From Hypericibacter terrae (GTDB lineage Bacteria > Pseudomonadota > Alphaproteobacteria > Dongiales > Dongiaceae): a stretch of DNA of 64,000 bases. The notes beneath the pieces are model-generated. The model saw only the letters and a program-made list of their open reading frames with translations, was not told the origin of the DNA and made no database searches. The position numbers and the translations under genes are program-made. Shown here in pieces: positions 1 through 64,000 of this stretch (positions are counted from its first letter, which is position 1; each line of letters begins with the position of its first letter). Location: NCBI RefSeq assembly GCF_008728855.1, contig NZ_CP042906.1, positions 2,976,001 to 3,040,000 of the forward strand, read 5' to 3'.

Positions 1-924
1 GGCCTTCAGATTGGCCGAGGCCGGCGCGCCGATCTTGGTCGCCCACTCATAGTAGAATTCGGGGCTCACCATGTAGTCGATGAAGGCGGCCGCACCGTCT
101 GCGTTGGGCGCACCCTTGGCGACGGACAGGCCGTCGAACCAGCCGATGCCGCCTTCGCTCGGGATCATGAAGCCGACCGGCAGTTTCGAGTTGGTCTTGC
201 TGCGGGCGGCCGAGCCGCTCCAATAGGTCGAGACGTCGAACTGCTTGGCCGCGAAGAACTTGTTCCACTCGTCCTCGGACGCCCAGAAGGTCTTCACCTG
301 GGGTTTGAGGGCCATGAGCTTCGCCTTGATCTTGTCGAGATCCTTGGGATGATTCATGTCCTGGCCCGTGGCGATGGCAGCAAAGCTCACCACCTCGATG
401 GCGTCGTCGCGCAGACAGACCCTGCCGGCGAATTTCGGATCCCAGAGCACCTCGACCGAGGTCGGCGCCGGCTTCACCGTGTCCTCGTTGAACGCGATGC
501 CGGTCATGCCCCAGACCCAGGCGATGCCGTAGGTCTTGCCGCTGGTGTTGAGATAGACCGAGTCGCGCATCGCCGGCAGCAGCGTGCTGAAATTGGTGAT
601 CTTGGAGGTGTCGATCGGCTGGATCAGGCCCTCCTCGCCGGCTTGCTGCGTATAGGTGCTGTTGATCAGCACGACGTCATAGGCGCCGGGGCTGGTGCGC
701 AGCTTGGTCAGCATCTCCTGCTCGGAATTGAAATAATCATGCACGACATTGAGGCCGGTCTTCTTCTTGAAGGACTCGAGCGCCCACGCCTCGTCGGTGC
801 CGTAGCCCTGCCAGTTCAGAACGCGAAGATCGCCGGCTGCCCGAGCGCGAGGACTGACGGCCAGGGTGGCCGCGGCGGCAAAGGTGGCAGCGGCAGTGCC
901 CATCAGGGCACGACGAGAAAGCAT
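1..924 (-). CDS. PotD/PotF-like extracellular solute-binding protein (C-terminus cut by window edge)
   Basis: Periplasmic binding protein of a spermidine/putrescine-type ABC importer, by family. The reading frame opens at ATG 924 and runs off the left edge without a stop, giving 308 visible residues. The start has a Shine-Dalgarno GGAGG nine bases upstream. The N-terminus has SRRALMG followed by an Ala-rich hydrophobic stretch ending in ARA-AG, so it is exported, possibly by Tat. The mature part begins LRVLNWQGYGTDEAW, the first strand typical of PotD-like proteins, and continues with the usual FNSEQEML and YDVV segments. The ATPase and permease must lie to the left of the window. The ligand cannot be told from sequence; polyamine, amino acid or other small cation are possible. 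Confidence 0.85.
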   Translation of the reverse strand, partial: MLSRRALMGTAAATFAAAATLAVSPRARAAGDLRVLNWQGYGTDEAWALESFKKKTGLNVVHDYFNSEQEMLTKLRTSPGAYDVVLINSTYTQQAGEEGLIQPIDTSKITNFSTLLPAMRDSVYLNTSGKTYGIAWVWGMTGIAFNEDTVKPAPTSVEVLWDPKFAGRVCLRDDAIEVVSFAAIATGQDMNHPKDLDKIKAKLMALKPQVKTFWASEDEWNKFFAAKQFDVSTYWSGSAARSKTNSKLPVGFMIPSEGGIGWFDGLSVAKGAPNADGAAAFIDYMVSPEFYYEWATKIGAPASANLKA

Positions 925-1238
925 GGGGGGGTTCCTCCGATTATTGTTGTGTCACAAGAATCTATGGCTGGATGCTCAGGGCCGGTCAATGGCCGGGTGG
1001 AGGGAGAAGTACCGCCCTGAATCCCGCTCGCGAATTGGGAAAGGCCGAGTCGGCACCGCCTTGCCGCCTCTCATCCCCCTATAATTTCATAGTTCCATCA
1101 TTGCCCTAGAGCTTCCAGCCTCATGCGGGCTGCAAGGATCGCGTCGGGCCGAGGGGGATGGCGAGACTGTGAAGGTCGTCCGCCATCGCCTTGATCGATC
1201 CCGATTCCGGATCGGCCAGGGCGCGGACACCGGGCGGG
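925..1238. other. Gene-free stretch between two minus-strand genes
   Basis: About 314 bases downstream of the 2OG oxygenase and upstream of the solute-binding protein. It should hold the promoter of the latter. It contains an AT-rich patch near 1079-1105 in otherwise GC-rich DNA, but I see no convincing promoter, hairpin or small gene. Confidence 0.4.
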
Positions 1239-1832
1239 CTACCGGAACGGCTCGCCGCTGATCCAGGCGACCAGACTGTAACGCACGCCCTCCTCGAGCG
1301 GCGTCACGCGATGCAAGGTCCAGGCGGGGAAGATCAGGACCGTGCCCTGATTCCGCTCGACCGCGGCGGGCTCTCCCTCCTTGTAGATCTGGAGGTCGCA
1401 GCCGCGATAGGTCGCGGGGTCGCTCAGTTGGACGATCACGGAAAGCTTCCGCGTCGAGGTGTTGCCGATTCCCAGATCCTGATGCCAGGTGTAGGTATCG
1501 CCGATGCTCTCATAGCGCGTGAATTGCAGCGCCTCGCCGAAACCGGCGAGGTCGAAGTGATAGACGTCCTTGTTCACGTCCTGCACCAGCCGTCCGAGCT
1601 TCGCCTGCAAGGCCTGGGTGGCGGCATCGCCCTGCTTGAACCAAGTGACGCTGTTCGACCGCTTGCTGCGGTCGATCGTGGGACCGGCCGCCTCCGGAGT
1701 CATGATGGTCGCGTCATGCGCCAGCTGCGATTTTCCAAGCGCCACGATGCGTTCGCATTCGCGGGGCGTGAAATAGCCGCGAACCGTCGCCGTCACATGC
1801 AGATTGGGATTGGGAGTCGGGGTGGTGACCAT
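1239..1832 (-). CDS. 2OG-Fe(II) oxygenase, prolyl-4-hydroxylase-like fold
   Basis: Probable iron- and 2-oxoglutarate-dependent hydroxylase of 197 residues, cytosolic (no signal peptide). The metal triad is visible: H117 and D119 in WHQD and H174 in WTLHRVTP. R184 in RYSLVAW is the expected 2-oxoglutarate contact. The N-terminal part (FTPRECERIVALG) fits the entry helix of the P4H family. A second, PiuC-like member of the superfamily lies at 12998. The gene is divergent from hsp20 with a 227-base gap that holds an FNR-like box. The substrate is unknown; members act on proteins or small molecules. Confidence 0.8.
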   Translation of the reverse strand: MVTTPTPNPNLHVTATVRGYFTPRECERIVALGKSQLAHDATIMTPEAAGPTIDRSKRSNSVTWFKQGDAATQALQAKLGRLVQDVNKDVYHFDLAGFGEALQFTRYESIGDTYTWHQDLGIGNTSTRKLSVIVQLSDPATYRGCDLQIYKEGEPAAVERNQGTVLIFPAWTLHRVTPLEEGVRYSLVAWISGEPFR

Positions 1833-1969
1833 GGCACGAGCTGTGATGCGCGGTCGACCCTAGCATCGGTCATTCCGGAGGTCCACGGAGGCGGCTTAGT
1901 CAGGCCATCGGGCCCTCGCGATCGGCGACGCACCGGGGCCCCATGACCGCGGGATCGCCGTCGAACCAG

Positions 1970-1983
1970 TTGATTCAAGTCAA
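1970..1983. promoter_or_regulatory. FNR/FixK-like box upstream of hsp20
   Basis: TTGAT-TCAA-GTCAA, nine of ten matches to TTGAT-N4-ATCAA and a full match to the looser TTGA-N6-TCAA. It is centred about 83 bases before the hsp20 ATG and 144 bases before the divergent oxygenase start. An Fnr gene lies in the same island, which supports function. Confidence 0.6.
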
Positions 1984-2059
1984 TGCCGCGCCCTCCCCTG
2001 AATCGCATCCTGGCGCTCATCGAGATGCCCCAATCGACGATCCGACGATGGAGGACGAC

Positions 2060-2614
2060 ATGGCAGGCAACGAGCAGCGTGGCATGGAACAGCGCCCCGC
2101 ACGGGGAGAGACGGCACCCACCGTCGCCGACCCCTTCGGGACAACGGGTGTCTTCGGCAATTTCGACCGTCTGGTCGACGGCATGATGCGCGGTCTCTTT
2201 CTATCACCCTTCGAGCGGCGATTGCTGGAGCTGCCCGAGGGTCGGAGCGGCACCGCCGCCGGTTTCGCGGCTGCGGCACTGCCCAAGTCCGAGCTGAGCG
2301 AGACCGAGAAGGGTTACGAACTCAGCTGCGAATTGCCCGGCCTTGCCGAGGCGGACATCGAGCTGACGCTCCGGGACGGCGAAATCCAGATCACGGGGAA
2401 AAAGGAAACCCGGCGCGACGAGAAGGATACCAAGAAGAACTATCACTTCTCCGAGCGCAGCTATGGCAGCTTCCAGCGAAGCTTCAGGCTGCCCCAGAAT
2501 GTCGACGAGGCCCACATCACGGCGCTGTTCGAAAACGGCGTGCTGACCGTGACGCTGCCCAAGACTCCGGCCGCGATCGGTCAGCAGAAGAAGATCCCGA
2601 TTGCGAAGCGTTAG
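2060..2614 (+). CDS. Small heat shock protein, Hsp20/alpha-crystallin
   Basis: ATP-independent holdase of 184 residues. The alpha-crystallin domain spans roughly residues 77-175 (from LSETEKGYELSCELPG to ENGVLTVTLPK). The C-terminal tail ends in KKIPIAKR, carrying the I-x-I motif used in oligomer assembly. The start at 2060 is chosen because GGAGG sits five bases before it; an ATG at 2048 and an open frame back to 1943 lack such a site. An FNR-like box lies upstream and a strong terminator follows, so it is probably a single-gene transcript, with the phosphorylase and nuclease next to it. Confidence 0.92.
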   Translation: MAGNEQRGMEQRPARGETAPTVADPFGTTGVFGNFDRLVDGMMRGLFLSPFERRLLELPEGRSGTAAGFAAAALPKSELSETEKGYELSCELPGLAEADIELTLRDGEIQITGKKETRRDEKDTKKNYHFSERSYGSFQRSFRLPQNVDEAHITALFENGVLTVTLPKTPAAIGQQKKIPIAKR

Positions 2615-2638
2615 ACGCTGACGCCCGCGTTCGGGTAG

Positions 2639-2677
2639 GTCCCCCGGCTCTCCGCCCGAGGCCGGGGGACGCTTTTC
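2639..2677 (+). terminator. Rho-independent terminator after hsp20
   Basis: Perfect 10-bp stem GTCCCCCGGC / GCCGGGGGAC (2639-2648 and 2661-2670) with a 12-base loop, followed by GCTTTT. It is 24 bases after the hsp20 stop. Confidence 0.85.
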
Positions 2678-2783
2678 TCCACGCCGAGACCGCGATCGTC
2701 GCAGCCAGCTCTGCATTCCCCGCCCGGTCATGCGCGCGAACGTCCGCTCGCGCCTATCCTCCCCGCCGAAATCCCTATATGAC

Positions 2784-4316
2784 ATGGCTCCGATGCTCAG
2801 GCTTCGCCGTCTCTCCATCGACACCAACCGGGAAAATGTCGCCTTCCTGGCGCGCAATTGCCCTGTCTATCGTCCGGCCGAATTTCAGGCGCTGAACAAG
2901 ATCGAAATCCAGCAGAACGGCAGGCGCATTCTGGCCGTGCTCAACATCGTCGACGAGCCGGGCATGATCGCGCCGGACGAGCTGGGCCTGGCGGAGCAGG
3001 CCTTTCGCCAGCTGGGATTGCCCGAAGGCGAACGCGTGGAGATCGCGCCGGCCTCGCCGCCCCAGAGTCTGGAATCGGTCCGCCGGAAGATCGGCGGGGC
3101 GCAGCTGACGCAGGCCGAGATCACCGCGATCATACAGGACATCGCGGCCAGCCGGTACTCAAAGACCGAGATCGCCGCCTTCCTGATCGCTTCGGCGCGC
3201 TTTCTCTCGGCGGACGAGGTCCTCAACCTCACCCGCGCGATGGCGGATGTCGGCAACCGGCTCTCCTGGGCGGATCCGGTGGTGGTCGACAAGCATTGCA
3301 TCGGCGGGATTCCGGGCAACCGAACCTCGATGATCGTGGTCCCCATCGTCGCCGCCCACGGCCTGATGATGCCGAAGACCTCCTCGCGCGCCATCACCTC
3401 GGCGGCCGGCACCGCCGACAGCATGGAGGTTCTGGCGCGCGTCGACCTCGGTATTGCCGAAATGCGCAACGTGGTGGAGAAGGCGCGAGGCTGCCTGGTC
3501 TGGGGCGGCCACGTCAATCTGTCGCCGGCGGACGACATCCTGATATCCGTCGAGCGGCCCTTGGCGATCGACACGCAAGAGCAGCTGGTGGCTTCCATCC
3601 TGTCGAAGAAGCTCGCCGCGGGCTCCACTCATCTTCTGGTCGACATTCCGGTCGGCCCGACCGCCAAGGTCCGCAGTCTTGCCGAAGCCATCCGCCTGCG
3701 AAAGCTCTTCGAGTTCGTCGGCGATCGCGTCGGGCTGCAAGTCGAGATCGAGTTCACGGATGGGCGGCAGCCCGTCGGCCGGGGAATCGGGCCGGTTCTA
3801 GAGGCCCGGGATGCGATGGCGGTGCTGGCGAACGCTCATGGGGCGCCGCAGGATCTGAAGGAAAAGTCGCTCCTCCTCGCCGGCCGGATCATCGACTTCG
3901 ATCCGGCGCTGCGCGGCGGCGGGGGTCATGCCAGGGCCCGGGAGATTCTCGAAAGCGGCCAGGCGCTGGCCGCCATGGAGCGGATCATCGACGGGCAGGG
4001 CCGCAATCCCGTCCGACAGGTGCCGGGCGAGTTGACGGCCGAGATCCCCGCACCCTCCAGCGGCTGGATCACGGCGATCGATTGCTTCCGCATCGGCCGG
4101 ATCGCAAGGCTGGCCGGCGCACCGATGGACAAGGGCGCCGGAATCGATCTGCTCGCCAAGCTGGACGACAAGGTCGAACGCGGTCAGCCGCTCTATCGCA
4201 TCCATGCCTGCTTCCAATCCGATTTCCGCTTTGCCTGCGACCTCGCCGCCGACAGCAGCGGTTACGGCATCGACGACCGGGAGCCGCCGCGATACGGGGC
4301 CGGAGGCGCGCCATAG
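2784..4316 (+). CDS. Thymidine phosphorylase family protein, archaeal AMP-phosphorylase type
   Basis: Nucleoside/nucleotide phosphorylase of about 510 residues. Known members use phosphate to split AMP (archaeal type) or thymidine. The signature [13 protein letters not shown] and the stretch [13 protein letters not shown] resemble archaeal AMP phosphorylase rather than the short bacterial DeoA, and the roughly 80-residue N-terminal extension is also of that type. The start is taken at 2784 (MAPMLRLRR); 2793 and 2730 are alternatives. Its stop TAG shares two bases with the apparent start of the downstream beta-CASP nuclease, so the two are translationally coupled. The pairing suggests RNA or nucleotide salvage under stress. 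Whether AMP, CMP, UMP or thymidine is used is not decided by sequence. Confidence 0.85.
4302..4315 (+). promoter_or_regulatory. Shine-Dalgarno site and probable AUA start of the beta-CASP gene
   Basis: GGAGG at 4302-4306, six bases, then ATA at 4313-4315. The frame has no ATG, GTG or TTG between the upstream shadow region and the conserved first strand ([11 protein letters not shown]). The next in-frame GTG would remove that strand. AUA is therefore the best placed start codon. Confidence 0.5.
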
Positions 4317-5905
4317 CCGTCTCGATCGCCTTTGCCGGGGCCGCCGGGGGAGTCACGGGGTCCTGCTACAGGGTCACGCATCCCCGCGGCTCGTTCCTCG
4401 TGGATTGCGGCCTGTTCCAGGGGCCCAAGACCCTGAAGGCCCTGAACTACGCGGCCTTCCCGTTCACGCCGGGCGGGATCGATTTCGTCCTGCTGACCCA
4501 TGCCCACACGGATCATTGCGGCCTCCTGCCCAAGCTCATCAAAGCCGGCTTCTCCCATGCGGTTCTCGCCACCAACGGGACCCGCGATCTGCTCGAATTC
4601 ACCCTGCCGGACAGCGGCTATGTGCAGGAAATGGAAGTCGAGACCCTCAACCGGCGCAATGTCCGGCGGGGCATTCCCGCGGTCGACCCGATCTATACGC
4701 GCGCCGACGCCGAAGCCTCCTTGAAACAGATCCAGCCTCATCCCTATGGAGAATGGATCGATTGTGGCCGGGGGATTCGCGCCCGCTACTGGAACGCCGG
4801 GCATATCCTGGGGTCGGCCTCGATCGAGGTCGAGATTCCCGACGGCCCGCCGCCGCACCCGCCCTTGCGCGTGCTGTTTTCCGGAGACATCGGGCCGCGG
4901 CATAAATCCTTCCATCCCGACCCGACGGGACCCACCGCCTGCGACTACCTCATCGTCGAAAGCACCTATGGCGACCGCGATCGCATCGAATGTGACGCAG
5001 CCGGACGTCGCGCACAATTGCGCGAAGAGGTCAAGGCCGCGCTCGCGCGCGGCGGCAATCTGCTGATCCCCGCCTTTGCCGTGGAGCGCACCCAGGAGCT
5101 TCTGCTCGACCTTGCGATCCTCGTCGCCGCCGGCGAGTTGCCGAAGATGCCGATCTTCCTGGACTCGCCCCTGGCCATCAAGGCGACTCAGGTCTTCCTG
5201 GCTCATGCCCGCGAGTTGGAGGATCTCGGCGATATCGGGAACCCGTTCTCGGCACCCAATCTGCACCTGATGCAGACGGTCGAGCAGAGCAAGTCCATCA
5301 ACCGTATCAATGGCGGCGCGATCATCATGGCCGGCAGCGGCATGTGCGACGCCGGCCGGATCCGCCATCATCTGAAGCAGAATCTCTGGCGTCACGACGC
5401 GACGGTCCTGTTCGTGGGTTATCAGGCGCCGGGCACCCTCGGCAATCTTCTGCTCTCAGGGGTGAGATCGGTAAGAATTCAAGGCGAAGAAGTCAGTGTT
5501 CGCGCCACACTTCGCAGCATCGACAGCTATTCGGGACATGCCGATCGCAAAGGCCTGATCGAGTGGGTCCAGGCACGGCTGCCCGTGGCCCGCGCCATCT
5601 TCCTGACCCATGGCGAGCCGGCGGCCACGATCAGCCTTCGCGACGGACTGGCCGCGGCGGGTTGCAACCCCGAACAGATTGTCATTCCCGGCCTCGACGA
5701 CAGTTTCACGCTGTCGACGAGCAGGCCGACGAAGATCGAAGGAACGGTCGGGCGGCTCCCAGGTGGGCAACCTCCCCAGACGGACTGGCACAACCGCTAC
5801 GCGGCCATGTCGCTCGATCTGCGCCGGCGCCTCGACAGTCTTCCCGACGACAGCGCGCGCGAGGAACTCATCGCCCGGATCAACCGCCTTTTGCCGCGCG
5901 CCTGA
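4313..5905 (+). CDS. Metallo-beta-lactamase fold / beta-CASP RNA-processing nuclease
   Basis: Predicted zinc-dependent ribonuclease of about 530 residues, Ysh1/CPSF73-like family. The lactamase core has HAHTDH (H63, H65, D67, H68 from the chosen start), a further H in AGHILGS, the Asp in SGDIGPRHK and SYSGHAD. The beta-CASP domain lies between, with [14 protein letters not shown], and ends in a Zn-binding SGHADR plus LTHGEP. It overlaps the phosphorylase stop by 3 bases. No usual start codon is present; ATA 4313 has an ideal Shine-Dalgarno site and is used here. The 3' end overlaps the convergent GNAT-like gene by 26 bases. Family members act on RNA ends; the true target is unknown. Confidence 0.85.
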
Positions 5906-6404
5906 TCGCGGGGGCCGGCAGAAACGAGACGTTCTCCTTGCTCTTGCTGAGGTCGAGCATGGTGCATATCTCCCCGACTTGATGGCCGTCCTCCCGCATC
6001 AGACGCAGAAGGCTGTCCGCTCGCCCATGGATCTCCACATCGGTGGCGGGCAGATGCGTCTCGACGGCGCAGAATCCCTGCTCCCGCGCGAGCCGGACCA
6101 GATGCCGCAGCAACAGCCGGGACACGAACTCTCCTCCCATCATGTCGAGTGCGAACAGCTTGTCGACGACCATGACGGAGCCGTGGCCCAATTCTTCCGC
6201 GACGTAGTAGCTGCCCAAGCCCAGGATGTAATCGCGGGCGTCCTGAACCACCAGGATGCCCGATCTGAAGCTATCGTCCCCGGTCCGCCGTGACACGAAG
6301 GCCCGCCATTGGGCCAGCGTCACGCCCGCCGCCAATCTGGCAATCGGATAGGCCCGGTCAGCTTCGGGCGCGATCAGCGGAGAGGTCCGCAGCCTGGTGC
6401 TCAT
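5880..6404 (-). CDS. GNAT-like acyltransferase (tentative)
   Basis: A 174-residue protein. The order of strands and helices fits the GNAT fold: ILVVQDARDYILGLGSYYV, then MVVDKLFALDMMGG, then a helix and CAVETHLP, which corresponds to the late strand. No clear acetyl-CoA P-loop (Q/R-x-x-G-x-G/A) is visible, so the call rests on overall pattern. It is convergent and overlapping with the beta-CASP gene and divergent from fnr; the FNR-like box at 6470 is 72 bases before its start, so it may share oxygen control. Confidence 0.45.
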   Translation of the reverse strand: MSTRLRTSPLIAPEADRAYPIARLAAGVTLAQWRAFVSRRTGDDSFRSGILVVQDARDYILGLGSYYVAEELGHGSVMVVDKLFALDMMGGEFVSRLLLRHLVRLAREQGFCAVETHLPATDVEIHGRADSLLRLMREDGHQVGEICTMLDLSKSKENVSFLPAPAIRRAAKGG

Positions 6405-6469
6405 GGCGGTCCAATTGCAACTGGATTGCAGTTGACGCGTATTCTGCCCCCAAAGGCCCGCCCTTTTCG

Positions 6470-6483
6470 ATGATCTGGATCAA
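6470..6483. promoter_or_regulatory. FNR-like box between the GNAT-like gene and fnr
   Basis: ATGAT-CTGG-ATCAA, nine of ten matches to TTGAT-N4-ATCAA. It is about 96 bases before the chosen fnr start, so it could give autoregulation, and 72 bases before the divergent gene. Confidence 0.6.
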
Positions 6484-6572
6484 ACTGTCGCGCTGATGGC
6501 CCGCCGAACAGATTGTGTTGGGGCCAAACTGCGTCGATGATGCGCAGATGGAATTCCCAATGGGGATCGGAC

Positions 6573-7322
6573 ATGGGATTGACCTCTTCACAGGCTGAGC
6601 GGCGTCAGCTGTCGGCCGCTGCCGGAACCTGCGCCGACTGCGAGATTCGCAGGATCGGTATCTGCGGGTCGCTGGAGCCGGAAGAGCTCGAGCGCATGCG
6701 CCGGCTCGTGCGAGAAGTCCACTATGACGCGGGTCAATCGATCTTCAGCGAAGGGGAGCCGGCCGAGAATCTGTTCAATGTCGTTTCCGGCGCCGTGCGT
6801 CTGATCAAATTTCTCCCGGACGGGCGCCGCCAGATCACCGGATTCTTGTTCCCGGGCGATTTTCTCGGCATTGCCCTCAACGCCACCTATGCCTATTCCG
6901 CGGAAGCGATCGTCGGCAGCAAGCTCTGTCGCATGGCGCGCCGCGACATGGAAGCGCAGATGATAAGCATTCCGAACTTCGAGCACCGCCTGCTCGGAGA
7001 GGCCGCTCACGAGCTGGTGGCGGCCCAGGACCAGATGCTGCTGCTGGGCCGCAAGACATCGGTGGAACGCCTGGCTTCCTTTCTGCTCAGCCTCTCGCAG
7101 CGGGCCCGGCGGCATGGCTTGCCGGACAACCCGGTCGCGTTGACCATGAGCCGAACCGACATCGCCGATTTTCTGGGACTGACCACGGAAACCGTCAGTC
7201 GCACCTTCACCAAGCTGCGCAACGCCAAGGTCATCGCGCTCGAGGGCAATGACACGGTGCGCCTGGTCGATATGGCGGCGCTGAGCGGCCTGCTCGCGGG
7301 CGACGACAGCGCCGATAGCTAG
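6573..7322 (+). CDS. fnr: Fnr/FnrL-type oxygen-sensing transcription regulator
   Basis: Crp/Fnr family regulator of 249 residues. Numbered from the ATG at 6573, cysteines 20, 23 and 31 form C-x2-C-x7-C near the N-terminus, as in rhodobacterial FnrL, and C119 takes the place of the fourth cluster ligand of E. coli Fnr, so a [4Fe-4S] oxygen sensor is expected. The cyclic-nucleotide-like barrel spans about 45-125. The HTH (residues 190-215) has E206-x-x-S209-R210, the residues that read TTGAT half sites, two of which occur nearby. An earlier start at 6513 is open but adds unconserved sequence. The 3' end overlaps the convergent ATPase by 4 bases. Confidence 0.88.
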   Translation: MGLTSSQAERRQLSAAAGTCADCEIRRIGICGSLEPEELERMRRLVREVHYDAGQSIFSEGEPAENLFNVVSGAVRLIKFLPDGRRQITGFLFPGDFLGIALNATYAYSAEAIVGSKLCRMARRDMEAQMISIPNFEHRLLGEAAHELVAAQDQMLLLGRKTSVERLASFLLSLSQRARRHGLPDNPVALTMSRTDIADFLGLTTETVSRTFTKLRNAKVIALEGNDTVRLVDMAALSGLLAGDDSADS

Positions 7323-10060
7323 GCCGCGGCCGGCGAGTCCGCATTTCCTCTCGCCCCCTGCCTTTTGATGAGCTTCTCAAGCTCGATCAGCAAGAACGCG
7401 GCACCGGCACAAAGGGCCACGGCGCCCCAGCTCGCCAGCGGCATCGCCACCGTTCCGAAAAAGGACTGCATCGGCGGCGCGTAGGTGAATGCCGCCTGCA
7501 GACCGAGGATCGCGGCGACCGCTCCCAGCACGACCCGATTGCCGGTCAGCGCCTTCCAATTCAGCACCGACCCGGTCAAGGACCGGATGTTGAAGAGATA
7601 CGCGACCTCGATGCCCACCAGGGTGTTGACCGCCACGGTCCTGGCCAGAGCGACATGTCCGCTCTGGGACATCTCCCAGAGAAACGTGCCGAAGCAGGCG
7701 GCTGTCATCAATGCCGTGACGAACAGAATCCGCCACAGCAACGTGCGATCGAGCAGAGGCGCGTCGCGGCGGCGGGGCGAACGCCGCATCAGGCCGGGTT
7801 CCGCCGTCTCGAAGGCGATCGCCAGAGTCAGCGTGATCTCGGTGGCGAGATTGATCCACAGGATCTGCAGCGGCGAAATCGGCAGCGTGACGCCGAACAG
7901 AATGGCCACGATGATCGACGCCGCTTCGCCACCATTGGTGGGCAAAAGGTAGGTGAGGGTTTTCCGCAGGTTCTCGTAGATCGTGCGCCCCTCCTCGACC
8001 GCCGCCGTGATGGTGGCGAAATTGTCGTCGGACAAGACCAGTTGTGCCGCCTCCTTCGCCGCTTCCGTTCCCTCCTTCCCCATCGCGATGCCGACATCGG
8101 CGCGCTTCAGCGCCGGGGCGTCGTTGACGCCGTCGCCCGTCATCGCCACCACGGCGCCCGCGGCCTGCAGGGCCTCGACCAGACGAAGCTTGTGCTCCGG
8201 CCCGGTGCGGGCGAAGACATCGACATCGCCGGCGATCCGCTGCAGCTCCGCCGGTGTCATCCGGTCGATCGCCCCGCCGGTGACGACCTGCTCCGCGTTG
8301 GCGAAACCGAGCTTCCGGCCGATGGCCCGCGCGGTTTCCACATGGTCGCCAGTGATCATCTTCACCCGGATGCCTGCCGCACGGCAGCGGGCGATCGCCT
8401 GGATCGCCTCCGGCCGCGGCGGATCGCTCATGCCGACAAGGCCCAGCAGCTTCATCGGCGGCAGGTCGCGCCCCCGATCGTCGAGCCTGGCGAGCGCAAC
8501 GCCCTGGGCTGCCGCCACCGCCAGAACGCGCTGTCCTCTTTGCCCCAGCCGGTTCGCCGCGGCGTCCCAGGCCGCCCGCTCGGCGCTGCCGGGTGCGATC
8601 GCGCAAAGGTCCAGCAGACGCTCCGGCGCTCCCTTGGCATAGAGGACGCGCCTGCCATCGCCCGATTCATGGAGCGTCGCCATGAAGCGCCGTTCGGACG
8701 TGAAGTGCAGTTGATCGATGCGAGGCTTGCTCCGCCGCATGACGGCATAGTCACGGCCGGCCTTGTATCCCAGGATCAGGAAGGCGATCTCCGTCGGATC
8801 GCCGGCAACCTGCGGGGCGCCGGTCGCATCCCGGGACACGTCGGCGTCGTTGCACAGCAAGCCGCCCTGGATCACCTCGAGGAGATCGCCGTCAATTGCC
8901 CCGGCCGCGATCGGAACGTCCGATGCTGTCAAGAAACCGCCCAACTCGTAGCCGACGCCGGTAACCTCGACCGCAGCGGCCCCGGTGACGACAGATTCAA
9001 TCGTCATTTCGTTCCGCGTCAGGGTCCCGGTCTTGTCCGTGCAGATGATGTCCACCGCCCCCAGCGTCTCGACCGCCGCCAGCCGGCGGACGATGGCGTG
9101 GCGGCGCGCCATTCGTTGCACCCCGATCGCCAGCGCGATCGTCACGATCGCCGGGAGGCCTTCGGGAATGGCGGCAACCCCCAGCCCGACCGCCGCGAGC
9201 AGCATCTCGCCATGGTCGTAATCGCGCCACAGCGTGCCCAGCCCGAATCCAAGAATCGCCAGCGCCAGCACGGCGTAGGTGAATTGCCGGCCGAAGCGGT
9301 CGAGGCTTTCGGCGAGCGGCGTCGTGGAAGGCTCGATGGCGATCAGCAGCCGGCCGATGCGCCCCGCCTCGGTTCGTTCGCCGGTCGCGACCACGACGCC
9401 GGTTCCATGGCCACGGGTCACCAGGGTGCCGGCGAACGCCATCGAGCGTCGATCACCGAGCTCGGCATCGACGCCGACCGGCGAGGATGTCTTTTCGACC
9501 GGGGCCGACTCTCCGGTCAGAACCGACTCCTGGATCGACAGCCCGTGTGCCTCGATCAGCCGCATGTCGCCGGACAGACGGTCGCCGGGTTCGAGCAGGG
9601 CGATATCGCCCGGCACCAATCGCTCGGCCGGGATCCTTTGGCGAACGCCATTCCGAAGCAGCGTGACGCTGGGCGCGAGCAGCTTGCGGATGGCGGCGAG
9701 TGCGTTTTCGGCGCGCGCCTCCTGGAGATATCCGATCGTCCCGTTGATCAGCACCACGCCGAGAATCACCGCGCAATCGAGCCACTCCCCGATCACCGCG
9801 GTCAGGATCGCGGCGGCAAGCAGGATGTAGATCAGGAGACTCCGGAACTGGCCGGCGAAACGCCGCCAGGCCGGCGTCCTGGGCGGCTGCGGTAATCGGT
9901 TCCAGCCGACGCTCGCCAGGCGGCGTTCGGCCTCCTCCTCGGTCAGCCCCCGCGCGCCACTCCCAAGGCGCAAGAGACAATCCGCCGCGGGAAGCGCATG
10001 CCAATTGGGCACCGGTCCATCGGCATCATTCGCTCGCATCGGTCGACGGCCAATTGCCAT
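7319..10060 (-). CDS. Cation-transporting P-type ATPase, P2A (Ca2+-like)
   Basis: Inner-membrane cation pump of 913 residues. N-terminal cation-ATPase domain (25-90), actuator motif LTGES (181-185), phosphorylated Asp D342 in DKTGTLT, hinge TGDGVNDAP, and a six-helix C-terminal block. TM4 has IPEGLPA as in SERCA. TM5 has NGGE and TM6 has NLATE, so the Ca-site Asp of TM6 is Glu here. Ca2+ is a reasonable guess, but Mn2+ or monovalent ions are not excluded. ATG 10039 is an alternative start. Such pumps often sit in FNR-controlled stress islands. It is divergent from the acyl-CoA ligase. Confidence 0.88.
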
Positions 10061-10103
10061 GGACTGCCGCTATCCTGTTAACTGTCGCATCCGCAAGGGG
10101 AGA

Positions 10104-10119
10104 GCTTGATCATTCAAGC
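10104..10119. repeat. Short palindrome in the ATPase / ligase divergent gap
   Basis: GCTTGA-TCAT-TCAAGC, 6-bp arms. It resembles an FNR box but its half-site spacing (TTGA-N4-TCAA) is two bases short. It could be the operator of another regulator. Confidence 0.3.
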
Positions 10120-10221
10120 CCGCGCCAGCCACGGGTGCCTTGATCTACCGCAGGGACCGAGCGTCCTGGAAATGCCCGGTAGCCGGGACGAGCCTGCCTC
10201 TGTGGAGCAGTTGAACCTGCC

Positions 10222-12915
10222 ATGAGCATTCGCAACTTCGACAAGATGATGAAGCCGTCGAGCGTCGCCCTGATCGGCGCGAGCCCGAAGCGCGACAGCG
10301 TCGGCGGCGTCCTGACCCGAAACCTGCTGCATCGCTTCAAGGGGCCGGTCGGCCTGGTCAATCCGCGTCACGCCGACATCTTCGGCACGGCCGTGGTGCC
10401 CCATGTCGGCGCGCTGGATTTCATACCCGACCTGGCCGTCATCGCCACGCCCGCTCCGACCGTCCCGGGCATCGTAGCCGAGCTGGGCGGGATCGGCTGC
10501 AAGGCCGCGGTCGTCATCAGCGCCGCCTTCGGCTCGAGCGCGGAAGGCCAAGCTCTCACCCAGGCCATGCGCGATGCCGCGCGGCCGCATCTCCTGCGCA
10601 TTCTCGGGCCCAACTGCGTCGGGCTCATGCTGCCGGGTCTGTCGCTCAATGCCAGCTTCGCACATCTCGATCCCCTGAACGGCCCGATCGCGTTCCTGTC
10701 CCAGTCGGGTGCGATCATCACCTCGGTCCTCGACTGGGCCAAGCCGCGCGGGATCGGATTTTCCTGCATGGTCTCGATGGGCGAGATGGCCGACATCGAT
10801 TTCGGCGACATGCTGGATTATCTGGCGGGCGACCCCAACACCCACTCGATCCTGCTCTATGTCGAGGCGGTCACCAATGCCCGCAAATTCATGTCGGCGG
10901 CGCGCATCGCCGCCCGCAGCAAGCCCGTCATCGTCATCAAGGCCGGGCGCTTTGCCCAGACCGCCAAGGCCGTGGCCTCCCATACCGGCTCGCTCGCCGG
11001 ATCGGACACCGTCTATGACGCCGCCTTCCGGCGGGCCGGCATGCTCCGCGTCTTCAGCCTCGACGAGCTCTTCGCGGCCGCCGAGACCCTCGGCAATGGC
11101 CGGCGCATCGCCGGCGACCGGCTCGCGATCCTGACCAACGGCGGCGGCATCGGCATTCTCGCGACCGACGAGCTGGCCGCCCAGGACGGAAAGCTGGCCG
11201 AGCTCTCGCCGGGCACCCAGGCCAGGCTCGAAGCGGTGCTGCCGCCCACTTGGTCGCATGGGAATCCGGTCGACATCATCGGCGACGCGACGCCCGAACG
11301 CTATGCGCAGGCGATCGGTCCACTGCTGACGGACCCCGGCTCGGATGTGCTGCTGATCCTGAACTGCCCGACCGCCATTGCGCCCAGCGTCCAGACCGCC
11401 GCCGCCGTGATCGAAGCCGTGCGGAAGGCCGACCGCCCCGTGCTGGCAAGCTGGATCGGCGAGCAGGACGCGCGCGACGCCCGCAGGCTCCTCGCGGCGG
11501 CGCAGATTCCGAGCTACGAGACGCCCGAGCAGGCGGTGCGCGGTTTCATGCATCTGGTGCGCTATCGGCGCAATCAGGAGATCCTGATCCAGACGCCGCC
11601 GTCCGTGCCGGAGCAGTTCGTCGTCGATCTGCCGGGTGCGCAGGCCGCGGTTGCGGCGGCCCTCGGCGAGGGCCGATCGCTGCTCCAGGGCCCGGAGGCG
11701 CAAGCCATCCTGAAGGCATTCGCCATTCCGACTGTGGAGAGCATCGTCGCCACGAACGGGGCCGAGGCCATGGAGGCGCAGCGCCGGATCGGCCGGCCCG
11801 TCGCCCTCAAGATCCGCTCGCCCGACATCTCGCATAAATCCGACGTCGGTGGCGTCGCGCTCAATCTCGACACGCCCAGCGACGTCGCGGCCGCTCTCGC
11901 TGCGATGCGCGAGCATATCGGACGCATCAAACCGGAAGCCCGGATCGAGGGCTTCACGATCGAGCCCATGGTCGGCCGCACCGGGGCCCATGAGCTCATT
12001 CTCGGGCTGTCCGAGGATGCCACCTTCGGACCCGTGATCCTCTTCGGCAGCGGCGGCGTCTCGGTGGAGGTGGTCGCGGACCGGGCGATCGCCTTGCCGC
12101 CGCTCAACATGGCCCTGGCCCGGGAACTGATGGCACGGACCCGGATCCATCGTCTCCTCCAGGGTTACCGCGACCAGCCCGCGGCCGATCTCGACGCCAT
12201 CGCGCTCACCCTGGTCAAGCTCTCGCAGATCGCGGTCGATCTGCCCGAGGTGGCGGAGCTCGATATCAATCCGCTGCTGGCCGACGCGAAGGGCGTGCTC
12301 GCGGTGGACAGCCGCATTCGGCTCAAAGCCACGTCCAAGCCGGGCGCCTCGCGCCTCGCCATCCGTCCCTATCCGCGCCAGCTGGAACAGCCCTTCCCCA
12401 TGCCCAAGGGAGAGACCCTCCTGCTGCGCCCGATCCTTCCGGAGGACGCGCCGCAACTGGATACGCTGGTCGCCCATATGTCGCCCCAATCCATGCGGAT
12501 GCGTTTCTTCTCGTCGATCAAGGAACTGCCTTCCTACATCCGGGCGCGGCTGACCCAGATCGACTATGAGCGGGAGATGGCCCTGGCGGTGGTCTCGGCC
12601 GGCGCTCCGGGAAAGGCCGAGATCTTCGCCGTCGTCCGGATCACCGCCGACCCCGACAACGACACCGCCGAGTTCGCCATTGCGCTGCGCGACGAGCTGG
12701 CCGGTCAGGGCATCGGCACGCGGCTGATGGAGCGGATGATTGCCTATGCGAAGGATCGCGGGATCCGCCACATGATCGGCATCGTCCTCATGGAGAACGT
12801 CGCGATGATCGATATCTGCCGCCGGCTCGGATTCCGGATCGAATATGAATCGGGCCGGCCGGACGCCGTTCGGGTGACGCTGGACCTGGTGAAGGAAACC
12901 GTCCCCGCCTCCTGA
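10222..12915 (+). CDS. ADP-forming acyl-CoA (acetate) ligase fused to a C-terminal GNAT domain
   Basis: An 897-residue three-part protein: CoA-binding and ligase domains (about 1-460), ATP-grasp domain (about 490-705), and GNAT domain (about 725-890, with GQGIGTRLMERM as acetyl-CoA loop). The phosphohistidine motif SHTGSLAGSD is intact (H254), so it may convert acyl-CoA, ADP and phosphate to acid, CoA and ATP, unlike Pat/PatZ lysine acetyltransferases in which this His is lost. The domain order ligase-GNAT is the enterobacterial PatZ order. Both ATP-yielding ligation and protein acetylation are possible. It lies beside the fnr island and may serve fermentative energy gain in low oxygen. Confidence 0.85.
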   Translation: MSIRNFDKMMKPSSVALIGASPKRDSVGGVLTRNLLHRFKGPVGLVNPRHADIFGTAVVPHVGALDFIPDLAVIATPAPTVPGIVAELGGIGCKAAVVISAAFGSSAEGQALTQAMRDAARPHLLRILGPNCVGLMLPGLSLNASFAHLDPLNGPIAFLSQSGAIITSVLDWAKPRGIGFSCMVSMGEMADIDFGDMLDYLAGDPNTHSILLYVEAVTNARKFMSAARIAARSKPVIVIKAGRFAQTAKAVASHTGSLAGSDTVYDAAFRRAGMLRVFSLDELFAAAETLGNGRRIAGDRLAILTNGGGIGILATDELAAQDGKLAELSPGTQARLEAVLPPTWSHGNPVDIIGDATPERYAQAIGPLLTDPGSDVLLILNCPTAIAPSVQTAAAVIEAVRKADRPVLASWIGEQDARDARRLLAAAQIPSYETPEQAVRGFMHLVRYRRNQEILIQTPPSVPEQFVVDLPGAQAAVAAALGEGRSLLQGPEAQAILKAFAIPTVESIVATNGAEAMEAQRRIGRPVALKIRSPDISHKSDVGGVALNLDTPSDVAAALAAMREHIGRIKPEARIEGFTIEPMVGRTGAHELILGLSEDATFGPVILFGSGGVSVEVVADRAIALPPLNMALARELMARTRIHRLLQGYRDQPAADLDAIALTLVKLSQIAVDLPEVAELDINPLLADAKGVLAVDSRIRLKATSKPGASRLAIRPYPRQLEQPFPMPKGETLLLRPILPEDAPQLDTLVAHMSPQSMRMRFFSSIKELPSYIRARLTQIDYEREMALAVVSAGAPGKAEIFAVVRITADPDNDTAEFAIALRDELAGQGIGTRLMERMIAYAKDRGIRHMIGIVLMENVAMIDICRRLGFRIEYESGRPDAVRVTLDLVKETVPAS

Positions 12916-12997
12916 AGCCTCGCTGGGCCGTCCATGAAGGCTTGCCGCGCCCGCGGCCGGCGGCCAAGATATCGGCCACGGACAGCCTTCCTCAGCC

Positions 12998-13696
12998 ATG
13001 CTTCAGAGGCCCAGCGACCGCCCGATGATCTATCTCATCCCCAACATCATGACCGCCGCCGAGGTGGCGGAGTTCACCAAGCTGGTCGCCGAGAGCAGCT
13101 TCGAGGACGGCATCGCCACCGCCGGCAGCCAGGCGCGGCGCGTCAAGAAGAACGAGCAGCTGGCCCGCACCGACAAGAACAAGCCCGAGGTGCAGAAGCG
13201 TGTGCGCGACATGCTGCTGCGCAGCGTCGAGTTCAAGCGCGCCACCCTGCCCAAGCATATCCGCCCCTGCCTCATCAGCCGCTACCGCCCGGGCATGCGC
13301 TACGGCCCGCATGTCGACAACGGCGTCATGGGCAGCGACAGCCCGGTGCGCAGCGATATCGCGGTGACGCTGTTCCTCTGCGAGCCCGGCGACTATGACG
13401 GCGGCGAGCTGGTCATCCACACCAATTTCGGCCCGCAGCAGGTGAAGCTGCCGCTGGGCTCGGCCGTGGTCTATCCGGCCTCGAGCCTGCATGAGGTGAC
13501 GCCCCTGACGCGCGGCGAACGGCTCTGCGCCGTCACCTGGATCCAGAGCCTGGTGCGCGATCCGGCCCGGCGCGAGGTGCTCTACGAGCTGGATGTGGTC
13601 CGGCGCAAGCTGCATGAGAAGCAGCCGGACGCCGAGGAGACCTATCTGGTGCAGAAGAATCACGCCAACCTGATCCGCATGTGGGCGGACACCTGA
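12998..13696 (+). CDS. PiuC-type PKHD hydroxylase (2OG-Fe(II) oxygenase)
   Basis: Iron- and 2-oxoglutarate-dependent hydroxylase of the PiuC/YbiX family, 232 residues (223 if it starts at ATG 13025, MIYLIPN, which matches the usual family start better). The first metal ligands are in RYGPHVDNGVM (H-x-D), the third in SSLHEVTPL, with the 2OG arginine after it in GERLCAV. The double-stranded beta helix runs through SDIAVTLFLCEPGDYDGGELVI. Members are often linked to iron uptake, but no TonB receptor is nearby. It is 7 bases before tam and probably co-transcribed. Confidence 0.85.
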   Translation: MLQRPSDRPMIYLIPNIMTAAEVAEFTKLVAESSFEDGIATAGSQARRVKKNEQLARTDKNKPEVQKRVRDMLLRSVEFKRATLPKHIRPCLISRYRPGMRYGPHVDNGVMGSDSPVRSDIAVTLFLCEPGDYDGGELVIHTNFGPQQVKLPLGSAVVYPASSLHEVTPLTRGERLCAVTWIQSLVRDPARREVLYELDVVRRKLHEKQPDAEETYLVQKNHANLIRMWADT

Positions 13697-13703
13697 GTTC
13701 CGG

Positions 13704-14510
13704 ATGAGAGCCGCGCCGGCACCCTCGACCGCGAAGCCCGACTGGCAGCCGGCGCTCTATAAGCGGTTCGTCGGCGAGCGCGAGCGTCCCGCGCTCGACC
13801 TCATCAACCGCATTCCGCTCGACGAGCCCGGCTTCATCCTCGATGTCGGCTGCGGCGCCGGCAATGTGACGGCCCTCCTTCGGGCGCGCTGGCCGCGGGC
13901 CCGGCTTCTCGGCATGGACAATTCGCCGGCGATGCTGGCCTCGGCCCGCGCCGCGCTGCCCGATGTCGAGTTCGTCGAAGGCGACGCTTCGCGCTGGCGC
14001 CCGCCCGTACCCACCGACCTGCTCTTCACCAACGCCGTGCTGCAATGGCTGCCCGATCATGAACATCTGTTCCCGCATCTCTTCGGGCAGTTGAAGCCGG
14101 GCGGCGTCCTGGCGGTGCAGATGCCGCGCAACCACGACCGGCCCTCTCATACGCAGATGATCGAGACGGCCAAGGCCGGGCCCTGGCGGGACAAGCTCGC
14201 CGTTCAGATCGACCGGCCGCAGCGCGTGGCGGAGCCCGCCTTTTATGCGCGGCTGATGGCCTCGATGACGAGCGCCGCCGATATCTGGGAGATCGACTAT
14301 CTCATGCGCCTGCAGGGCGACAATCCGGTCGTGACCTGGACGCGGGCGACGGGCCTGCGGCCCTTCATGGAGCCGCTCGACGAGGCTGAGCGGACGCGTT
14401 TCGAGGCGGACTATGCCGCCCGCATCCGGGCCGCCTATCCGCCCGAGGCCGATGGCAGCACGCTCTTCGCCTTCCGCCGGATCTTCATCCTGGCGGTAAG
14501 GCCGGCCTGA
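13704..14510 (+). CDS. tam: Trans-aconitate 2-methyltransferase
   Basis: SAM-dependent methyltransferase of 268 residues that methylates trans-aconitate, a toxic by-product of aconitase. Motif I is LDVGCGAGNVTALL, followed by LGMDNSPAML. The segments NAVLQWLPDH, QMPRNHDRPSH and EIDYLMRLQGDNPVV are characteristic of Tam. Length is close to E. coli Tam (252). It follows the PiuC-like gene with a 7-base gap and ends 3 bases from the convergent deacetylase. Confidence 0.88.
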   Translation: MRAAPAPSTAKPDWQPALYKRFVGERERPALDLINRIPLDEPGFILDVGCGAGNVTALLRARWPRARLLGMDNSPAMLASARAALPDVEFVEGDASRWRPPVPTDLLFTNAVLQWLPDHEHLFPHLFGQLKPGGVLAVQMPRNHDRPSHTQMIETAKAGPWRDKLAVQIDRPQRVAEPAFYARLMASMTSAADIWEIDYLMRLQGDNPVVTWTRATGLRPFMEPLDEAERTRFEADYAARIRAAYPPEADGSTLFAFRRIFILAVRPA

Positions 14511-14513
14511 CGC

Positions 14514-15401
14514 TCAGGCCGGGACGCGGTGCGAGGCCGGCTGAGCCTGGATCGCGCCGGAGTTCCGCCAGGCCTCCAGCGGATTGGCCTTGCGCCAGCC
14601 CTCGACATAGTCGTTCAGCGTCGTGAACTTCACGTCGGTGAAGCTCTTATAGTGCTCGATCAGGCGCTCCAGCATCATCATGCGATAGCCGCGGCCGATG
14701 ACCTGCGGATGCATCGTCAGATTGAACAGCCCACCCGGCGCGTTCTGGTGCGCATAGTCGAACTCGTCGCGCCAGATCTCCTCCACCTTCGAGGCCGAGG
14801 CCAGGCCCTGGCAGTCGCGATCGACGAACTCGAAATGCGGGAAATCGTCCAGCAGCCAGGTGATCGGCAGCTCGACCAGATCGACATTCGCGCCGAACAC
14901 ATAGGGCGTCTTGTCGTCATACTTGTCGCCGACCCGCGCGTAATAGGGGATGAAATCGCCGCCCATCAGGCTCGAATCGTAGGAGAAACCGTAATCGAGC
15001 AGGATCTTGATGGTGTGCTGGCTGAAATCCCATGACGGCGAGCGATAGCCCGTCGGCCTCACGCCGGCGGCCTTCTGCAGCGCCTCGAGCCCCAGCTCCA
15101 TATTGCGCCGCTCGCCGGCCTCGTCGAAATCGGCGGGGTTCTCATGCACCCAGCCGTGATGCGCGATCTCATGGCCCTCGCCATGGATGCGCTTGATGAG
15201 CTCCGGATAGGCCAGGGCCGTATGGCCCGGCACGCAGAAGGTGCCGGGGATGCGATGCTTGGCGAGGAGATCGAGGATGCGCGGGATGGAGACGGCGCAG
15301 AACTCGCCGCGCGAGACCACACTCGGGTTGCGGGCCTTGTAGGAGCCCACCCACACCGACATGGCGTCGAAGTCGAAAGTCAATGCACATCCGAGCGTCA
15401 T
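14514..15401 (-). CDS. Polysaccharide deacetylase family protein
   Basis: NodB-fold metal-dependent deacetylase or amidase of 295 residues without signal peptide. It has TFDFD near residue 8 (catalytic and metal Asp), AHHGWVH (two metal His) and GYRSPSWDFS. The cytosolic form with TFDFDA and GTFCVPGH is like Helicobacter PgdA and cyclic imide hydrolases, and also PuuE-like allantoinases, rather than secreted chitin deacetylases. The substrate may be a small amide. The gap of 92 bases to the upstream LuxR gene on the same strand has no clear element. Confidence 0.8.
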   Translation of the reverse strand: MTLGCALTFDFDAMSVWVGSYKARNPSVVSRGEFCAVSIPRILDLLAKHRIPGTFCVPGHTALAYPELIKRIHGEGHEIAHHGWVHENPADFDEAGERRNMELGLEALQKAAGVRPTGYRSPSWDFSQHTIKILLDYGFSYDSSLMGGDFIPYYARVGDKYDDKTPYVFGANVDLVELPITWLLDDFPHFEFVDRDCQGLASASKVEEIWRDEFDYAHQNAPGGLFNLTMHPQVIGRGYRMMMLERLIEHYKSFTDVKFTTLNDYVEGWRKANPLEAWRNSGAIQAQPASHRVPA

Positions 15402-15493
15402 GATGGCCTCTCCTGCCTGATGCGATCCGTCCTTGCCCTGCGCCCATTATGCCCTGCCGGACCCCTCGCCCAATACCCTGCGGAAGGTAGGCG

Positions 15494-16483
15494 CTAGGAC
15501 CGGCGCGCCCTCGCCGAGAACTGCTTGATGCGGTCGATGAAGAGCAGGAACAGCTCCGTCTGCGACGAGATCGAGAGCTTGGCATAGAGATGCTTGCGAT
15601 GCACCTTGACGGTCTCGCCGCTGATCCTGAGCGCCTGGCCGATCGAGACGTTGGAATGGCCCTGCAGGATGAGGGCCGCGATCTCGGTCTCGCGCGCGGT
15701 CGCGTGAAACCCCCGGAGCCAGTCCTGGGCGATGTCGATGACGGGGGCGCTCGCAGCGGCGAGTCCGTCGAAGGTCACCGGCTCGAGCCAGGTCTGGATC
15801 GGACCGCGGACCTGGCGGCGAAGGAGCGCCGTCAGCAAGGGCGCGATATGCGAGAAGGCGGCGAATTCGCGCGCGTTGAACCGCTCGGAGCCGAGACGGC
15901 GGCCCAGGGAGAGATGGATCGTCAGATCCTCGTCGAACGGCCAGAGCAGGCCGATCTCGTCGATCATCGACACTTTGGCGTAGTAGCTGCGGTAGAACTC
16001 GCTCTCGACGAAGCGGTCGGGCGCCAGATGCTTGAGGCGGTGGATGCCGGCGCGGCGCTCGTCCTTGCTGGCGAGATAGAAGGGATCCAGCAGATAGGCG
16101 CCTTGCGCATACATCATCCGGAAGAAATTCGGCTCCTGCGGCGACTTCTGATGGAGGATGAGCGGCGAGCCCATGTTGCGGAAGACGATGGCGACCAGAT
16201 TGTTGATATGGAGCACGGTGTTCAAGAGGTCGTGCAGATGGTCGAAGAACCGCTCGGTCTCGAGATGCTCGACCAGCCCGCCGAGGGCGGCCGGATCGAG
16301 GATGGCCGTGGACAGCGACCCCCGACGGTGAGCGGCCGCCACCGCACGCGGTTTTGCCTCCTTCAGCAGCCGGTGCTGGCGATCGCGCGGTCGAAATTCA
16401 CGGATGACGGCCAAGGAAGGGGCTCCGATCGGCGGACAGGCCGGCAGGCTATCAAAGCCGCCGCCATCCTGGCTAGCCGCCAA
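15494..16483 (-). CDS. LuxR-family transcription regulator
   Basis: A 329-residue regulator. The C-terminal LuxR-type HTH is clear (residues about 262-318: ARETEIAALILQGHSNVSI, then SGETVKVHRKHLYAKL). The N-terminal 250 residues have no recognised sensor domain but resemble the uncharacterised sensor part of alphaproteobacterial LuxR proteins near amine and alcohol catabolic genes. The true start may be downstream of 16483, since the first 30 residues are low-complexity. It is divergent from the SRPBCC gene. Confidence 0.8.
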   Translation of the reverse strand: MAASQDGGGFDSLPACPPIGAPSLAVIREFRPRDRQHRLLKEAKPRAVAAAHRRGSLSTAILDPAALGGLVEHLETERFFDHLHDLLNTVLHINNLVAIVFRNMGSPLILHQKSPQEPNFFRMMYAQGAYLLDPFYLASKDERRAGIHRLKHLAPDRFVESEFYRSYYAKVSMIDEIGLLWPFDEDLTIHLSLGRRLGSERFNAREFAAFSHIAPLLTALLRRQVRGPIQTWLEPVTFDGLAAASAPVIDIAQDWLRGFHATARETEIAALILQGHSNVSIGQALRISGETVKVHRKHLYAKLSISSQTELFLLFIDRIKQFSARARRS

Positions 16484-16539
16484 GCTTTAAAAGGGGAACA
16501 GTTCGCCGCCCGGCCCGTTTCCGCTCTATCATGGCCGCT

Positions 16540-17010
16540 ATGAGCGAACGAGCAACCACGGTCGTTTCCAGGGTCATCGCGGTCCCTCCCGATGGGGTCT
16601 ATCACGCCTTCCTGGATCGGGAGGCCGTGGCGGCCTGGCTGCCGCCGGGTTCCATGAGCGGCATCGTCCATGAGTTCGACCCGCGCGAAGGCGGCGCCTT
16701 CAGCATGTCGCTGGTCTATCCGGACGACGACCGCAGCTCGCGCGGCAAGAGCTCGGCCAGCACCGATACCTTCAAGGGCCGCTTCGAGAAGCTGGTCCCC
16801 GACCGGGAGATCGTCTGGGCGAGCGTCTTCGAATCTGCGGATATGGCCTTCTCCGGCGAGATGACGGTGACCACGACCCTGGAGCCCGTCGAGGGCGGCA
16901 CCAACGTCACCATCACCTGCGAGAACATCCCGCCGGGCATCAAGCCGGAAGATAACGAAGAAGGCTGCCGCGCCTCGCTCGAGAAGCTCGCTTCCTTCCT
17001 CGGCGGATGA
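16540..17010 (+). CDS. SRPBCC/AHSA1 family protein
   Basis: A 156-residue START-like small-ligand or Hsp90-coactivator-like fold protein. Family features: VSRVIAVPPDGVYHAFLDREAVAAWLPP at the start, then FKGRFEKLVPDREIVWA and a C-terminal helix CRASLEKLASFL. ATG 16531 is an alternative start. It is convergent with tetR (16 bases between stops). Function unknown; many members sit with stress or arsenic regulators. Confidence 0.8.
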   Translation: MSERATTVVSRVIAVPPDGVYHAFLDREAVAAWLPPGSMSGIVHEFDPREGGAFSMSLVYPDDDRSSRGKSSASTDTFKGRFEKLVPDREIVWASVFESADMAFSGEMTVTTTLEPVEGGTNVTITCENIPPGIKPEDNEEGCRASLEKLASFLGG

Positions 17011-17026
17011 CGGGTCCCCGGCCCGC

Positions 17027-17635
17027 TCAGGCGGGCTCGGGTGTCTTGCCCCAGGCGCCGATCGACTGCGCCATCTTGCGAGCGGCCTCACGCAGGTCGT
17101 CGGCCAGCGCCGGATCGTCCACGGCGCGCGCGAGCACCATGCCGCCGACGCAGAGCGCCGCGATCCCGAGCGCGCGTTCGCGCGCCGCCTTGCGATCGGG
17201 GCCGAGGTTAGCCGAGAAGGCGCCGACCATCATGTCCAGCACCTCGCGATAGGCGGCCTTCACGGCAGTGCCGCCGCGCGCCACATCGCTCGGCAGCCCC
17301 AGCATCGGGCAGGAACCCTCGACATCCTCGAAATGCTCGCGCGAGAGATAGACATCGACGATCGTGGCCGCGAGCGGACGGTCGGCCGGCGGCGGAATGC
17401 CCTGGCTGCATTGCCAGGGCTCGCTCGGGAAACGGCGCGTGAAGGCCGTGATCGCCTCGGCATAGAGCTCGTCCTTGCTGTCGAAATAGCTGTAGAAGCC
17501 GCCGCGGGTGAGGCCGGCCCCGGCCATGACCGCGTCGATCGAGACCTCCGACAGGCCGTTGCGGTTGAACAGGCGCCGGGCGCTGGCGAGGATCTTCTCG
17601 CGGGTTTCCTGCCGGTGGTCCTGGGGATAGGGCAT
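17027..17635 (-). CDS. TetR-family repressor
   Basis: A 202-residue repressor. The N-terminal HTH is typical: REKILASARRLFNRNGLSEV, then GLTRGGFYSYFDSKDELYAEAI. The ligand domain has CPMLGLPSDVARG and an overall TetR_C pattern like AcrR/YxaF-type proteins that sense organic compounds. A perfect 24-bp palindrome stands 43 bases upstream in the gap to the glyoxalase-like gene, so autorepression and control of that neighbour are likely. Confidence 0.88.
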   Translation of the reverse strand: MPYPQDHRQETREKILASARRLFNRNGLSEVSIDAVMAGAGLTRGGFYSYFDSKDELYAEAITAFTRRFPSEPWQCSQGIPPPADRPLAATIVDVYLSREHFEDVEGSCPMLGLPSDVARGGTAVKAAYREVLDMMVGAFSANLGPDRKAARERALGIAALCVGGMVLARAVDDPALADDLREAARKMAQSIGAWGKTPEPA

Positions 17636-17677
17636 GGTCCGTCACCTCTGTGTCATGCAGGAGAGTGAGCCGGAACT

Positions 17678-17701
17678 AAAATATGTTCTTGAACATATTT
17701 T
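17678..17701. promoter_or_regulatory. TetR operator candidate, perfect palindrome
   Basis: AAAATATGTTC-TT-GAACATATTTT: two perfect 11-bp arms with a 2-base centre, in the 116-base gap between tetR and the divergent glyoxalase-like gene. It is AT-rich in a GC-rich background and has the size of a TetR dimer-pair site. Confidence 0.7.
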
Positions 17702-17751
17702 GGCCCAGGACTGAAGTCCATGCCGCGTCACCCCCAACCCGGAGAGCGATC

Positions 17752-18117
17752 ATGGGCAACCCCTTCGTGCATGTCGAACTGAGCAGCACCGATCTCGCCA
17801 AGGCCAGGCCGTTCTACAAGTCCCTGTTCGACTGGAAGCTCGAGGATGTCGAGATGGGCGGCGGCGTGACCTACACCCTGATCAAGGTCGGCGACGGCAC
17901 CGGCGGCGGCATGATGAAACAGATGACCCCCGGCGCGCCCTCCTTCTGGCTGCCCTATGTCCTGGTCGACGACATCGCCGCCGCGACCGCCAAAGCCAAG
18001 AAGCTCGGCGCCAAGGTGATGAAGGACGTGACCGAGGTGATGGGCATGGGCTCGCTCTCGATCATCATCGATCCGAGCGGCGCGACGCTGGGGCTCTGGC
18101 AGCCGAAGAGGAAGTAG
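17752..18117 (+). CDS. VOC (glyoxalase/bleomycin-resistance) superfamily protein
   Basis: A 121-residue metal-dependent fold protein. It begins MGNPFVHVELSSTDLAKARPF and ends with SIIIDPSGATLGLWQP, the two beta-alpha-beta-beta-beta modules of the VOC fold. GGAGAG precedes ATG 17752, so this start is preferred over the open frame back to 17683, which would run through the TetR operator. It is probably the main target of the adjacent TetR repressor. Substrate unknown. Confidence 0.85.
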   Translation: MGNPFVHVELSSTDLAKARPFYKSLFDWKLEDVEMGGGVTYTLIKVGDGTGGGMMKQMTPGAPSFWLPYVLVDDIAAATAKAKKLGAKVMKDVTEVMGMGSLSIIIDPSGATLGLWQPKRK

Positions 18118-18127
18118 GGAACAGAAA

Positions 18128-18178
18128 GTCACCTCACCCCGACCCTCTCCCCGCAAGCGCGGGGCGAGGGAGGCGGGC
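18128..18178. repeat. Palindromic intergenic repeat (REP-like) between convergent genes
   Basis: The core CCTCTCCCCGC-AA-GCGCGGGGCGAGG forms a strong hairpin between the convergent VOC and acyl-CoA dehydrogenase genes. It is of the same C-rich / G-rich type as the pair at 41992 and 42102, and probably acts as a two-way transcription end. Confidence 0.6.
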
Positions 18179-18179
18179 C

Positions 18180-19340
18180 TCAGCCTTCATGCGGCCGCAA
18201 CAGCGCGCGGCTGATGATGTGGCGCTGGATCTCGGAGGTGCCGTCCCAGATTCGCTCGACGCGGGCGTCGCGCCAGAGGCGTTCGACGCCGACCTCTTCC
18301 ATCAGGCCCATGCCGCCGAAGATCTGCACGGCATGGTCAGTGACGCGCGCCAGCATCTCGGTCGCGTAGAGCTTGGCCATCGCGTAGTCCTGGTCCTGCA
18401 CCGTTCCCTGGTCGGCCTTCCAGGCGGCGCTCATCACCAGCCATTCGGCGGCCTGGATCTCGGTCGCCATGTCGGCGAGCTTGAAGGAGACGCCCTGGAA
18501 CTTGCCGATGGTCTGGCCGAACTGCTTGCGGGTGGCCGCCCATTGCGTCGCCATCTCCAGCGCCTTCTGCGCGCGGCCGACGCATTGCGTCGCGACCGTG
18601 AGGCGCGTGGCGCCGAGCCATTTGTTGGCAACGTCGAAGCCGTGATGCTCCTCGCCCAGGATCTGCGCGACCGGCAGCTTGCAGTCGGTGAAGATCAGTT
18701 CGCAATGGTGATAGCCGCGATGCGAGACCGAGTTGGGGCCTTTCCGCACCTCGAGGCCCGGCGTTCCCTTGTCCACCAGGAAGGAGGTGATGAGCTTCTT
18801 GGCCCCCTTCCCCGTCTGCTCCTCGCCGCTGGCCGCGAACAGCACGATGAAATCGGCGACGTCGGCATAGGAGATGAAATGCTTGGTGCCGTTGACGATG
18901 TAATGGTCGCCCTGGCGCACCGCGCGGGTCTTCATCGAGCGCAGGTCGGAGCCGGCGCCGGGCTCGGTCAGGGCCAGGCATTCGACGCGCTCGCCGCGGA
19001 TCGCGGGCTTCAGATAGCGATCGATCTGCTCGCCGACGCAGGCGCGCAGGATGTTGGAGGGACGCGCCACGGCATATTGGAGCGCGAACGACGTGCGGCC
19101 GAGCTCGCGCTCCATCAGCGCCAGCGCGACATGATCGAGCCCGCCGCCGCCCAGCTCCTCCGGCATGTTGGCGGCCCAGAACCCCGCCTTGAGCGCGCGG
19201 TCGCGGATCTGCGCGATCAGCTCGGGGCGCACGGCGTTGGTCTTCTCGACCTCGTTCTCGTAAGGCACGAGCTCCGCCTCGACGAAGGCCCGCACGCTGT
19301 CGACCAGGAGCTGCTGCTCGGTGCTCAGTCCGAAATCCAT
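18180..19340 (-). CDS. Acyl-CoA dehydrogenase
   Basis: FAD enzyme that oxidises an acyl-CoA to the 2-enoyl-CoA. It is 386 residues, normal for the family. Motifs: LTEPGAGSDLRSMKTRA (FAD and substrate loop), HRGYHHCELIF, the helix with RKQFGQTIGKFQG, VQIFGGMGLMEEVGVERLWRDARV and the terminal IWDGTSEIQRHI (Glu as base). The start is set at 19340, with AAAGG eight bases before it; 19346 is a close alternative. It lies downstream of the carnitine genes on the same strand but is separated by a palindromic repeat. Acyl chain unknown. Confidence 0.88.
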   Translation of the reverse strand: MDFGLSTEQQLLVDSVRAFVEAELVPYENEVEKTNAVRPELIAQIRDRALKAGFWAANMPEELGGGGLDHVALALMERELGRTSFALQYAVARPSNILRACVGEQIDRYLKPAIRGERVECLALTEPGAGSDLRSMKTRAVRQGDHYIVNGTKHFISYADVADFIVLFAASGEEQTGKGAKKLITSFLVDKGTPGLEVRKGPNSVSHRGYHHCELIFTDCKLPVAQILGEEHHGFDVANKWLGATRLTVATQCVGRAQKALEMATQWAATRKQFGQTIGKFQGVSFKLADMATEIQAAEWLVMSAAWKADQGTVQDQDYAMAKLYATEMLARVTDHAVQIFGGMGLMEEVGVERLWRDARVERIWDGTSEIQRHIISRALLRPHEG

Positions 19341-19416
19341 GGTCATGGCCTTTCGATAGCGAGTCCCGCTGCCCCCTGGCGAAGATTGAAGGGCAACGGC
19401 CTCTCGTTCGACTGCA

Positions 19417-19484
19417 CTGTCATGCCCCGGCTTGACCCGGGCATCCAGGCGACTGGATCGCCGGGTCAAGCCCGGCGATGACAG
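19417..19484. repeat. Palindromic repeat of alphaproteobacterial type (about 68 bp)
   Basis: Imperfect long palindrome from CTGTCATG to GATGACAG with the inner arms CGGCTTGACCCGGG and CCGGGTCAAGCCCGG. It matches the class of dispersed palindromes common in rhizobia and relatives. It lies between cdhA and the acyl-CoA dehydrogenase gene and may end the carnitine transcript. Confidence 0.75.
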
Positions 19485-19526
19485 AACAATAAATGCCGCA
19501 AGCGTTAGGGAGCCTTGGCGCCTCCC

Positions 19527-20486
19527 TCAATCCTCCGGCGACATCCCGTGCTTCTTCTTCACGCGCGCGATCGCTTCCATCACCTCGATGATGCAGTCGT
19601 TGCGGTAGCGCTCCAGCTCCTTGACGGTGCGGCCCTTGGCCTGGGCGGTGGTGCCGTCGGCGACCTTGTTGATGAGGTCCTCGGTCAGCTCCGGCGCCAC
19701 CAGCTTGGTCCAGGGCAGCTTCAGCGCCGGCCCGAACTGCTTCATGAAATGATGCATGCCCGCATCGCCGCCGGCGATGTGGTAGATCATCATCTGACCC
19801 ATATAGGAGAAGCGGATTCCGGCGCCGAAGCGCATCGCGTCGTCGATGTCGGCCGTGGTGGCGACGCCGTCATTGATCAGATGCAGGGATTCGCGCCACA
19901 GGGCCTCGAGCAGGCGGTCGGCGACGAAGCCCTCGATCTCCTTCTTCACCCGCATCGGCCGCATGCCGATGGACTGATAGAAGGCGCAGGCGCGATCGAC
20001 CGAGGCCGGCGCCGTCTTCTTGCCGCCGAGCACCTCGACCAGCGGCAGCAGATAGACCGGATTGAAAGGATGGCCGACCACGAGCCGTTCCGGATGCCGG
20101 CATTTCGCCTGCATGTCGGTCGGCAGCAGGCCCGAGGTCGAGGAGCCGACGATCACGTCGGGCCGTGCCGCGGCATCGATCTGGGCATGCAGCTTGATCT
20201 TGAGCTCGAGCACCTCGGGTGCGGATTCCTGGACGAAATCGGCGCCCTTCACCGCTTCCTCGACGGTCTTCACGAAGCGGCAGCGCTTGAGGTCGGCACC
20301 CTTCGCGAGGCCGACACGCGTCAGCGCCGGCCAGGCGTTCTCGAGGCTGGCCTTGAGCTTGGCCTCGGCATCCGGACCCGGATCCCAGGCCACCACATCG
20401 AGCCCGTGCGCGAGGAAGCGCCCGGCCCAGCCCGCACCGATGACGCCCGTGCCGATGACGGCACAGGTCTTGATCGCGTTCGCCAT
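19527..20486 (-). CDS. cdhA: L-carnitine dehydrogenase
   Basis: NAD-dependent enzyme that oxidises L-carnitine to 3-dehydrocarnitine, 319 residues. It has the Rossmann loop [13 protein letters not shown] (12-24), [12 protein letters not shown] and [14 protein letters not shown], as in 3-hydroxyacyl-CoA dehydrogenases, and [19 protein letters not shown], which is typical of carnitine dehydrogenases. The neighbouring BKACE, thioesterase and CdhR-like regulator confirm the pathway. A 25-base gap separates it from cdhC upstream. Confidence 0.88.
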
Positions 20487-20511
20487 GGGGTCGTTCCCTT
20501 CGTGCTGACGC

Positions 20512-21399
20512 TCAGTGGCGCTTCTTCAGGCCGAACTTCTTGCGCGCCTCGTCGGGCGTCACGGCCCGCGCGCCCATGAGATTGAGGATCTTGATCACGC
20601 GATCGACCAGGGTGCCGTTCGAGGCGTGGACGCCCTTGTCGAGCCAGATATTGTCCTCGAGGCCGACGCGCACATTGCCGCCGAGCACCGCGGCCTGGGT
20701 CGCCATCGGCATCTGGTTGCGGCCGATGCCGAAGGCCGACCAATTGGCGCCCTCGGGCAGATTGTCCACCATCGCCTTCATCGAGACGGTGTCGGCGGGG
20801 GCACCCCACGGAATGCCGAGGCAGATCTGGAACAGCGGCGGCGCGTCGAGCAGGCCTTCCTTGAACATCTGCTTGGCGAACCAGAGATGGCCGGTGTCGA
20901 AACATTCGAGCTCGGGCTTCACACCCAGCTCCTGGACGCGCTTGGCGCCCTTGCGCAGCATCACCGGCGTCGAGACATAGATCGTCTCGCCGTCGCCAAA
21001 ATTCAGCGTGCCGCAATCGAGCGTGCAGATCTCGGGCAGGAGCTCTTCGACATGGGGCAGACGCTCGATGGCGCTGATGAGGTCGGTGTTCGGGCCGGGC
21101 TTCAACGGGCTGCCGTCATTCACCTCGAGGTCGCCACCCATGCCGGCGGTGAGATTGATCACCACGTCGGTGCTGCTCGAGCGGATGCGGTCGACGACTT
21201 CCTTGTAATACTCGACCGTCCGCGCGCCCTTGCCTGTCTTGGGATCGCGCACATGGATATGGGCGATCGCGGCGCCCGCCTTGGCGGCCTCGATCGCGGC
21301 GTCGGCGATCTGCTTGGGCGTCACCGGAATGGCCGGGTGCTTACCGACCGTGTCGCCGGCGCCGGTCACGGCGCAGGTCACGACAACATCGTAATTCAT
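20512..21399 (-). CDS. cdhC: 3-dehydrocarnitine cleavage enzyme (BKACE, DUF849)
   Basis: Zinc enzyme of the beta-keto acid cleavage family, 295 residues. In carnitine pathways it exchanges 3-dehydrocarnitine and acetyl-CoA for betainyl-CoA and acetoacetate. It starts [21 protein letters not shown], then [14 protein letters not shown] (zinc His pair) and a C-terminal region with [15 protein letters not shown], all family signatures. First gene of the operon cdhC-cdhA. TGGCGGAAA-type motifs are found 77-105 bases before its start. Confidence 0.88.
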
Positions 21400-21475
21400 G
21401 GGGCTCTCCTCCCTGGGGGCGTCTTTTGAAGCTGGGCGCGATGGTCAGCCGAGAGGCCGGCCTTCGCTTGACGGA

Positions 21476-21504
21476 TTTCGCCGCCAATATGACGTTTTCC
21501 GCCA
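21476..21504 (-). promoter_or_regulatory. Candidate CdhR sites upstream of cdhC
   Basis: On the minus strand, TGGCGGAAA at 21504-21496 and TGGCGGCGAAA at 21486-21476 form a direct repeat spaced about 18 bases, fitting the two HTHs of an AraC-type monomer. The same TGGCGGAAA occurs at 22572-22580 near cdhR. Confidence 0.4.
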
Positions 21505-21537
21505 TAGCGGCAAGCGCATTCGAAGGGAGCGGCCCGA

Positions 21538-22527
21538 TCAGGCGCCTATTGTACCAGGACGCCGCTCCGCGCGGGGGGAACGGCCTGCCCAGGCATGATA
21601 GCTGCGCGAGAAATGCGCCGCCGAGCCGAAGCCGCAGGCGACCGCGACCTCGACCACCGGCATCTCGCTGTACTGCAACAAGGCGCGGGCCCGCTGCAGG
21701 CGCAGATCGAGGTAATAGCGCTGGGGCGTGGTGTTGAGATGCAGGCGGAACAACCGCTCCAGCTGCCGCTGCGAGAGGCCCGCCGCGCGCGCCATGCGAC
21801 CGGCATCGAGCGGCTCCTCGAGATTCTTCTCCATGAGCGCGATCGCTCGCCCGAGCCCCGCATGCGAGACGCCCTGCCTCGCAGCGGGCTCCATGCGCTG
21901 GCGGTCCTGCGGATCGCGGATGCGGGCATGGATGAACTGCTCGGAGACGGCCGTCGCCAGGCGATGGCCATGCCGGCGCGAGATGACGTGGAGCATCATG
22001 TCGAGTGCCGCGGTGCCGCCGGCACAGGTCAGGCGGTTGCGGTCGATGGCGAAGAGCCCGCCCTCGGCCTCGACCTTCGGAAACTGCTCGCGGAAGGAGT
22101 CGAGCACCTCCCAATGGGTGGTGGCGCGATAGCCGTCGAGCAGGCCGGCGCGCGCCAGCACGAAGCTGCCGGTGTCCATGGCGCCCAGCTCGACGCCGTT
22201 GCGGTCGAGCCGGCGCAGCCAGTCGCGGATGCGCCGGTCATAGCCCTGCTCCGGCTCGAAGCCGGCGCCCACCACCACGGTTCGATAGCGCGAGGGACCG
22301 CGGCCGAGTTGACCCAGATTGCGATCCGCGACGAGGCTCATCCCGTTCGAGGCGGCGATCGAGGCGCCCTCGAGCGAGACGATCTCCCACCGATAGAGCT
22401 CGGCACCGGCCAGCCGGTTGGCGACCCGCAGCGGCTCGACCGCCGAGACGAAGGCCATCATCGAGAATTTGGGCAGGAGCAGGAAACCCAGGGTCTCGGG
22501 CAGGTCGCTGCGGGCGGCGGTGGGCAT
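21538..22527 (-). CDS. cdhR: GlxA/CdhR-type AraC-family regulator of carnitine use
   Basis: A 329-residue activator with an N-terminal DJ-1/PfpI-like (GATase-1) domain (residues about 10-190: LPKFSMMAFVSAVEPLRVANR, then GAMDTGSFVLARAGLLDG) and a C-terminal AraC double HTH (about 225-325: GRMARAAGLSQRQLERLFR, then PVVEVAVACGFGSAAHFSR). This architecture and the presence of cdhA, cdhB and cdhC nearby match CdhR of pseudomonads, which activates carnitine genes. Same strand as its targets, unlike Pseudomonas. A TGGCGGAAA motif lies 45 bases before its start. Confidence 0.85.
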   Translation of the reverse strand: MPTAARSDLPETLGFLLLPKFSMMAFVSAVEPLRVANRLAGAELYRWEIVSLEGASIAASNGMSLVADRNLGQLGRGPSRYRTVVVGAGFEPEQGYDRRIRDWLRRLDRNGVELGAMDTGSFVLARAGLLDGYRATTHWEVLDSFREQFPKVEAEGGLFAIDRNRLTCAGGTAALDMMLHVISRRHGHRLATAVSEQFIHARIRDPQDRQRMEPAARQGVSHAGLGRAIALMEKNLEEPLDAGRMARAAGLSQRQLERLFRLHLNTTPQRYYLDLRLQRARALLQYSEMPVVEVAVACGFGSAAHFSRSYHAWAGRSPRAERRPGTIGA

Positions 22528-22571
22528 GGCGGAATCCGGCCGTGAGGAGGCTGTCGGTTGCCCTCATCTAA

Positions 22572-22580
22572 TGGCGGAAA
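22572..22580 (+). promoter_or_regulatory. TGGCGGAAA motif upstream of cdhR
   Basis: Third copy of the motif found twice before cdhC, here between the cdhB stop and the cdhR start. It may allow autoregulation. Confidence 0.3.
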
Positions 22581-22604
22581 TCCTCAAGAGTCAAAAGGCG
22601 CGAT

Positions 22605-23084
22605 TTACTTCTTCGGCGGCAGGGAGATCACATGCCCGACATTCTCCGGCCGCGGCAGGCCGGCATGGGCGCGCGCGATGGGCTCGATCCTGGCCCGAAC
22701 CTCGGGGAGGAAGGGCGCCGAGCGCCGCTGGTTCATGTCGATGTTCATCAGCATCTGCTCGCTGGTCGCGCGGGGCTCCGGCGCGTCCTCGGCATAGAGG
22801 GTGTAGAACACATGAAGCCGCTTCGCGTCCCAGCCCAGGACCTGAGTGTCGGTCCAGGTCTCCTTGCCGACCTTGATCTCGCGCAGATAGTTGAGGTGGA
22901 CCTCGAGCGTGAACAGGCTGTGGCCCTTCTCGGCCCGCTCCTTCTCGCCCAGACCGATATGGTCCATGAAGGTCGTGGTGTTGTTGCTGAAGATCAGCAA
23001 ATAGTAGGCGTCGAGCAGATGACCGTTATAGTCGATCCAATCCGGCTGGACGCGCTCGCGATGGAGACGGAGAAGTCCGGTCAT
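22605..23084 (-). CDS. cdhB: Betainyl-CoA thioesterase (hot-dog fold)
   Basis: A 159-residue 4-hydroxybenzoyl-CoA-thioesterase-like protein expected to release glycine betaine from betainyl-CoA. The start RERVQPDWIDYNGHLLDAYY carries the catalytic Asp loop of the 4HBT type, and the central helix and strands (HSLFTLEVHLNYLREIKVG, LHVFYTLY) follow. The context with cdhA, cdhC and cdhR supports the specific function; alone the sequence shows only the fold. It is first of the minus-strand genes here, and divergent from the XRE-cupin gene. Confidence 0.82.
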   Translation of the reverse strand: MTGLLRLHRERVQPDWIDYNGHLLDAYYLLIFSNNTTTFMDHIGLGEKERAEKGHSLFTLEVHLNYLREIKVGKETWTDTQVLGWDAKRLHVFYTLYAEDAPEPRATSEQMLMNIDMNQRRSAPFLPEVRARIEPIARAHAGLPRPENVGHVISLPPKK

Positions 23085-23151
23085 CCTCTATTTCCCTCTG
23101 CCAAGAATGGCGGGAATAATGAAACGGCCCTCCCCTCTTGCGCAAGGGGCG

Positions 23152-23172
23152 CCGGACCAACTTGAAGTCCGG
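23152..23172. repeat. Inverted repeat in the cdhB / XRE-cupin gap
   Basis: CCGGAC-N9-GTCCGG. A second small palindrome with TTGCGCAA lies just before it (around 23138-23146). One or both could bind the XRE-cupin regulator. Confidence 0.35.
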
Positions 23173-23204
23173 TCGGAATCGGCGATAACTATCCGCTTGG
23201 GGCA

Positions 23205-23849
23205 ATGCGCAGAGTGAAGGCCATGGAAGATCGGGTTTCGACCACACTGGACCGGCTTCGTCACGGGGGCGCTCGCCAGAAATCGGCCAAGGCCGACGGA
23301 GTTCCCGACGACCTCGGTGCGCGGCTGGCCTGGCTGCGGAAGATGCACGGGCTGTCGCAGCGCGAGCTGGCCAAGCGCGCGGGCATGACCAACGGTGCGA
23401 TCTCGCTGATCGAGAAGAACCTGTCGAGTCCCCAGGTCGCCTCGCTGCGGAAGATCCTGAACGTCTTCCCCATCAGCATCGCCGAGTTCTTCTCGCTGAA
23501 GCTCCGGGACGACCACCAGATCTATTTCTCGGCCAAGGACCTGGTCGAGATGGGCGGCAAGGATATCTCGCTGCGCCTCGTCGCCGGGCAGAACCGGAGC
23601 CGCAAGCTCCAAGTGTTCCATGAGCGTTTTGCCCCGGGCTCGGATACCGGCAAGCAGATGCTGCAGCATGAAGGCGAAGAGGCCGGCGTCGTGATCCGCG
23701 GCCGGATCGAGCTCACGGTCGGCCGGCAGAAGAAGGAGCTCGGCCCCGGCGAGGCCTACTACTTCTCCAGCGCCCTGCCCCATCGCTTTCGCAATCTCGG
23801 GACCGAGGAATGCGAAATGGTGAGCGCCGCCACGCCGCCGAGCTTCTGA
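23205..23849 (+). CDS. XRE-cupin transcription regulator (PuuR-like)
   Basis: A 214-residue regulator with N-terminal XRE HTH (about 37-95: LGARLAWLRKMHGLSQRELA, AGMTNGAISLIEKN) and C-terminal cupin (about 130-210: EEAGVVIRGRIELTVG, LGPGEAYYFSSALPHRF). PuuR-type proteins sense polyamines, amino acids or related amines. ATG 23223 is an alternative start. It is divergent from cdhB and convergent with the enoyl-CoA hydratase. It may control the carnitine or the adjacent acyl-CoA cluster; this is not decided by sequence. Confidence 0.85.
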   Translation: MRRVKAMEDRVSTTLDRLRHGGARQKSAKADGVPDDLGARLAWLRKMHGLSQRELAKRAGMTNGAISLIEKNLSSPQVASLRKILNVFPISIAEFFSLKLRDDHQIYFSAKDLVEMGGKDISLRLVAGQNRSRKLQVFHERFAPGSDTGKQMLQHEGEEAGVVIRGRIELTVGRQKKELGPGEAYYFSSALPHRFRNLGTEECEMVSAATPPSF

Positions 23850-23873
23850 GCGGCGGCCTCTCGTCCCCTTTCG

Positions 23874-24635
23874 TTAGGGCATCTTGTCGGTGAACTTCTT
23901 CGCACCCGCATCCAGCGCATCGGACGCAAGCACGGACATGTCCGCCAGCAGCTCGAGATGCCGCGCGGTCCTCGTCGAGACCGCGGTCCCGTGCGTGAGC
24001 AGGCCTTTGGCGATGCTGACGATGTCGGGATTGGTCCGGCCGAAAGTCTCCACGGCCAGCGCCCGCGCCGCGGCGAAGGCCTCGCCCTCCGGCACCACGC
24101 GATTGATCACGCCCCAGTCCAGCGCTTCCTCGGCGGTGAGCCGGCGCCCGAACAGGACGAGCTCGCGCGCGCGGGCGACTCCCACGATGCGCGGCAGCCG
24201 AACGGTGCCGCCCCAGCTCGGCAGCGCCCCCAGCGCCACCTCGGGCAGGCCGAAGCTGGCCTTCGCGCCGGCGATCCGGTAGTCGCAGGAAAGCGCGATC
24301 TCGAGCCCGCCGCCCAGGCAATAGCCCTCGATGGCGGCGATGACCGGGCAAGGATGCTGCTCGATCACGTCGCCCAGCGCATGGCCGAGATCGGTGTGGG
24401 CGATGCGATCCTTCAGGGACTGGGACGCGAGCTCCTTGATGTCGGAGCCCGCGCTGAAGGCCTTGAGCCCCGCGCCCCGCATCACGATGGCCGCGACGTT
24501 GGGCGGGGCAAGGCTCTCGAGACTGGCCTTCAGCCGTCCGAGCGTTTCGTCGTTCAGGGCATTGCGGACCTGCTCGCGCGTGATCGTCAGGCAGGCGATC
24601 CGGTCGACGACGTCCAGACTGAGACTGTCAGCCAC
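23874..24635 (-). CDS. Enoyl-CoA hydratase/isomerase family protein
   Basis: Crotonase-fold enzyme of 253 residues. CoA-binding segment GAGLKAFSAGSDIKEL, oxyanion-hole strand IEGYCLGGGLEIALSCDYRIA, and ASFGLPEVALGALPSWGGTVRLPRIVG. One of the two catalytic Glu positions (near LPEVALG) is present; the second position around GG.EI is filled by E in GLEIALS. Last gene of a four-gene minus operon (amidohydrolase, SDR, acyl-CoA dehydrogenase, this one; gaps 70, 17 and 21 bases). Confidence 0.85.
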   Translation of the reverse strand: MADSLSLDVVDRIACLTITREQVRNALNDETLGRLKASLESLAPPNVAAIVMRGAGLKAFSAGSDIKELASQSLKDRIAHTDLGHALGDVIEQHPCPVIAAIEGYCLGGGLEIALSCDYRIAGAKASFGLPEVALGALPSWGGTVRLPRIVGVARARELVLFGRRLTAEEALDWGVINRVVPEGEAFAAARALAVETFGRTNPDIVSIAKGLLTHGTAVSTRTARHLELLADMSVLASDALDAGAKKFTDKMP

Positions 24636-24656
24636 GGCGATTCCTTTCCATGCCCG

Positions 24657-25814
24657 TCAGGTTTCCGCGAAAGGCAGCCCGACCTTTTCCAGATAGCGGC
24701 CGATGAGCATCTTCTGGATCTGGCTGGTGCCGTCGAAAATCTGGAAGGCCTTCACGTCGCGCATCATGCGCTCGACCGGAAAATCCCGGCTGAGGCCACT
24801 GCCGCCGAGCGCCTGCACCGCATCGGTGGTGATCTGCATCGCGGCTTCGGTCGCGACCAGCTTCGCCATCGCGGCGAAGGTGCTGGCGCGCCGGTCGCGA
24901 CGGGTTTCGACCAGCGTCATCGCCTGCTCCCACAGGCTGCGCGCGGCGGCGAGCCGGGCCGTGGAGTCCGCCAGCAGGAACTGCAGGCCCTGATGCTGGA
25001 TGATCGGCTTGCCGAACTGAACGCGCTCCTTGGCATAGGACACGGCCACCTCCAGCGCCGCCTGCGCGACACCCAGCGCCATGGCGGCGCAATTGAGCCG
25101 GGCCTCGTCTAGGCAGACCATGGCGATCTTGAAACCTTCGCCCTCCTCGCCCAGCCGGTGGTCCGCGGGGATCCGGGCCTCGTCGAACAGCAGCTGCGTG
25201 GTCGGGCTGCCGCGCAGGCCCAGGAGATCCTCGTCGCGGCCGATGGTGAAGCCCGGCGTGTTGCGCGGCACGAGAAAGGCCGAGACACCCTTGTTGCCGG
25301 CTTCGCGATCGGTCTTGGCGAAGACGACGAAGACGTCGCCGACGGAGCCATTGGTGCACCAGGATTTGCGGCCGGTGATGACATACTCGTCGCCCACGCG
25401 CCGCGCCGAGGTGGTGATGGCGCCGGCGTCGGAGCCCGCGCCCGGTTCCGAGAGCGAGAAGCAGGGGATCAGCGTGCCGGCCGCGATGCCGGGCAGATAG
25501 CGTTCCTTCAGATGTCGGGGTGCCGAATGCACGATCGGCGTGCAGGCATCGCCGCAATTGCTGTAGATCAGCGCGAAGGAGGCGCTGGCGCGCGCCAGCC
25601 GCTCGGAAATCAGGAGCGGCGTGGCGAAGTCGGGTCCCGTTCCGCCGAATTCCTCGGGAATCCAGATCCCGAAGAGGCCGAGATCGCCGGCGGCCTTGTA
25701 GAGGTCGCGCGGGAACGCGTCGCTGCGGTCGATCTCGGCCGCGCGCGGCAGCACCCGCTCCCGCGCCAGCTTGTCGACCGTCTCCAATATCTGCGTCTGC
25801 AGTGCGGCGTCCAT
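24657..25814 (-). CDS. Acyl-CoA dehydrogenase
   Basis: A 385-residue FAD acyl-CoA dehydrogenase, second in the window. Motifs: SLSEPGAGSDAGAITTSARR, WCTNGSVGDVFVVFAKTD, RVQFGKPIIQHQGLQFLLAD, VQALGGSGLSRDFPVERMMRD and IFDGTSQIQKMLIGRYL. It starts at ATG 25814, 17 bases after the SDR stop; the frame is open back to 26045 but that would overlap the SDR gene. Within its operon it likely introduces the double bond that the hydratase then hydrates. Confidence 0.87.
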   Translation of the reverse strand: MDAALQTQILETVDKLARERVLPRAAEIDRSDAFPRDLYKAAGDLGLFGIWIPEEFGGTGPDFATPLLISERLARASASFALIYSNCGDACTPIVHSAPRHLKERYLPGIAAGTLIPCFSLSEPGAGSDAGAITTSARRVGDEYVITGRKSWCTNGSVGDVFVVFAKTDREAGNKGVSAFLVPRNTPGFTIGRDEDLLGLRGSPTTQLLFDEARIPADHRLGEEGEGFKIAMVCLDEARLNCAAMALGVAQAALEVAVSYAKERVQFGKPIIQHQGLQFLLADSTARLAAARSLWEQAMTLVETRRDRRASTFAAMAKLVATEAAMQITTDAVQALGGSGLSRDFPVERMMRDVKAFQIFDGTSQIQKMLIGRYLEKVGLPFAET

Positions 25815-25831
25815 GGGAAGCTCGCTTCCGG

Positions 25832-26581
25832 TCAGATCATGACGAGGCCGCCGCTGCAGCTGATGGTCTGGCCGGTGATGTAGTCGGCGTCCTTCGACAG
25901 CAGGAAGCTGACGACCGAAGCCTGGTCCTCGGGCTGTGCGACGCGGCGGAAGGGAATGAGCCGGACCATGCGCTTGATCAGCTCGGGATCGTCCTTGATC
26001 TCCTGCTGCAGCAGCGGCGTGTCGGTGGGGCCCGGCGAGACGCAATTGACGTTGATGTTGTGGCGCGCATGCTCGCGCGCGAGGCTCTTGGCGAAGGCGA
26101 TGATGCCGCCCTTGGTCGCCGAATAGACCACCTCGCCGCTGGTGCCGACGCGGCCGGCGTCCGAGGCGAAATGCACCATCTTGCCGGCCTTGCGCTCGAC
26201 CATGCCCTTCAGCACGGCGTGGGTCACATAGAGGACGGATTCGAGATTGATGGCGATGACCTTGCGCCAGTAGTTGGAATCCTCGTCGGCGAAGCGGGTG
26301 GTGCCGACCCAGCCGATCGTGTTCACCAGCCCCTCCACCGGCCCCAGCCGCGCCTCGATCTTGGCGACCGCGTCGCGCGTCTGTTTCTCGTCCGTCTGGT
26401 CGCAGGGCCAGAGGCTCAGCGCGCTCTTGTGGCTTCCGGCGCGCTGCATGACGGCGGCCAGCCCCTTCTCGTCGATATCCATGGCGGCGACGGTGAAGCC
26501 GTCGCTCAAGAGCCGCAACACCACGGCCTGGCCGATGCCGCCGGCAGCGCCGGTCACCAAGGCGACTTTGCGTTCAGACAT
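25832..26581 (-). CDS. Short-chain dehydrogenase/reductase
   Basis: Classical SDR of 249 residues: TGAAGGIGQ cofactor loop (10-18), VNTIGWV in place of the usual NNAG, ATYr-type triad present as S in FASDAGR and YSATK, and GQTISCSGGLVMI end. AAAGGAG precedes ATG 26581. It resembles 2-hydroxyacyl- or 3-hydroxyacyl-CoA dehydrogenases of alicyclic acid pathways (BadH type). Its place between an amidohydrolase and an acyl-CoA dehydrogenase suggests oxidation of a hydroxyacyl-CoA made by the hydratase. Confidence 0.85.
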   Translation of the reverse strand: MSERKVALVTGAAGGIGQAVVLRLLSDGFTVAAMDIDEKGLAAVMQRAGSHKSALSLWPCDQTDEKQTRDAVAKIEARLGPVEGLVNTIGWVGTTRFADEDSNYWRKVIAINLESVLYVTHAVLKGMVERKAGKMVHFASDAGRVGTSGEVVYSATKGGIIAFAKSLAREHARHNINVNCVSPGPTDTPLLQQEIKDDPELIKRMVRLIPFRRVAQPEDQASVVSFLLSKDADYITGQTISCSGGLVMI

Positions 26582-26651
26582 TCGTCTCTCCTTTATGAGA
26601 TCGCGGGGCCCGGCACCCATGGGCCGGCCCCGGTTCGAGTTCGCCAAAGTT

Positions 26652-27494
26652 CTAGAGGTTGAAGACCCGGGCCGCGTTCTTGCGCAGGAACTTCTCCTTG
26701 GAGCTTTCTTTCAGCCCCAGGGCGTCGACCTGCTGCAGCGACTCCTTGTGGTCGATCAGCGGATAGTCAGTGCCCCACATCACCTTGTCCTGGCCGTGCG
26801 AGTTGATGAACTTCACCAGCTCAGGCTTCCAATAGCGCGGGGCATGGGCCGAGGTGCCGAGAAACAGGTTCGGATGTTTCCAGGCCAGCGAGATCGCCTC
26901 TTCCGTCCAGGGCCAGCCCGTATGGGTGCAGACGACGGCGAGGTCCGAGAAGTAGAGCGCCACCGCGTCGAGATGGATCGGCCGACCCGGGTCGTTCGGC
27001 ATGAGGTCGAGCGTGTGCCCCATGGAGATGACGGCCGGCACGTTCAGCTCCTGCGCCTTGGCGTAATAGGGGAAATAGAAGGCGTGGTCGGGCGGCAGCC
27101 CGTAGCCGTGCGGGTGGATATGGAGCCCCTTGAAGCCGTGCTCGCGCACCGACCGCTCGAACTCGGCCACCCCGGCCATGCCGCGATGAACATTGACGCC
27201 ATAGAGCCCGAAGATCCGGCCGGGCGCCTGCGCCATCAGTGCTGCCACCTCCTCCACAGACGAGCTCTCGAGCGGCCGCTGATGCTTGTAGGACCAGGTC
27301 TTGATGGCGCAGACGAGCAGCTTCTCCACGCCCAGCGCATCCATGCGCCGCAGGAACTCGGGCGTCTCGTAGCCGACGAAATTATGGGTCCGGCCGACCT
27401 GGGCGAAACGGCTCTTCTCCTCCTCGTTCTCGGCATAGTTCTTCCGGATGCCTTCCGGCGAAAAATCGTTGCAGAGGATATCGATGGCTGCCAT
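26652..27494 (-). CDS. Amidohydrolase-2 family (TIM-barrel) hydrolase/decarboxylase
   Basis: A 280-residue metal-dependent protein of the amidohydrolase_2 family, whose members hydrolyse or decarboxylate ring acids. The metal ligands seen are in HIHPHGYG (helix near residue 140), CTHTGWPW and MWGTDYPLIDHKESL (conserved Asp). The usual N-terminal HxH is not present: the start is IDILCNDFSP, so the active site may be altered. Promoter-proximal gene of the operon, 50 bases from the palindrome TGTTTAAACA. Confidence 0.78.
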   Translation of the reverse strand: MAAIDILCNDFSPEGIRKNYAENEEEKSRFAQVGRTHNFVGYETPEFLRRMDALGVEKLLVCAIKTWSYKHQRPLESSSVEEVAALMAQAPGRIFGLYGVNVHRGMAGVAEFERSVREHGFKGLHIHPHGYGLPPDHAFYFPYYAKAQELNVPAVISMGHTLDLMPNDPGRPIHLDAVALYFSDLAVVCTHTGWPWTEEAISLAWKHPNLFLGTSAHAPRYWKPELVKFINSHGQDKVMWGTDYPLIDHKESLQQVDALGLKESSKEKFLRKNAARVFNL

Positions 27495-27544
27495 GGGCCC
27501 GTCTCTCCGGCGACCTGAATGTCGCGTCTGGAAAATGCTATAAT

Positions 27545-27554
27545 TGTTTAAACA
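27545..27554. promoter_or_regulatory. Palindrome TGTTTAAACA before the amidohydrolase operon
   Basis: Perfect 10-bp palindrome within an AT-rich patch (27536-27562) that also has TATAAT at 27539. It lies 50 bases before the amidohydrolase start, where promoter and operator are expected. Confidence 0.45.
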
Positions 27555-27634
27555 TAATGTCCACCGCTCTGCCCGCCCGCGCCGGAGCCGGACCGTCCCG
27601 GGAAGCGCGGGAGATGGCTGAATTATCCACATAT

Positions 27635-27702
27635 GGCTGCCATTACTGACTTTGTCGCGCCCTGCCGCCATTCCCAGGGCGCAATGATGATTGTTGGCAG
27701 CC
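27635..27702. repeat. Nested inverted repeats in the divergent control region
   Basis: Outer arms GGCTGCC (27635-27641) and GGCAGCC (27696-27702), inner arms GCGCCCTG (27657-27664) and CAGGGCGC (27675-27682), all perfect and sharing almost one axis near 27669. It lies 84 bases before the ligase start. It may be a large regulator site or a leader structure. Confidence 0.5.
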
Positions 27703-27785
27703 GAAAGGCCGTCTATTAAACTAGACATTACCGATTGTCGTGGTGCAAAAGCCTACGAAGCGAACGTCGCCGGGAGAGGTGGGAT

Positions 27786-29144
27786 TTGGACAAGCGCATC
27801 TATGACGCCAGCGCCGAGCGGCTCTCGCGCGATCAGATCAAGGCGATGCAGACGCGCCAGTTGACCTATCTGCTGCAGAAGGTCTGGCGCGAGAACGAGT
27901 TCTATCGCAACCGGTGGCAGGCGGCGGGCGTCTCCATCGATGAGATCACGAGCCTCGAAAGCTTCGCGGCGAAGATCCCCATGGTCGAAAAGCGGGACTT
28001 CGTCGAAGACCAGGCCAGTTCTCCGCCCTTCGGCCTGCGCCACCAGCATGCGCTGGGGCTGCATTGCCCGCTGGTCGTGAGCAACACCTCGGGCACCTCG
28101 GGCCAGGGAGTCGAGATCCACGCCCAGACCGCCGCCGAGTTCAACCAGACCGGCCATATCTACGGCTTCCATATGCGCTGGGCCGGCCTCGACCAGGGCG
28201 ACGGCGTGTTCCTGACCCTACCAATCACCCTGATGTCGGGCGGCCGCTGCGAGTTCCAGGGCGCGGACGCCTACGGGCTGTCGGTCTTTCCGGTCGGCAA
28301 TTACGACGCGGTCCGCAAGCTGGAGCTCATGGCGCGCTACCGGCCGGCGGCCCTTCTCGGCACCACCTCCTATTTCGGCCATCTCGCGGCGGTCGCGGGC
28401 GACAAGGCGTCGAGCCTGGGCTTGCGTGCGCTCCTCACCGGCGGCGAGGGTTCGGGTTTCGCCTGGCTCGACCGGCTGGAGCAGGCCTGGGGTGCCAAGG
28501 TCTTCGATCGCTACGGCTCGACGCAGACCGGCAACGACCACATGTTCTGCTGCGAGGTGGGGATCGGCACCGCGTCGCGCCCCGGCATGCTGCACAATAT
28601 CGAGTCCATGGTCCTGACCGAGGTGATCGACCCCGCGACCGGCGAGCCCGTGCGCGACGGCGAGGTGGGCGAGATCGTGGTCACCAGCCTCTATCACACC
28701 GACACGCCGCTCATCCGCTGCCGGACCCGCGACCGCGGCGTCTGGCACGAGCCCGGCTATTGCAGCTGCGGGCGTCCCTTCGCCGGGCTCGAGGTCGCCT
28801 CCATCAGCCGGCTCGACGACATGAAGAAGGTCAAGGGCGTCAATATCTGGCCGCAGGCGGTCGACGAGGTGCTGTTCGCCGAGCCCGATGTCGACGAATA
28901 TCAGGTGATCCTGACCTCCGATGCGCGCGATGCCGATGTCGCCACCCTGCGCGTCATGCCGAAACGGAGCCTGTCTTCGGAGGATGCCGGCCAGTGGCAG
29001 CGTCATCTGTCGGAAAAGATCAACAAGCGCATCGGCATCACCTTCCTGGTGGATGTCCTGGCGCCCGGCTCGCTGGCGCGCAGCGAATACAAGGCCAAGC
29101 GCTGGCAGGATGAGCGTTCGCATGCGCAGCGCGGCAAGGCCTAA
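27786..29144 (+). CDS. Phenylacetate-CoA ligase-like AMP-forming acyl-CoA ligase
   Basis: A 452-residue member of the PaaK-like adenylate-forming family, activating a carboxylic acid to its CoA thioester. P-loop SNTSGTSGQGVEIHAQT, then LLTGGEGSG, RYGSTQTGND, EVIDPATGEPVRDGEVGEIVVT and a C-terminal lobe with KKVKGVNIWPQAVDEVL, close to PaaK. The start TTG 27786 is chosen because of AGAGG a few bases before it; an upstream TTG at 27735 is also in frame. It is divergent from the minus operon and heads a two-gene operon with an SDR. The acid is unknown; an aromatic or alicyclic acid is likely from its neighbours. Confidence 0.82.
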   Translation: MDKRIYDASAERLSRDQIKAMQTRQLTYLLQKVWRENEFYRNRWQAAGVSIDEITSLESFAAKIPMVEKRDFVEDQASSPPFGLRHQHALGLHCPLVVSNTSGTSGQGVEIHAQTAAEFNQTGHIYGFHMRWAGLDQGDGVFLTLPITLMSGGRCEFQGADAYGLSVFPVGNYDAVRKLELMARYRPAALLGTTSYFGHLAAVAGDKASSLGLRALLTGGEGSGFAWLDRLEQAWGAKVFDRYGSTQTGNDHMFCCEVGIGTASRPGMLHNIESMVLTEVIDPATGEPVRDGEVGEIVVTSLYHTDTPLIRCRTRDRGVWHEPGYCSCGRPFAGLEVASISRLDDMKKVKGVNIWPQAVDEVLFAEPDVDEYQVILTSDARDADVATLRVMPKRSLSSEDAGQWQRHLSEKINKRIGITFLVDVLAPGSLARSEYKAKRWQDERSHAQRGKA

Positions 29145-29183
29145 GCTCATGGCGTCGCCAACGAGAAATGCGGGGAGCCACTC

Positions 29184-29921
29184 ATGCCGGTAGCGATCGT
29201 CACGGCCGCGGGCCAGGGAATTGGCGCCGCCCTCGCGCGAGGGCTTTCCGAGCGAGGCTACAGCCTGGCGCTGATGTCGAGAACGGACGCTGCGGAGAAA
29301 CTGGCCGAGGAGCTCGGCGGCGTCGGCATGCGCGGCTCCGTCACCGAGCCCGACGATCTGGCGAAGCTGGTCGATCTGACCCTGGGAAAATATGGCCGCA
29401 TCGACGGGGTCGTGAACAACACCGGCCGCGACCCGGAATCGCACCATGTCTCGGGCCCGCCCTATGATCCGGACCTGGATCGCTCGCTGATCGATATCTC
29501 CGACGAGGCCTGGCGCTTCGGCGTCGATCTCTATTTTCTCAATGTGGTGCGGATGGCGCGGCTGGTGACGCCGGTCATGCAGCGCGACGGCGGCGGATCG
29601 ATCGTCAATGTCTCGACCTTCGCCGCGCTCGAGCCGCGCCTGATCTTTCCGGTCTCGGGCACGATCCGCATGGCCTTGGCCGGCTATACCAAGCTCTATG
29701 CCGACCGCTATGCGCGCGACGGCATCCGCATGAACAACATCCTGCCGGGATTCGTGGATAACTGGCCGCTGAGCGAGGAGGTCCGACGGACCATTCCCCT
29801 TGCCCGCGCGACGCGCATGGCCGAGCTCGCCAGCATGACGGCTTTCCTGCTCTCGAACGAGTCAGGCGCGACCACCGGCCAGAACATCATGGTCGATGGC
29901 GGCGTCAACCGCGGGCTCTAG
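29184..29921 (+). CDS. SDR-family protein with altered catalytic motif
   Basis: A 245-residue Rossmann protein. It has TAAGQGIGAA as cofactor loop and VNNTGRD for NNAG, and ends with TTGQNIMVDGGV. In the active-site helix the usual Tyr and Lys of Y-x-x-x-K are replaced: the sequence reads FPVSGTIRMALAGY, with Ser and Arg at those positions by alignment to the ALAG anchor. The Ser before it is present (VNVSTFAAL). It may be a binding subunit, use a different acid-base residue, or need another substrate. Gap to the ligase gene is 39 bases, so probably an operon. Confidence 0.75.
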   Translation: MPVAIVTAAGQGIGAALARGLSERGYSLALMSRTDAAEKLAEELGGVGMRGSVTEPDDLAKLVDLTLGKYGRIDGVVNNTGRDPESHHVSGPPYDPDLDRSLIDISDEAWRFGVDLYFLNVVRMARLVTPVMQRDGGGSIVNVSTFAALEPRLIFPVSGTIRMALAGYTKLYADRYARDGIRMNNILPGFVDNWPLSEEVRRTIPLARATRMAELASMTAFLLSNESGATTGQNIMVDGGVNRGL

Positions 29922-29932
29922 GCCGCGCCCGC

Positions 29933-31780
29933 TCAGCCGCGCAGCGCCTCCTCGAAGAACGCGGCCAGCCGGCGATTGAGCCGCGCCCGGTTCGCGGGCT
30001 TGGCGATGCCATGGCCCTCGTCGGCGAAGGCGAGCACCTCATAGGGAATGCCGGCCGCATCAAGCGCCTTGCGGACGGCGTTCAGGTTCTCGGGCGTGAC
30101 ATTGGGATCCTGCAGGCCCTGCACGATCAGGAGCCGGCCGCGGATGTCCTTCACGAAATGGATCGGCGAGCGCTCGCGATAGCGCTCCGGCATGCCCTTG
30201 GGCGCGCCGCCCATCATCTCCTCGCTGTAGCTGCGCAGATCGGGCCGCGTGGTCTCGTAATCGACCACCAGATCGGTCATGCCGCAGATCGGCGCCGCGG
30301 CCGCCACCACGGCGGTCGGGAAATGAGTGATCGCCCACCAGGAGGAATAGCCGCCATAGGAGATGCCGGCGATGCCGACGCGTCCCGGTTGGGCCAGGCC
30401 CTGCGCGATCAGCGTCTCGATGCCGCTGCGGATATCCTCCTGCTCCAGCCCACCCCAGCCCTGTTTTTTGATCGCTTCGCGGAAGTCGGGGCCGTAGCCG
30501 GTCGAGCCGCGATAGTTGGGTGCGAAGACGTCGAAGCCGGCCCCAACGAAAAACTGCAGCTCGAGATCGTAGCGCGCCTCGAGATGCCAGGTCGGGCCGC
30601 CATGCACCCACACGATCAGACCCTTCGAAGGCTGCGCCGCGCGATAGAGCCAGCCATGGATGTCGAGCCCGTCGACCGAGCGCCAGCGGAAATCCTCGGG
30701 CGCCGCCAGGAGGTCGGGCGGAATGCCCTGCCCCGGCGGCAGCGGCGTCAGATCGGTGGTCTCGCCTTGGCCGACCAGGCGAAGCACGCGCAGCGGCGTG
30801 CGCGCATCGTAGAAACGCACGACCCAGGCGGTCTGCGCGCCGGTCCGGTCGGGGACCGGCCCCAGCGGCAGCCAGGTGCCGGGCGCTCGGCGGAAAGGCC
30901 GTTCGCGGCCTGTCGCGGGATCGAGGAGGGACGTCTGGCTGCGTCCGTCCTTCGTCTCGGTCACCAGGATCTCCGGGCTGCGGCGGGGCCAGGAAACCTG
31001 CTCGATGCCGCGAACGCCGTCGTCGATCAACCATCGCATCCGGTTGGCGACCAGGTCGTAATAGCCGACGAGACTGGTCCGGGCGTCCTCCGCCAGGATC
31101 GCGAGCCCCTTCCCGTCGGGGCTCCAATGGGCGAAGAGCTTCGTCTCCTGGCCGAGATCCAGCAGCGCGCGATCGTTCCTGCCGTCGAGATCGACCAGCC
31201 AGAGCTGCCGGGCGCCGGGTCCCCGGTCGATCCGCGCATAGAGAACCTGGCGCCCGTTCGGGCTCGGCAAAGGCGTGTCGTGATGGGGGCGCTTGGGCTT
31301 CGCCAGCAGCGTGCGGCGGTTCCCCTCCAGATCGTGGCGATAGATCCAGGCGGGCTCGATCGGCTGGCCGGTCGTGATGTCGAAATTGGCGGCATATACG
31401 AGCGACAGCCCGTCGGCCGTCACGCGGCCGCCATGGATGTAGAACTCGGGCGCCGGTTCGGTCAGCAGCACCAACGCGCCGCCGGCCAGTTCCTGGCGAT
31501 AGAGCCGCACCCGCTCCGCGCCATCCTCCGTGCCCGAGAGCAACAGCGCCCGGCTGTCTGGCCACCAGTCCTCGACATGGAGATCGTCGGCGTTGCGCGC
31601 CAGACGGCGCGGCGGGACGCTGCCATCGGTCGGCGCGATCCAGACCTCGACCGTGGCGCCCAAACCGCTCCAGCTCCAAGCCAGCCAATTACCGTCGGGC
31701 GAGAGCGACGGACGCTCCAGCTCCGGCAGGGCCAGGAGACGGTCAATCAGTTCCGTGTCGGCAGGAAGAACGCGGTCCAA
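29933..31780 (-). CDS. S9 family (prolyl-oligopeptidase-like) serine peptidase
   Basis: A 615-residue protein with an N-terminal beta-propeller (residues about 20-340, repeats such as SPDGNWLAW and SPDGKGLAIL) and a C-terminal alpha/beta hydrolase domain. Nucleophile Ser in GISYGGYSS, Asp in VQGLQDPNV, His in DEGHGI. No signal peptide, so cytosolic. The only suitable start is TTG 31780, with GAGAG upstream. Family members cut short peptides or act as acyl-aminoacyl peptidases. Convergent with the SDR gene. Confidence 0.85.
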   Translation of the reverse strand: MDRVLPADTELIDRLLALPELERPSLSPDGNWLAWSWSGLGATVEVWIAPTDGSVPPRRLARNADDLHVEDWWPDSRALLLSGTEDGAERVRLYRQELAGGALVLLTEPAPEFYIHGGRVTADGLSLVYAANFDITTGQPIEPAWIYRHDLEGNRRTLLAKPKRPHHDTPLPSPNGRQVLYARIDRGPGARQLWLVDLDGRNDRALLDLGQETKLFAHWSPDGKGLAILAEDARTSLVGYYDLVANRMRWLIDDGVRGIEQVSWPRRSPEILVTETKDGRSQTSLLDPATGRERPFRRAPGTWLPLGPVPDRTGAQTAWVVRFYDARTPLRVLRLVGQGETTDLTPLPPGQGIPPDLLAAPEDFRWRSVDGLDIHGWLYRAAQPSKGLIVWVHGGPTWHLEARYDLELQFFVGAGFDVFAPNYRGSTGYGPDFREAIKKQGWGGLEQEDIRSGIETLIAQGLAQPGRVGIAGISYGGYSSWWAITHFPTAVVAAAAPICGMTDLVVDYETTRPDLRSYSEEMMGGAPKGMPERYRERSPIHFVKDIRGRLLIVQGLQDPNVTPENLNAVRKALDAAGIPYEVLAFADEGHGIAKPANRARLNRRLAAFFEEALRG

Positions 31781-32183
31781 GCTCTTGCTCTCTCAGGTGA
31801 TGGCGACGCGATGGGGACAGAATCCGCGCGACTCCCCGGATTCGTGGGCCGGGTCGCATTATCCTCCCGGCTTCCGGGAGGACCCTTAACGAGGCGGCGG
31901 GGGCCGGTCGTTTAGCAGGCGCCGTCACGTCCCGGCCAGAGGGCGATTGCGCGCAGGCCCCTGCCCCATGCGTCACCCTGGCCTTCGCCGGGGTGACTGA
32001 ATGTGGGTCGCGCCTTTTTGCACCCCATTCCCGCAGCAGTTTAAGCCTCCACAGCATTGATTCCAGCCCCAATAAATCCTGAACCTCAGACTCCAGTTGA
32101 GCGATTGACGCAGGCCCCGGCAGTGCCGATGCTCGGGGCCGCGGCCACCGGAAAAGGAGGCCGATCAGCAGGAGCGTAAGACC
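31781..32183. other. Intergenic region with two hairpins
   Basis: About 400 bases between the divergent peptidase and aminotransferase genes. It has a perfect 9-bp hairpin TCCTCCCGG-ctt-CCGGGAGGA (31862-31882) in the likely leader of the peptidase gene, and the element at 31972 described separately. No small gene is evident. Confidence 0.5.
31972..31997. repeat. Hairpin repeat with T-run
   Basis: GTCACCCTGGC-ctt-cGCCGGGGTGAC type imperfect inverted repeat (one T-G pair), followed 14 bases later by a run of five T. It resembles dispersed alphaproteobacterial palindromes and could act as terminator in the plus direction. Confidence 0.45.
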
Positions 32184-33530
32184 ATGGCCGACGGTTCCCG
32201 TCCCAACGCCGATCTCGATGCCGCGATCGCCGAGGCGGAGGCGCGGTATGGCGCCGCCAACCCGCAGAGCAAGGCGCGCGCGCAGGCCGCCTCCCAGGTC
32301 ATGCCGGGCGGCAACACCCGGACGGTGCTGCATTACACGCCCTTCCCCCTCGCCTGGTCCGGCGGCAAGGGCAACCGCCTGACCGATCTCGACGGCCACG
32401 AATATCTCGACTTCCTCGGCGAATATACGGCGGGGCTCTACGGCCATTCGGACCCGGTCATCCAGGGCGCCATCTCGAAGGCCCTGAGCGACGGCATCGT
32501 GCTGGGCGGACCCAACCGCTACGAGGCGCAGCTGGCCGAGGCGATCTGCCAGCGGATCCCCTCGATCGAGCTGGTGCGGTTCTGCAATTCCGGCACCGAG
32601 GCCAATCTGTTCGCGATCCAGACCGCGCGCATCATGACCGGCCGCGACAAGATCATGGTGTTCGAGTTCGCCTATCATGGCGGCGTGTTCTATTTCGGCA
32701 GCCACGGCAACCCGCTCAACCTGCCGCTCAACTGGGTCAAGGGCCGCTACAACGAGACCGACTATACGCAAGGGCTGATCGCCGAGCATGGCGCCGAGCT
32801 CGCGGCCGTGCTGGTCGAACCGATGCAGGGCTCGGCGGGCTGCCTCCCGGCCGATCCCGCCTTCCTCAGGATGCTGCGCGAGGAATGCACGAAACGCGGC
32901 ATCGTCCTGATCTTCGACGAGGTCATGACCTCGCGGCTCTCGCCCGGGGGCTGCCAGGCTCTCGTCGGCATCAAGCCGGACATGACGACGCTCGGCAAAT
33001 ATCTGGGCGGCGGCCTGTCCTTCGGCGCCTTCGGCGGACGGCGCAACCTGATGGAGCGCTTCGATCCCTATCGCTCGGATTCGATCGGCCATGCCGGCAC
33101 CTTCAACAACAATGTCTGCTCGATGGCCGGCGGCGTCGCCGGCCTGACGCAGGTCTTCACGCCTGCGGAAGCGGTCCGCCTCAACGCGCTGGGCGACGAG
33201 ATGCGCAACCGGCTCAACAAGGTGGCGCGCCGCCACGAGGCGCCGCTGCAGATCACGGGCGTGGGCTCGCTGATGAATCTGCATTTCGTGAAGGGCCCAG
33301 TGCGCACCCCCGCCGATGCCCATCCCAGCGACCCCGCGACCGAGAACCGCATGGGTGAGCTGCTGAAGCTGTTCCATCTCGACATGATCGCGGCCGGAAT
33401 CTATCTCGCCCGGCGCGGATTCGTCGCCTTGTCGCTGCCGATGCGCGAACCTGACGTGGCGCGCTTCGAGGCGGCGTTGGACGAGTTCCTCGCGACGCGC
33501 GGGGCGCTGGTCAGGGACGCGGTGGGCTGA
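32184..33530 (+). CDS. Class III aminotransferase (glutamate-1-semialdehyde aminomutase-like)
   Basis: PLP-dependent enzyme of 448 residues. It has GNTRTVLHYTPFPL, FCNSGTEANLFAIQTAR, EPMQGSAGC, LIFDEVMTSR and the Schiff-base lysine in TTLGKYLGGGLS, with the GHAGTFNNN segment, like GSA aminomutase family members. The HemL used for heme usually is shorter (430) and more conserved; this is probably a paralogue acting on an amino acid or amine. AGGAG precedes ATG 32184. Convergent with the alpha/beta hydrolase gene. Confidence 0.85.
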   Translation: MADGSRPNADLDAAIAEAEARYGAANPQSKARAQAASQVMPGGNTRTVLHYTPFPLAWSGGKGNRLTDLDGHEYLDFLGEYTAGLYGHSDPVIQGAISKALSDGIVLGGPNRYEAQLAEAICQRIPSIELVRFCNSGTEANLFAIQTARIMTGRDKIMVFEFAYHGGVFYFGSHGNPLNLPLNWVKGRYNETDYTQGLIAEHGAELAAVLVEPMQGSAGCLPADPAFLRMLREECTKRGIVLIFDEVMTSRLSPGGCQALVGIKPDMTTLGKYLGGGLSFGAFGGRRNLMERFDPYRSDSIGHAGTFNNNVCSMAGGVAGLTQVFTPAEAVRLNALGDEMRNRLNKVARRHEAPLQITGVGSLMNLHFVKGPVRTPADAHPSDPATENRMGELLKLFHLDMIAAGIYLARRGFVALSLPMREPDVARFEAALDEFLATRGALVRDAVG

Positions 33531-33542
33531 CCCGCCGTCGGC

Positions 33543-34421
33543 TCAGGGCCCGCCGATAGCATGGGAGGCGAGGAATCGCCGCGTCAATTCGGCGACCTCA
33601 CCCAGCCTCTCGTCCATGGCGAAATGACCTGCCTCGAGGATGTGGATCTCGGCGCCCGGCAGGTCGTCGCGATAGGCGGTGGCACCGGCGACGGTGAATG
33701 ACAGGTCGTACCGGCCCCACAGCACCAATGTGGGCGGCCGGCGTTCCCGCAAGTAACCCTGCCAGCGCGGATAGGATTCCACATTGGTCCGGTAGTCGTA
33801 GAAGAGATCGCTCTGGATCGCCGCCTGGCGAGGCCGATTGAGAAAGGCATATTCGTCGATCCAGAGGTCCGGATCGTAGCGCTCCGGATGCGGACTGGCC
33901 CCGATATGGCGCTGCTTCGTCGCCTCCAGCGAGGTGAAATTCTGCCGGAGCTTTTCCTCATGGGCCGCACGGTCGCGCCAGAAAGCGCGCCGGGTCTCCC
34001 AAAGCGGTCCCAGCCCCTGCTCATGAGCGACGGCGTTCTGGATGACGAGGGCCTGGACCCGCTCCGGATGGGCCAGCGCCAGGCGGAAGCCCACCGGCCC
34101 GCCATAGTCCTGCATGAAGAGCACATAGCGACGGAGATCGAGCGCCACCGTGAAGCGATCGACGACCGCCGCCAGATGATCGAAACTGTAGGCAAAAGCC
34201 TGCGGATCCGGCGCGTCGCTATGGCCGAAGCCCGGATAGTCCGGCGCAATGAGGCGATATCTGTCCGCGAGCAGCGGCATGAGCGACGCGAACATGCGCG
34301 AAGACGAGGGAAAGCCGTGCAGGAGCAGGATGACCGGCGCGTCCGTAGGCCCGGCCTCCCGATAGAAGATCCGGACGCCATCGACAGAAATGAAACGATG
34401 GCTGGTCGCGCTTTCTTGCAT
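33543..34421 (-). CDS. Alpha/beta hydrolase (haloalkane dehalogenase / epoxide hydrolase-like)
   Basis: A 292-residue hydrolase. HGFPSSSRM forms the oxyanion loop, the nucleophile is Asp in FMQDYGGPVG, and the general base is H in LEAGHFAMDE. An Asp nucleophile points to dehalogenase or epoxide hydrolase chemistry rather than an esterase. It follows the LysR gene by 14 bases on the same strand, so it may be co-transcribed with that regulator. Confidence 0.83.
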   Translation of the reverse strand: MQESATSHRFISVDGVRIFYREAGPTDAPVILLLHGFPSSSRMFASLMPLLADRYRLIAPDYPGFGHSDAPDPQAFAYSFDHLAAVVDRFTVALDLRRYVLFMQDYGGPVGFRLALAHPERVQALVIQNAVAHEQGLGPLWETRRAFWRDRAAHEEKLRQNFTSLEATKQRHIGASPHPERYDPDLWIDEYAFLNRPRQAAIQSDLFYDYRTNVESYPRWQGYLRERRPPTLVLWGRYDLSFTVAGATAYRDDLPGAEIHILEAGHFAMDERLGEVAELTRRFLASHAIGGP

Positions 34422-34435
34422 TCAGCCTCGCGAGC

Positions 34436-35320
34436 CTATGCGGTCGGCCATTTATAGGACTTGATCGCCTTGACGAAGGTCGCGACCGCGGGCGAGAAGC
34501 GGCGGCCGGCGATGCTCACCAACAACACCTCGCGGGAGACCTCGGGATCGACCAGGGGCCGCGTGACCAGTCCCGGCACGGTCGGGGAGAATTCAGGGAT
34601 GAAACAGATTCCCATGCCCGCGATCACCATGGTCTGGATCCAGTCCTCGCGCTCGCTCTTATAGACCGTCTTGACGTTCAGCTTGTCCCAGTCGTCGGTC
34701 AGGGCCCGGAGCGTATCGTAATATTCGCAGTTGAGCCGCTGCAGATAGTTTTCGTTTGCAAGGTCCGTCACGCATATCGCGTTCTTCGGCGTCAGGCGGT
34801 GACCTGGCGGGAGCGCCACGGAGAAGCGCTCGCGATAGAGCGGGCGCCGGTCGAAGCGTTCGTCGAAGGGCTTCTCCTGCGCCATGATGGCGACATCGAG
34901 GTCGCCCGACATCAGCATCTCGCTGAGCTCCGTCGGCACACCTTCCTTGAGGGTCACGGCGATGCCGGGATGCCGGGCGCGGAAATCGGCCAGGAAGCCG
35001 ATGCCGCGCAGCGGCCCGATCGTGCACATGATGCCGAGCTTCAGCGGCGCGTCGTCCAGCTTCAGGAATTCGCGGGCGGCGGCTTTGGCGGCCTTCTCGC
35101 CCATCACCACCTTCTCGAGCTGCGGCCGCATCAGATGCCCGAGATCGGTCAGGTGGGTCAGGCTGCGCTCGCGGCGGAAGAGCTGACCGCCCAGCTCCTC
35201 CTCCAGCTTCTGGATCGCGCGGCTCAGGGCGGGCTGGGTCACGTTGCAGCGCTCGGCCGCGCGCGTGAAGTTCAGCGTCTCGCAGACGGACAGGAAATAA
35301 CGGATCTGGTGGATTTCCAT
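34436..35320 (-). CDS. LysR-family transcription regulator
   Basis: A 294-residue regulator starting MEIHQIRYFLSVCETLNFTR with the HTH through CNVTQPALSRAIQKLEEELG. The effector domain is typical (from LKLGIMCTIGPL). GAGGGG lies 8 bases before ATG 35320. It is divergent from the 3-hydroxybutyrate dehydrogenase gene and upstream of the hydrolase gene. Either may be a target. Confidence 0.88.
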   Translation of the reverse strand: MEIHQIRYFLSVCETLNFTRAAERCNVTQPALSRAIQKLEEELGGQLFRRERSLTHLTDLGHLMRPQLEKVVMGEKAAKAAAREFLKLDDAPLKLGIMCTIGPLRGIGFLADFRARHPGIAVTLKEGVPTELSEMLMSGDLDVAIMAQEKPFDERFDRRPLYRERFSVALPPGHRLTPKNAICVTDLANENYLQRLNCEYYDTLRALTDDWDKLNVKTVYKSEREDWIQTMVIAGMGICFIPEFSPTVPGLVTRPLVDPEVSREVLLVSIAGRRFSPAVATFVKAIKSYKWPTA

Positions 35321-35544
35321 GAATGACCCCTCGATGCCCAAAGAGCATGCCCCATCCGGCCATACCAGGGCGGCATCGAAACGATAGGGCCCTGGCATTT
35401 CCTTGCTGCCGCCTCTGTTTGGCACATTCCAACCCAGGAAAAAACCCCGCCGCCGGTCACATCCTGGGGATGGCTCGGGCGGCCGCAGGAAAAGCGCCGA
35501 TAGGAGAAAATGCCGCCATGCTGATGACCCCGAAGGAGACCCGG

Positions 35545-36348
35545 ATGCCGGCCACCGACCTGCTCCCCCTGGCGGGCAAGGCCGCCATCGTCACCGGCTC
35601 GACCAGCGGCATCGGCCTCGGCATCGCCCGCCGCCTCGCCGCCCAAGGCGCCGCGGTCATGATCAACGGTTTCGGCAATGCCATCGAGATCGAGAAGACG
35701 CGGGGCGTCCTCGCGGCCGAGACCGGCAGGGAGATCGTCTATGACGGCGCCGACATGAGCCAGCCCGCCGCCGTGCAGGCCATTGTCGACCATGCCCGAC
35801 GCAGCTTCGGCAAGGTCGACATCCTGGTCAACAATGCCGGCATCCAGCATGTCGAGCCGATCGAGAGCTTCGCCCCGGCCAAATGGGACGCGGTGCTGGC
35901 GATCAATCTGAGCGCTGCCTTCCACGCCATCCAGGCAGTCTTCGCGGACATGAAGGAGCGGCAATGGGGCCGCATCGTCAATGTCGCCTCGGTGCATGGG
36001 CTGATCGCCTCGCCCTTCAAGGCCGCCTATGTCGCCGCCAAGCATGGCGTGATCGGGCTGACCAAGGTGGTGGCCCTGGAGGGCGCCGAGCACGGCATCG
36101 CCTGCAACGCGATCTGCCCCGGCTATGTCTGGACGCCCCTGGTTGAGAAGCAACTGGAGGATCAGGCGCGGTCGCACGGCATTCCCCGCGAGCAGGTGAT
36201 CCGCGATGTGCTGTTGAAGCAGCAGCCGACCAAGCGCTTCGCCACCGTCGAAGAAGTCGCCGGCCTCACCGCCTTCCTCTGCGGCCCCGACGCCGCCTCG
36301 ATCACCGGCTCGGCTCTGCCCGTCGATGGCGGCTGGCTCGCCCACTGA
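35545..36348 (+). CDS. bdhA: 3-Hydroxybutyrate dehydrogenase (SDR)
   Basis: NAD-dependent SDR of 267 residues that interconverts 3-hydroxybutyrate and acetoacetate. TGSTSGIGLGIA cofactor loop, NNAGIQHVEPIE (the IQHV is diagnostic of this enzyme), Ser and Y-x-x-x-K in ASVHGLIAS and YVAAK, and the C-terminal segment GAEHGIACNAICPGYVWTPLVEKQ. AAGGAG stands six bases before ATG 35545, which is preferred to 35518 and 35524. The patatin-like gene follows after 35 bases, suggesting polyhydroxybutyrate breakdown. Confidence 0.88.
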   Translation: MPATDLLPLAGKAAIVTGSTSGIGLGIARRLAAQGAAVMINGFGNAIEIEKTRGVLAAETGREIVYDGADMSQPAAVQAIVDHARRSFGKVDILVNNAGIQHVEPIESFAPAKWDAVLAINLSAAFHAIQAVFADMKERQWGRIVNVASVHGLIASPFKAAYVAAKHGVIGLTKVVALEGAEHGIACNAICPGYVWTPLVEKQLEDQARSHGIPREQVIRDVLLKQQPTKRFATVEEVAGLTAFLCGPDAASITGSALPVDGGWLAH

Positions 36349-36383
36349 CGCCGCGCGCGTTTCCGACCGCATAGGAGATCGTC

Positions 36384-37523
36384 ATGGACGCACCGATGAC
36401 CGCCGAAGCCGCCGCACCCCACGGAGGTGGCGCCGACTCTCATGCCTTCCATGCCCATGGCCGGACGCATCGCCATGACGACCACAAGGCGGAGCGGCGG
36501 ATCATGCCGGCCGACAAGCTGGTGAACCTGGCGCTGCAGGGCGGCGGGGCCCACGGCGCCTTCACCTGGGGCGTGCTCGATCGGTTGCTGGAAGACGAGC
36601 GCATCGGCTTCGACGGCATCAGCGCCACCTCCGCCGGCGCCATGAACGCCGCCGTCCTGGCCTATGGGCTCTCCGTGGGCGGTCGCGACGGCGCGAAGAA
36701 GGCCCTCGCCAGCTTCTGGCGCCGTGTCAGCCACGCTGCCGCCTTCGGGCCGCTGCAGCCGACCCTGCTCGATCGAATCCTGGGCAACCGTTCGCTCGAG
36801 GCCTCGCCGGCCTTCGTGATGTTCGACCTGATGACGCGGCTGTTCTCGCCCTATCAGCTCAATCCGACGAACTTCAATCCGCTGCGCCAGGTGCTGGAGC
36901 AGACCGTCGATTTCGACGCAATCCGCCGCGCCGAATGCCCGGTGAAGCTGTTCCTGTCGGCGACCAATGTCCGCACCGGCAAGGTGCGGGTGTTCGACAA
37001 TATGGATATCACAGCCGATACCGTCCTGGCGTCGGGTTGCCTGCCCTTCCTGTTCCAGGCGGTCGAGCTCGATGGCGAGAGCTATTGGGACGGCGGCTAT
37101 ATGGGCAATCCGGCGATCTTCCCGCTGATCTACAACTGCGACAGCCCGGATGTGCTGGTGGTGCATATCAACCCGATCGAGCGCGAGGAACTGCCGCGCA
37201 GCGCGACCGAGATCATGAATCGGATCAACGAGATCAGCTTCAATTCATCGCTCATGCGCGAAATGCGGGCGATCAGCTTCGTCACCCGCCTGATCGACGA
37301 GAATGACGGGCTGGAGCGCCAGCTGCGGCGGATGATGATCCATTCGATCGCCGCCGACGATGTGATGGGAAAGCTCGGCGTCGCCTCGAAGCTCAACGCG
37401 GACTGGGAATTCCTCTCCGCGCTCAAGGAAACGGGCCGCGAGCGTGCGCAAGCCTGGCTCGACCGCAATTTCGAACGCGTCGGCCGGGAATCCACGACCG
37501 ACATCCGGGACCGCTATCTCTGA
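36384..37523 (+). CDS. Patatin-like phospholipase family protein
   Basis: A 379-residue Ser-Asp dyad hydrolase: oxyanion loop ALQGGGAHGAF, nucleophile Ser in SATSAGAMNAA and Asp in WDGGYMGNP. The N-terminal 40 residues are His-rich and unconserved. Next to bdhA it may act on intracellular PHB or membrane lipids; patatin-type PHB depolymerases exist. AGGAG precedes ATG 36384. Its end is followed by a possible 72-residue basic ORF, DoxX and NDH-2 genes, all on the same strand. Confidence 0.85.
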   Translation: MDAPMTAEAAAPHGGGADSHAFHAHGRTHRHDDHKAERRIMPADKLVNLALQGGGAHGAFTWGVLDRLLEDERIGFDGISATSAGAMNAAVLAYGLSVGGRDGAKKALASFWRRVSHAAAFGPLQPTLLDRILGNRSLEASPAFVMFDLMTRLFSPYQLNPTNFNPLRQVLEQTVDFDAIRRAECPVKLFLSATNVRTGKVRVFDNMDITADTVLASGCLPFLFQAVELDGESYWDGGYMGNPAIFPLIYNCDSPDVLVVHINPIEREELPRSATEIMNRINEISFNSSLMREMRAISFVTRLIDENDGLERQLRRMMIHSIAADDVMGKLGVASKLNADWEFLSALKETGRERAQAWLDRNFERVGRESTTDIRDRYL

Positions 37524-37539
37524 ACGAAACAGGCCTTCA

Positions 37540-37758
37540 TTGCCCCTTATCACCCGTGCCGGCCCGAAGAAACGACCGCGCAAAGGTTCCAAGGCTCGCG
37601 TCCGCGTCACCCGGCTGGGACAGGAGCGCGAGGAGATCGTCGCGGCCATCCACCAGGCTTACGACGTCGACAAGTTCGACTGCGAAATGCCCGCCGTCAG
37701 ATTGCCAAAGAGAAAGCCAACCGAACCCAAACCGGCCAAACACCGAAAAGGAGACTGA
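37540..37758 (+). CDS. Small basic hypothetical protein, uncertain
   Basis: A possible 72-residue, Lys/Arg-rich ORF with a TTG start, filling the gap between the patatin and DoxX genes and stopping 2 bases before DoxX. The segment RVTRLGQEREEIVAAIHQAYD looks protein-like, with a predicted helix. No known family is recognised and the start is weak, so it may be chance. The same DNA could be the leader of DoxX. Confidence 0.35.
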   Translation: MPLITRAGPKKRPRKGSKARVRVTRLGQEREEIVAAIHQAYDVDKFDCEMPAVRLPKRKPTEPKPAKHRKGD

Positions 37759-37760
37759 GA

Positions 37761-38243
37761 ATGGCCACCCACATCATGGAATCGCCCGCCCTGCCCGGCT
37801 TGGCGGACAGACTGCACCAGGCGACCGACCTCGCCGGACGGATTCCCGTTTCGCTCCTCGCTTTGATGATGCGCGTCGCCCTCGCTGCGATCTTCATCAA
37901 GTCGGGAATGACCAAGCTCGCCAATTTCGACCTCACCATCTCGCTGTTCCAGGACGAGTATATGGTCCCGCTGCTGCCGCCGGCGCTGGCCGCGCTGCTG
38001 GCGACCGTGACCGAGCTGGGTTGTTCGGGCTTCATCCTGGCGGGGCTGGCTACGCGGTTCGCCGCCCTGCCCTTGCTGGGCCTGACCTTCGTGATCGAGG
38101 TCTTCGTCTATCCCGAGAACTGGGTCGAGCACCTGACCTGGGCCTCCATGCTGCTGTTCCTGGTGGCGCAGGGCGGCGGTAAACTTTCGTTGGATCGCGT
38201 CATCCTAAGGTCCTACGAGCGTCACCGAGATTTTGCTTCGTGA
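37761..38243 (+). CDS. DoxX family membrane protein
   Basis: A 160-residue inner-membrane protein with four hydrophobic segments (about 32-48, 75-92, 98-117 and 125-138). RVALAAIFIKSGMTKLANF and LLGLTFVIEVFVYPENW are typical of DoxX/quinol-linked proteins. A 4-base overlap (GTGA) with the next gene shows translational coupling to NDH-2, consistent with a role in membrane redox. Confidence 0.83.
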   Translation: MATHIMESPALPGLADRLHQATDLAGRIPVSLLALMMRVALAAIFIKSGMTKLANFDLTISLFQDEYMVPLLPPALAALLATVTELGCSGFILAGLATRFAALPLLGLTFVIEVFVYPENWVEHLTWASMLLFLVAQGGGKLSLDRVILRSYERHRDFAS

Positions 38244-39598
38244 ACGCCTCGCCACCTCCCAGAATAGAGCCTCGAGCCGAACCCGAGGGGCGTTCGGCTG
38301 CGGAAGAATCACTGGCGATCGACCCCATGGCACTGGCCGGCAAACATCATCGTGTGGTGATTCTGGGAGCCGGCTTCGGCGGGCTCTCCGCCGCCAAGAC
38401 CTTGGCCAAGGCGCCGGTCGATGTCACCGTGATCGACCGGCGCAACTATCACCTGTTCCAACCTCTGTTGTATCAAGTGGCGACGGCCGGGCTCTCTCCG
38501 TCCGACGTTGCCGCACCCATCCGCGCCATCCTGCGCGGCCAATCCAATGCCCGCGTCCTGCTGGGCCGGGTGCAGGCCGTCGACCGCCAGAACCGCATCG
38601 TCCTGCTCTCGGACGGGCGGCGGGTTCCCTTCGACAGCCTCATCGTCGCCACCGGCGCGCGCCATGCCTATTTCGGCCATGACGAATGGGAGCCGGTGGC
38701 GCCGGGGTTGAAGAAGATCGAGGATGCTATCGACATCCGCCGGCGCATCCTGCTCGCCTTCGAGAAGGCGGAGATGGCGACCGACGACGCGACGCGCCAG
38801 CGCCTGCTGACCTTCGCCGTGATCGGCGCCGGCCCCACCGGCGTGGAACTGGTCGGCGCCATCGCCGAACTGGCCAGGATGGCCGTGGCCGCCGACTTCC
38901 GCGACATCGATCCGCGCCAGGCGCGCATTCTGCTGGTCGAGGCGGCCGACCGGGCCTTGACCTCGTTCCCCGAGCGGCTTTCCGCCAAAGCCAAAACGCA
39001 ACTCGAGGACCTGGGCGTCGAACTGCTGCTCGGCGCCAAGGTGACGCGCTGCGACGATGCCGGCATCGAGATCGAGGACGGCGCAGGACGGCGCTTCATT
39101 CCGGCAGCGACCGTGCTCTGGGCCGCCGGGGTCCAGGCTTCGCCGGCCGCGAAATGGCTCGGCGTCGACGGAGACCGCGCGGGCCGCGTTCCGGTCACGC
39201 CCCAGCTCCATCTTCCCGACGATCCCAACCTCTTTGTCATCGGCGACACGGCGCTGGTGAGGGGCGCCGACGGCAAGCCGCTACCGGGTGTCGCGCCCGT
39301 GGCCAAGCAGGAAGGCGAGTATGTCGCGCGGCGCATCCGCTCGACCCTGGCCGGCAAGAGCATCAAGCCCTTCGCCTACCGCAACTACGGCAATCTCGCC
39401 ACCATCGGCCGCAAGGCCGCGGTCGCCGATTTCGGCTGGATCCGATTGAGCGGCACGATCGCCTGGCTGCTCTGGGGCATCGTGCATATCTTCTTCCTGA
39501 TCGGCTTCCGCAACCGGATCTTCGTGCTGCTGAGCTGGCTCTGGGCCTATTTCTCGTTCCACCGTGGCTCGCGGCTGATCACCGGCGGGGACAACTGA
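38240..39598 (+). CDS. ndh: Type II NADH:quinone oxidoreductase
   Basis: Single-subunit FAD enzyme of 452 residues that passes electrons from NADH to quinone without proton pumping. FAD site VILGAGFGGLSAAKTLA, NADH site FAVIGAGPTGVELVGAIAE, the conserved redox loop LLYQVATAGL, and PNLFVIGDTALVRG. The C-terminal hydrophobic helix (WLLWGIVHIFFLIGF) anchors it. GTG 38240 start overlaps the DoxX stop. A hairpin (39625) follows. Confidence 0.88.
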   Translation: MNASPPPRIEPRAEPEGRSAAEESLAIDPMALAGKHHRVVILGAGFGGLSAAKTLAKAPVDVTVIDRRNYHLFQPLLYQVATAGLSPSDVAAPIRAILRGQSNARVLLGRVQAVDRQNRIVLLSDGRRVPFDSLIVATGARHAYFGHDEWEPVAPGLKKIEDAIDIRRRILLAFEKAEMATDDATRQRLLTFAVIGAGPTGVELVGAIAELARMAVAADFRDIDPRQARILLVEAADRALTSFPERLSAKAKTQLEDLGVELLLGAKVTRCDDAGIEIEDGAGRRFIPAATVLWAAGVQASPAAKWLGVDGDRAGRVPVTPQLHLPDDPNLFVIGDTALVRGADGKPLPGVAPVAKQEGEYVARRIRSTLAGKSIKPFAYRNYGNLATIGRKAAVADFGWIRLSGTIAWLLWGIVHIFFLIGFRNRIFVLLSWLWAYFSFHRGSRLITGGDN

Positions 39599-39616
39599 TT
39601 CCAAAATGAGGAGAGG

Positions 39617-39656
39617 CTGATTCACGTCTCAAGTCGAGTTGACTTGAGACGATCAG
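39617..39656. terminator. Bidirectional terminator-like hairpin between ndh and thiQ
   Basis: Perfect 11-bp stem CGTCTCAAGTC-gagtt-GACTTGAGACG (39625-39651), with CTGAT/ATCAG extending the stem after a 3-base bulge. It lies between convergent ndh and thiQ. No T-run is seen, so efficiency is uncertain. Confidence 0.6.
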
Positions 39657-39659
39657 GCT

Positions 39660-40373
39660 CTAGCCTTCCGTCTCGCCGAGATAGGCCGCGATCTCGGCCG
39701 AACGCGGCTCGGCGAAGAACTCGGAGGTGGGTGCGACGCGCTGGACCTCGCCCGCCTGGAGGAAGGCGACGCGGTCGGCGCCATGGCGCGCATCCTCTGG
39801 CTGATGACTGACGAAGAGGACCGTCAGGCCGCGCGCCCGCCGCAGGGCGTTCACCAGATCCAGCATCTCGCGCCGGAGCTTGGGGCCGAGCGCCGCGAAG
39901 GGCTCGTCCAGCAGCAGCAGCGGCCGGTTGCGCACCAGGGCGCGGGCGAGTGCCGCCCGCTGCCGCTCGCCGCCGGAAACCTGCTCCGGCTTACGTTGGC
40001 CGAAGCCGGCAAGCCCCACCTCGGCCAGCGCCGCATCGACGCGGGCACCGTCGCCGTTCTTGAGCCTCAGGCTCGGATCGATCCCCAACGCCACATTGTC
40101 GAAGATCGAGAGATGGGCGAACAGATTATGGTCCTGGAACACCATCGTCACCGGCCGCCGCGCGGGCGGCAGGCCGACGACATCGACGCCGGAGAGCCTG
40201 ATGCTGCCGGAGAGCGGCGCTTCGAAGCCCGCGATCAGATTGAGGAGCGTGCTCTTGCCGGCACCGCTGGGACCGATGATCGCCAGGCTTTCGCCGGCCT
40301 CGACCGCGAGATCGAAGCGCATCAACAGCGCCTCGTAGCGGAAGGTCACGGCGCTCAATTCAACGGCGAACAT
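39660..40373 (-). CDS. thiQ: Thiamine ABC transporter ATP-binding protein
   Basis: A 237-residue ATPase. Walker A GPSGAGKST, Q-loop FQDHNLF, signature SGGERQRAALARALV, Walker B LLLLDEPFAALGP, switch VSHQPEDA. Small ThiQ-type length. It overlaps thiP by 14 bases. The TPP riboswitch upstream of thiB assigns the operon to thiamine or its phosphates. Confidence 0.9.
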   Translation of the reverse strand: MFAVELSAVTFRYEALLMRFDLAVEAGESLAIIGPSGAGKSTLLNLIAGFEAPLSGSIRLSGVDVVGLPPARRPVTMVFQDHNLFAHLSIFDNVALGIDPSLRLKNGDGARVDAALAEVGLAGFGQRKPEQVSGGERQRAALARALVRNRPLLLLDEPFAALGPKLRREMLDLVNALRRARGLTVLFVSHQPEDARHGADRVAFLQAGEVQRVAPTSEFFAEPRSAEIAAYLGETEG

Positions 40374-41970
40374 GGCCCCCCACCATCCTGGCGATCGCGG
40401 CGTAGGACAGGAAATTCAAGAGCAGCAGCAGGGCCGCGGTCACCTTCGCATCGGGCATATGATAGGCGCCCATCTGCTGATAGAGCAGCAGCGGGAGCGT
40501 TTCCATGCCATCCCGCCCGAAGAGCGCGATGGCCGCAAGATCCCCCAGCGCCAGGCTGAAGGACAGCGCCAGGCAGAGCCCCAGCGGCTTGCGCAACTTG
40601 GGCCAGTCGATGAGCCGCAGTCGGTTCCACCCGGCAAGCCCGAGGGCCGCGCAGAGACGATCGTCCTCGCGTGCTGCGTCCGCGATCGCCTGGGACAGGG
40701 TCCGAAGGCCGAAGGGCAGCGCCATGATCGCGTTCATCGCGATGACGAGGGTATAGCTCACCCAAGCCTGATCGACGATCGGCCGGAACAGCAGGAAAAG
40801 TCCCGTGCCGAGCGCCAGCGGCGAGACCACGAGCCCACCGACCGAGGCCGCCTGAAACGCCCCGGACCAGCGCAAGGTCCGGCCGCCGCGCTGACGGGCC
40901 GCCATCGAGATTCCCAGGGCCAGACAGGCGCAGAGAAGGCTCGCGAGAGCCGCGATCCCCAGGCTGCGGAGCGTTCCCTGCTGCAGCCTTTCGTTCGACA
41001 TCACTTCGCCGATCGATCCCAGGGCCCCTTCGATTACGACCGTGAGCAGCGGCAGCGCCACGAATAGAGCCGCGATCGCGATGAGAATCGGATCGAGGAC
41101 GCGTCCGACGAAGCCGGCCGCGTCGGGTCGACCGACGGTCGAGCGCAGCTTCGGCATCATGGGCATATGGCGTTCGAAGATGCGGGTCAGACCGAACAGG
41201 GCGGCGCCGATCGCCAGTTGCAGCAGGGCCAGGGAGACGCCGCGGCCGAGATCGAAATCGAACCGCAACGCCTGGTAGATCGCGACCTCCAGCGTGGTCG
41301 CGGCCGGCCCGCCGCCCAGCGCCAGTACCACCACGAAACTCACGAAGCACAGCAGGAAGACCAGCAGCGCGATGGTGGGCAGCGTCTGGCGGAGCAAGGG
41401 CAGCTCGATCACACGGAAGATCGCCCAGCTGTTCATGCCAAGCTGGGAGGCCAGCCGCCAATTGTCCGCGGGCACGGCCTCGAAGCGCGGCAGGAGCAGC
41501 GTCACCACCATCGGCATGTTGAAGAACACATGCGCGATCAGGATACCGGCGAGGCCATAGAGGTAGAACTTCTGGGGAAGGTCCAGCAGCGCCAGGCCCT
41601 GGTTGAGCCAGCCCGTGACTCCGTAGATCGCCACCAACCCGAAGATCGCGACGATGACCGGCGTGAGGAACGGCATCGCGAAGAGAAAGCGCAGCCATTC
41701 GCGGCCGGGAAAATTCGGTCGCCGTGCCAGGGCTCTTGCGACGGGAATGCCCAGGCCGACGCTCAGCAAGGTCGAGAGCGACGCCTGCCAGACAGTGAAG
41801 CCGATGACATGGCGGATATAGCCGTCGCCGACGACCGCGCCCAGATCGATATCGGCCGCCGCCGTCAGCAGAGCGACAAACGCCCCGCCGATCAGCAGCG
41901 CGATGAACGCGAAGCTGGCGAGGCCGCCGATGAGGGGCAATGGAATCGCGTGATGGCGGACGAAGGTCAT
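40360..41970 (-). CDS. thiP: Thiamine ABC transporter permease
   Basis: Two fused permease modules of the ABC type with about twelve TM segments, 536 residues, the usual ThiP size. The EAA-like loop motifs are present in both halves (LASQLGMNSWAIFRVIELPL and CAALGLAGWNRLRLIDWPKL). Co-transcribed with thiQ and, across the inverted repeat pair, with thiB. Confidence 0.88.
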   Translation of the reverse strand: MTFVRHHAIPLPLIGGLASFAFIALLIGGAFVALLTAAADIDLGAVVGDGYIRHVIGFTVWQASLSTLLSVGLGIPVARALARRPNFPGREWLRFLFAMPFLTPVIVAIFGLVAIYGVTGWLNQGLALLDLPQKFYLYGLAGILIAHVFFNMPMVVTLLLPRFEAVPADNWRLASQLGMNSWAIFRVIELPLLRQTLPTIALLVFLLCFVSFVVVLALGGGPAATTLEVAIYQALRFDFDLGRGVSLALLQLAIGAALFGLTRIFERHMPMMPKLRSTVGRPDAAGFVGRVLDPILIAIAALFVALPLLTVVIEGALGSIGEVMSNERLQQGTLRSLGIAALASLLCACLALGISMAARQRGGRTLRWSGAFQAASVGGLVVSPLALGTGLFLLFRPIVDQAWVSYTLVIAMNAIMALPFGLRTLSQAIADAAREDDRLCAALGLAGWNRLRLIDWPKLRKPLGLCLALSFSLALGDLAAIALFGRDGMETLPLLLYQQMGAYHMPDAKVTAALLLLLNFLSYAAIARMVGGHVRR

Positions 41971-41991
41971 CGATGCGTCGTCGCGTCGGCC

Positions 41992-42027
41992 CCCCTCCCC
42001 CTACCCCCTCCCGCAAGGGGAGGGGGC
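41992..42027. repeat. Inverted repeat, left arm, inside thi operon
   Basis: A 36-base C-rich/G-rich element (containing CCCCTCCCCCTACCCCC) that is the exact reverse complement of 42102-42137. Each arm alone can also form a small CCCTCCCG/CAAGGGGAGGG hairpin. Confidence 0.75.
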
Positions 42028-42101
42028 GAGGAAGACTCCGACACGCCTTTTCCCTCCATGGGGATGGGCAAGGAAAACGCGCAAGTCAGAGAAAAATCCC
42101 A

Positions 42102-42137
42102 GCCCCCTCCCCTTGCGGGAGGGGGTAGGGGGAGGGG
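42102..42137. repeat. Inverted repeat, right arm, inside thi operon
   Basis: Reverse complement of 41992-42027. The two enclose 74 bases with partial symmetry of their own (CTTTTCC and GGAAAA blocks). BIME-like arrangement between thiB and thiP. Confidence 0.75.
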
Positions 42138-42163
42138 TTGAGCGATGAATTCGCCGAGCGACA

Positions 42164-43186
42164 CTACTGACTCATCGCCTTGAGCCATTCGTCGACCCAG
42201 GCCTTCCTTCCCTTCGCCGCCTCGTCCGCGGTGAAGAGCAGCGTCTGATCTTTCGTCAGCGGGGTCGCAAACCCCGCGGGCAATCCTTCCGCCGGCATCT
42301 TGGCCGGATACATCCAGTTCGTGGTGGCGACCGCGGACTGGAATCCCGGCGTCAGCATGAAGGCGAGGAACTTGTCGGCCAGCGCCGGGTCGGGCGCATG
42401 GACGAGCTTCGCGGCGACTTCGACCTGGAGGTAATTGCCCTCGGCGAACGTCGGCGCAGCGTATTTATCGGTCTTCTCCTCGATCAGGTGATAGCTGGGT
42501 GAGGTCGTGTAGCTCAGCACCAGGGCCGCCTCGCCCTTGAGGAACATGTCGTAGGCTTCGCTCCAGCCCTTGGTGACGGTGAGGATGCGCGGCTTCAGGC
42601 TCGCCCAGTACTCCGGCGCCTTGTCGCCATAGACCTTGCGCACCCACATCAGGAGCCCCAGCCCCGGCGTGCTGGTGCGTGGATCCTCGATCACGATCTT
42701 GTCCTTCGGGTCGCCCTTGAGCAGGTCGGCCAGGCTCTGCGGCGGGTTGGCGAGCTTGGTCTTGTCGTAGACGAAGGCGAACCAGCCATAGTCGAACGGG
42801 ACGAACTGCTTGTCCGTCCAGGCCATCGGCAGATCGAGCTTGGAGAGCTCGAGCCCGTGATCGGCAATGAGGCCGGTCGCGGCCGCTTCGACCGTCAGGT
42901 TGGTGTCCAGCCCCAGCACGATATCCGCCTTCGAGCTGGCGCCTTCCAGCTTGAGCCGCGACAGCAGCGCCGCCCCGTCCTCGACCGAGATGAATTCGAT
43001 CTTGCAGCCGCATTCCTTCTCGAAGACCGGCTTGATCGCGGTCCCGAGCCCCCACTCCGAGGTGAAGGATTCGTAAGTCAGGATTCGGAGCGTCGGGGTC
43101 TCCGCCTGGGCGGACCCCATCGTTCCGGCGCCGACAGAAATCGAAATCGCCGCGGCCATCGCGACCAAAGACATGAAAAAACGCAT
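42164..43186 (-). CDS. thiB: Thiamine-binding periplasmic protein
   Basis: Periplasmic binding protein of 340 residues. Signal peptide MRFFMSLVAMAAAIS ending in SAQA-ET, then the mature part LRILTYESFTSEWGLG, GLDTNLTVEAAATGL, DYGWFAFVYDKTKLANPP, SYTTSPSYHLIEEKTD, typical of ThiB/TbpA. The GGGAG site is 8 bases before ATG 43186. The gene is under the TPP riboswitch, so it is off when thiamine is plentiful. Confidence 0.9.
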   Translation of the reverse strand: MRFFMSLVAMAAAISISVGAGTMGSAQAETPTLRILTYESFTSEWGLGTAIKPVFEKECGCKIEFISVEDGAALLSRLKLEGASSKADIVLGLDTNLTVEAAATGLIADHGLELSKLDLPMAWTDKQFVPFDYGWFAFVYDKTKLANPPQSLADLLKGDPKDKIVIEDPRTSTPGLGLLMWVRKVYGDKAPEYWASLKPRILTVTKGWSEAYDMFLKGEAALVLSYTTSPSYHLIEEKTDKYAAPTFAEGNYLQVEVAAKLVHAPDPALADKFLAFMLTPGFQSAVATTNWMYPAKMPAEGLPAGFATPLTKDQTLLFTADEAAKGRKAWVDEWLKAMSQ

Positions 43187-43206
43187 CGCGTCGCTCCCTA
43201 GGTGAC

Positions 43207-43214
43207 GCGGAGGG
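43207..43214 (-). promoter_or_regulatory. Expression platform partner of the TPP riboswitch
   Basis: On the transcript CCCTCCGC, complementary to the aptamer 3' strand GCGGAGGG (43258-43251). Alternate pairing just before the thiB ribosome site suggests translational control. Confidence 0.5.
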
Positions 43215-43247
43215 TGTGCAGACGAGCAGTTCGCTGTGAGCGGCTCA

Positions 43248-43342
43248 TTTCCCTCCGCCGGCATGACCCGGATCAGGTTCGTCGGGTTGGAGGCGGGAAC
43301 GGCCCCGTCTCTCCTCTCAGCCCCGAAGGGCACCCCGTTGAG
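43248..43342 (-). ncRNA. TPP riboswitch (THI element)
   Basis: On the minus strand the conserved features read GGGGTGCCC, then CTGAGA, then AACCTGATCCGGGTCATGCC and GCGGAGGG, the hallmark TPP aptamer. It lies 62 bases before thiB and after the phosphotransferase gene. Confidence 0.95.
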
Positions 43343-43398
43343 TGACGCCCATCATAGGGAGGGAATCCGCGATTGCAAGCCGGCGGGAACCAACCCAT

Positions 43399-44271
43399 TC
43401 AGCGCAGGCCGGCGACGAGCGGTCCGAATGCCGCTCCCGCGATCAGGGGTTCGGCCCGGGCCGTATATTCGTCGGCGAGATGCCGATAGCCGTCCGGGGC
43501 CTCGGCCGTCACCACCTGGGCCGCCGCCCATGACGCGGCGACCAGGTGCAGCAGCGCCCGAAACAGCTCGACCCGGGCCGCCAGACTCTCCCGATCCGGG
43601 GGAGCATAGGCGTCGAGCAACCGCCGCCGCTGGGCCTCGTCGAGCCTCGCCTCGATGGCGAGGCCTGCCAGATCCCAGGCGGGCTCGCACAGGGCCGAAT
43701 ATTCCCAATCGATGAGAAAGAGACCCTCCGGCCCCTTCAGGAAATTTGCCGGCGAAGGATCGATATGGCTGGGAACCCAGGCCACAGGATGCGCCGCCAA
43801 TGCCGCGCGCGCCGGCTCGGCCCGATCGCGGAGGCGACGCAGCGCGGGGGAAGCCTCGTCGCCCGCGAGCCCCAGATACTGATCGACCTTCGGGAAGAGC
43901 TCCATCCGGCCCTGGAATGCGCGGCCGCTCCGATGCAGTCGTGCCAGCAAGCGGCCGACCTCGTCGACCACAGTCGGATCGCGAAAGCTCTCAGGCGAGA
44001 GCCCCTGCGCCCCTTCGACATAGCGCGTCACCAGGCAATCGGGGTCCGCTAACAAGATCGGCGGTGCGATGCCCAATTCCGCTGCGACTGCGTGGTTATG
44101 AAGCTCGGCACGCCGGTCGATATAGCGCTCGGTGCCGGGTCCGGGCAGCCGAACGACCGCGCGCTCCTCGCCGCGGCTGAGCAGGAAGCTGCGGTTGGTG
44201 AGGCCCGCCAACGGCACCACCGTCCAGCCGGGTTCCTTGCCCGACAGCCGATCCAGCCAGAGAGATTTCAT
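43399..44271 (-). CDS. Choline/aminoglycoside kinase-like phosphotransferase
   Basis: A 290-residue small-molecule kinase. LTNRSFLLSRGEERAVVRLPG (lysine region replaced by R in VVR), catalytic loop HIDPSPANF (Asp and Asn), metal loop LIDWEYSALCEPAWDLA. Family members phosphorylate choline, ethanolamine or thiamine. Its place upstream of thiB, with LIDWEY as in E. coli thiamine kinase ThiK, makes thiamine kinase possible. ATG 44271; the riboswitch lies between its stop and thiB, so it is not controlled by that switch. Confidence 0.7.
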   Translation of the reverse strand: MKSLWLDRLSGKEPGWTVVPLAGLTNRSFLLSRGEERAVVRLPGPGTERYIDRRAELHNHAVAAELGIAPPILLADPDCLVTRYVEGAQGLSPESFRDPTVVDEVGRLLARLHRSGRAFQGRMELFPKVDQYLGLAGDEASPALRRLRDRAEPARAALAAHPVAWVPSHIDPSPANFLKGPEGLFLIDWEYSALCEPAWDLAGLAIEARLDEAQRRRLLDAYAPPDRESLAARVELFRALLHLVAASWAAAQVVTAEAPDGYRHLADEYTARAEPLIAGAAFGPLVAGLR

Positions 44272-44282
44272 GGGCCGATGTC

Positions 44283-45878
44283 TTAGCCTTCGCGGGCGAC
44301 GAAGGCCATGGCCTGGCGCGCGGTCCTGCGCGGGTGGCGGCCCTTGATCGGCTCGTGGAGATAGCGATTGACGGCGGCCAACAGACGCGGCGCGTCCTCT
44401 CCCGCAGCACCCGACCGCCACTCCTCGCGCGCCGCCAGCAGCGTCTTCACCCGATGGACCGCCACGATCTCCTCTTCGATGCCGTGATCGAACAGGGCCG
44501 CGATCTCGGTCTCGAAGAAACCGTCCGCATTGGAAACCTGCCAGCGTGCCGGATCCTGCTTGGGATCGGTGAACCCCAGATTGCGCCCCGCATGGCAGGC
44601 GAGCTGCAGCAGGCCCGCCGGCCAGAGCGCCGGGAACTTGCTGCATTGCAGGCGCACGGCATTGGCGAAGGTGATGCCATGGGTGACGTCGAGCCAGCTG
44701 GCATTGTCCGCGACGGGCTTGTCGTTCCGGTTATCGAAGGCGAGGTCGAAATTCAGCAGCCGCTGGGCATTGACGCCGAGCAGTGTCGCATAGAGTTCGA
44801 GCGGCGGCGACGCGCCGGCGGCCGCCACCAGATCGAGCGCCGGGCCGATCCCTGCTTTGCTGAGCGCACCGCGGTCGAGCGGGCGCGCGGGCGACGCGCC
44901 GAAGCTTGCCAGCGCCTTGGCGTAGGCCCGGAACTCCGGGATCAGATCCTCGCGCGCGGCATAAACCAATCCCCGCACCAGAGCCAGCAGCAGCGGCCGC
45001 TCGACGCGCCGGCCGAGACGCTCGATCAAGCGCCCGCATTTCACGACATAAATCAGCAGATGGCCGAAATCCGTGTAGTGCGCCAGCGTGGCACGGCTCA
45101 GGGCGGGCTCGAAGTCGGCGAAGCCCAGTCCGCGATCCAGCCCGCCGCGCAACCGCGCCAAGGCTCCGGCCTCGTCCTGCATTTCTACGGCCGCGAGGAA
45201 TGCGTCCTCGTCGTAGGGCAGGCTTGCCTCGCCATAACCGAACTCAGGCTCGCGCAGGCTGTCCTCGGCGATATGGGTCATAGCTTCGAGAACGGCGACC
45301 AGGGCGCCTTCGCTATCGGTCCCCGCCTCTTCGGCCAGCGCCAGCCAGTCGGCAGCGCCCGCATAGGCATGGGTCCAGCCGAACTCGAGACGGTCATGCG
45401 ACCAGAGGATCGCCGCCGCGAGCGCATCGGTCAGCGCTCCACCGGCCTGCTTCAGCCGGACGAGATCGCGGGCGATCCGATCATACTCCTTATCGGCAAA
45501 GGCATCGCGCAGATGCGCCAGCGCCTCGGCCTGCCGTTGCGCGGCCGGCGGATCGGAGACATCGACCCAGACATCGTCGTCGCGCAACGTAACTGGGTAT
45601 GTGCGAAGGCGGTCGCCACCGTAGAGATTGGCACCGTTCTCGAGGTCGAATTTCCAGTTATGCCAATTGCAGGTCAGCCGGCACTCCGAGTCGAGCGTCC
45701 CTTCGCTCAGCGGATAGCCTTCATGGGGACAACGGTTGTTGCAGGCGCGCACACCTTTCGGCGTCGCGAACAGCACGATCTGCTTGGCGCCAGCGCGAAA
45801 CAGCCTGCGCCCGCTCCGCTCGAGTTCGTCGCGGCTACAGGCTCTTACCCACTCGCTGCGGTTCGAACCATCATCCAT
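44283..45878 (-). CDS. Rieske 2Fe-2S protein with long helical C-terminal domain
   Basis: A 531-residue protein. Residues 1-105 form a Rieske ferredoxin domain: NNRCPHEGYPLSEG (C-x-H) and LTCNWHNWKFDLENG (C-x2-H). The remaining ~420 residues are helical and rich in Ala, Leu and His (AHLRDAFADKEYDRIARDL, FGHLLIYVVKCGRLIERL, QCSKFPALWPAGLLQLACHAGRNLG), with no recognised catalytic motif. It resembles Rieske oxygenase alpha subunits only in the N-terminal part. It is 11 bases upstream of the kinase gene on the same strand. Start uncertain (45878 or 45908). Confidence 0.72.
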   Translation of the reverse strand: MDDGSNRSEWVRACSRDELERSGRRLFRAGAKQIVLFATPKGVRACNNRCPHEGYPLSEGTLDSECRLTCNWHNWKFDLENGANLYGGDRLRTYPVTLRDDDVWVDVSDPPAAQRQAEALAHLRDAFADKEYDRIARDLVRLKQAGGALTDALAAAILWSHDRLEFGWTHAYAGAADWLALAEEAGTDSEGALVAVLEAMTHIAEDSLREPEFGYGEASLPYDEDAFLAAVEMQDEAGALARLRGGLDRGLGFADFEPALSRATLAHYTDFGHLLIYVVKCGRLIERLGRRVERPLLLALVRGLVYAAREDLIPEFRAYAKALASFGASPARPLDRGALSKAGIGPALDLVAAAGASPPLELYATLLGVNAQRLLNFDLAFDNRNDKPVADNASWLDVTHGITFANAVRLQCSKFPALWPAGLLQLACHAGRNLGFTDPKQDPARWQVSNADGFFETEIAALFDHGIEEEIVAVHRVKTLLAAREEWRSGAAGEDAPRLLAAVNRYLHEPIKGRHPRRTARQAMAFVAREG

Positions 45879-46031
45879 GATGGTTAAGATTCGCGCCGTC
45901 CGGCCCATGGGTCAACCCGAGGCAGATTAGGGTTACCGCAGGCGCCCGGTCATTGTCGCGCCCGGCCATGAGGACTATTATCCCCTCGCGTGAATGTGGG
46001 TTCATCACATCCGAATCAGGGGGAATGTGCC

Positions 46032-46505
46032 ATGACGACGATGCCTTCAGCAGCCGTGCCATCGGGCGGCTTCAAGTGGATGTATCTATCGCTTCAGGGA
46101 CGCGCCACAAGGTCGAACTGGTGGCTCTGGGGCGTGGTGGGGTTGATCATTGCCAATATGATACTGGGGACCATCGCCTATTTCATCGATGCGGCATTGG
46201 GCCTGCAATTCGGCGTGTTGCCGATCGGGCCACTGACCATTCTCGCCAGCGTCGTCCTGATCTATCCCGGCATCTGCGTCTCCGGAAAGCGGTGGCATGA
46301 CCGGAACAAGAGTGCCTGGTGGATCCTGCTCGTCTATGCGCCGATGATCGCGCAATATGTCTTCATGGCGATTGCGCCGGACATCGCCTCCATCATCGGC
46401 ATCGTCTTCCTGATCGGGGCGATCTGGACCCTCGTCGAATGCGGCTTCCTCCGCGGCACGGTCGGCGACAATCGCTTCGGCCCCGATCCGCTGGGCGGCA
46501 AGTAA
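46032..46505 (+). CDS. DUF805 family membrane protein
   Basis: A 157-residue protein with four predicted TM segments (about 31-50, 63-84, 98-115 and 118-136). WMYLSLQGRATRSNWW and GKRWHDRNKSAWW are the DUF805 signatures. ATG 46032 is taken; ATG 45990 is also in frame. A strong hairpin follows. Function unknown. Confidence 0.85.
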   Translation: MTTMPSAAVPSGGFKWMYLSLQGRATRSNWWLWGVVGLIIANMILGTIAYFIDAALGLQFGVLPIGPLTILASVVLIYPGICVSGKRWHDRNKSAWWILLVYAPMIAQYVFMAIAPDIASIIGIVFLIGAIWTLVECGFLRGTVGDNRFGPDPLGGK

Positions 46506-46540
46506 GCCCCGACGGTTTCAGGCAGTACCAATCTGAACAG

Positions 46541-46577
46541 CGAGCCCCGGGTTCCTTGGACCCGGGGCTCGACGCTT
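46541..46577 (+). terminator. Terminator hairpin after the DUF805 gene
   Basis: Perfect 12-bp stem CGAGCCCCGGGT / ACCCGGGGCTCG (46541-46552 and 46560-46571) with a 7-base loop, then GACGCTTTCC. Weak T-run. Confidence 0.7.
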
Positions 46578-46689
46578 TCCGCATCAAGGCATTGCGCGAC
46601 GAGGCTCAGGCCCCAGGACAGATCGTCATTTGTCGCCCAGGCCGCTTCCCGGTAGAGTGCCGGCCTCTGTCACTCACCTCGGGTTCATC

Positions 46690-48054
46690 ATGGATGAAGG
46701 CCTACCGGCGAACGAGCTTCATGACTATCTGCGCGCCCACCCCGAAACGCGTTTCATCGACGCGCTCTATGTCGATCTGAACGGCTTCGTGCGCGGCAAG
46801 CGCTATCCCGCCGACAAGGCCGGGAAGCTCTATTCCAGCGGCATGCAGATGCCCGAAGCGCATTACATCCTCTACGCGATCGGCGATTCCGTGGACCCCT
46901 GCGGCCGAGGCTTCAGCGACGGCGACCCCGATTGCGTGACCTTTCCGGTTCCCGGCAGCCTGGCGCCGGTTCCCTGGGCCAACGAGCCGCGCGCGCAGCT
47001 GCTGATGACGCAGGCGCGCAGCGAGCGCCCGCCCCATTTTGTCGACCCGCGCCAGATCCTGCGCCAGGCGGCCGACCGCTTCGCCACGACCGGCCTCAAA
47101 CCGGTGATGGCCTTCGAGCTCGAGTTCTACCTGCTCGATCCGGCGCCGGATGCCCAAGGTCGCCCGCAATCGCCGATCCAGCCCGGCAGCCGGCAGCGTC
47201 TCGTCAGCATGCAGACCAACTCCATGGAGGAGCTCGACGCCTTCGGCAGTTTCCTCGCCGAGGTCGACAAGGCCTGCCGCGCGCAAAACATCCCGAGCTC
47301 GGTCGCCTGCACCGAGTTCGCAACCGCGCAATACGAGATCAATCTCGACCATGTCGACGATCCGGTGCTGGCCGCCGACCATGCCATCCTGCAGCGGCGC
47401 GTGATCAAGGCGGTCGCCCAACGACATGGGATGCAGGCAAGCTTCATGTCGAAGCCGTTCCTCGACCGCAATGGCAGCGGCACCCACATCCATATCAGCC
47501 TGCTGGACAAGGCGGGGCGCAACGTCTTCGACGACGGCTCGGCGCTCGGCAGCGCCACCCTGCGCCACGCGATCGGCGGCCTGCAGGCGTCGATGGCCGA
47601 GGCGATGGCGATCTGCAGCCCGAACCTCAATGCGTTCCGCCGCTACGGCCCCAACCGCTTCGTGCCGGTGAACAAGAGCTGGGGCGCCCAGAACCGGTCG
47701 GTCGCCTTCCGCATTCCCGGCGGATCGCCCAAGGCGCGGCGCATCGAGCATCGCGCCGCCGGCGCCGACGCCAACCCCTATCTGGTCGCCGCCGCCCTCC
47801 TCGCCTCGATCCAGCATGGCATCGAGAACCAGCTCGATCCGGGCCAGCCCGCCGAGCAGCGCAATGTCAGCGGGGAGGTCGATCCCGACCTGCCCTTCGA
47901 CTGGATGGCCGCGGTGGACCGGCTCGAACAGGGTACGATCCTCAAGCAGGCGATCCAACCGCTCTATCTGCAGATCTACGCCGCCGTCAAACGCGGCGAG
48001 CATGCGCAGATCATGAGCGAGATCATCCCGCGGGAGTATGCGTGGTACTTGTGA
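46690..48054 (+). CDS. Glutamine synthetase family ligase (gamma-glutamyl-amine synthetase-like)
   Basis: A 454-residue ATP-dependent gamma-glutamyl ligase of the GlnA3/PuuA type. N-terminal beta-grasp FIDALYVDLNGFVRGKRYP, catalytic domain with AFELEFYLLDP (Mg-binding Glu), EFATAQYEINLDHVDDP, NGSGTHIHISL, and the ATP/glutamate segment SVAFRIPGGSPKARRIEHRAAGADANPY. Lacks the adenylylation loop Tyr of true GS and is a paralogue of PuuA (gamma-glutamylputrescine). Amine substrate may be a polyamine, ethanolamine or methylamine. It ends 7 bases before the EF-G fragment gene. Confidence 0.83.
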   Translation: MDEGLPANELHDYLRAHPETRFIDALYVDLNGFVRGKRYPADKAGKLYSSGMQMPEAHYILYAIGDSVDPCGRGFSDGDPDCVTFPVPGSLAPVPWANEPRAQLLMTQARSERPPHFVDPRQILRQAADRFATTGLKPVMAFELEFYLLDPAPDAQGRPQSPIQPGSRQRLVSMQTNSMEELDAFGSFLAEVDKACRAQNIPSSVACTEFATAQYEINLDHVDDPVLAADHAILQRRVIKAVAQRHGMQASFMSKPFLDRNGSGTHIHISLLDKAGRNVFDDGSALGSATLRHAIGGLQASMAEAMAICSPNLNAFRRYGPNRFVPVNKSWGAQNRSVAFRIPGGSPKARRIEHRAAGADANPYLVAAALLASIQHGIENQLDPGQPAEQRNVSGEVDPDLPFDWMAAVDRLEQGTILKQAIQPLYLQIYAAVKRGEHAQIMSEIIPREYAWYL

Positions 48055-48061
48055 GGGATCG

Positions 48062-48952
48062 ATGGGTGATTCAATGCTGCCCCTCGTAACAGTCACACTT
48101 GAGCCCAGCGTGAAGCGCGATTGGGGCAGGATGGCCGACGCCCTCGCGCAACTCACCGCAGGTGACGACTCCTTTCATTGCAGCATCGATCGTGACAACC
48201 GACAGATCATTGTCGGCACGCAGAGAGAAACCGAGCTTCAAGACGCGCTCACGCGTCTCGATCGAGAATTTCACGTGAAGGTCAATGTCGGGCCTCCACA
48301 GGTGTCCTATCGCGAAACCATTACGCAGGCGATCGAGTCAGATTGCGTTCATAAACTGGAAATAGGCGGCCCCGACGCGTTCGTCCGCCTTAGAGTCCGA
48401 TTTGAGCCTCTGCCCACAGGCGAAGATATTTCGTTCGGAAGCGTGCCGAACAGTGACAAACTCATCCGCGAGATCCTTCCGATTGTCGAAAAGGGTTTGA
48501 AGGCCGCGATGCAGTCCGGACCGGTCGCGGGTTATCCGATGATCGGCGTCCGGGCAACGCTGATGGACGCCGAGCGCCAAAATGCCGATGCACCGTTAGC
48601 GACCTTTTGTATCGCTGCGGGCGCTTGCTATCGCGAAGCCGTTCCAAAAGCCCGGCCGACCTTGCTTGAACCGATCATGATTGCGGATGTGATAACGCCG
48701 GACGCTTATATGGGCGATGTCATTGGCGACTTGAACAGTCGGCGCGGACTGATAGACAGCATGGAAACCCAGGGCGAAGAGAGAGTCATCACCGCAGAAG
48801 TGCCGTTGGCCAACCTGTTGGGTTATGCGAAATCTTTGAGCGCCCTGACCCGCGGGGAAGGGAGCTTCACAACGAAATTCAGCCGCTGGGAGCCACCGCT
48901 CTTGCCGTTTGAGGGACCTCCCTTCCGACCGGCCATCGGCATGCGGGCGTAG
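48062..48952 (+). CDS. Stand-alone C-terminal part of elongation factor G (domains III-V)
   Basis: A 296-residue protein that lacks any GTPase (G) and domain II. From residue 5 it reads LPLVTVTLEPSVKRDWGRMA like the start of EF-G domain III, then NVGPPQVSYRETI (domain III/IV junction), GPVAGYPMIGVRATLMD and ARPTLLEPIM (domain IV), and DVIGDLNSRRGLIDSM, AEVPLANLLGYAKSLSALT (domain V). The GELHL element is degenerate and the tip loop that holds His583 in E. coli reads ERQNADAPL. By hand count over about 55 codons roughly two thirds end in G or C, lower than in the flanking genes. Either a relic of a duplicated fusA or a real trans-acting factor. 7 bases after glnA-like gene. Confidence 0.8.
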   Translation: MGDSMLPLVTVTLEPSVKRDWGRMADALAQLTAGDDSFHCSIDRDNRQIIVGTQRETELQDALTRLDREFHVKVNVGPPQVSYRETITQAIESDCVHKLEIGGPDAFVRLRVRFEPLPTGEDISFGSVPNSDKLIREILPIVEKGLKAAMQSGPVAGYPMIGVRATLMDAERQNADAPLATFCIAAGACYREAVPKARPTLLEPIMIADVITPDAYMGDVIGDLNSRRGLIDSMETQGEERVITAEVPLANLLGYAKSLSALTRGEGSFTTKFSRWEPPLLPFEGPPFRPAIGMRA

Positions 48953-48972
48953 CGGGTCGCCCAATGCACGCT

Positions 48973-49908
48973 TTATAGCCGCCCCAGTCTCTCGATCAGC
49001 AAATCGAAGATCCGCGGCGCGTCCGCTTCCTCGAAGGCTTCGACATTGGCGGGGCCGCCCCAGAGGCCGCGCCAGTCGGGGACGGTCATGCCGAGCGTGA
49101 GCGGGCTTCCGGTCTCGACCTTGATCGCGAGGCGCGAGCCGCGGAACAGCTTCGGGTCGAGCAGCCAGGCGATGGTGCAGGCATCATGGAGCGGCGCGCC
49201 GAGGCCGCCTTCAGCCATGGCCTCGGTACCGAGATAGAAATCCATCAGGTCTGCGACGGTGCGCGCGGCTGCACTCTTCGACGCCCGCAACCGATCCACA
49301 TGCTCCTGGCGCGCCCGTATCTTCCAGGTCACGTCCAGCGGAAAGAGCGCGATCTCGATGCCGCTGTCGAAGACGATCTGGGCCGCGTGGGGATCGACGA
49401 AGACATTGAATTCCGCGGCCGGCGTCATGTTGCCGCCCACACGCAGCGAGCCCCCCATGACGACGAGCTTGGCGATCTTATTCGCGATCCGGGGCTCCCG
49501 GCGCAGGGCCATCGCGATATTGGTCAGGGGCGCGATCGCGGCGATGATGGTGGCATGATCGCCGCGGGCCATCAGGGTCTCGACCAACCAATCCACGGCG
49601 TGCTGCGGCTGCAGCTTCATCCGCGGCTCGGGCAGATGCGCGCCGTCGAGGCCCGACTCCCCATGGATCTCCGGCGAATGATAGGGCTGATTGAGGAGCG
49701 GCCGCTCGCAGCCGGCAAAGACCGGAACGTCGCCGCGCTTGGCCAATTCGCAGATCCGCAGCGCGTTCCGCGCGGTCAGGGGCGCCGCCACATTGCCTGC
49801 CACCGTCGTCAGGCCCAGCACCTTCAGTTCCGGCGAAGCGAGGGCCAGGAGAATGGCGATGCAGTCGTCCTGGCCGGGATCGGTATCGATGATAAGCGGC
49901 AGCGCCAT
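48973..49908 (-). CDS. Nucleoside hydrolase (IunH family)
   Basis: Calcium-dependent N-ribohydrolase of 311 residues that splits purine or pyrimidine nucleosides. Signature DTDPGQDD (8-15), then VAGNVAAPLTARNALRI, EFNVFVDPHAAQIV, and H in PLHDACTIAW. No signal peptide. Convergent with the EF-G fragment gene. Specificity unknown. Confidence 0.87.
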   Translation of the reverse strand: MALPLIIDTDPGQDDCIAILLALASPELKVLGLTTVAGNVAAPLTARNALRICELAKRGDVPVFAGCERPLLNQPYHSPEIHGESGLDGAHLPEPRMKLQPQHAVDWLVETLMARGDHATIIAAIAPLTNIAMALRREPRIANKIAKLVVMGGSLRVGGNMTPAAEFNVFVDPHAAQIVFDSGIEIALFPLDVTWKIRARQEHVDRLRASKSAAARTVADLMDFYLGTEAMAEGGLGAPLHDACTIAWLLDPKLFRGSRLAIKVETGSPLTLGMTVPDWRGLWGGPANVEAFEEADAPRIFDLLIERLGRL

Positions 49909-50041
49909 GGATGCAGGTCTCTCGTTTCGACGACGGCCGTCACTCTAACGAAGCGGTCGGCCTGCGGCCAGTTCGCCACGACCCCCGGCCCATGCTAAGA
50001 ACGGCGCCCTCGGGACCCGATCACCGTCGAGGCGAAGGAAG

Positions 50042-50449
50042 ATGAGACAGATCAATCATTTTGCGGTGTTGCTGGCGGTGCTGCTGCAGCAGGTTCTGGG
50101 CTTCGTCTGGTACCATTTTTTGTTCGGACCCGCCTGGCTGGCGGGCCTCGGCATGACGCCCGAGCAGATGCAGGGGCGCAGCTGGCGCTTCGCCGTCTCC
50201 ATCGGCTGCGGCCTGGTCTCGGCCTACGGGCTGGCCTGGCTCATGGCGGCCATGGAAAAACCCGGTCTGGCGCAAGGCCTCGCCATGGGACTCTTCACCG
50301 GCATCGCGTTCGCTGGCAGCGCCGTCCTGCTCCACTATGCCTTCATCCCGGCGACCTGGCCCGCCGCCTGGATCGATGTCGGCGTCACGGTCGCCGCCGC
50401 TGCCCTGACCGGCGGCGTGCTGGGGATCTGGCCGAAACGCCGCCGCTGA
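50042..50449 (+). CDS. DUF1761 family membrane protein
   Basis: A 135-residue protein with four TM segments, including FAVLLAVLLQQVLGFVWY near the start and a long stretch of Ala and Leu helices. WYHFLFGPAWLAGLGM matches the DUF1761 signature. Function unknown. It is convergent with the SDR gene. Confidence 0.75.
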   Translation: MRQINHFAVLLAVLLQQVLGFVWYHFLFGPAWLAGLGMTPEQMQGRSWRFAVSIGCGLVSAYGLAWLMAAMEKPGLAQGLAMGLFTGIAFAGSAVLLHYAFIPATWPAAWIDVGVTVAAAALTGGVLGIWPKRRR

Positions 50450-50455
50450 AGCCCT

Positions 50456-51196
50456 TCAGGGCATTACGCTGCCGCCATTGGGGCCGAACGCCTGGCCGGT
50501 AACGAAGCTGGCGCCCGGTCCCGCCAGGAACAGCGCGACGCTCGCGATCTCGGCGGGCTTGCCGACGCGACCCAAGGGGATCTGCTCCTCTTTGGCGCGC
50601 CATTCCGGGCTCATCTGGTCGAGCGCCAGCATCTCGGTATCCACCGGTCCGGGGGCGATCGCGTTGACCAGCACGTGCGGCCCGAATTCCCGCGCCCAGG
50701 CCCGCGTGAAACCCAGCACGCCCGACTTGGAGGCCGAATAGACGGAGAACTTCTCGCGGGGCCCGAACCCAAGATCAGACGCGATGTTGATGAGCCGGCC
50801 TGATTTCTGGATGCTCATCTGGCGGAGCGCGGCGCGACCGACCAGGAAACAGCCGCGCAGATTGACGCCCATCACGCGCTCATAGTCCGCCAAGCTCGTC
50901 TCCAGCAACGGCTTCTCCAGGATGACGCCGGCATTGCTGACGACGATATCGACCCCGTCCATCCGTTCGATCGCGTCGCGAAACAAGGCCTCCACCTGAT
51001 CCTCGCGGGCAACGTCGCAGGAAAACTCGAGAGCGAGGCCGCCCGCCGACGTGATCGCTTTTGCAGTCTCGGTGCAATCGCGCACATCCGCAACCGACAC
51101 CAGAGCACCGTCGGCCGCCAGCGCTTGCGCGATCGCACGCCCGATGCCACGCGCGCCGCCCGTGACAAGCGCCGTCTTTCCGTTCAACTGACCCAT
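50456..51196 (-). CDS. Short-chain dehydrogenase/reductase
   Basis: Classical SDR of 246 residues. TGGARGIGRAIAQ cofactor loop (12-24), VSNAGVI for NNAG, Ser in ASDLGFG, YSASK, and C-terminal FVTGQAFGPNGGS. Last gene of the six-gene creatininase operon (7 bases after the ATPase gene), so it may act on the product of that pathway. Function not assigned. Confidence 0.85.
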   Translation of the reverse strand: MGQLNGKTALVTGGARGIGRAIAQALAADGALVSVADVRDCTETAKAITSAGGLALEFSCDVAREDQVEALFRDAIERMDGVDIVVSNAGVILEKPLLETSLADYERVMGVNLRGCFLVGRAALRQMSIQKSGRLINIASDLGFGPREKFSVYSASKSGVLGFTRAWAREFGPHVLVNAIAPGPVDTEMLALDQMSPEWRAKEEQIPLGRVGKPAEIASVALFLAGPGASFVTGQAFGPNGGSVMP

Positions 51197-51203
51197 CTGG
51201 TCC

Positions 51204-52007
51204 TCATCCCGCCGCGATCAGCGCGGCTTCGTTGTATTGCGCCTCCTCCCGGATGATCGCGAGGATCTCGCGGCGCAGATCAAGGAAGGGCCGCCCTTCT
51301 CGGCTGTCCAACGTCCTTTCGCCCGGGACCCGTTCTGCCACCTTGATATCACGGATGATTCGCGCCGGCCGGGCGGAGAACACCACGATTCGATCTGCGA
51401 GAAAGATCGCCTCGTCGACATCGTGGGTGACAAAAATCACCGTCTTGCGCTCCGCCCGGCGGATGTCAAGCAGCTGGACCTGGAGCCGCTCGCGGGTCTG
51501 CGCGTCGAGCGCGCCGAATGGTTCGTCCATCAGCAGAACCTGCGGGTTGGCGGCCAGCGTGCGGGCGATCGCCACCCGTTGGCGCATGCCGCCCGAGACT
51601 CTGTTGACATAGAACTCGGCATAGGCCGTGAGACCGACGAGCTCGAGATAGTGGCGCGAGATCCTGTCCGCTTCAGCCTCGGAGACGTCGTCGCGATATT
51701 TGAGCCCGAAGCGGATGTTCTTAAGAACGGTCAGCCAGGGGAAGGAGGAATAGGACTGGAACACCATTCCCTTCGCCCGGCTCGGCCCCGTCACCGGCTC
51801 GCCGGCCAGCCGGATCAATCCCTCGCTGGGATGATCGAGGCCGCCCACCATCCGCATCAAGGTGGTCTTGCCGCAACCCGAGGGACCGAGAAACACGACG
51901 AACTCCCCCTCCGCAATCGTCAACGAGACATCGTCAATGACCGGCACCGGACCTGCATCCGAGCCGAACGCCTTCGATACCCGCTCGATGGCGATGAAAG
52001 GGGTCAT
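51204..52007 (-). CDS. ABC transporter ATP-binding protein (NitT/TauT family)
   Basis: A 267-residue ATPase: Walker A GPSGCGKTT, SGGMRQRVAIARTL, Walker B VLLMDEPFGALDAQTRE, VTHDVDEAIFL. The family transports nitrate, taurine, sulfonates, and small organic compounds. ATG 52007; the ORF is 5 bases from the permease stop. Together with permease and binding protein it forms a complete importer in the creatininase operon. Confidence 0.9.
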   Translation of the reverse strand: MTPFIAIERVSKAFGSDAGPVPVIDDVSLTIAEGEFVVFLGPSGCGKTTLMRMVGGLDHPSEGLIRLAGEPVTGPSRAKGMVFQSYSSFPWLTVLKNIRFGLKYRDDVSEAEADRISRHYLELVGLTAYAEFYVNRVSGGMRQRVAIARTLAANPQVLLMDEPFGALDAQTRERLQVQLLDIRRAERKTVIFVTHDVDEAIFLADRIVVFSARPARIIRDIKVAERVPGERTLDSREGRPFLDLRREILAIIREEAQYNEAALIAAG

Positions 52008-52012
52008 GGGGC

Positions 52013-52849
52013 TCACGATCCCAGATACCGGAAGGCCTTGCGATGGAGCCAGCGGATGAGCTGGTCGGTCACCAGGCCGATGATGCCGATGGCGAGGATG
52101 CCCGCGAAGACTTCCGGAGTCTTCACATAGCGCTTGGCCGACCAGATCACGAAACCGATACCGGAACTGGCGGCGACGATCTCGGCGATGATGAGATAGG
52201 TCCAGCACCAACCGAGCGTGATCCGCAGATTGTCCACCATGCTGGGCAGCATGGCCGGGAGCAGAATGTCGCGCATCAGTTCCCGATCATTCGCGCCGAG
52301 CGTCCGGCCGGTCTCGACATACTCCTTCGGCACCCGTCGCGCGTCATCGGCGATCAAAAGGACAAGCTGAAAGAAGGTGCCGAGCCAGAGCAACGTGATC
52401 TTCGACATCTCGCCGATCCCCAGCCAGATGAGAGTCAGCGGCACCAGAGCCGGCACCGGCAGATAGCGGATGAAATCGATCACAGGCTCGGTCACTGCGC
52501 CGACGATCCGGTAGGAGCTCATCAGGATACCGATTGGAATCGCCATCAGAGCCGAGACGATGAAGGCCACCCATACGCGAAAGATCGAGATGCCGATGTC
52601 CGCGGCGAAATTCTGGCCGGTGAAGAGTCGATAGATGGCTTGAAGAACGATGAGAGGCGACGGCAGGAACTGCGGCGCGATCCACCGCAGCTCCGCCACC
52701 GCCGTCCAGGCCAGCAGTATCGCCACAAAGCTGGCCACACCGATCGTCAACTCCACATCCGATCGAGCCTTGCCGCGAAAGCGGAACAAGGTGCGCCACT
52801 GGCTCTCGGTCGCCGAGCCGGATTTCGGCCTCCGCTTGGACTCGGTCAT
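52013..52849 (-). CDS. ABC transporter permease (NitT/TauT family)
   Basis: A 278-residue permease with six TM segments and the EAA loop around GRTLGANDRELMRDILLPAMLPSM. Typical SsuC/TauC size. Lies 63 bases after the binding-protein gene and 5 bases before the ATPase gene. Confidence 0.88.
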   Translation of the reverse strand: MTESKRRPKSGSATESQWRTLFRFRGKARSDVELTIGVASFVAILLAWTAVAELRWIAPQFLPSPLIVLQAIYRLFTGQNFAADIGISIFRVWVAFIVSALMAIPIGILMSSYRIVGAVTEPVIDFIRYLPVPALVPLTLIWLGIGEMSKITLLWLGTFFQLVLLIADDARRVPKEYVETGRTLGANDRELMRDILLPAMLPSMVDNLRITLGWCWTYLIIAEIVAASSGIGFVIWSAKRYVKTPEVFAGILAIGIIGLVTDQLIRWLHRKAFRYLGS

Positions 52850-52912
52850 CAGGTCGCGCCTCGAGCAAGACCGATCCCGGCACCCCCTTCGGATGCCGGG
52901 GTCGTGGCGGCC

Positions 52913-53932
52913 CTACTGTGCACGCGACTTCCAGACCTGGGTGATGATGCCGTTGTCGATCTGCTTGTCTGCCTCGAGTTTGATGTCGGCCGCGCCATTC
53001 TCGATGTTGAGCTGCATGATCTCGGTAAAGATGTCATGGAGCTTGCCCGGCTTGCCGTCCGTGCCCATCAACTCAACCGACTGATCCAAGCCGATATAGT
53101 TGATGTTGGCGATGGTTTCCTTGAACTCCTCCGGCGAGAGCTTGAATTGCGCCGCCATGATGGCAATCGCCTTCTCCGGCTCCTTGCCGATGTAGTCGAT
53201 GGCCCGGTAGATCGCGCGCAGGAACTTCACGTATTTCTCGGGCTGGCTCCTCAGATTGTCGGTCCGCGCGATGATCGTGTCGGTGATCAGATGCGGATAT
53301 TCGCGGGACGAGACGATGACATAGGCCCCCCGGTCCTTGTGGGCCTGGACCGCCTGCGTCAGGACCGGCTCGTAAGCTCCGACGGCGGAAACGCTGGGAT
53401 CGGCGAAGATGGCGCCAGCGTCCTGGGACGCGATATCGACGCGGTTGAGGGAGTCGAAGGTCAGGTTGCATTTGCTCTTCATCGCCATCTGCAGGATGAG
53501 CGTTGCCGGCAGATTGGGTTCGGTCGCGACTGTTTTGCCCTTGAGGTCGCAGACCGACTTGATCGAACCGTCGGCCACGACGCCGTCGCCGCCATTCGAT
53601 TCATCGATCGTGCCGATAATGATGCCCTGCATCTCGGGCGTCCGCGGGCGCCCCTGATATTCGCCGACGCTGCGCAGATAGCAGTCGATGTCGCCGCGCT
53701 CCATGGCGGCGTAGGCATTGCTGATATCGTCATCGATGATTTCGTTGACGGTGATGCCTTCCTCCTTGAAATAGCCGAGCTCGTTGGCCAGATGAACCGG
53801 CCCGAAGCCGACCCAGAACGGATAGGCGCAATCGAGATGATCGGGGCCGGCGGCCTGAGCCGGCTGGCTCGCGAACGCGCCGGTCATAGCGACGCCCGCC
53901 AGCAAAGTTAGTGCTATCAAGAGTCTGCGCAT
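52913..53932 (-). CDS. ABC transporter substrate-binding protein (NMT1/TauA-like)
   Basis: Periplasmic binding protein of 339 residues. Signal peptide MRRLLIALTLLAGVAMTG to AQA-AG. Mature sequence VHLANELGYFKEEGITVNEI is typical of the NMT1/TauA family. GAGGG precedes ATG 53932. In its context it probably binds a guanidino compound or creatinine; this is an inference from the neighbours. Confidence 0.87.
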   Translation of the reverse strand: MRRLLIALTLLAGVAMTGAFASQPAQAAGPDHLDCAYPFWVGFGPVHLANELGYFKEEGITVNEIIDDDISNAYAAMERGDIDCYLRSVGEYQGRPRTPEMQGIIIGTIDESNGGDGVVADGSIKSVCDLKGKTVATEPNLPATLILQMAMKSKCNLTFDSLNRVDIASQDAGAIFADPSVSAVGAYEPVLTQAVQAHKDRGAYVIVSSREYPHLITDTIIARTDNLRSQPEKYVKFLRAIYRAIDYIGKEPEKAIAIMAAQFKLSPEEFKETIANINYIGLDQSVELMGTDGKPGKLHDIFTEIMQLNIENGAADIKLEADKQIDNGIITQVWKSRAQ

Positions 53933-54025
53933 AGTTTCCCTCCCTGAATGTCCTTGTTGGACCTGGGCCTTGCGCCGGTTGCGTCCGATGCCGCCCTTGG
54001 AATGCTAATATGAAATGCCGATCCG

Positions 54026-54838
54026 TCAGCGGCTCTTGCCGCCGGCCTTCGCCTTCCTCTTGCCGCCGCCGAACTCCTTGCGGACAGCGGCCGCGATGTC
54101 CCGGCGATATTGCTGGGCCATGAGAACCCCCTTCTCCCGCGTGGCCGCTTTGGCCGATACCAGTGCGCCCGAGCTCGGCACCCAATGGGCATGCGCGGGA
54201 TACATGTCGTAGGGCGGAAATTCGGCGCCCGGATTGTCGGGGATCTTGTCGATGCGCACCATCTCCGGGTGGTAATGCAGCATCAGCGAGGTTTCCATCA
54301 CGGCCGCATGCTCCAACGCCACCCCGGGGAAGCCGTCCGGGAAGACCTTGGCCAGCGTTTCCGATGTGCAGAAATCCCAATATTCGAGCCGCATGATCCG
54401 TACGCCCTGGTCGCCCACCTCGCGCATCGCCTGATCGATGCCCTCGCTGACGAACCACTGGTTCTCGTAATGCCCGACGATGAAGCAGAGCTTGCGGGCG
54501 CCATGGCGGACCAGCTCGCGAATGACATCGCGAACGATCGAGATGACCGTGGCGCCATCGAGGTTGATGGTGCCGGGGAAATGCGGGCCGCCGCCAGATT
54601 TGGTATAGGAGCGATAGCCCATGGTCAGGGTTGGGCCAACAATTCCGCCAACCTCCTCCGCGACCTCGCGTGCAATATCGGTCGGCAGCATCGCATCGAC
54701 GGACAGCGGCAGATGCGGACCATGCTGCTCCATGGCGCCGCAAGGCACGAACACGACGGGATTGGTCTTCATCTTCTGGCCGAATTCGGGCCAGGCCATC
54801 TCGCTCATCAGCACGGTCTCAGTCCGGGCTTTGGCCAT
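54026..54838 (-). CDS. Creatininase (creatinine amidohydrolase)
   Basis: Metal-dependent amidohydrolase of 270 residues that opens creatinine to creatine. Candidate metal ligands are E37, H39 and D48 (AMEQHGPHLPLSVDA), H123 and E125 (GHYENQ). All are shifted by three from the ligands I recall for Pseudomonas creatininase (E34, H36, D45, H120, E122). Further agreement along the chain, such as SGGGPHFPGT, ENQWFVSEGIDQA, YWDF and FPPYDMYP, makes this closer to true creatininases than to MftE or ArfB branches. GGAGGGG stands upstream of ATG 54838. Second gene of the operon. Confidence 0.85.
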   Translation of the reverse strand: MAKARTETVLMSEMAWPEFGQKMKTNPVVFVPCGAMEQHGPHLPLSVDAMLPTDIAREVAEEVGGIVGPTLTMGYRSYTKSGGGPHFPGTINLDGATVISIVRDVIRELVRHGARKLCFIVGHYENQWFVSEGIDQAMREVGDQGVRIMRLEYWDFCTSETLAKVFPDGFPGVALEHAAVMETSLMLHYHPEMVRIDKIPDNPGAEFPPYDMYPAHAHWVPSSGALVSAKAATREKGVLMAQQYRRDIAAAVRKEFGGGKRKAKAGGKSR

Positions 54839-54863
54839 GTCGTCCCCTCCGCGCCTTCCGGCG

Positions 54864-55841
54864 CTATTTCTTCTTACCCTTGCGTCGGCGCGCGACACCA
54901 TCGGCAAGAAGGCACAGAATCTCGAACATGATGGTGGCGCCGACCAGCGCAGTGTTGCCCGAAGGATCGAAGGGCGGTGACACCTCGACCACGTCGCCGC
55001 CGACGAGATCGAGGCCCTGAAGCCCGCGCAGCACATGTTGCGCCTCCAGCGTGGTCATACCGCCGATCTCGGGCGTGCCCGTGCCGGGCGCATAGACAGG
55101 GTCGAGCCCGTCGACATCGAAGCTGATATAGGTCGGCCCTCGCCCCGCCACGCGACGCGCTTCCTTGATCACCTTCTCGACACCGAGCTTGGTGAATTCC
55201 TCCATATAGATGACGCGCATCCCCGAGTTCTCGGCGAATGCCATGTCGTCTGCGCTGTAGATCGAGCCACGGATGCCGATCTGCACCACGCGCTTGGGGT
55301 CCAGCAGTCCCTCCTCCACCGCGCGCCGGAAGGGCGTGCCGTGGGTGTACATATTGTCGCCGAAATAGCGATCGTTGGTGTCGGAGTGGGCGTCGAAATG
55401 AATCATGCCGATCGCGCGCTTGGCAGCGATGGCGCGGAAGATCGGCAGCGTGATCAGATGATCGCCTCCGGCCGAAAGCGGAATGCAGCCGCCGGCATGG
55501 ACTTTGGCGAAGAACTTCTCGATCCGCGCCAGGCTGTCCATCAGATCGATCGGATTGACCGGCGCATCCCCGAGATCGGCCACGCGGGCAAGCTCGTAGG
55601 GCGCGATCCGGCTCACATGGTGAACCTTGCGCATGAAGCTCGACATGTTGCGGATCTCCCGGGGCCCATGTCGGGCGCCGGCGCGGTTGGTGGTGCCGCC
55701 ATCCCAGGGCACGCCGATGAGCGCGATATCGAGCTGGCTCGGGTCCCGAAGATGCGGCAGCCGCATGAATGTCGGGATCGAGCCGAAACGCGGCGTGACT
55801 GCCGCATCCACCGGCTGTGGATTCGCCTGATGTTTGGCCAT
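54864..55841 (-). CDS. Arginase/agmatinase family ureohydrolase
   Basis: Binuclear metal hydrolase of 325 residues that releases urea from a guanidino group. Ligands are H128 (GGDHLI), D150, H152 and D154 (HFDAHSD), D242 and D244 (SFDVDGLD). VPWDGGTTNRAGARHGP is the agmatinase/guanidinobutyrase-type loop. Next to creatininase the substrate may be creatine (giving sarcosine and urea) or another guanidino acid; agmatine also possible. First gene of the operon, divergent from LysR. Confidence 0.83.
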   Translation of the reverse strand: MAKHQANPQPVDAAVTPRFGSIPTFMRLPHLRDPSQLDIALIGVPWDGGTTNRAGARHGPREIRNMSSFMRKVHHVSRIAPYELARVADLGDAPVNPIDLMDSLARIEKFFAKVHAGGCIPLSAGGDHLITLPIFRAIAAKRAIGMIHFDAHSDTNDRYFGDNMYTHGTPFRRAVEEGLLDPKRVVQIGIRGSIYSADDMAFAENSGMRVIYMEEFTKLGVEKVIKEARRVAGRGPTYISFDVDGLDPVYAPGTGTPEIGGMTTLEAQHVLRGLQGLDLVGGDVVEVSPPFDPSGNTALVGATIMFEILCLLADGVARRRKGKKK

Positions 55842-55863
55842 CGTCCCTCTCCCCGACGCGATC

Positions 55864-55873
55864 TTTTAGGAAT
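55864..55873. promoter_or_regulatory. Left outer arm of nested palindrome
   Basis: TTTTAGGAAT. Its exact complement ATTCCTAAAA lies at 55953-55962. The pair is centred almost on the axis of the inner palindrome at 55900-55922. Confidence 0.5.
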
Positions 55874-55899
55874 GGCGGTTCTGGTGCCGCCTCGCGAAG

Positions 55900-55922
55900 A
55901 CTATTGTCCGCCGGACGATAGT
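55900..55922. promoter_or_regulatory. LysR operator candidate, inner palindrome
   Basis: ACTATTGTCCG-C-CGGACGATAGT: 11-bp arms with one mismatch and a single central base. It lies between the operon start (55841) and the lysR start (55978), a typical place for an LTTR dimer pair. Confidence 0.65.
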
Positions 55923-55952
55923 TGCTTTAAATCAGAAAAAACGAACCGTCAT

Positions 55953-55962
55953 ATTCCTAAAA
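55953..55962. promoter_or_regulatory. Right outer arm of nested palindrome
   Basis: ATTCCTAAAA, the complement of 55864-55873. It lies 15 bases before the lysR start. Confidence 0.5.
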
Positions 55963-55977
55963 CCAGATGTAGCGCGA

Positions 55978-56916
55978 ATGCGCCTTCAACTTGCCGACAT
56001 CGACCTCAAGCTCCTCAGGGTGTTCTGCACCATCGTCGAGGCGGGCGGATTCACGCCCGCCCAGACGCGGCTCAATCTGAGCCAATCCCGGATCAGCTCC
56101 CTCGTCACCGATCTGGAGGCCCGGCTGGGCATGCGGGTCTGCCAGCGGGGTCGCGTCGGATTCCGCCTGACCGACAAAGGGCAGATCGTCTATGAAGCGG
56201 CCCAGCGGCTGTTTGCGCGCCTCTCCGATTTCAGCGCCGAGGTCGGAACCTTGCGGGGCGCGATGTGGGGCGAACTCCATATCGGCGTCGTCGATAGCAC
56301 GAGCACCAATCCGGACTGCCGGCTGGTCGAGGCGATCCGCGTCTTCAAAGCCCAGGCATCGGACGTGACACTGCGGTTGCAAATCGCCGGGCCCCACGAT
56401 CTGGAGCGGGCCGTGCTGGACGGCAGGCTGCAGGCGGCTATCGGCGCCTTTCACCATCACGTCGCCGGCCTCACCTACGCACCGTTGTTCCTGGAGCGCC
56501 AAACCCTCTATTGCGGGCGGGGTCATCCGCTATTCGAACGCCCCGAACGCGCTTTGACCGTGGCCGAGATTGAAACGGCAGCCTTCGCCGACCGCGGCTA
56601 TATGGAAGGCGCGAGACGTCGCCTCCCCTTCACGCCCAAGGCTGCGACGACGACCGATTATATGGAAGCGCTCGCGATGCTGGTGCTGTCGGGCCATTAT
56701 GTCGCCTATCTTCCGGCGCATTATGCGGCGGGTTGGGTGGCGCAGGGCCAGATGCGGCCACTGATGGCGACCAAGCTGTCCTTCAATTCCGCCTTCGAGG
56801 TGGTGAAGCGAAGGGGCGCCATGGCGACCGCGGTGCTGTCCGCCTTCCTCGAGGCGTTGAGCACAGCGCACCCTCCTGCAGCGCGAGCAGCCCGGCGCAG
56901 CGGGGTTGAAGCCTGA
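55978..56916 (+). CDS. LysR-family regulator of the creatininase operon
   Basis: A 312-residue LTTR. DNA-binding part LKLLRVFCTIVEAGGFTPAQ, LNLSQSRISSLVTDLEARLG. The effector domain is typical, with LHIGVVDSTSTNPD. It is divergent from the ureohydrolase gene and shares the palindromic gap, so it probably controls the operon and itself. Convergent, 3 bases, with the uspA gene. Confidence 0.87.
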   Translation: MRLQLADIDLKLLRVFCTIVEAGGFTPAQTRLNLSQSRISSLVTDLEARLGMRVCQRGRVGFRLTDKGQIVYEAAQRLFARLSDFSAEVGTLRGAMWGELHIGVVDSTSTNPDCRLVEAIRVFKAQASDVTLRLQIAGPHDLERAVLDGRLQAAIGAFHHHVAGLTYAPLFLERQTLYCGRGHPLFERPERALTVAEIETAAFADRGYMEGARRRLPFTPKAATTTDYMEALAMLVLSGHYVAYLPAHYAAGWVAQGQMRPLMATKLSFNSAFEVVKRRGAMATAVLSAFLEALSTAHPPAARAARRSGVEA

Positions 56917-56919
56917 AGG

Positions 56920-57777
56920 TCAAAGCGACCCGCGCATCACCAGCACCGGGAAGTTCGAGCCGGCGGCAAACTCCGCCAACTCCGGCGGCAGTTGCCCGGC
57001 GAGGTCGCAGCCCAGCACCAACAGCTGCGGCTGTTCGCGCTGCAGCGCCCGCTTCAAGGCCTGACCATCGGGGCCGATGGCGGGGCGGATCAGAATATGT
57101 TTCGGATCGGTGCCGATGCCTTCCTCGAGAAGGCGCCGGCGCGTCTCGTACTCGGCCTTGTCCTTGGCCGGGACGATGACCAGCAAGGGCCGCTTCTCCT
57201 CGCGCGCGGTGCGCTGCGCCAGATCGAGCGCGGCGTCGCCGCAGGGCGAACTTGTGAAGACGACGGCGATCGGCGCCTGGGCCCGCGCTTGGGTGGGCAT
57301 TGCCATCAGCACCGAGCAGCCGAGGCGCTTGGCCATCTCGGTCGAGGAGCGCCCGAGGGCCTGACCCTCGATCATCCGCTGGCGACGGCCGATCGCGAGG
57401 AGATCGACCGTACCGGCGGCTGCTTCGATGGCACCCTCGATGCGCCCGCGAACAACCCGGAAGGACCATCGCAGCCGCAGCGCCTCGGCCTTCATCCGGA
57501 GGGCATTGCGCGCCATGCCCGCCTGGTTGCGGAGATCCTGCTCGAGCTTGGCCGCGTCCAGGCTCTGGACCGTGCTGGTCAGGCGGCAGACCTCGCGGGC
57601 GAAGGGCTGGCGGGCCAGATTGATCAGATCCTCGTCCTCGATGAACAGGCCCTCGAGCTCGGCATGTAGGCGCGCGGCGAGGGTTACCGCATGCTCCAGC
57701 GCCGCCATGCTCTCGGGCGAGGCGTCGAGCGCCACCAGGATGCGCCGTACGGCGGCGATTTCGCGTTCCGCGGTCAT
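56920..57777 (-). CDS. Tandem universal stress protein (UspA)
   Basis: A 285-residue protein with two Usp modules. First half: RILVALDASPESMAALEHAV, then LLAIGRRQRM, with SVLMAMP; second half begins IAVVFTSSPCGDAALDLA and ends FPVLVMRGS. The ATP-loop G-x2-G-x9-G-S/T is not complete in either half. It overlaps the Lon-like gene by 4 bases, so these two are co-expressed. Confidence 0.85.
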   Translation of the reverse strand: MTAEREIAAVRRILVALDASPESMAALEHAVTLAARLHAELEGLFIEDEDLINLARQPFAREVCRLTSTVQSLDAAKLEQDLRNQAGMARNALRMKAEALRLRWSFRVVRGRIEGAIEAAAGTVDLLAIGRRQRMIEGQALGRSSTEMAKRLGCSVLMAMPTQARAQAPIAVVFTSSPCGDAALDLAQRTAREEKRPLLVIVPAKDKAEYETRRRLLEEGIGTDPKHILIRPAIGPDGQALKRALQREQPQLLVLGCDLAGQLPPELAEFAAGSNFPVLVMRGSL

Positions 57778-60215
57778 GTCCTGCCTCCTTGTCCGGTCTC
57801 GGCTCCGTTGTCGCCGCCGGCCCCGAAGCGGCGGCGCTGCTGGGCCAGCGCGATCAGCCGATCCTCGACCCGCCGGTTGACGCTGCCCTTGGGAAACTTT
57901 CCGTCATCCTCGCGCGCACCCGCCGGGAAACCGGTCAGCAGCTCGATACCCTGATCGATCGTCTCGATCGGATAGATCCGGAACTGGCCGTTGCGCGCGG
58001 CCTCGACGATGTCCCGCCGCAGCATCAGATGGCGGACATTCGTCGACGGGATCAGCACACCCTGCTTGCCGGTCAGCCCGTGATGGCGGCAGACATCGAA
58101 ATAACCTTCGATCTTCTGATTGACGCCGCCGATGGCCTGCACCTGGCCGAACTGGTTGACCGAGCCGGTGACGGCGAAGGACTGGTCGATCGGCAGCTCG
58201 GAGAGCGCCGACAGCAGCGCATAAAGCTCGGCCGAGGAGGCGCTGTCGCCGTCGACCCCACCATAGGACTGCTCGAACACCAGGGTCGCCGACAAGGAGA
58301 GCGGCTGGTCGCTGGCATAGCGCGCGGCGAGGAAGGCCGAGAGGATCAGCACGCCCTTCGAATGGGTCGGACCTCCCAGCTCGACCCGGCGCTCCACGTC
58401 GATCACCTCGCCCCGTCCGAGCCGGACCCGCGCCGTGATACGGCTCGGCTTGCCGAAGGAGAAGTTCGGCAGCGACAGGACCGAAAGCCCGTTGATCTGC
58501 CCGACCTTGCTCCCGGCCGTATCGATCAGCACGATGCCGCTATCGATGATCTCCAGCGACTTCTCGCGCACCCGGCCCGAGCGATAGATCTGCTGGTCGA
58601 TCGCCTTCTCGATGTCGTCGGCGCCGATCACCTCGCGCTTGGCCTTGCCCGCCCAATAATCGCCCTCGCGCATCACGTCGGCCACGTCGCCGAACCGCGT
58701 GGTGAGCTTCTGATTGTCGTCGGCGATCCGGCCCGCCTGCTCGATCAGCCGCGCGACCGCGGCTCGATCGAGCGTCTTCAGCCCTTCCCGCCGGCCGATC
58801 GTGGCGATGAGCTGCGCATAGGCCAGAACCGCCTCGCCCTCGCGCGGCATGTCGTCGTCGAAGTCCGCGGCGACCTTGAACAGGTCGTTGAACTCCGGAT
58901 CCTGCGCGGCCAGCAGATAATAGATATCGCGCGTGCCGACGATCACGATCTTGACGTCGAGGAAGACGGGCTCGGGCTCGACCGTGACGGTGGAGACGAG
59001 GCTCAAGGCCTGGCCCGGCGATTCGATCGTGATCTGGCGTGCGCGCAGCGCGCGCTTCAAGGCTTCGTAGGCATAGGGCTGCACCAGCAGCTTCTGCGCG
59101 TCGAGCATCAGATAGCCGCCATTGGCGCGATGGAGCGCGCCCGCCTTGATCAGCGTGAAGTCCGTGATCAAGGCGCCCAGCTCGGCCAGGTTCTCGACCC
59201 GTCCGACCAGGTTGGGCATGGTCGGGTTGTCCTCGTAGATGACGGGGGCACCGACCTGGTGGGTGTGATCGACCAGGAGATTGACCCGGTAGCGGCGGAA
59301 GCGGTCGCGCACCGCCGGCGACAGCCGCGGCGTTCCCGGCATGCCCTGGCTCTCGCCCTCGGTCGGCAGGAAGGCATCGGCATTGTCCACGATGTCCTTC
59401 TCGACCGCATCCAGAAAGGCCAGCACGTCGGGCAGATCGCGGAAATGATCCTTCACCACGGCGATGCCGCTGGCGACGGCAGCGCTCGTCACCTGACGAT
59501 CGAGCTCGCGCGCCTGGTCGCGACGCTCGCGTTCCCAGGTCGGAAATTTCCGCAGCGCTTCCTCGAGCTCATCCTGCAGCGCCTTGAGGTCGGCCTCGAT
59601 TCGCTTGCGCTCGGCTTCGGGAAGTTTCTGGAAATCCTCGGGGCTGAGCGCCGCCCCGTCGCGAACCGGCGCGAAGGCGAAGCCCATGGGCGTGCGCAGG
59701 AGCGCGATGCCCTTCGGCTGGGCGTCGGCCTGCAGCCGCTCGAAGACTTCAGCCTGGCGACTCTTGGTGGTCTCGTCGATCAATTGCCGGCGGTTGCGAT
59801 ACTCCTCGCCTTCCAGGATGGCCGGTATGGCGACACGCAGATCCTCGATCAGGCCGCGCATCTCGCTTTGCAGCTTGCTGCCCCGGCCGGCCGGCAGCTT
59901 CAGCGCGATGGGCCGGTGCGAGACCTCGAAATTGTTGACATAGCAGAGGTCGGGCGGCACCTCGCCGGCGCGGGCGCGCTGCTGAAGGAAGCCGAAGGCG
60001 ATGGTGTGCTTGCCGGTTCCCCCGGGGCCCAGCGCATAGAGGTTGTAGCCCTGGCGGCGGATCCCGATGCCGAATTCCAGTGCGTCGAGCGCCCGCTCCT
60101 GCCCGACGATGCGATGAAGGTCCTTGAGGTCGGCCGTCGTCTGGAACGGAAGTTCGGCGGGTTCACAACGGCGATAGAGCGCCTCGGGGTTGAGCGGAGC
60201 GACAGATGCGGCCAC
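57774..60215 (-). CDS. Lon-like ATP-dependent protease (AAA_32 / LonB-type)
   Basis: An 813-residue AAA+ serine protease. Walker A GPGGTGKHT near residue 80, VLAYAQLIATIGRREGL helix of the AAA lid, and the C-terminal Lon protease with Ser in VDGDSASSAELYALL and Lys in GGVNQKIEGYF. The N-terminal part (AAA_32) differs from LonA. Forms of this type occur next to Usp proteins and in FNR-linked stress islands. A terminator-like hairpin lies upstream. Confidence 0.87.
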   Translation of the reverse strand: MAASVAPLNPEALYRRCEPAELPFQTTADLKDLHRIVGQERALDALEFGIGIRRQGYNLYALGPGGTGKHTIAFGFLQQRARAGEVPPDLCYVNNFEVSHRPIALKLPAGRGSKLQSEMRGLIEDLRVAIPAILEGEEYRNRRQLIDETTKSRQAEVFERLQADAQPKGIALLRTPMGFAFAPVRDGAALSPEDFQKLPEAERKRIEADLKALQDELEEALRKFPTWERERRDQARELDRQVTSAAVASGIAVVKDHFRDLPDVLAFLDAVEKDIVDNADAFLPTEGESQGMPGTPRLSPAVRDRFRRYRVNLLVDHTHQVGAPVIYEDNPTMPNLVGRVENLAELGALITDFTLIKAGALHRANGGYLMLDAQKLLVQPYAYEALKRALRARQITIESPGQALSLVSTVTVEPEPVFLDVKIVIVGTRDIYYLLAAQDPEFNDLFKVAADFDDDMPREGEAVLAYAQLIATIGRREGLKTLDRAAVARLIEQAGRIADDNQKLTTRFGDVADVMREGDYWAGKAKREVIGADDIEKAIDQQIYRSGRVREKSLEIIDSGIVLIDTAGSKVGQINGLSVLSLPNFSFGKPSRITARVRLGRGEVIDVERRVELGGPTHSKGVLILSAFLAARYASDQPLSLSATLVFEQSYGGVDGDSASSAELYALLSALSELPIDQSFAVTGSVNQFGQVQAIGGVNQKIEGYFDVCRHHGLTGKQGVLIPSTNVRHLMLRRDIVEAARNGQFRIYPIETIDQGIELLTGFPAGAREDDGKFPKGSVNRRVEDRLIALAQQRRRFGAGGDNGAETGQGGRT

Positions 60216-60252
60216 GAATCCTCACTTTTCTGCGACGCATGATCATGACGAA

Positions 60253-60276
60253 ACCTGCTCCGTTTCCGGAGCAGGT
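60253..60276 (-). terminator. Hairpin between cytochrome b561 and lon
   Basis: On the minus strand ACCTGCTCCG-gaaa-CGGAGCAGGT followed by TTTCG. A perfect 10-bp stem with a GNRA tetraloop. It probably ends the cytochrome b561 transcript. Confidence 0.65.
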
Positions 60277-60334
60277 CCGACTATATCATGGGCTCAGGAG
60301 GACTGCCGACCCTCTGGCCGACAGGGCTTTTATG

Positions 60335-61120
60335 TCATTCCGGAATCTCGGAGTCGGGATTTTGCGTCTGCTCGTCGGCCATATCGGAGGAAGCGGCCTC
60401 GCCGGTCTGGCTCAGAGGCTGGGTCGGCCGGGTCGACAGGACCGTCGCGTCGAATTGGCCAAACAGCCCCACGGCGGTCACCAGCACCAGGACGGCCATG
60501 ATCGCCAACCGAGCGCGCCCGGCGAAGGGACGATCCACCGCGGTCGACTCCCGCGCGAGCCTCTTGCGTCCCGTGACCATCGCCCGCACGAGATTCTCGC
60601 GTGCAAAGAGCCAATGGGCGAAGACAGCGGCAACGTGAATCCCCGCCAGGATCATGATGAGCGAGCCCAGCGTCTCATGGATGTCGCCCATGGCCCGGCT
60701 GCCGCTCCCCATGGCCGCGATCAGCGGCGCGCCCGCCTGATAGCCTCGCGCGGCCGCGCTCGACAAACCGGTGCCGACGATCGCCAGCAGGAGAAGAAAC
60801 ATCGCCAGGACCATCAAGCCGCCGAGCGGGTTGTGTCCGACGAAGTGGGTGGGCCTGAGGCGCACGACGTCCTTCAGGTAAGTCAGAGTCGAGCGCCAGG
60901 AATAGACGAAGTCCGCGAAGCGCGAATAGGGACTGCCGATGAAGCCCCACAAAATGCGGAACAACAGCAGCAGGAGAATCAGATGCCCGGCGCCGACATG
61001 GAGGACGAAGGCCGTCCCGCGTTCGCCGCCGGTGATATAGGCGACCAGGACTGAGGCCGCCAGCAACCAATGAAAGATGCGCGTCGGGAGATCCCAGACG
61101 CGGACGGAAGCATTCGACAT
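60335..61120 (-). CDS. Cytochrome b561-type membrane protein
   Basis: A 261-residue protein of the Ni/Fe-hydrogenase cytochrome b / b561 family. Four TM helices: LLAASVLVAYITGGERG, HVGAGHLILLLLLFRILWG, LGGLMVLAMFLLLLAIVG, and ETLGSLIMILAGIHVAAVFAHW. The heme ligands are expected among H in RIFHWLL, LHVGAGH, IHET and GIHVAAVFAHW. GGAGAAG precedes ATG 61120. A C-terminal tail (residues 225-261) is soluble. It is probably an electron-transfer partner in the low-oxygen group. Confidence 0.85.
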   Translation of the reverse strand: MSNASVRVWDLPTRIFHWLLAASVLVAYITGGERGTAFVLHVGAGHLILLLLLFRILWGFIGSPYSRFADFVYSWRSTLTYLKDVVRLRPTHFVGHNPLGGLMVLAMFLLLLAIVGTGLSSAAARGYQAGAPLIAAMGSGSRAMGDIHETLGSLIMILAGIHVAAVFAHWLFARENLVRAMVTGRKRLARESTAVDRPFAGRARLAIMAVLVLVTAVGLFGQFDATVLSTRPTQPLSQTGEAASSDMADEQTQNPDSEIPE

Positions 61121-61383
61121 GACGATCTTCTCCGGCGAGGGGACGCCAGCATAGAGCAGCGCAGACATGAGATGGGGTCCCCGGAATTGCAAACAAGGCG
61201 ACGATAGCATTGCGGGCGGCCGTCACAGGCGCGACAGGTTGCCCGCAGCGCCGGGGAGAATGGCAAGCGCGGCTGTCGGAAAGCTGACGACTGCGAGCCA
61301 ATCGCATTCGCAGCGTTCCGATGCGTTCAGTTCACCTCGAAAATCACCGGCTCGGTGCAAACCGCTCCTTGCCGGACGGCCGC

Positions 61384-62262
61384 TCATCCCCCGTAGTCGG
61401 GCTCGGCGATGCCGCGCTGTCCGACATCGGCCACCAGCAGATGGCCCGACAGCGGCGACGCCCGAAGCTGCTCGTCGGTCAGACCGAGCGAGGCGGTCGT
61501 GATGAAGAGCTGCTTCATCCCCTCGCCCCCGAAGCCGACGGCGCTCGGCTGCGGCACGGGGACCTTCACGCGCCGCTCCAACTTTCCATCCGGACGGATC
61601 TGGGCCACGCACCAGCCATCCCAGAGAGAGACCCAGAGATGGCCATCGGCGTCGACCGTCATGCCGTCCGGCTGCTCCGCCACGGCGCCGAATTTGTGGA
61701 AACTCTGCCGAGGTCCCACGGCGCCGCTCGCCGGATCGATATCGTAGCAATAGATCTCCCGCGCGGGGCTGTCGGTCCAATAGGCGCGCCTTCCGTCGGG
61801 GCTGAAAGCCGGCCCGTTGGCGCAGCCGATCTTGCGATCGATGACCGACAGCGTGCCGGCCTGGTCCAGCATGTAGAAGCTGCCGGTCGGCGTGACCCAA
61901 TCCTGATTGCAGCTCCCGGTCCATAAGCGCCCGCGCCGATCGACCTTGGCGTCGTTGAAACTGTTCTCCGGCCGGCCGGCCTCGGGGTTGATGATATCGG
62001 TGCGCTGGCCCGTCTTCGGATCGAGACGATGAAGGCCGCTATCGTCGACGACGATCCAGCGGCCCTGACGATCGAACACCATTCCCCCCAGCCCCGTCGG
62101 CAGACTGGCCTTCAGCGTCTCGTTGCGCCCGCTGGCGGGATCGAAACGAAAGATCGAGGGCGCGCGCAGATCCAGCCAGTAAAGCCTCCGTTCCGCCTCG
62201 CGCCAGAGCGGGCCTTCGCCCAGCACCGACCGAAAATCCAGAGCCCGCTCGACATGTTCCAC
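61384..62262 (-). CDS. SMP-30/gluconolactonase/LRE family protein
   Basis: Six-bladed beta-propeller hydrolase of 292 residues. RSVLGEGPLWREAERRLYWLD, RGRLWTGS, CANGPAFSPDG and HLWVSLWDGW are the family signatures; the calcium Glu is in LGEGPLW and the Asp in CANGPAFSPDGRRAYWTDS. GGGAGG is ideally placed before GTG 62262, so this start is preferred to ATG 62295. Substrate: a sugar lactone. Confidence 0.85.
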   Translation of the reverse strand: MEHVERALDFRSVLGEGPLWREAERRLYWLDLRAPSIFRFDPASGRNETLKASLPTGLGGMVFDRQGRWIVVDDSGLHRLDPKTGQRTDIINPEAGRPENSFNDAKVDRRGRLWTGSCNQDWVTPTGSFYMLDQAGTLSVIDRKIGCANGPAFSPDGRRAYWTDSPAREIYCYDIDPASGAVGPRQSFHKFGAVAEQPDGMTVDADGHLWVSLWDGWCVAQIRPDGKLERRVKVPVPQPSAVGFGGEGMKQLFITTASLGLTDEQLRASPLSGHLLVADVGQRGIAEPDYGG

Positions 62263-62423
62263 GGCGCTGCCTCCCCCTGTCGGCCGCACGGCCAAGCCGC
62301 CGGCTCTTTTTTCATCGTCGGCCGGAATTAGGCGGCGCGCTTGGTTGCAACGTCAAGCCGCTATAGAATTGCCATCGGGTGGTGTCCGGTTCCGCCAGGG
62401 ACCGGGGTTCATGGGGTGCAAGG

Positions 62424-62981
62424 GTGTCGTTCACGCGAGTTTCGGGACTTTCCGGTTCGTTCACAAGAGCCGGATTCCTTCCGGTCATCGGCCTGCTGGG
62501 GCTGTTGTTCGGCGCCTCCGCGCAGGCGCAGGACGCAGTCCGCTGCACCGACATTCCCAATCCCGTCGCCAAGACCCGCGATGCCATCATCGCCGCGACG
62601 AAGGAGAAGGATTTCGGCGCCTTCTCGCCGCTGATCGATCGCAATGCCTTCGCCGCCTCGGTGGGCGACGACATCGAGCCCATCTCCTATTGGGAAAGCC
62701 TGAAGAAGCAGGGCGACGACGTGCGGCCGATCATGGCCGCCCTTCTGAAGATGCCTTGTTCGGTTTATCAGGGCGCCGAGGGTGAGGTCTTCACCTGGCC
62801 GACGGCCGCCGACATCCCTTATGAGAAGCTTACCAAGAAGGAGATCGCCGACCTCCAGAAGCTCTATGGCGGCCGGCTCGAGGATCAGTATATCGAGGGC
62901 CATGAGGTCGGCTACTACGCCGGCTGGAGGCTCTCGATCAATTCGGACGGGACCTGGTCCGAGTTCGTCGCCGGCGATTAG
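62424..62981 (+). CDS. Secreted hypothetical protein
   Basis: A 185-residue protein with a signal peptide (about residues 1-34 from GTG 62424: FLPVIGLLGLLFGASAQAQ). The mature part has Cys in AVRCTDIPN and MPCSVYQ, which may pair, and no family is recognised. Alternative GTG starts at 62379 and 62382. It lies divergent from SMP-30 and upstream of the reductase gene. Confidence 0.6.
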   Translation: MSFTRVSGLSGSFTRAGFLPVIGLLGLLFGASAQAQDAVRCTDIPNPVAKTRDAIIAATKEKDFGAFSPLIDRNAFAASVGDDIEPISYWESLKKQGDDVRPIMAALLKMPCSVYQGAEGEVFTWPTAADIPYEKLTKKEIADLQKLYGGRLEDQYIEGHEVGYYAGWRLSINSDGTWSEFVAGD

Positions 62982-63018
62982 CGCCGGCAGCAGCGTCCGC
63001 GGAGGCGGCCCAGCGACC

Positions 63019-64000
63019 ATGTTGAAGAATCGCCAGATCCTGCTCGCCTCCCGTCCCTTCGGCGAACCCACGCCGGAGAACTTCCGTCTGGCGACGACCG
63101 ATATCCCGGATCGCCCGGTACAGGGGCTTTTCCTGAAGACCCTCTGGCTCTCGCTCGATCCCTATATGCGGGGCATCATGGACGAGGGCGACTCCTATAC
63201 GCCCGCGGTCGATGTGGGCGGCGTGATGGATGGCGGGACCGTCAGCCTCGTGCTCTCCTCGCGGGAGCCGGATTTCGCACCCGGCGATTTCGTCGTCGGC
63301 TATACCGGCTGGCAGGAATATGCGCATGCCAGCGGCGAGGGACTGAGGAAGCTCGATCCGAAGGCAGCGCCGATCTCGACGGCGCTGGGTCTGCTCGGAA
63401 TGCCCGGCATGACCGCCTATACGGGGCTGCTCAATATCGGACAGCCGAAGCCGGGCGAGACCCTCGTGGTCGCGGCGGCGTCAGGCGCCGTCGGGTCGGC
63501 CGTCGGCCAGATCGCCAGGCTGAAAGGCTGCCGCGTGGTCGGCATCGCCGGCGGGCCGGAGAAAACGCGATTCGTCGTCGATGAGCTGGGCTTCGATGCC
63601 GGGCTCGATCACCGGGCCGCCGACTTTCCCGCCCGCCTCGAGGCGGCCTGCCCGAAGGGCATCGACATCTATTTCGAGAATGTCGGCGGCCATGTCTGGG
63701 ATGCGGTCTATCCCCTGCTGAACAATTTCACGCGCATCCCCGTCTGCGGCCAGATCGCCAATTACTCCGACACCGGCCTGCCGCCGGGACCCGACCGAAC
63801 GCTGGCCTTGATCGGCACCATCCTGGTGAAGCGCTGGCGCATGCAGGGGTTCATCGTCACCGACTTCGCCGATCAGACCGACGAGTTCCTGCGCGAGGTC
63901 GGCGGCTGGCTGCGACAGGGCAAGCTGAAATACAAGGAAGACGTGGTGGTCGGCCTCGAGAACGCGCCGGCCGCCTTCATCGGCCAGCTCAAGGGCCGCA
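63019..64000 (+). CDS. NADP-dependent zinc-free alcohol dehydrogenase-like reductase (C-terminus cut)
   Basis: MDR family oxidoreductase of the CurA/leukotriene-B4 dehydrogenase type, 327 residues in the window before the right edge. FLKTLWLSLDPYMRGIMD, GDFVVGYTGWQEYA, GLLGMPGMTAYTGLL and the NADP loop VVAAASGAVGSAVGQIA are typical. The catalytic zinc ligands are missing, as expected. It starts at ATG 63019, 37 bases after the secreted protein gene. The C-terminal end lies beyond the window. Confidence 0.85.
   Translation, partial: MLKNRQILLASRPFGEPTPENFRLATTDIPDRPVQGLFLKTLWLSLDPYMRGIMDEGDSYTPAVDVGGVMDGGTVSLVLSSREPDFAPGDFVVGYTGWQEYAHASGEGLRKLDPKAAPISTALGLLGMPGMTAYTGLLNIGQPKPGETLVVAAASGAVGSAVGQIARLKGCRVVGIAGGPEKTRFVVDELGFDAGLDHRAADFPARLEAACPKGIDIYFENVGGHVWDAVYPLLNNFTRIPVCGQIANYSDTGLPPGPDRTLALIGTILVKRWRMQGFIVTDFADQTDEFLREVGGWLRQGKLKYKEDVVVGLENAPAAFIGQLKGR

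Follow-up and report, generated by a model that had tools for sequence, protein, structure and literature searches.

The coupling of GTP hydrolysis to the movement of domain IV in EF-G is a central question of translation. An engineered fragment of EF-G that consists of domains III to V, EF-GC3 (PDB 2mzw), folds and binds FusB with an affinity comparable to that of whole EF-G (PMC4725979). Ribosomal protection proteins of the TetM/TetQ type are described in PMC4342817 as EF-G-like, with domain IV loops unlike those of EF-G and with the whole EF-G domain structure. The EF-Tu genes tuf are translation-factor paralogues that gene conversion homogenises (PMC3150367). Their copies are almost identical. 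In the open-licence PMC literature, we found no description of natural EF-G genes that lack the G domain. The novelty of the stand-alone III-V family reported here is provisional. It was studied from one gene in a window, the whole analysed stretch of 64,000 nucleotides, which belongs to a genome of one contig and 5.89 Mb (G000).

The gene for EF-G domains III to V and its neighbourhood

The window gene encodes EF-G domains III, IV and V only. An initial annotation had described a 296-residue EF-G protein with a clean reading frame, no G domain or domain II nearby and a glutamine-synthetase-like gene upstream, and these statements were borne out. The gene and its upstream context are as follows.

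48062-48952 including the stop codon, + strand: stand-alone EF-G domains III-V gene (type A), 296 aa, based on Pfam, homologues, omega and the structural model
48053-48057, + strand: weak Shine-Dalgarno sequence GAGGG, read from the sequence, lying across the stop codon of the preceding gene
46690-48054, + strand: glutamine-synthetase family gene (PF00120, catalytic; by Pfam), given as context outside the system

No internal stop was present in 48062-48952 (+), and 296 codons were intact before the stop codon. The Pfam scores of the protein were 38.5 bits for EFG_III (cut-off 27), 79.2 bits for EFG_IV (cut-off 24) and 90.6 bits for EFG_C (cut-off 27.9). These three families spanned residues 7-278, and no further Pfam family was matched up to an E value of 1. 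The G domain and domain II were absent from the protein, and the adjoining genes were assigned to PF00120 and, downstream on the opposite strand, to PF01156 (nucleoside hydrolase). The full-length EF-G models of NCBIfam matched the protein over about their last 270 positions only, far under the cut-off, and the tet_protect model gave 85.7 bits against a cut-off of 775. In agreement with the initial annotation, the window gene was not a frameshifted fusA, because the genome has its own full-length fusA elsewhere (G000:C1:3200710). This fusA lies 176 kb away and is 48% identical to the window protein. An EF-G-like paralogue at 1075569 (L003) showed 30% identity. The motif that had been given as LFGYA-type reads LLGYA in the sequence. 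A Shine-Dalgarno site was present as stated, but it is weak and lies over the upstream stop codon. An alternative in-frame ATG is found at 48038, and the start at 48062 agrees with the start in the relatives.

The glutamine-synthetase family gene stops 7 nt before the start codon of the window gene, and the two are probably cotranscribed. The GC content at third codon positions (GC3) was 0.657, the lowest in the window, against 0.78-0.93 for its called genes, in line with the lower value that had been noticed. The gene was missed by a codon-usage gene finder that had been trained on the window (codon score -7), which indicated that its codon usage is atypical. In a genome of the same genus (G001, one contig), both flanking genes were present 136 bp apart without the short gene. 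They were 88% and 83% identical in DNA to those of the window, and the EF-G relatives found in that genome were full-length only.

48057-48982, no strand: segment of 926 bp between the same two genes, replaced in G001 by an unrelated 136-bp spacer

This site meant either a gain in the line of the window's genome or a loss in that of G001, and both directions would give the same result.

Relatives of the short form and the C-terminal tail

At least 11 type A genes were found in 11 alphaproteobacterial genomes of four orders, with lengths of 293-302 aa. All 11 shared the start point just before domain III, a length of about 300 aa and a C-terminal tail.

48911-48949, + strand: C-terminal tail, residues 284-296, EGPPFRPAIGMRA, common to 11/11 type A genes and not in fusA

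The consensus of the tail is approximately D-D-x-F-P-x-A-A-x-[ML]-R, and the end of fusA differs. The tail was examined with a 13-residue profile from which each of five lineages was left out in turn. The background consisted of 588 C-termini of called genes in the loci, from which EF-G genes (two motifs) had been dropped, minus five matching short genes. The tails were anchored by hand at [ML]R, and each background sequence was given its best 13-mer in the last 24 residues. The 11 left-out tails scored 14.3-31.3, all of them above the 583 background C-termini (maximum 7.8). For the window tail, with its own sequence excluded from the model, the score was 14.3 and the highest background value 3.3. 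Since the DNA of the tail varies at synonymous positions, the peptide is what has been kept. A frameshift of fusA was considered as the source of the tail and was rejected, as no match was seen by eye.

The genome samples overlapped and the thresholds were strict, so that the type A counts are lower bounds. Type A genes were present in 4 of 17 genomes of the window's family (G000, G004, G008, G010) and in 5 of 96 genomes of the order of G020 (G020, G322, G365, G385, G387). Searches with the tail model were run at E <= 1e-10 or 1e-11, and weak tails may escape them (the type A gene of G922, A_G922, scored 9.1e-13). With a 40-column tail model, the tail was found among the matches listed in at least 3 of 385 genomes of a class-wide sample (G000, G020, G764). 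Matches with the tail stood first in this listing. The remaining listed class matches ended at or before model column 28, except for G786, a read-through past the stop. The tail was present in one of four genomes in the order of G764, in one of 396 in a phylum sample (G000 only) and in one of 317 in a further order (G922).

The initial annotation had asked after the short form in other species with the same neighbours. The short form does occur in 10 other genomes, but the contexts differ between lineages, and no shared surrounding pointed to one pathway. What we take to be an rpmE-like (L31) gene lies about 110 bp before the short gene on the same strand in G387 (L163:398-1303, -) and G385 (L164:2043-2951, -), and a presumably prfC-like gene lies 2.4-4.3 kb from it in G365 and G020. 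In G004 and G010, the type A neighbours were a small membrane-type gene and a second short form, type B. In G922, the short gene stands just upstream of an rpsL-rpsG-fusA arrangement (str cluster), in which rpsL and rpsG are our assumed names.

L237:3918-4811, - strand: short gene of G922, about 1.7 kb before fusA
L237:157-2232, - strand: fusA of G922

A general stand-alone role fits these varied contexts better than a role in one pathway. GC3 was also recorded across the loci. In 6 of the 11 type A loci, the short gene had a lower GC3 than every other called gene of its stretch (the window, L162, L163, L164, L165 and L202, in genomes G000, G322, G365, G385, G387 and G764), hinting at weak expression or foreign origin.

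Type B is a divergent form (n = 3), found in three of the four type A genomes of the window's family.

L072:8720-9610, - strand: type B gene of G004
L073:7842-8732, - strand: type B gene of G010
L071:7468-8358, + strand: type B gene of G008

Loop I of domain IV is deleted in type B. In 3/3 cases, a gene for a small membrane-type protein lay immediately upstream, with a Pfam YcxB match in 2/3, and in G004 and G010 the order was type B, then type A.

Three further candidates for the short form were rejected, and their matches to the family model stopped before the tail. G309 (L166) was a fusA interrupted by the contig end, G342 (L167) an EF-G-like gene leaving its contig, and G305 (L168) an EF-G2-like gene in two frames. 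The last (L168:5474-7327, +) was read in frames of 258 and 317 aa, either a broken gene or a sequencing error. In 13 genomes of the class with two strong matches, all 32 listed frames were at least 643 aa long. A scan of genome contigs gave 35 loci, with frames of at least 667 aa in the 33 that were scored (L062 and L069 left out). Matches were obtained in 1195 of 72,556 plasmid records and 43 of 50,697 phage records, all below 60% identity. Among those listed (40 and 20), identity was at most 44%; the named ones were fusA or EF-G and many were unannotated. The only match on a viral contig (IMG/VR) was a full-length gene.

L232:2756-4861, + strand: full-length EF-G of 701 aa on a viral contig

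A phage or plasmid origin of the window gene was rejected on these identities and this full-length locus. Judged by sequence, the type A family is rare, real, unusual and under selection.

Domain conservation, predicted structure and selection

The domains of the window protein were compared at 127 columns, each at least 97% conserved in 110 fusA.

48080-48292, + strand: domain III, residues 7-77, by Pfam; degenerate, with 18/39 fusA-conserved columns kept
48296-48652, + strand: domain IV, residues 79-197, by Pfam; 29/47 kept
48662-48895, + strand: domain V, residues 201-278, by Pfam; 23/41 kept
48356-48385, + strand: domain IV tip loop I, residues 99-108, LEIGGPDAFV; fusA Q100, G105, Q106 and A108 lost
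48572-48595, + strand: domain IV tip loop II, residues 171-178, ERQNADAP; conserved His changed to Gln173 and Ser to Ala177

Across 13 short genes, the columns kept were 12-27 of 39 in domain III, 27-46 of 47 in domain IV and 23-36 of 41 in domain V. Domain III was the most degenerate in 12 of the 13; the exception was A_G322, in which domain V was lowest. Domain III of EF-G touches the G domain, and its drift is as expected once this contact is gone. The fewest conserved columns in domain V were those of the window copy, which was also second lowest in domain IV among the type A genes tested. Residues 99-108 are what we take to be tip loop I, and the His replaced by Gln173 is presumably the translocation His (compare the PDB title 'EF-G H573A'). 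This His was present in 9/9 other type A genes compared. For the four changes His173Gln, Ser177Ala, Gly105Asp and Ala108Val of the window copy, the fusA residue was kept by eight or nine of these nine. The loss of the domain IV tip residues suggested that the window copy is probably not a translocase.

The predicted structure had a mean pLDDT of 82.6 and was confident except at both ends. It resembled EF-G in the structural comparison that the initial annotation had proposed, with the ribosome-bound 7pjz among the best fits (TM 0.84, 2.5 A). Several crystal structures fitted less well (2bm0, 0.68), and 1wdt fitted about as well (0.83).

Selection was estimated with a codon model of four sequences in which the short-gene branch had its own rate. 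For the window gene, omega was 0.121 over residues 76-240 (better than 1, p 7e-9), 0.090 in domain III (p 1e-4) and 0.032 in domain V (p 0.001). The length of the branch makes these values rough, and in domains III and V they depend on an assumed tree that may be incorrect. The branch length was very long, 1.89. In three relatives, omega was 0.045-0.062 for residues 76-240. The dN/dS ratio, which the initial annotation had proposed to compute, thus came out well below 1 (0.03-0.12), which favours purifying selection on the window copy, although a recent loss of function may have occurred in it.

These data bear on whether the gene is a relic, as the initial annotation had allowed. An EF-G duplicate that is in decay or was broken recently, and whose frame is open by chance, would explain the lowest GC3 of the window and the failure of the gene finder to call the gene, the long branch, the disappearance of conserved tip residues solely or chiefly from this copy, and the absence from the same-genus genome. 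The fewest conserved domain V columns together with the atypical codon usage would also be compatible with early decay. However, the 296 codons are intact, omega on the branch is well below 1 in three segments, the C-terminal tail has been kept although fusA does not have it, and homologues of equal length occur in 10 other genomes. Decay was considered quite improbable, and the relic reading, which does not agree with the tail, the homologues of the same length and the omega values, is unlikely.

Mosaic origin, candidate function and known systems

The origin of the type A body was examined against the 110 fusA, 44 of which belonged to families f1 and f5. The window gene came nearest to the fusA of its own genome (46.4%), followed by that of the next genus (45.0%). 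The best match was in the own genome for A_G008 (73.4%) and in the own genus for A_G322 (70.9%) and A_G764 (47.1%). Apart from A_G922, 10/10 type A genes matched the fusA of their own family best, with a margin of 0.1% in A_G387. The type B genes had no clear preference. The initial annotation had suggested that the gene was acquired. The site without the gene in G001 and the atypical codons agree with this. A simple foreign origin does not account, however, for a body whose nearest fusA, if only narrowly, is that of the same genome.

In a 54-row tree built from domains III-V, holding the short genes as one clade lowered the log-likelihood by 70 (p 0.006). One group of short genes stood with the fusA of the window's family and one inside the fusA of family f5. 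The window gene stood beside the fusA of its genus (93/98), and A_G764 was without firm placement. When only the middle (domain IV with the beginning of V) was used for the tree, a single type A clade was rejected (p 1.6e-9), and the short genes mostly grouped with the fusA of their hosts, not together. The window gene stood beside its own fusA with a support of 90, and this placement was lost in the wider set with A_G922 and more fusA. The placement appeared to be of moderate strength.

The profile of A_G008 against its own fusA gave the nucleotide identities (%), in 15-codon steps, of 51, 40, 46, 68 and 68 in the 5' flank, of 95, 91, 93, 91, 93, 97, 91, 93, 95, 97 and 93 in the tract, and of 73, 68, 64 and 33 in the 3' flank. 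The tract, codons 76-240, was set from this profile. Nucleotide identity was 0.939 inside and 0.595 outside it, and at codons for identical residues the synonymous differences were 20/150 inside and 22/57 outside (p 1.6e-4). In a free block scan, 4 of 2000 permutations attained the observed value. A_G322 gave a similar contrast with its resident fusA, with identities of 0.877 inside and 0.680 outside, and synonymous differences of 36/150 and 38/74 (p 7e-5; 0/2000 permutations). Two synonymous ages are not expected of a single duplication date, so the middle of A_G008 and A_G322 was recopied from the resident fusA. By these sequence comparisons, both genes were shown to have undergone gene conversion in the middle, which comprises domain IV and the first part of V. 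In the window gene, the tract gave 38/86 versus 29/46 (p 0.046) and was not significant in the block scan (467/2000 permutations). Identity over the tract was 0.655 to the gene's own fusA and at most 0.602 to nine others. No significant tract was found in seven other tested type A genes or in A_G922.

In the flanks, the best tree of the first set united all 13 short genes, 5.6 log units over the free search. For A_G922, the nearest fusA along the entire gene was its own, at 76% in the flanks and 64% in the middle. When A_G922 and more fusA were added, A_G922 joined its own fusA in the flank tree (98) and most others were unplaced. The results for A_G922 meant either one family overwritten to differing extents or a repeated origin with a convergent tail. 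The latter would require that each lineage duplicated the rear part of its resident fusA, starting at the natural Met ahead of domain III, and that the tails converged on a short binding motif. The preference of ten type A genes and A_G922 for fusA of their own family, the position of A_G922 beside its own str cluster with its own fusA nearest outside the middle too, and the rejection of a single clade for both the whole body and the middle are in its favour. It has to account for a tail that five lineages share and that stands out from 583 background C-termini, for the flank tree that joined all 13 short genes (rival grouping p 0.43), and for two significant tracts, which show that bodies can be replaced. 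Such repeated births remain a real possibility, to which we give clearly less than an even chance. Because of the tail, the sequence data incline us somewhat towards one overwritten family.

The window protein is, with high confidence, a stand-alone EF-G III-IV-V protein and a member of a rare, tail-bearing alphaproteobacterial family. The family is defined by the loss of the G domain and domain II and by the conserved tail, and the body of the window protein is related to the fusA of the host lineage. Without a GTPase, it would not drive translocation. It may bind, independently of GTP, the sites of EF-G domains IV and V on the ribosome or the partners of EF-G, and this binding may modulate or compete with EF-G. 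The tail may give a second contact or regulation. This mechanism, a GTP-independent binder of EF-G sites or partners, is put forward tentatively. A selected III-IV-V family protein with such binding is our best explanation as a whole, though we would not rate it at even chances. The trans-acting translation factor of the initial annotation is plausible from the sequence. The degenerate domain IV tip of the window copy argues against an ordinary contact with the decoding centre, and this copy probably binds elsewhere than at the canonical A-site contact.

Two further proposals connect the recopied middle with function. It is doubtful, though conceivable, that a GTPase-free mimic of EF-G spread as one family in alphaproteobacteria, with domain IV recopied from the fusA of each new host and thereby staying matched to the ribosome or to attackers of EF-G, as a competitor, sensor or decoy. 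A decoy or immunity protein in the narrow sense would offer domains IV and V as bait for a toxin, a modifying enzyme or an antibiotic and would be kept matched by conversion. The middle refreshed from the resident fusA in two members, the drift of domain III in most and the sporadic distribution are consistent with it. However, no defence-type neighbours were noticed by eye in the loci read, the middle of the window copy is just 54% identical to its own fusA, and conversion may merely follow sequence similarity; we regard this decoy as unlikely. An argyrin decoy may be one form of it; the argyrin pocket sits at the interface of EF-G domains III and V.

A natural III-V protein of this kind, free of the GTPase and carrying a conserved tail, would offer a ready-made separation-of-function molecule and might represent a new means of regulating or protecting EF-G. 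The conversion tract is a clear case of a truncated paralogue refreshed by a full-length donor.

Compared with known systems, the short gene is most like EF-G (FusA) itself in fold and sequence, with EFG_III, EFG_IV and EFG_C and 48% identity to its own fusA. It differs by the missing G domain and domain II, by a D/P-rich tail instead of the fusA end, by the degenerate domain III and, in the window copy, by the lost domain IV tip. EF-GC3 of Staphylococcus aureus EF-G has the same cut: it comprises just III-V with about 300 aa, is stable and can bind a partner (PDB 2mzw; PMC4725979). It is a laboratory construct, whereas the window gene is natural. The EF-G2 and EF-G-like paralogues are likewise divergent EF-G relatives beside fusA. 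However, the paralogue of the window's genome (L003) has a full frame of 707 aa with a GTPase-like N-terminus, while the window protein has 296 aa and is nearer to fusA. In contrast to the TetM/TetQ-type proteins with their whole domain structure, the window protein consists of III-V only. As in tuf, recombination acts on a translation-factor paralogue, but in type A it concerns the central tract only, in a truncated and diverged paralogue.
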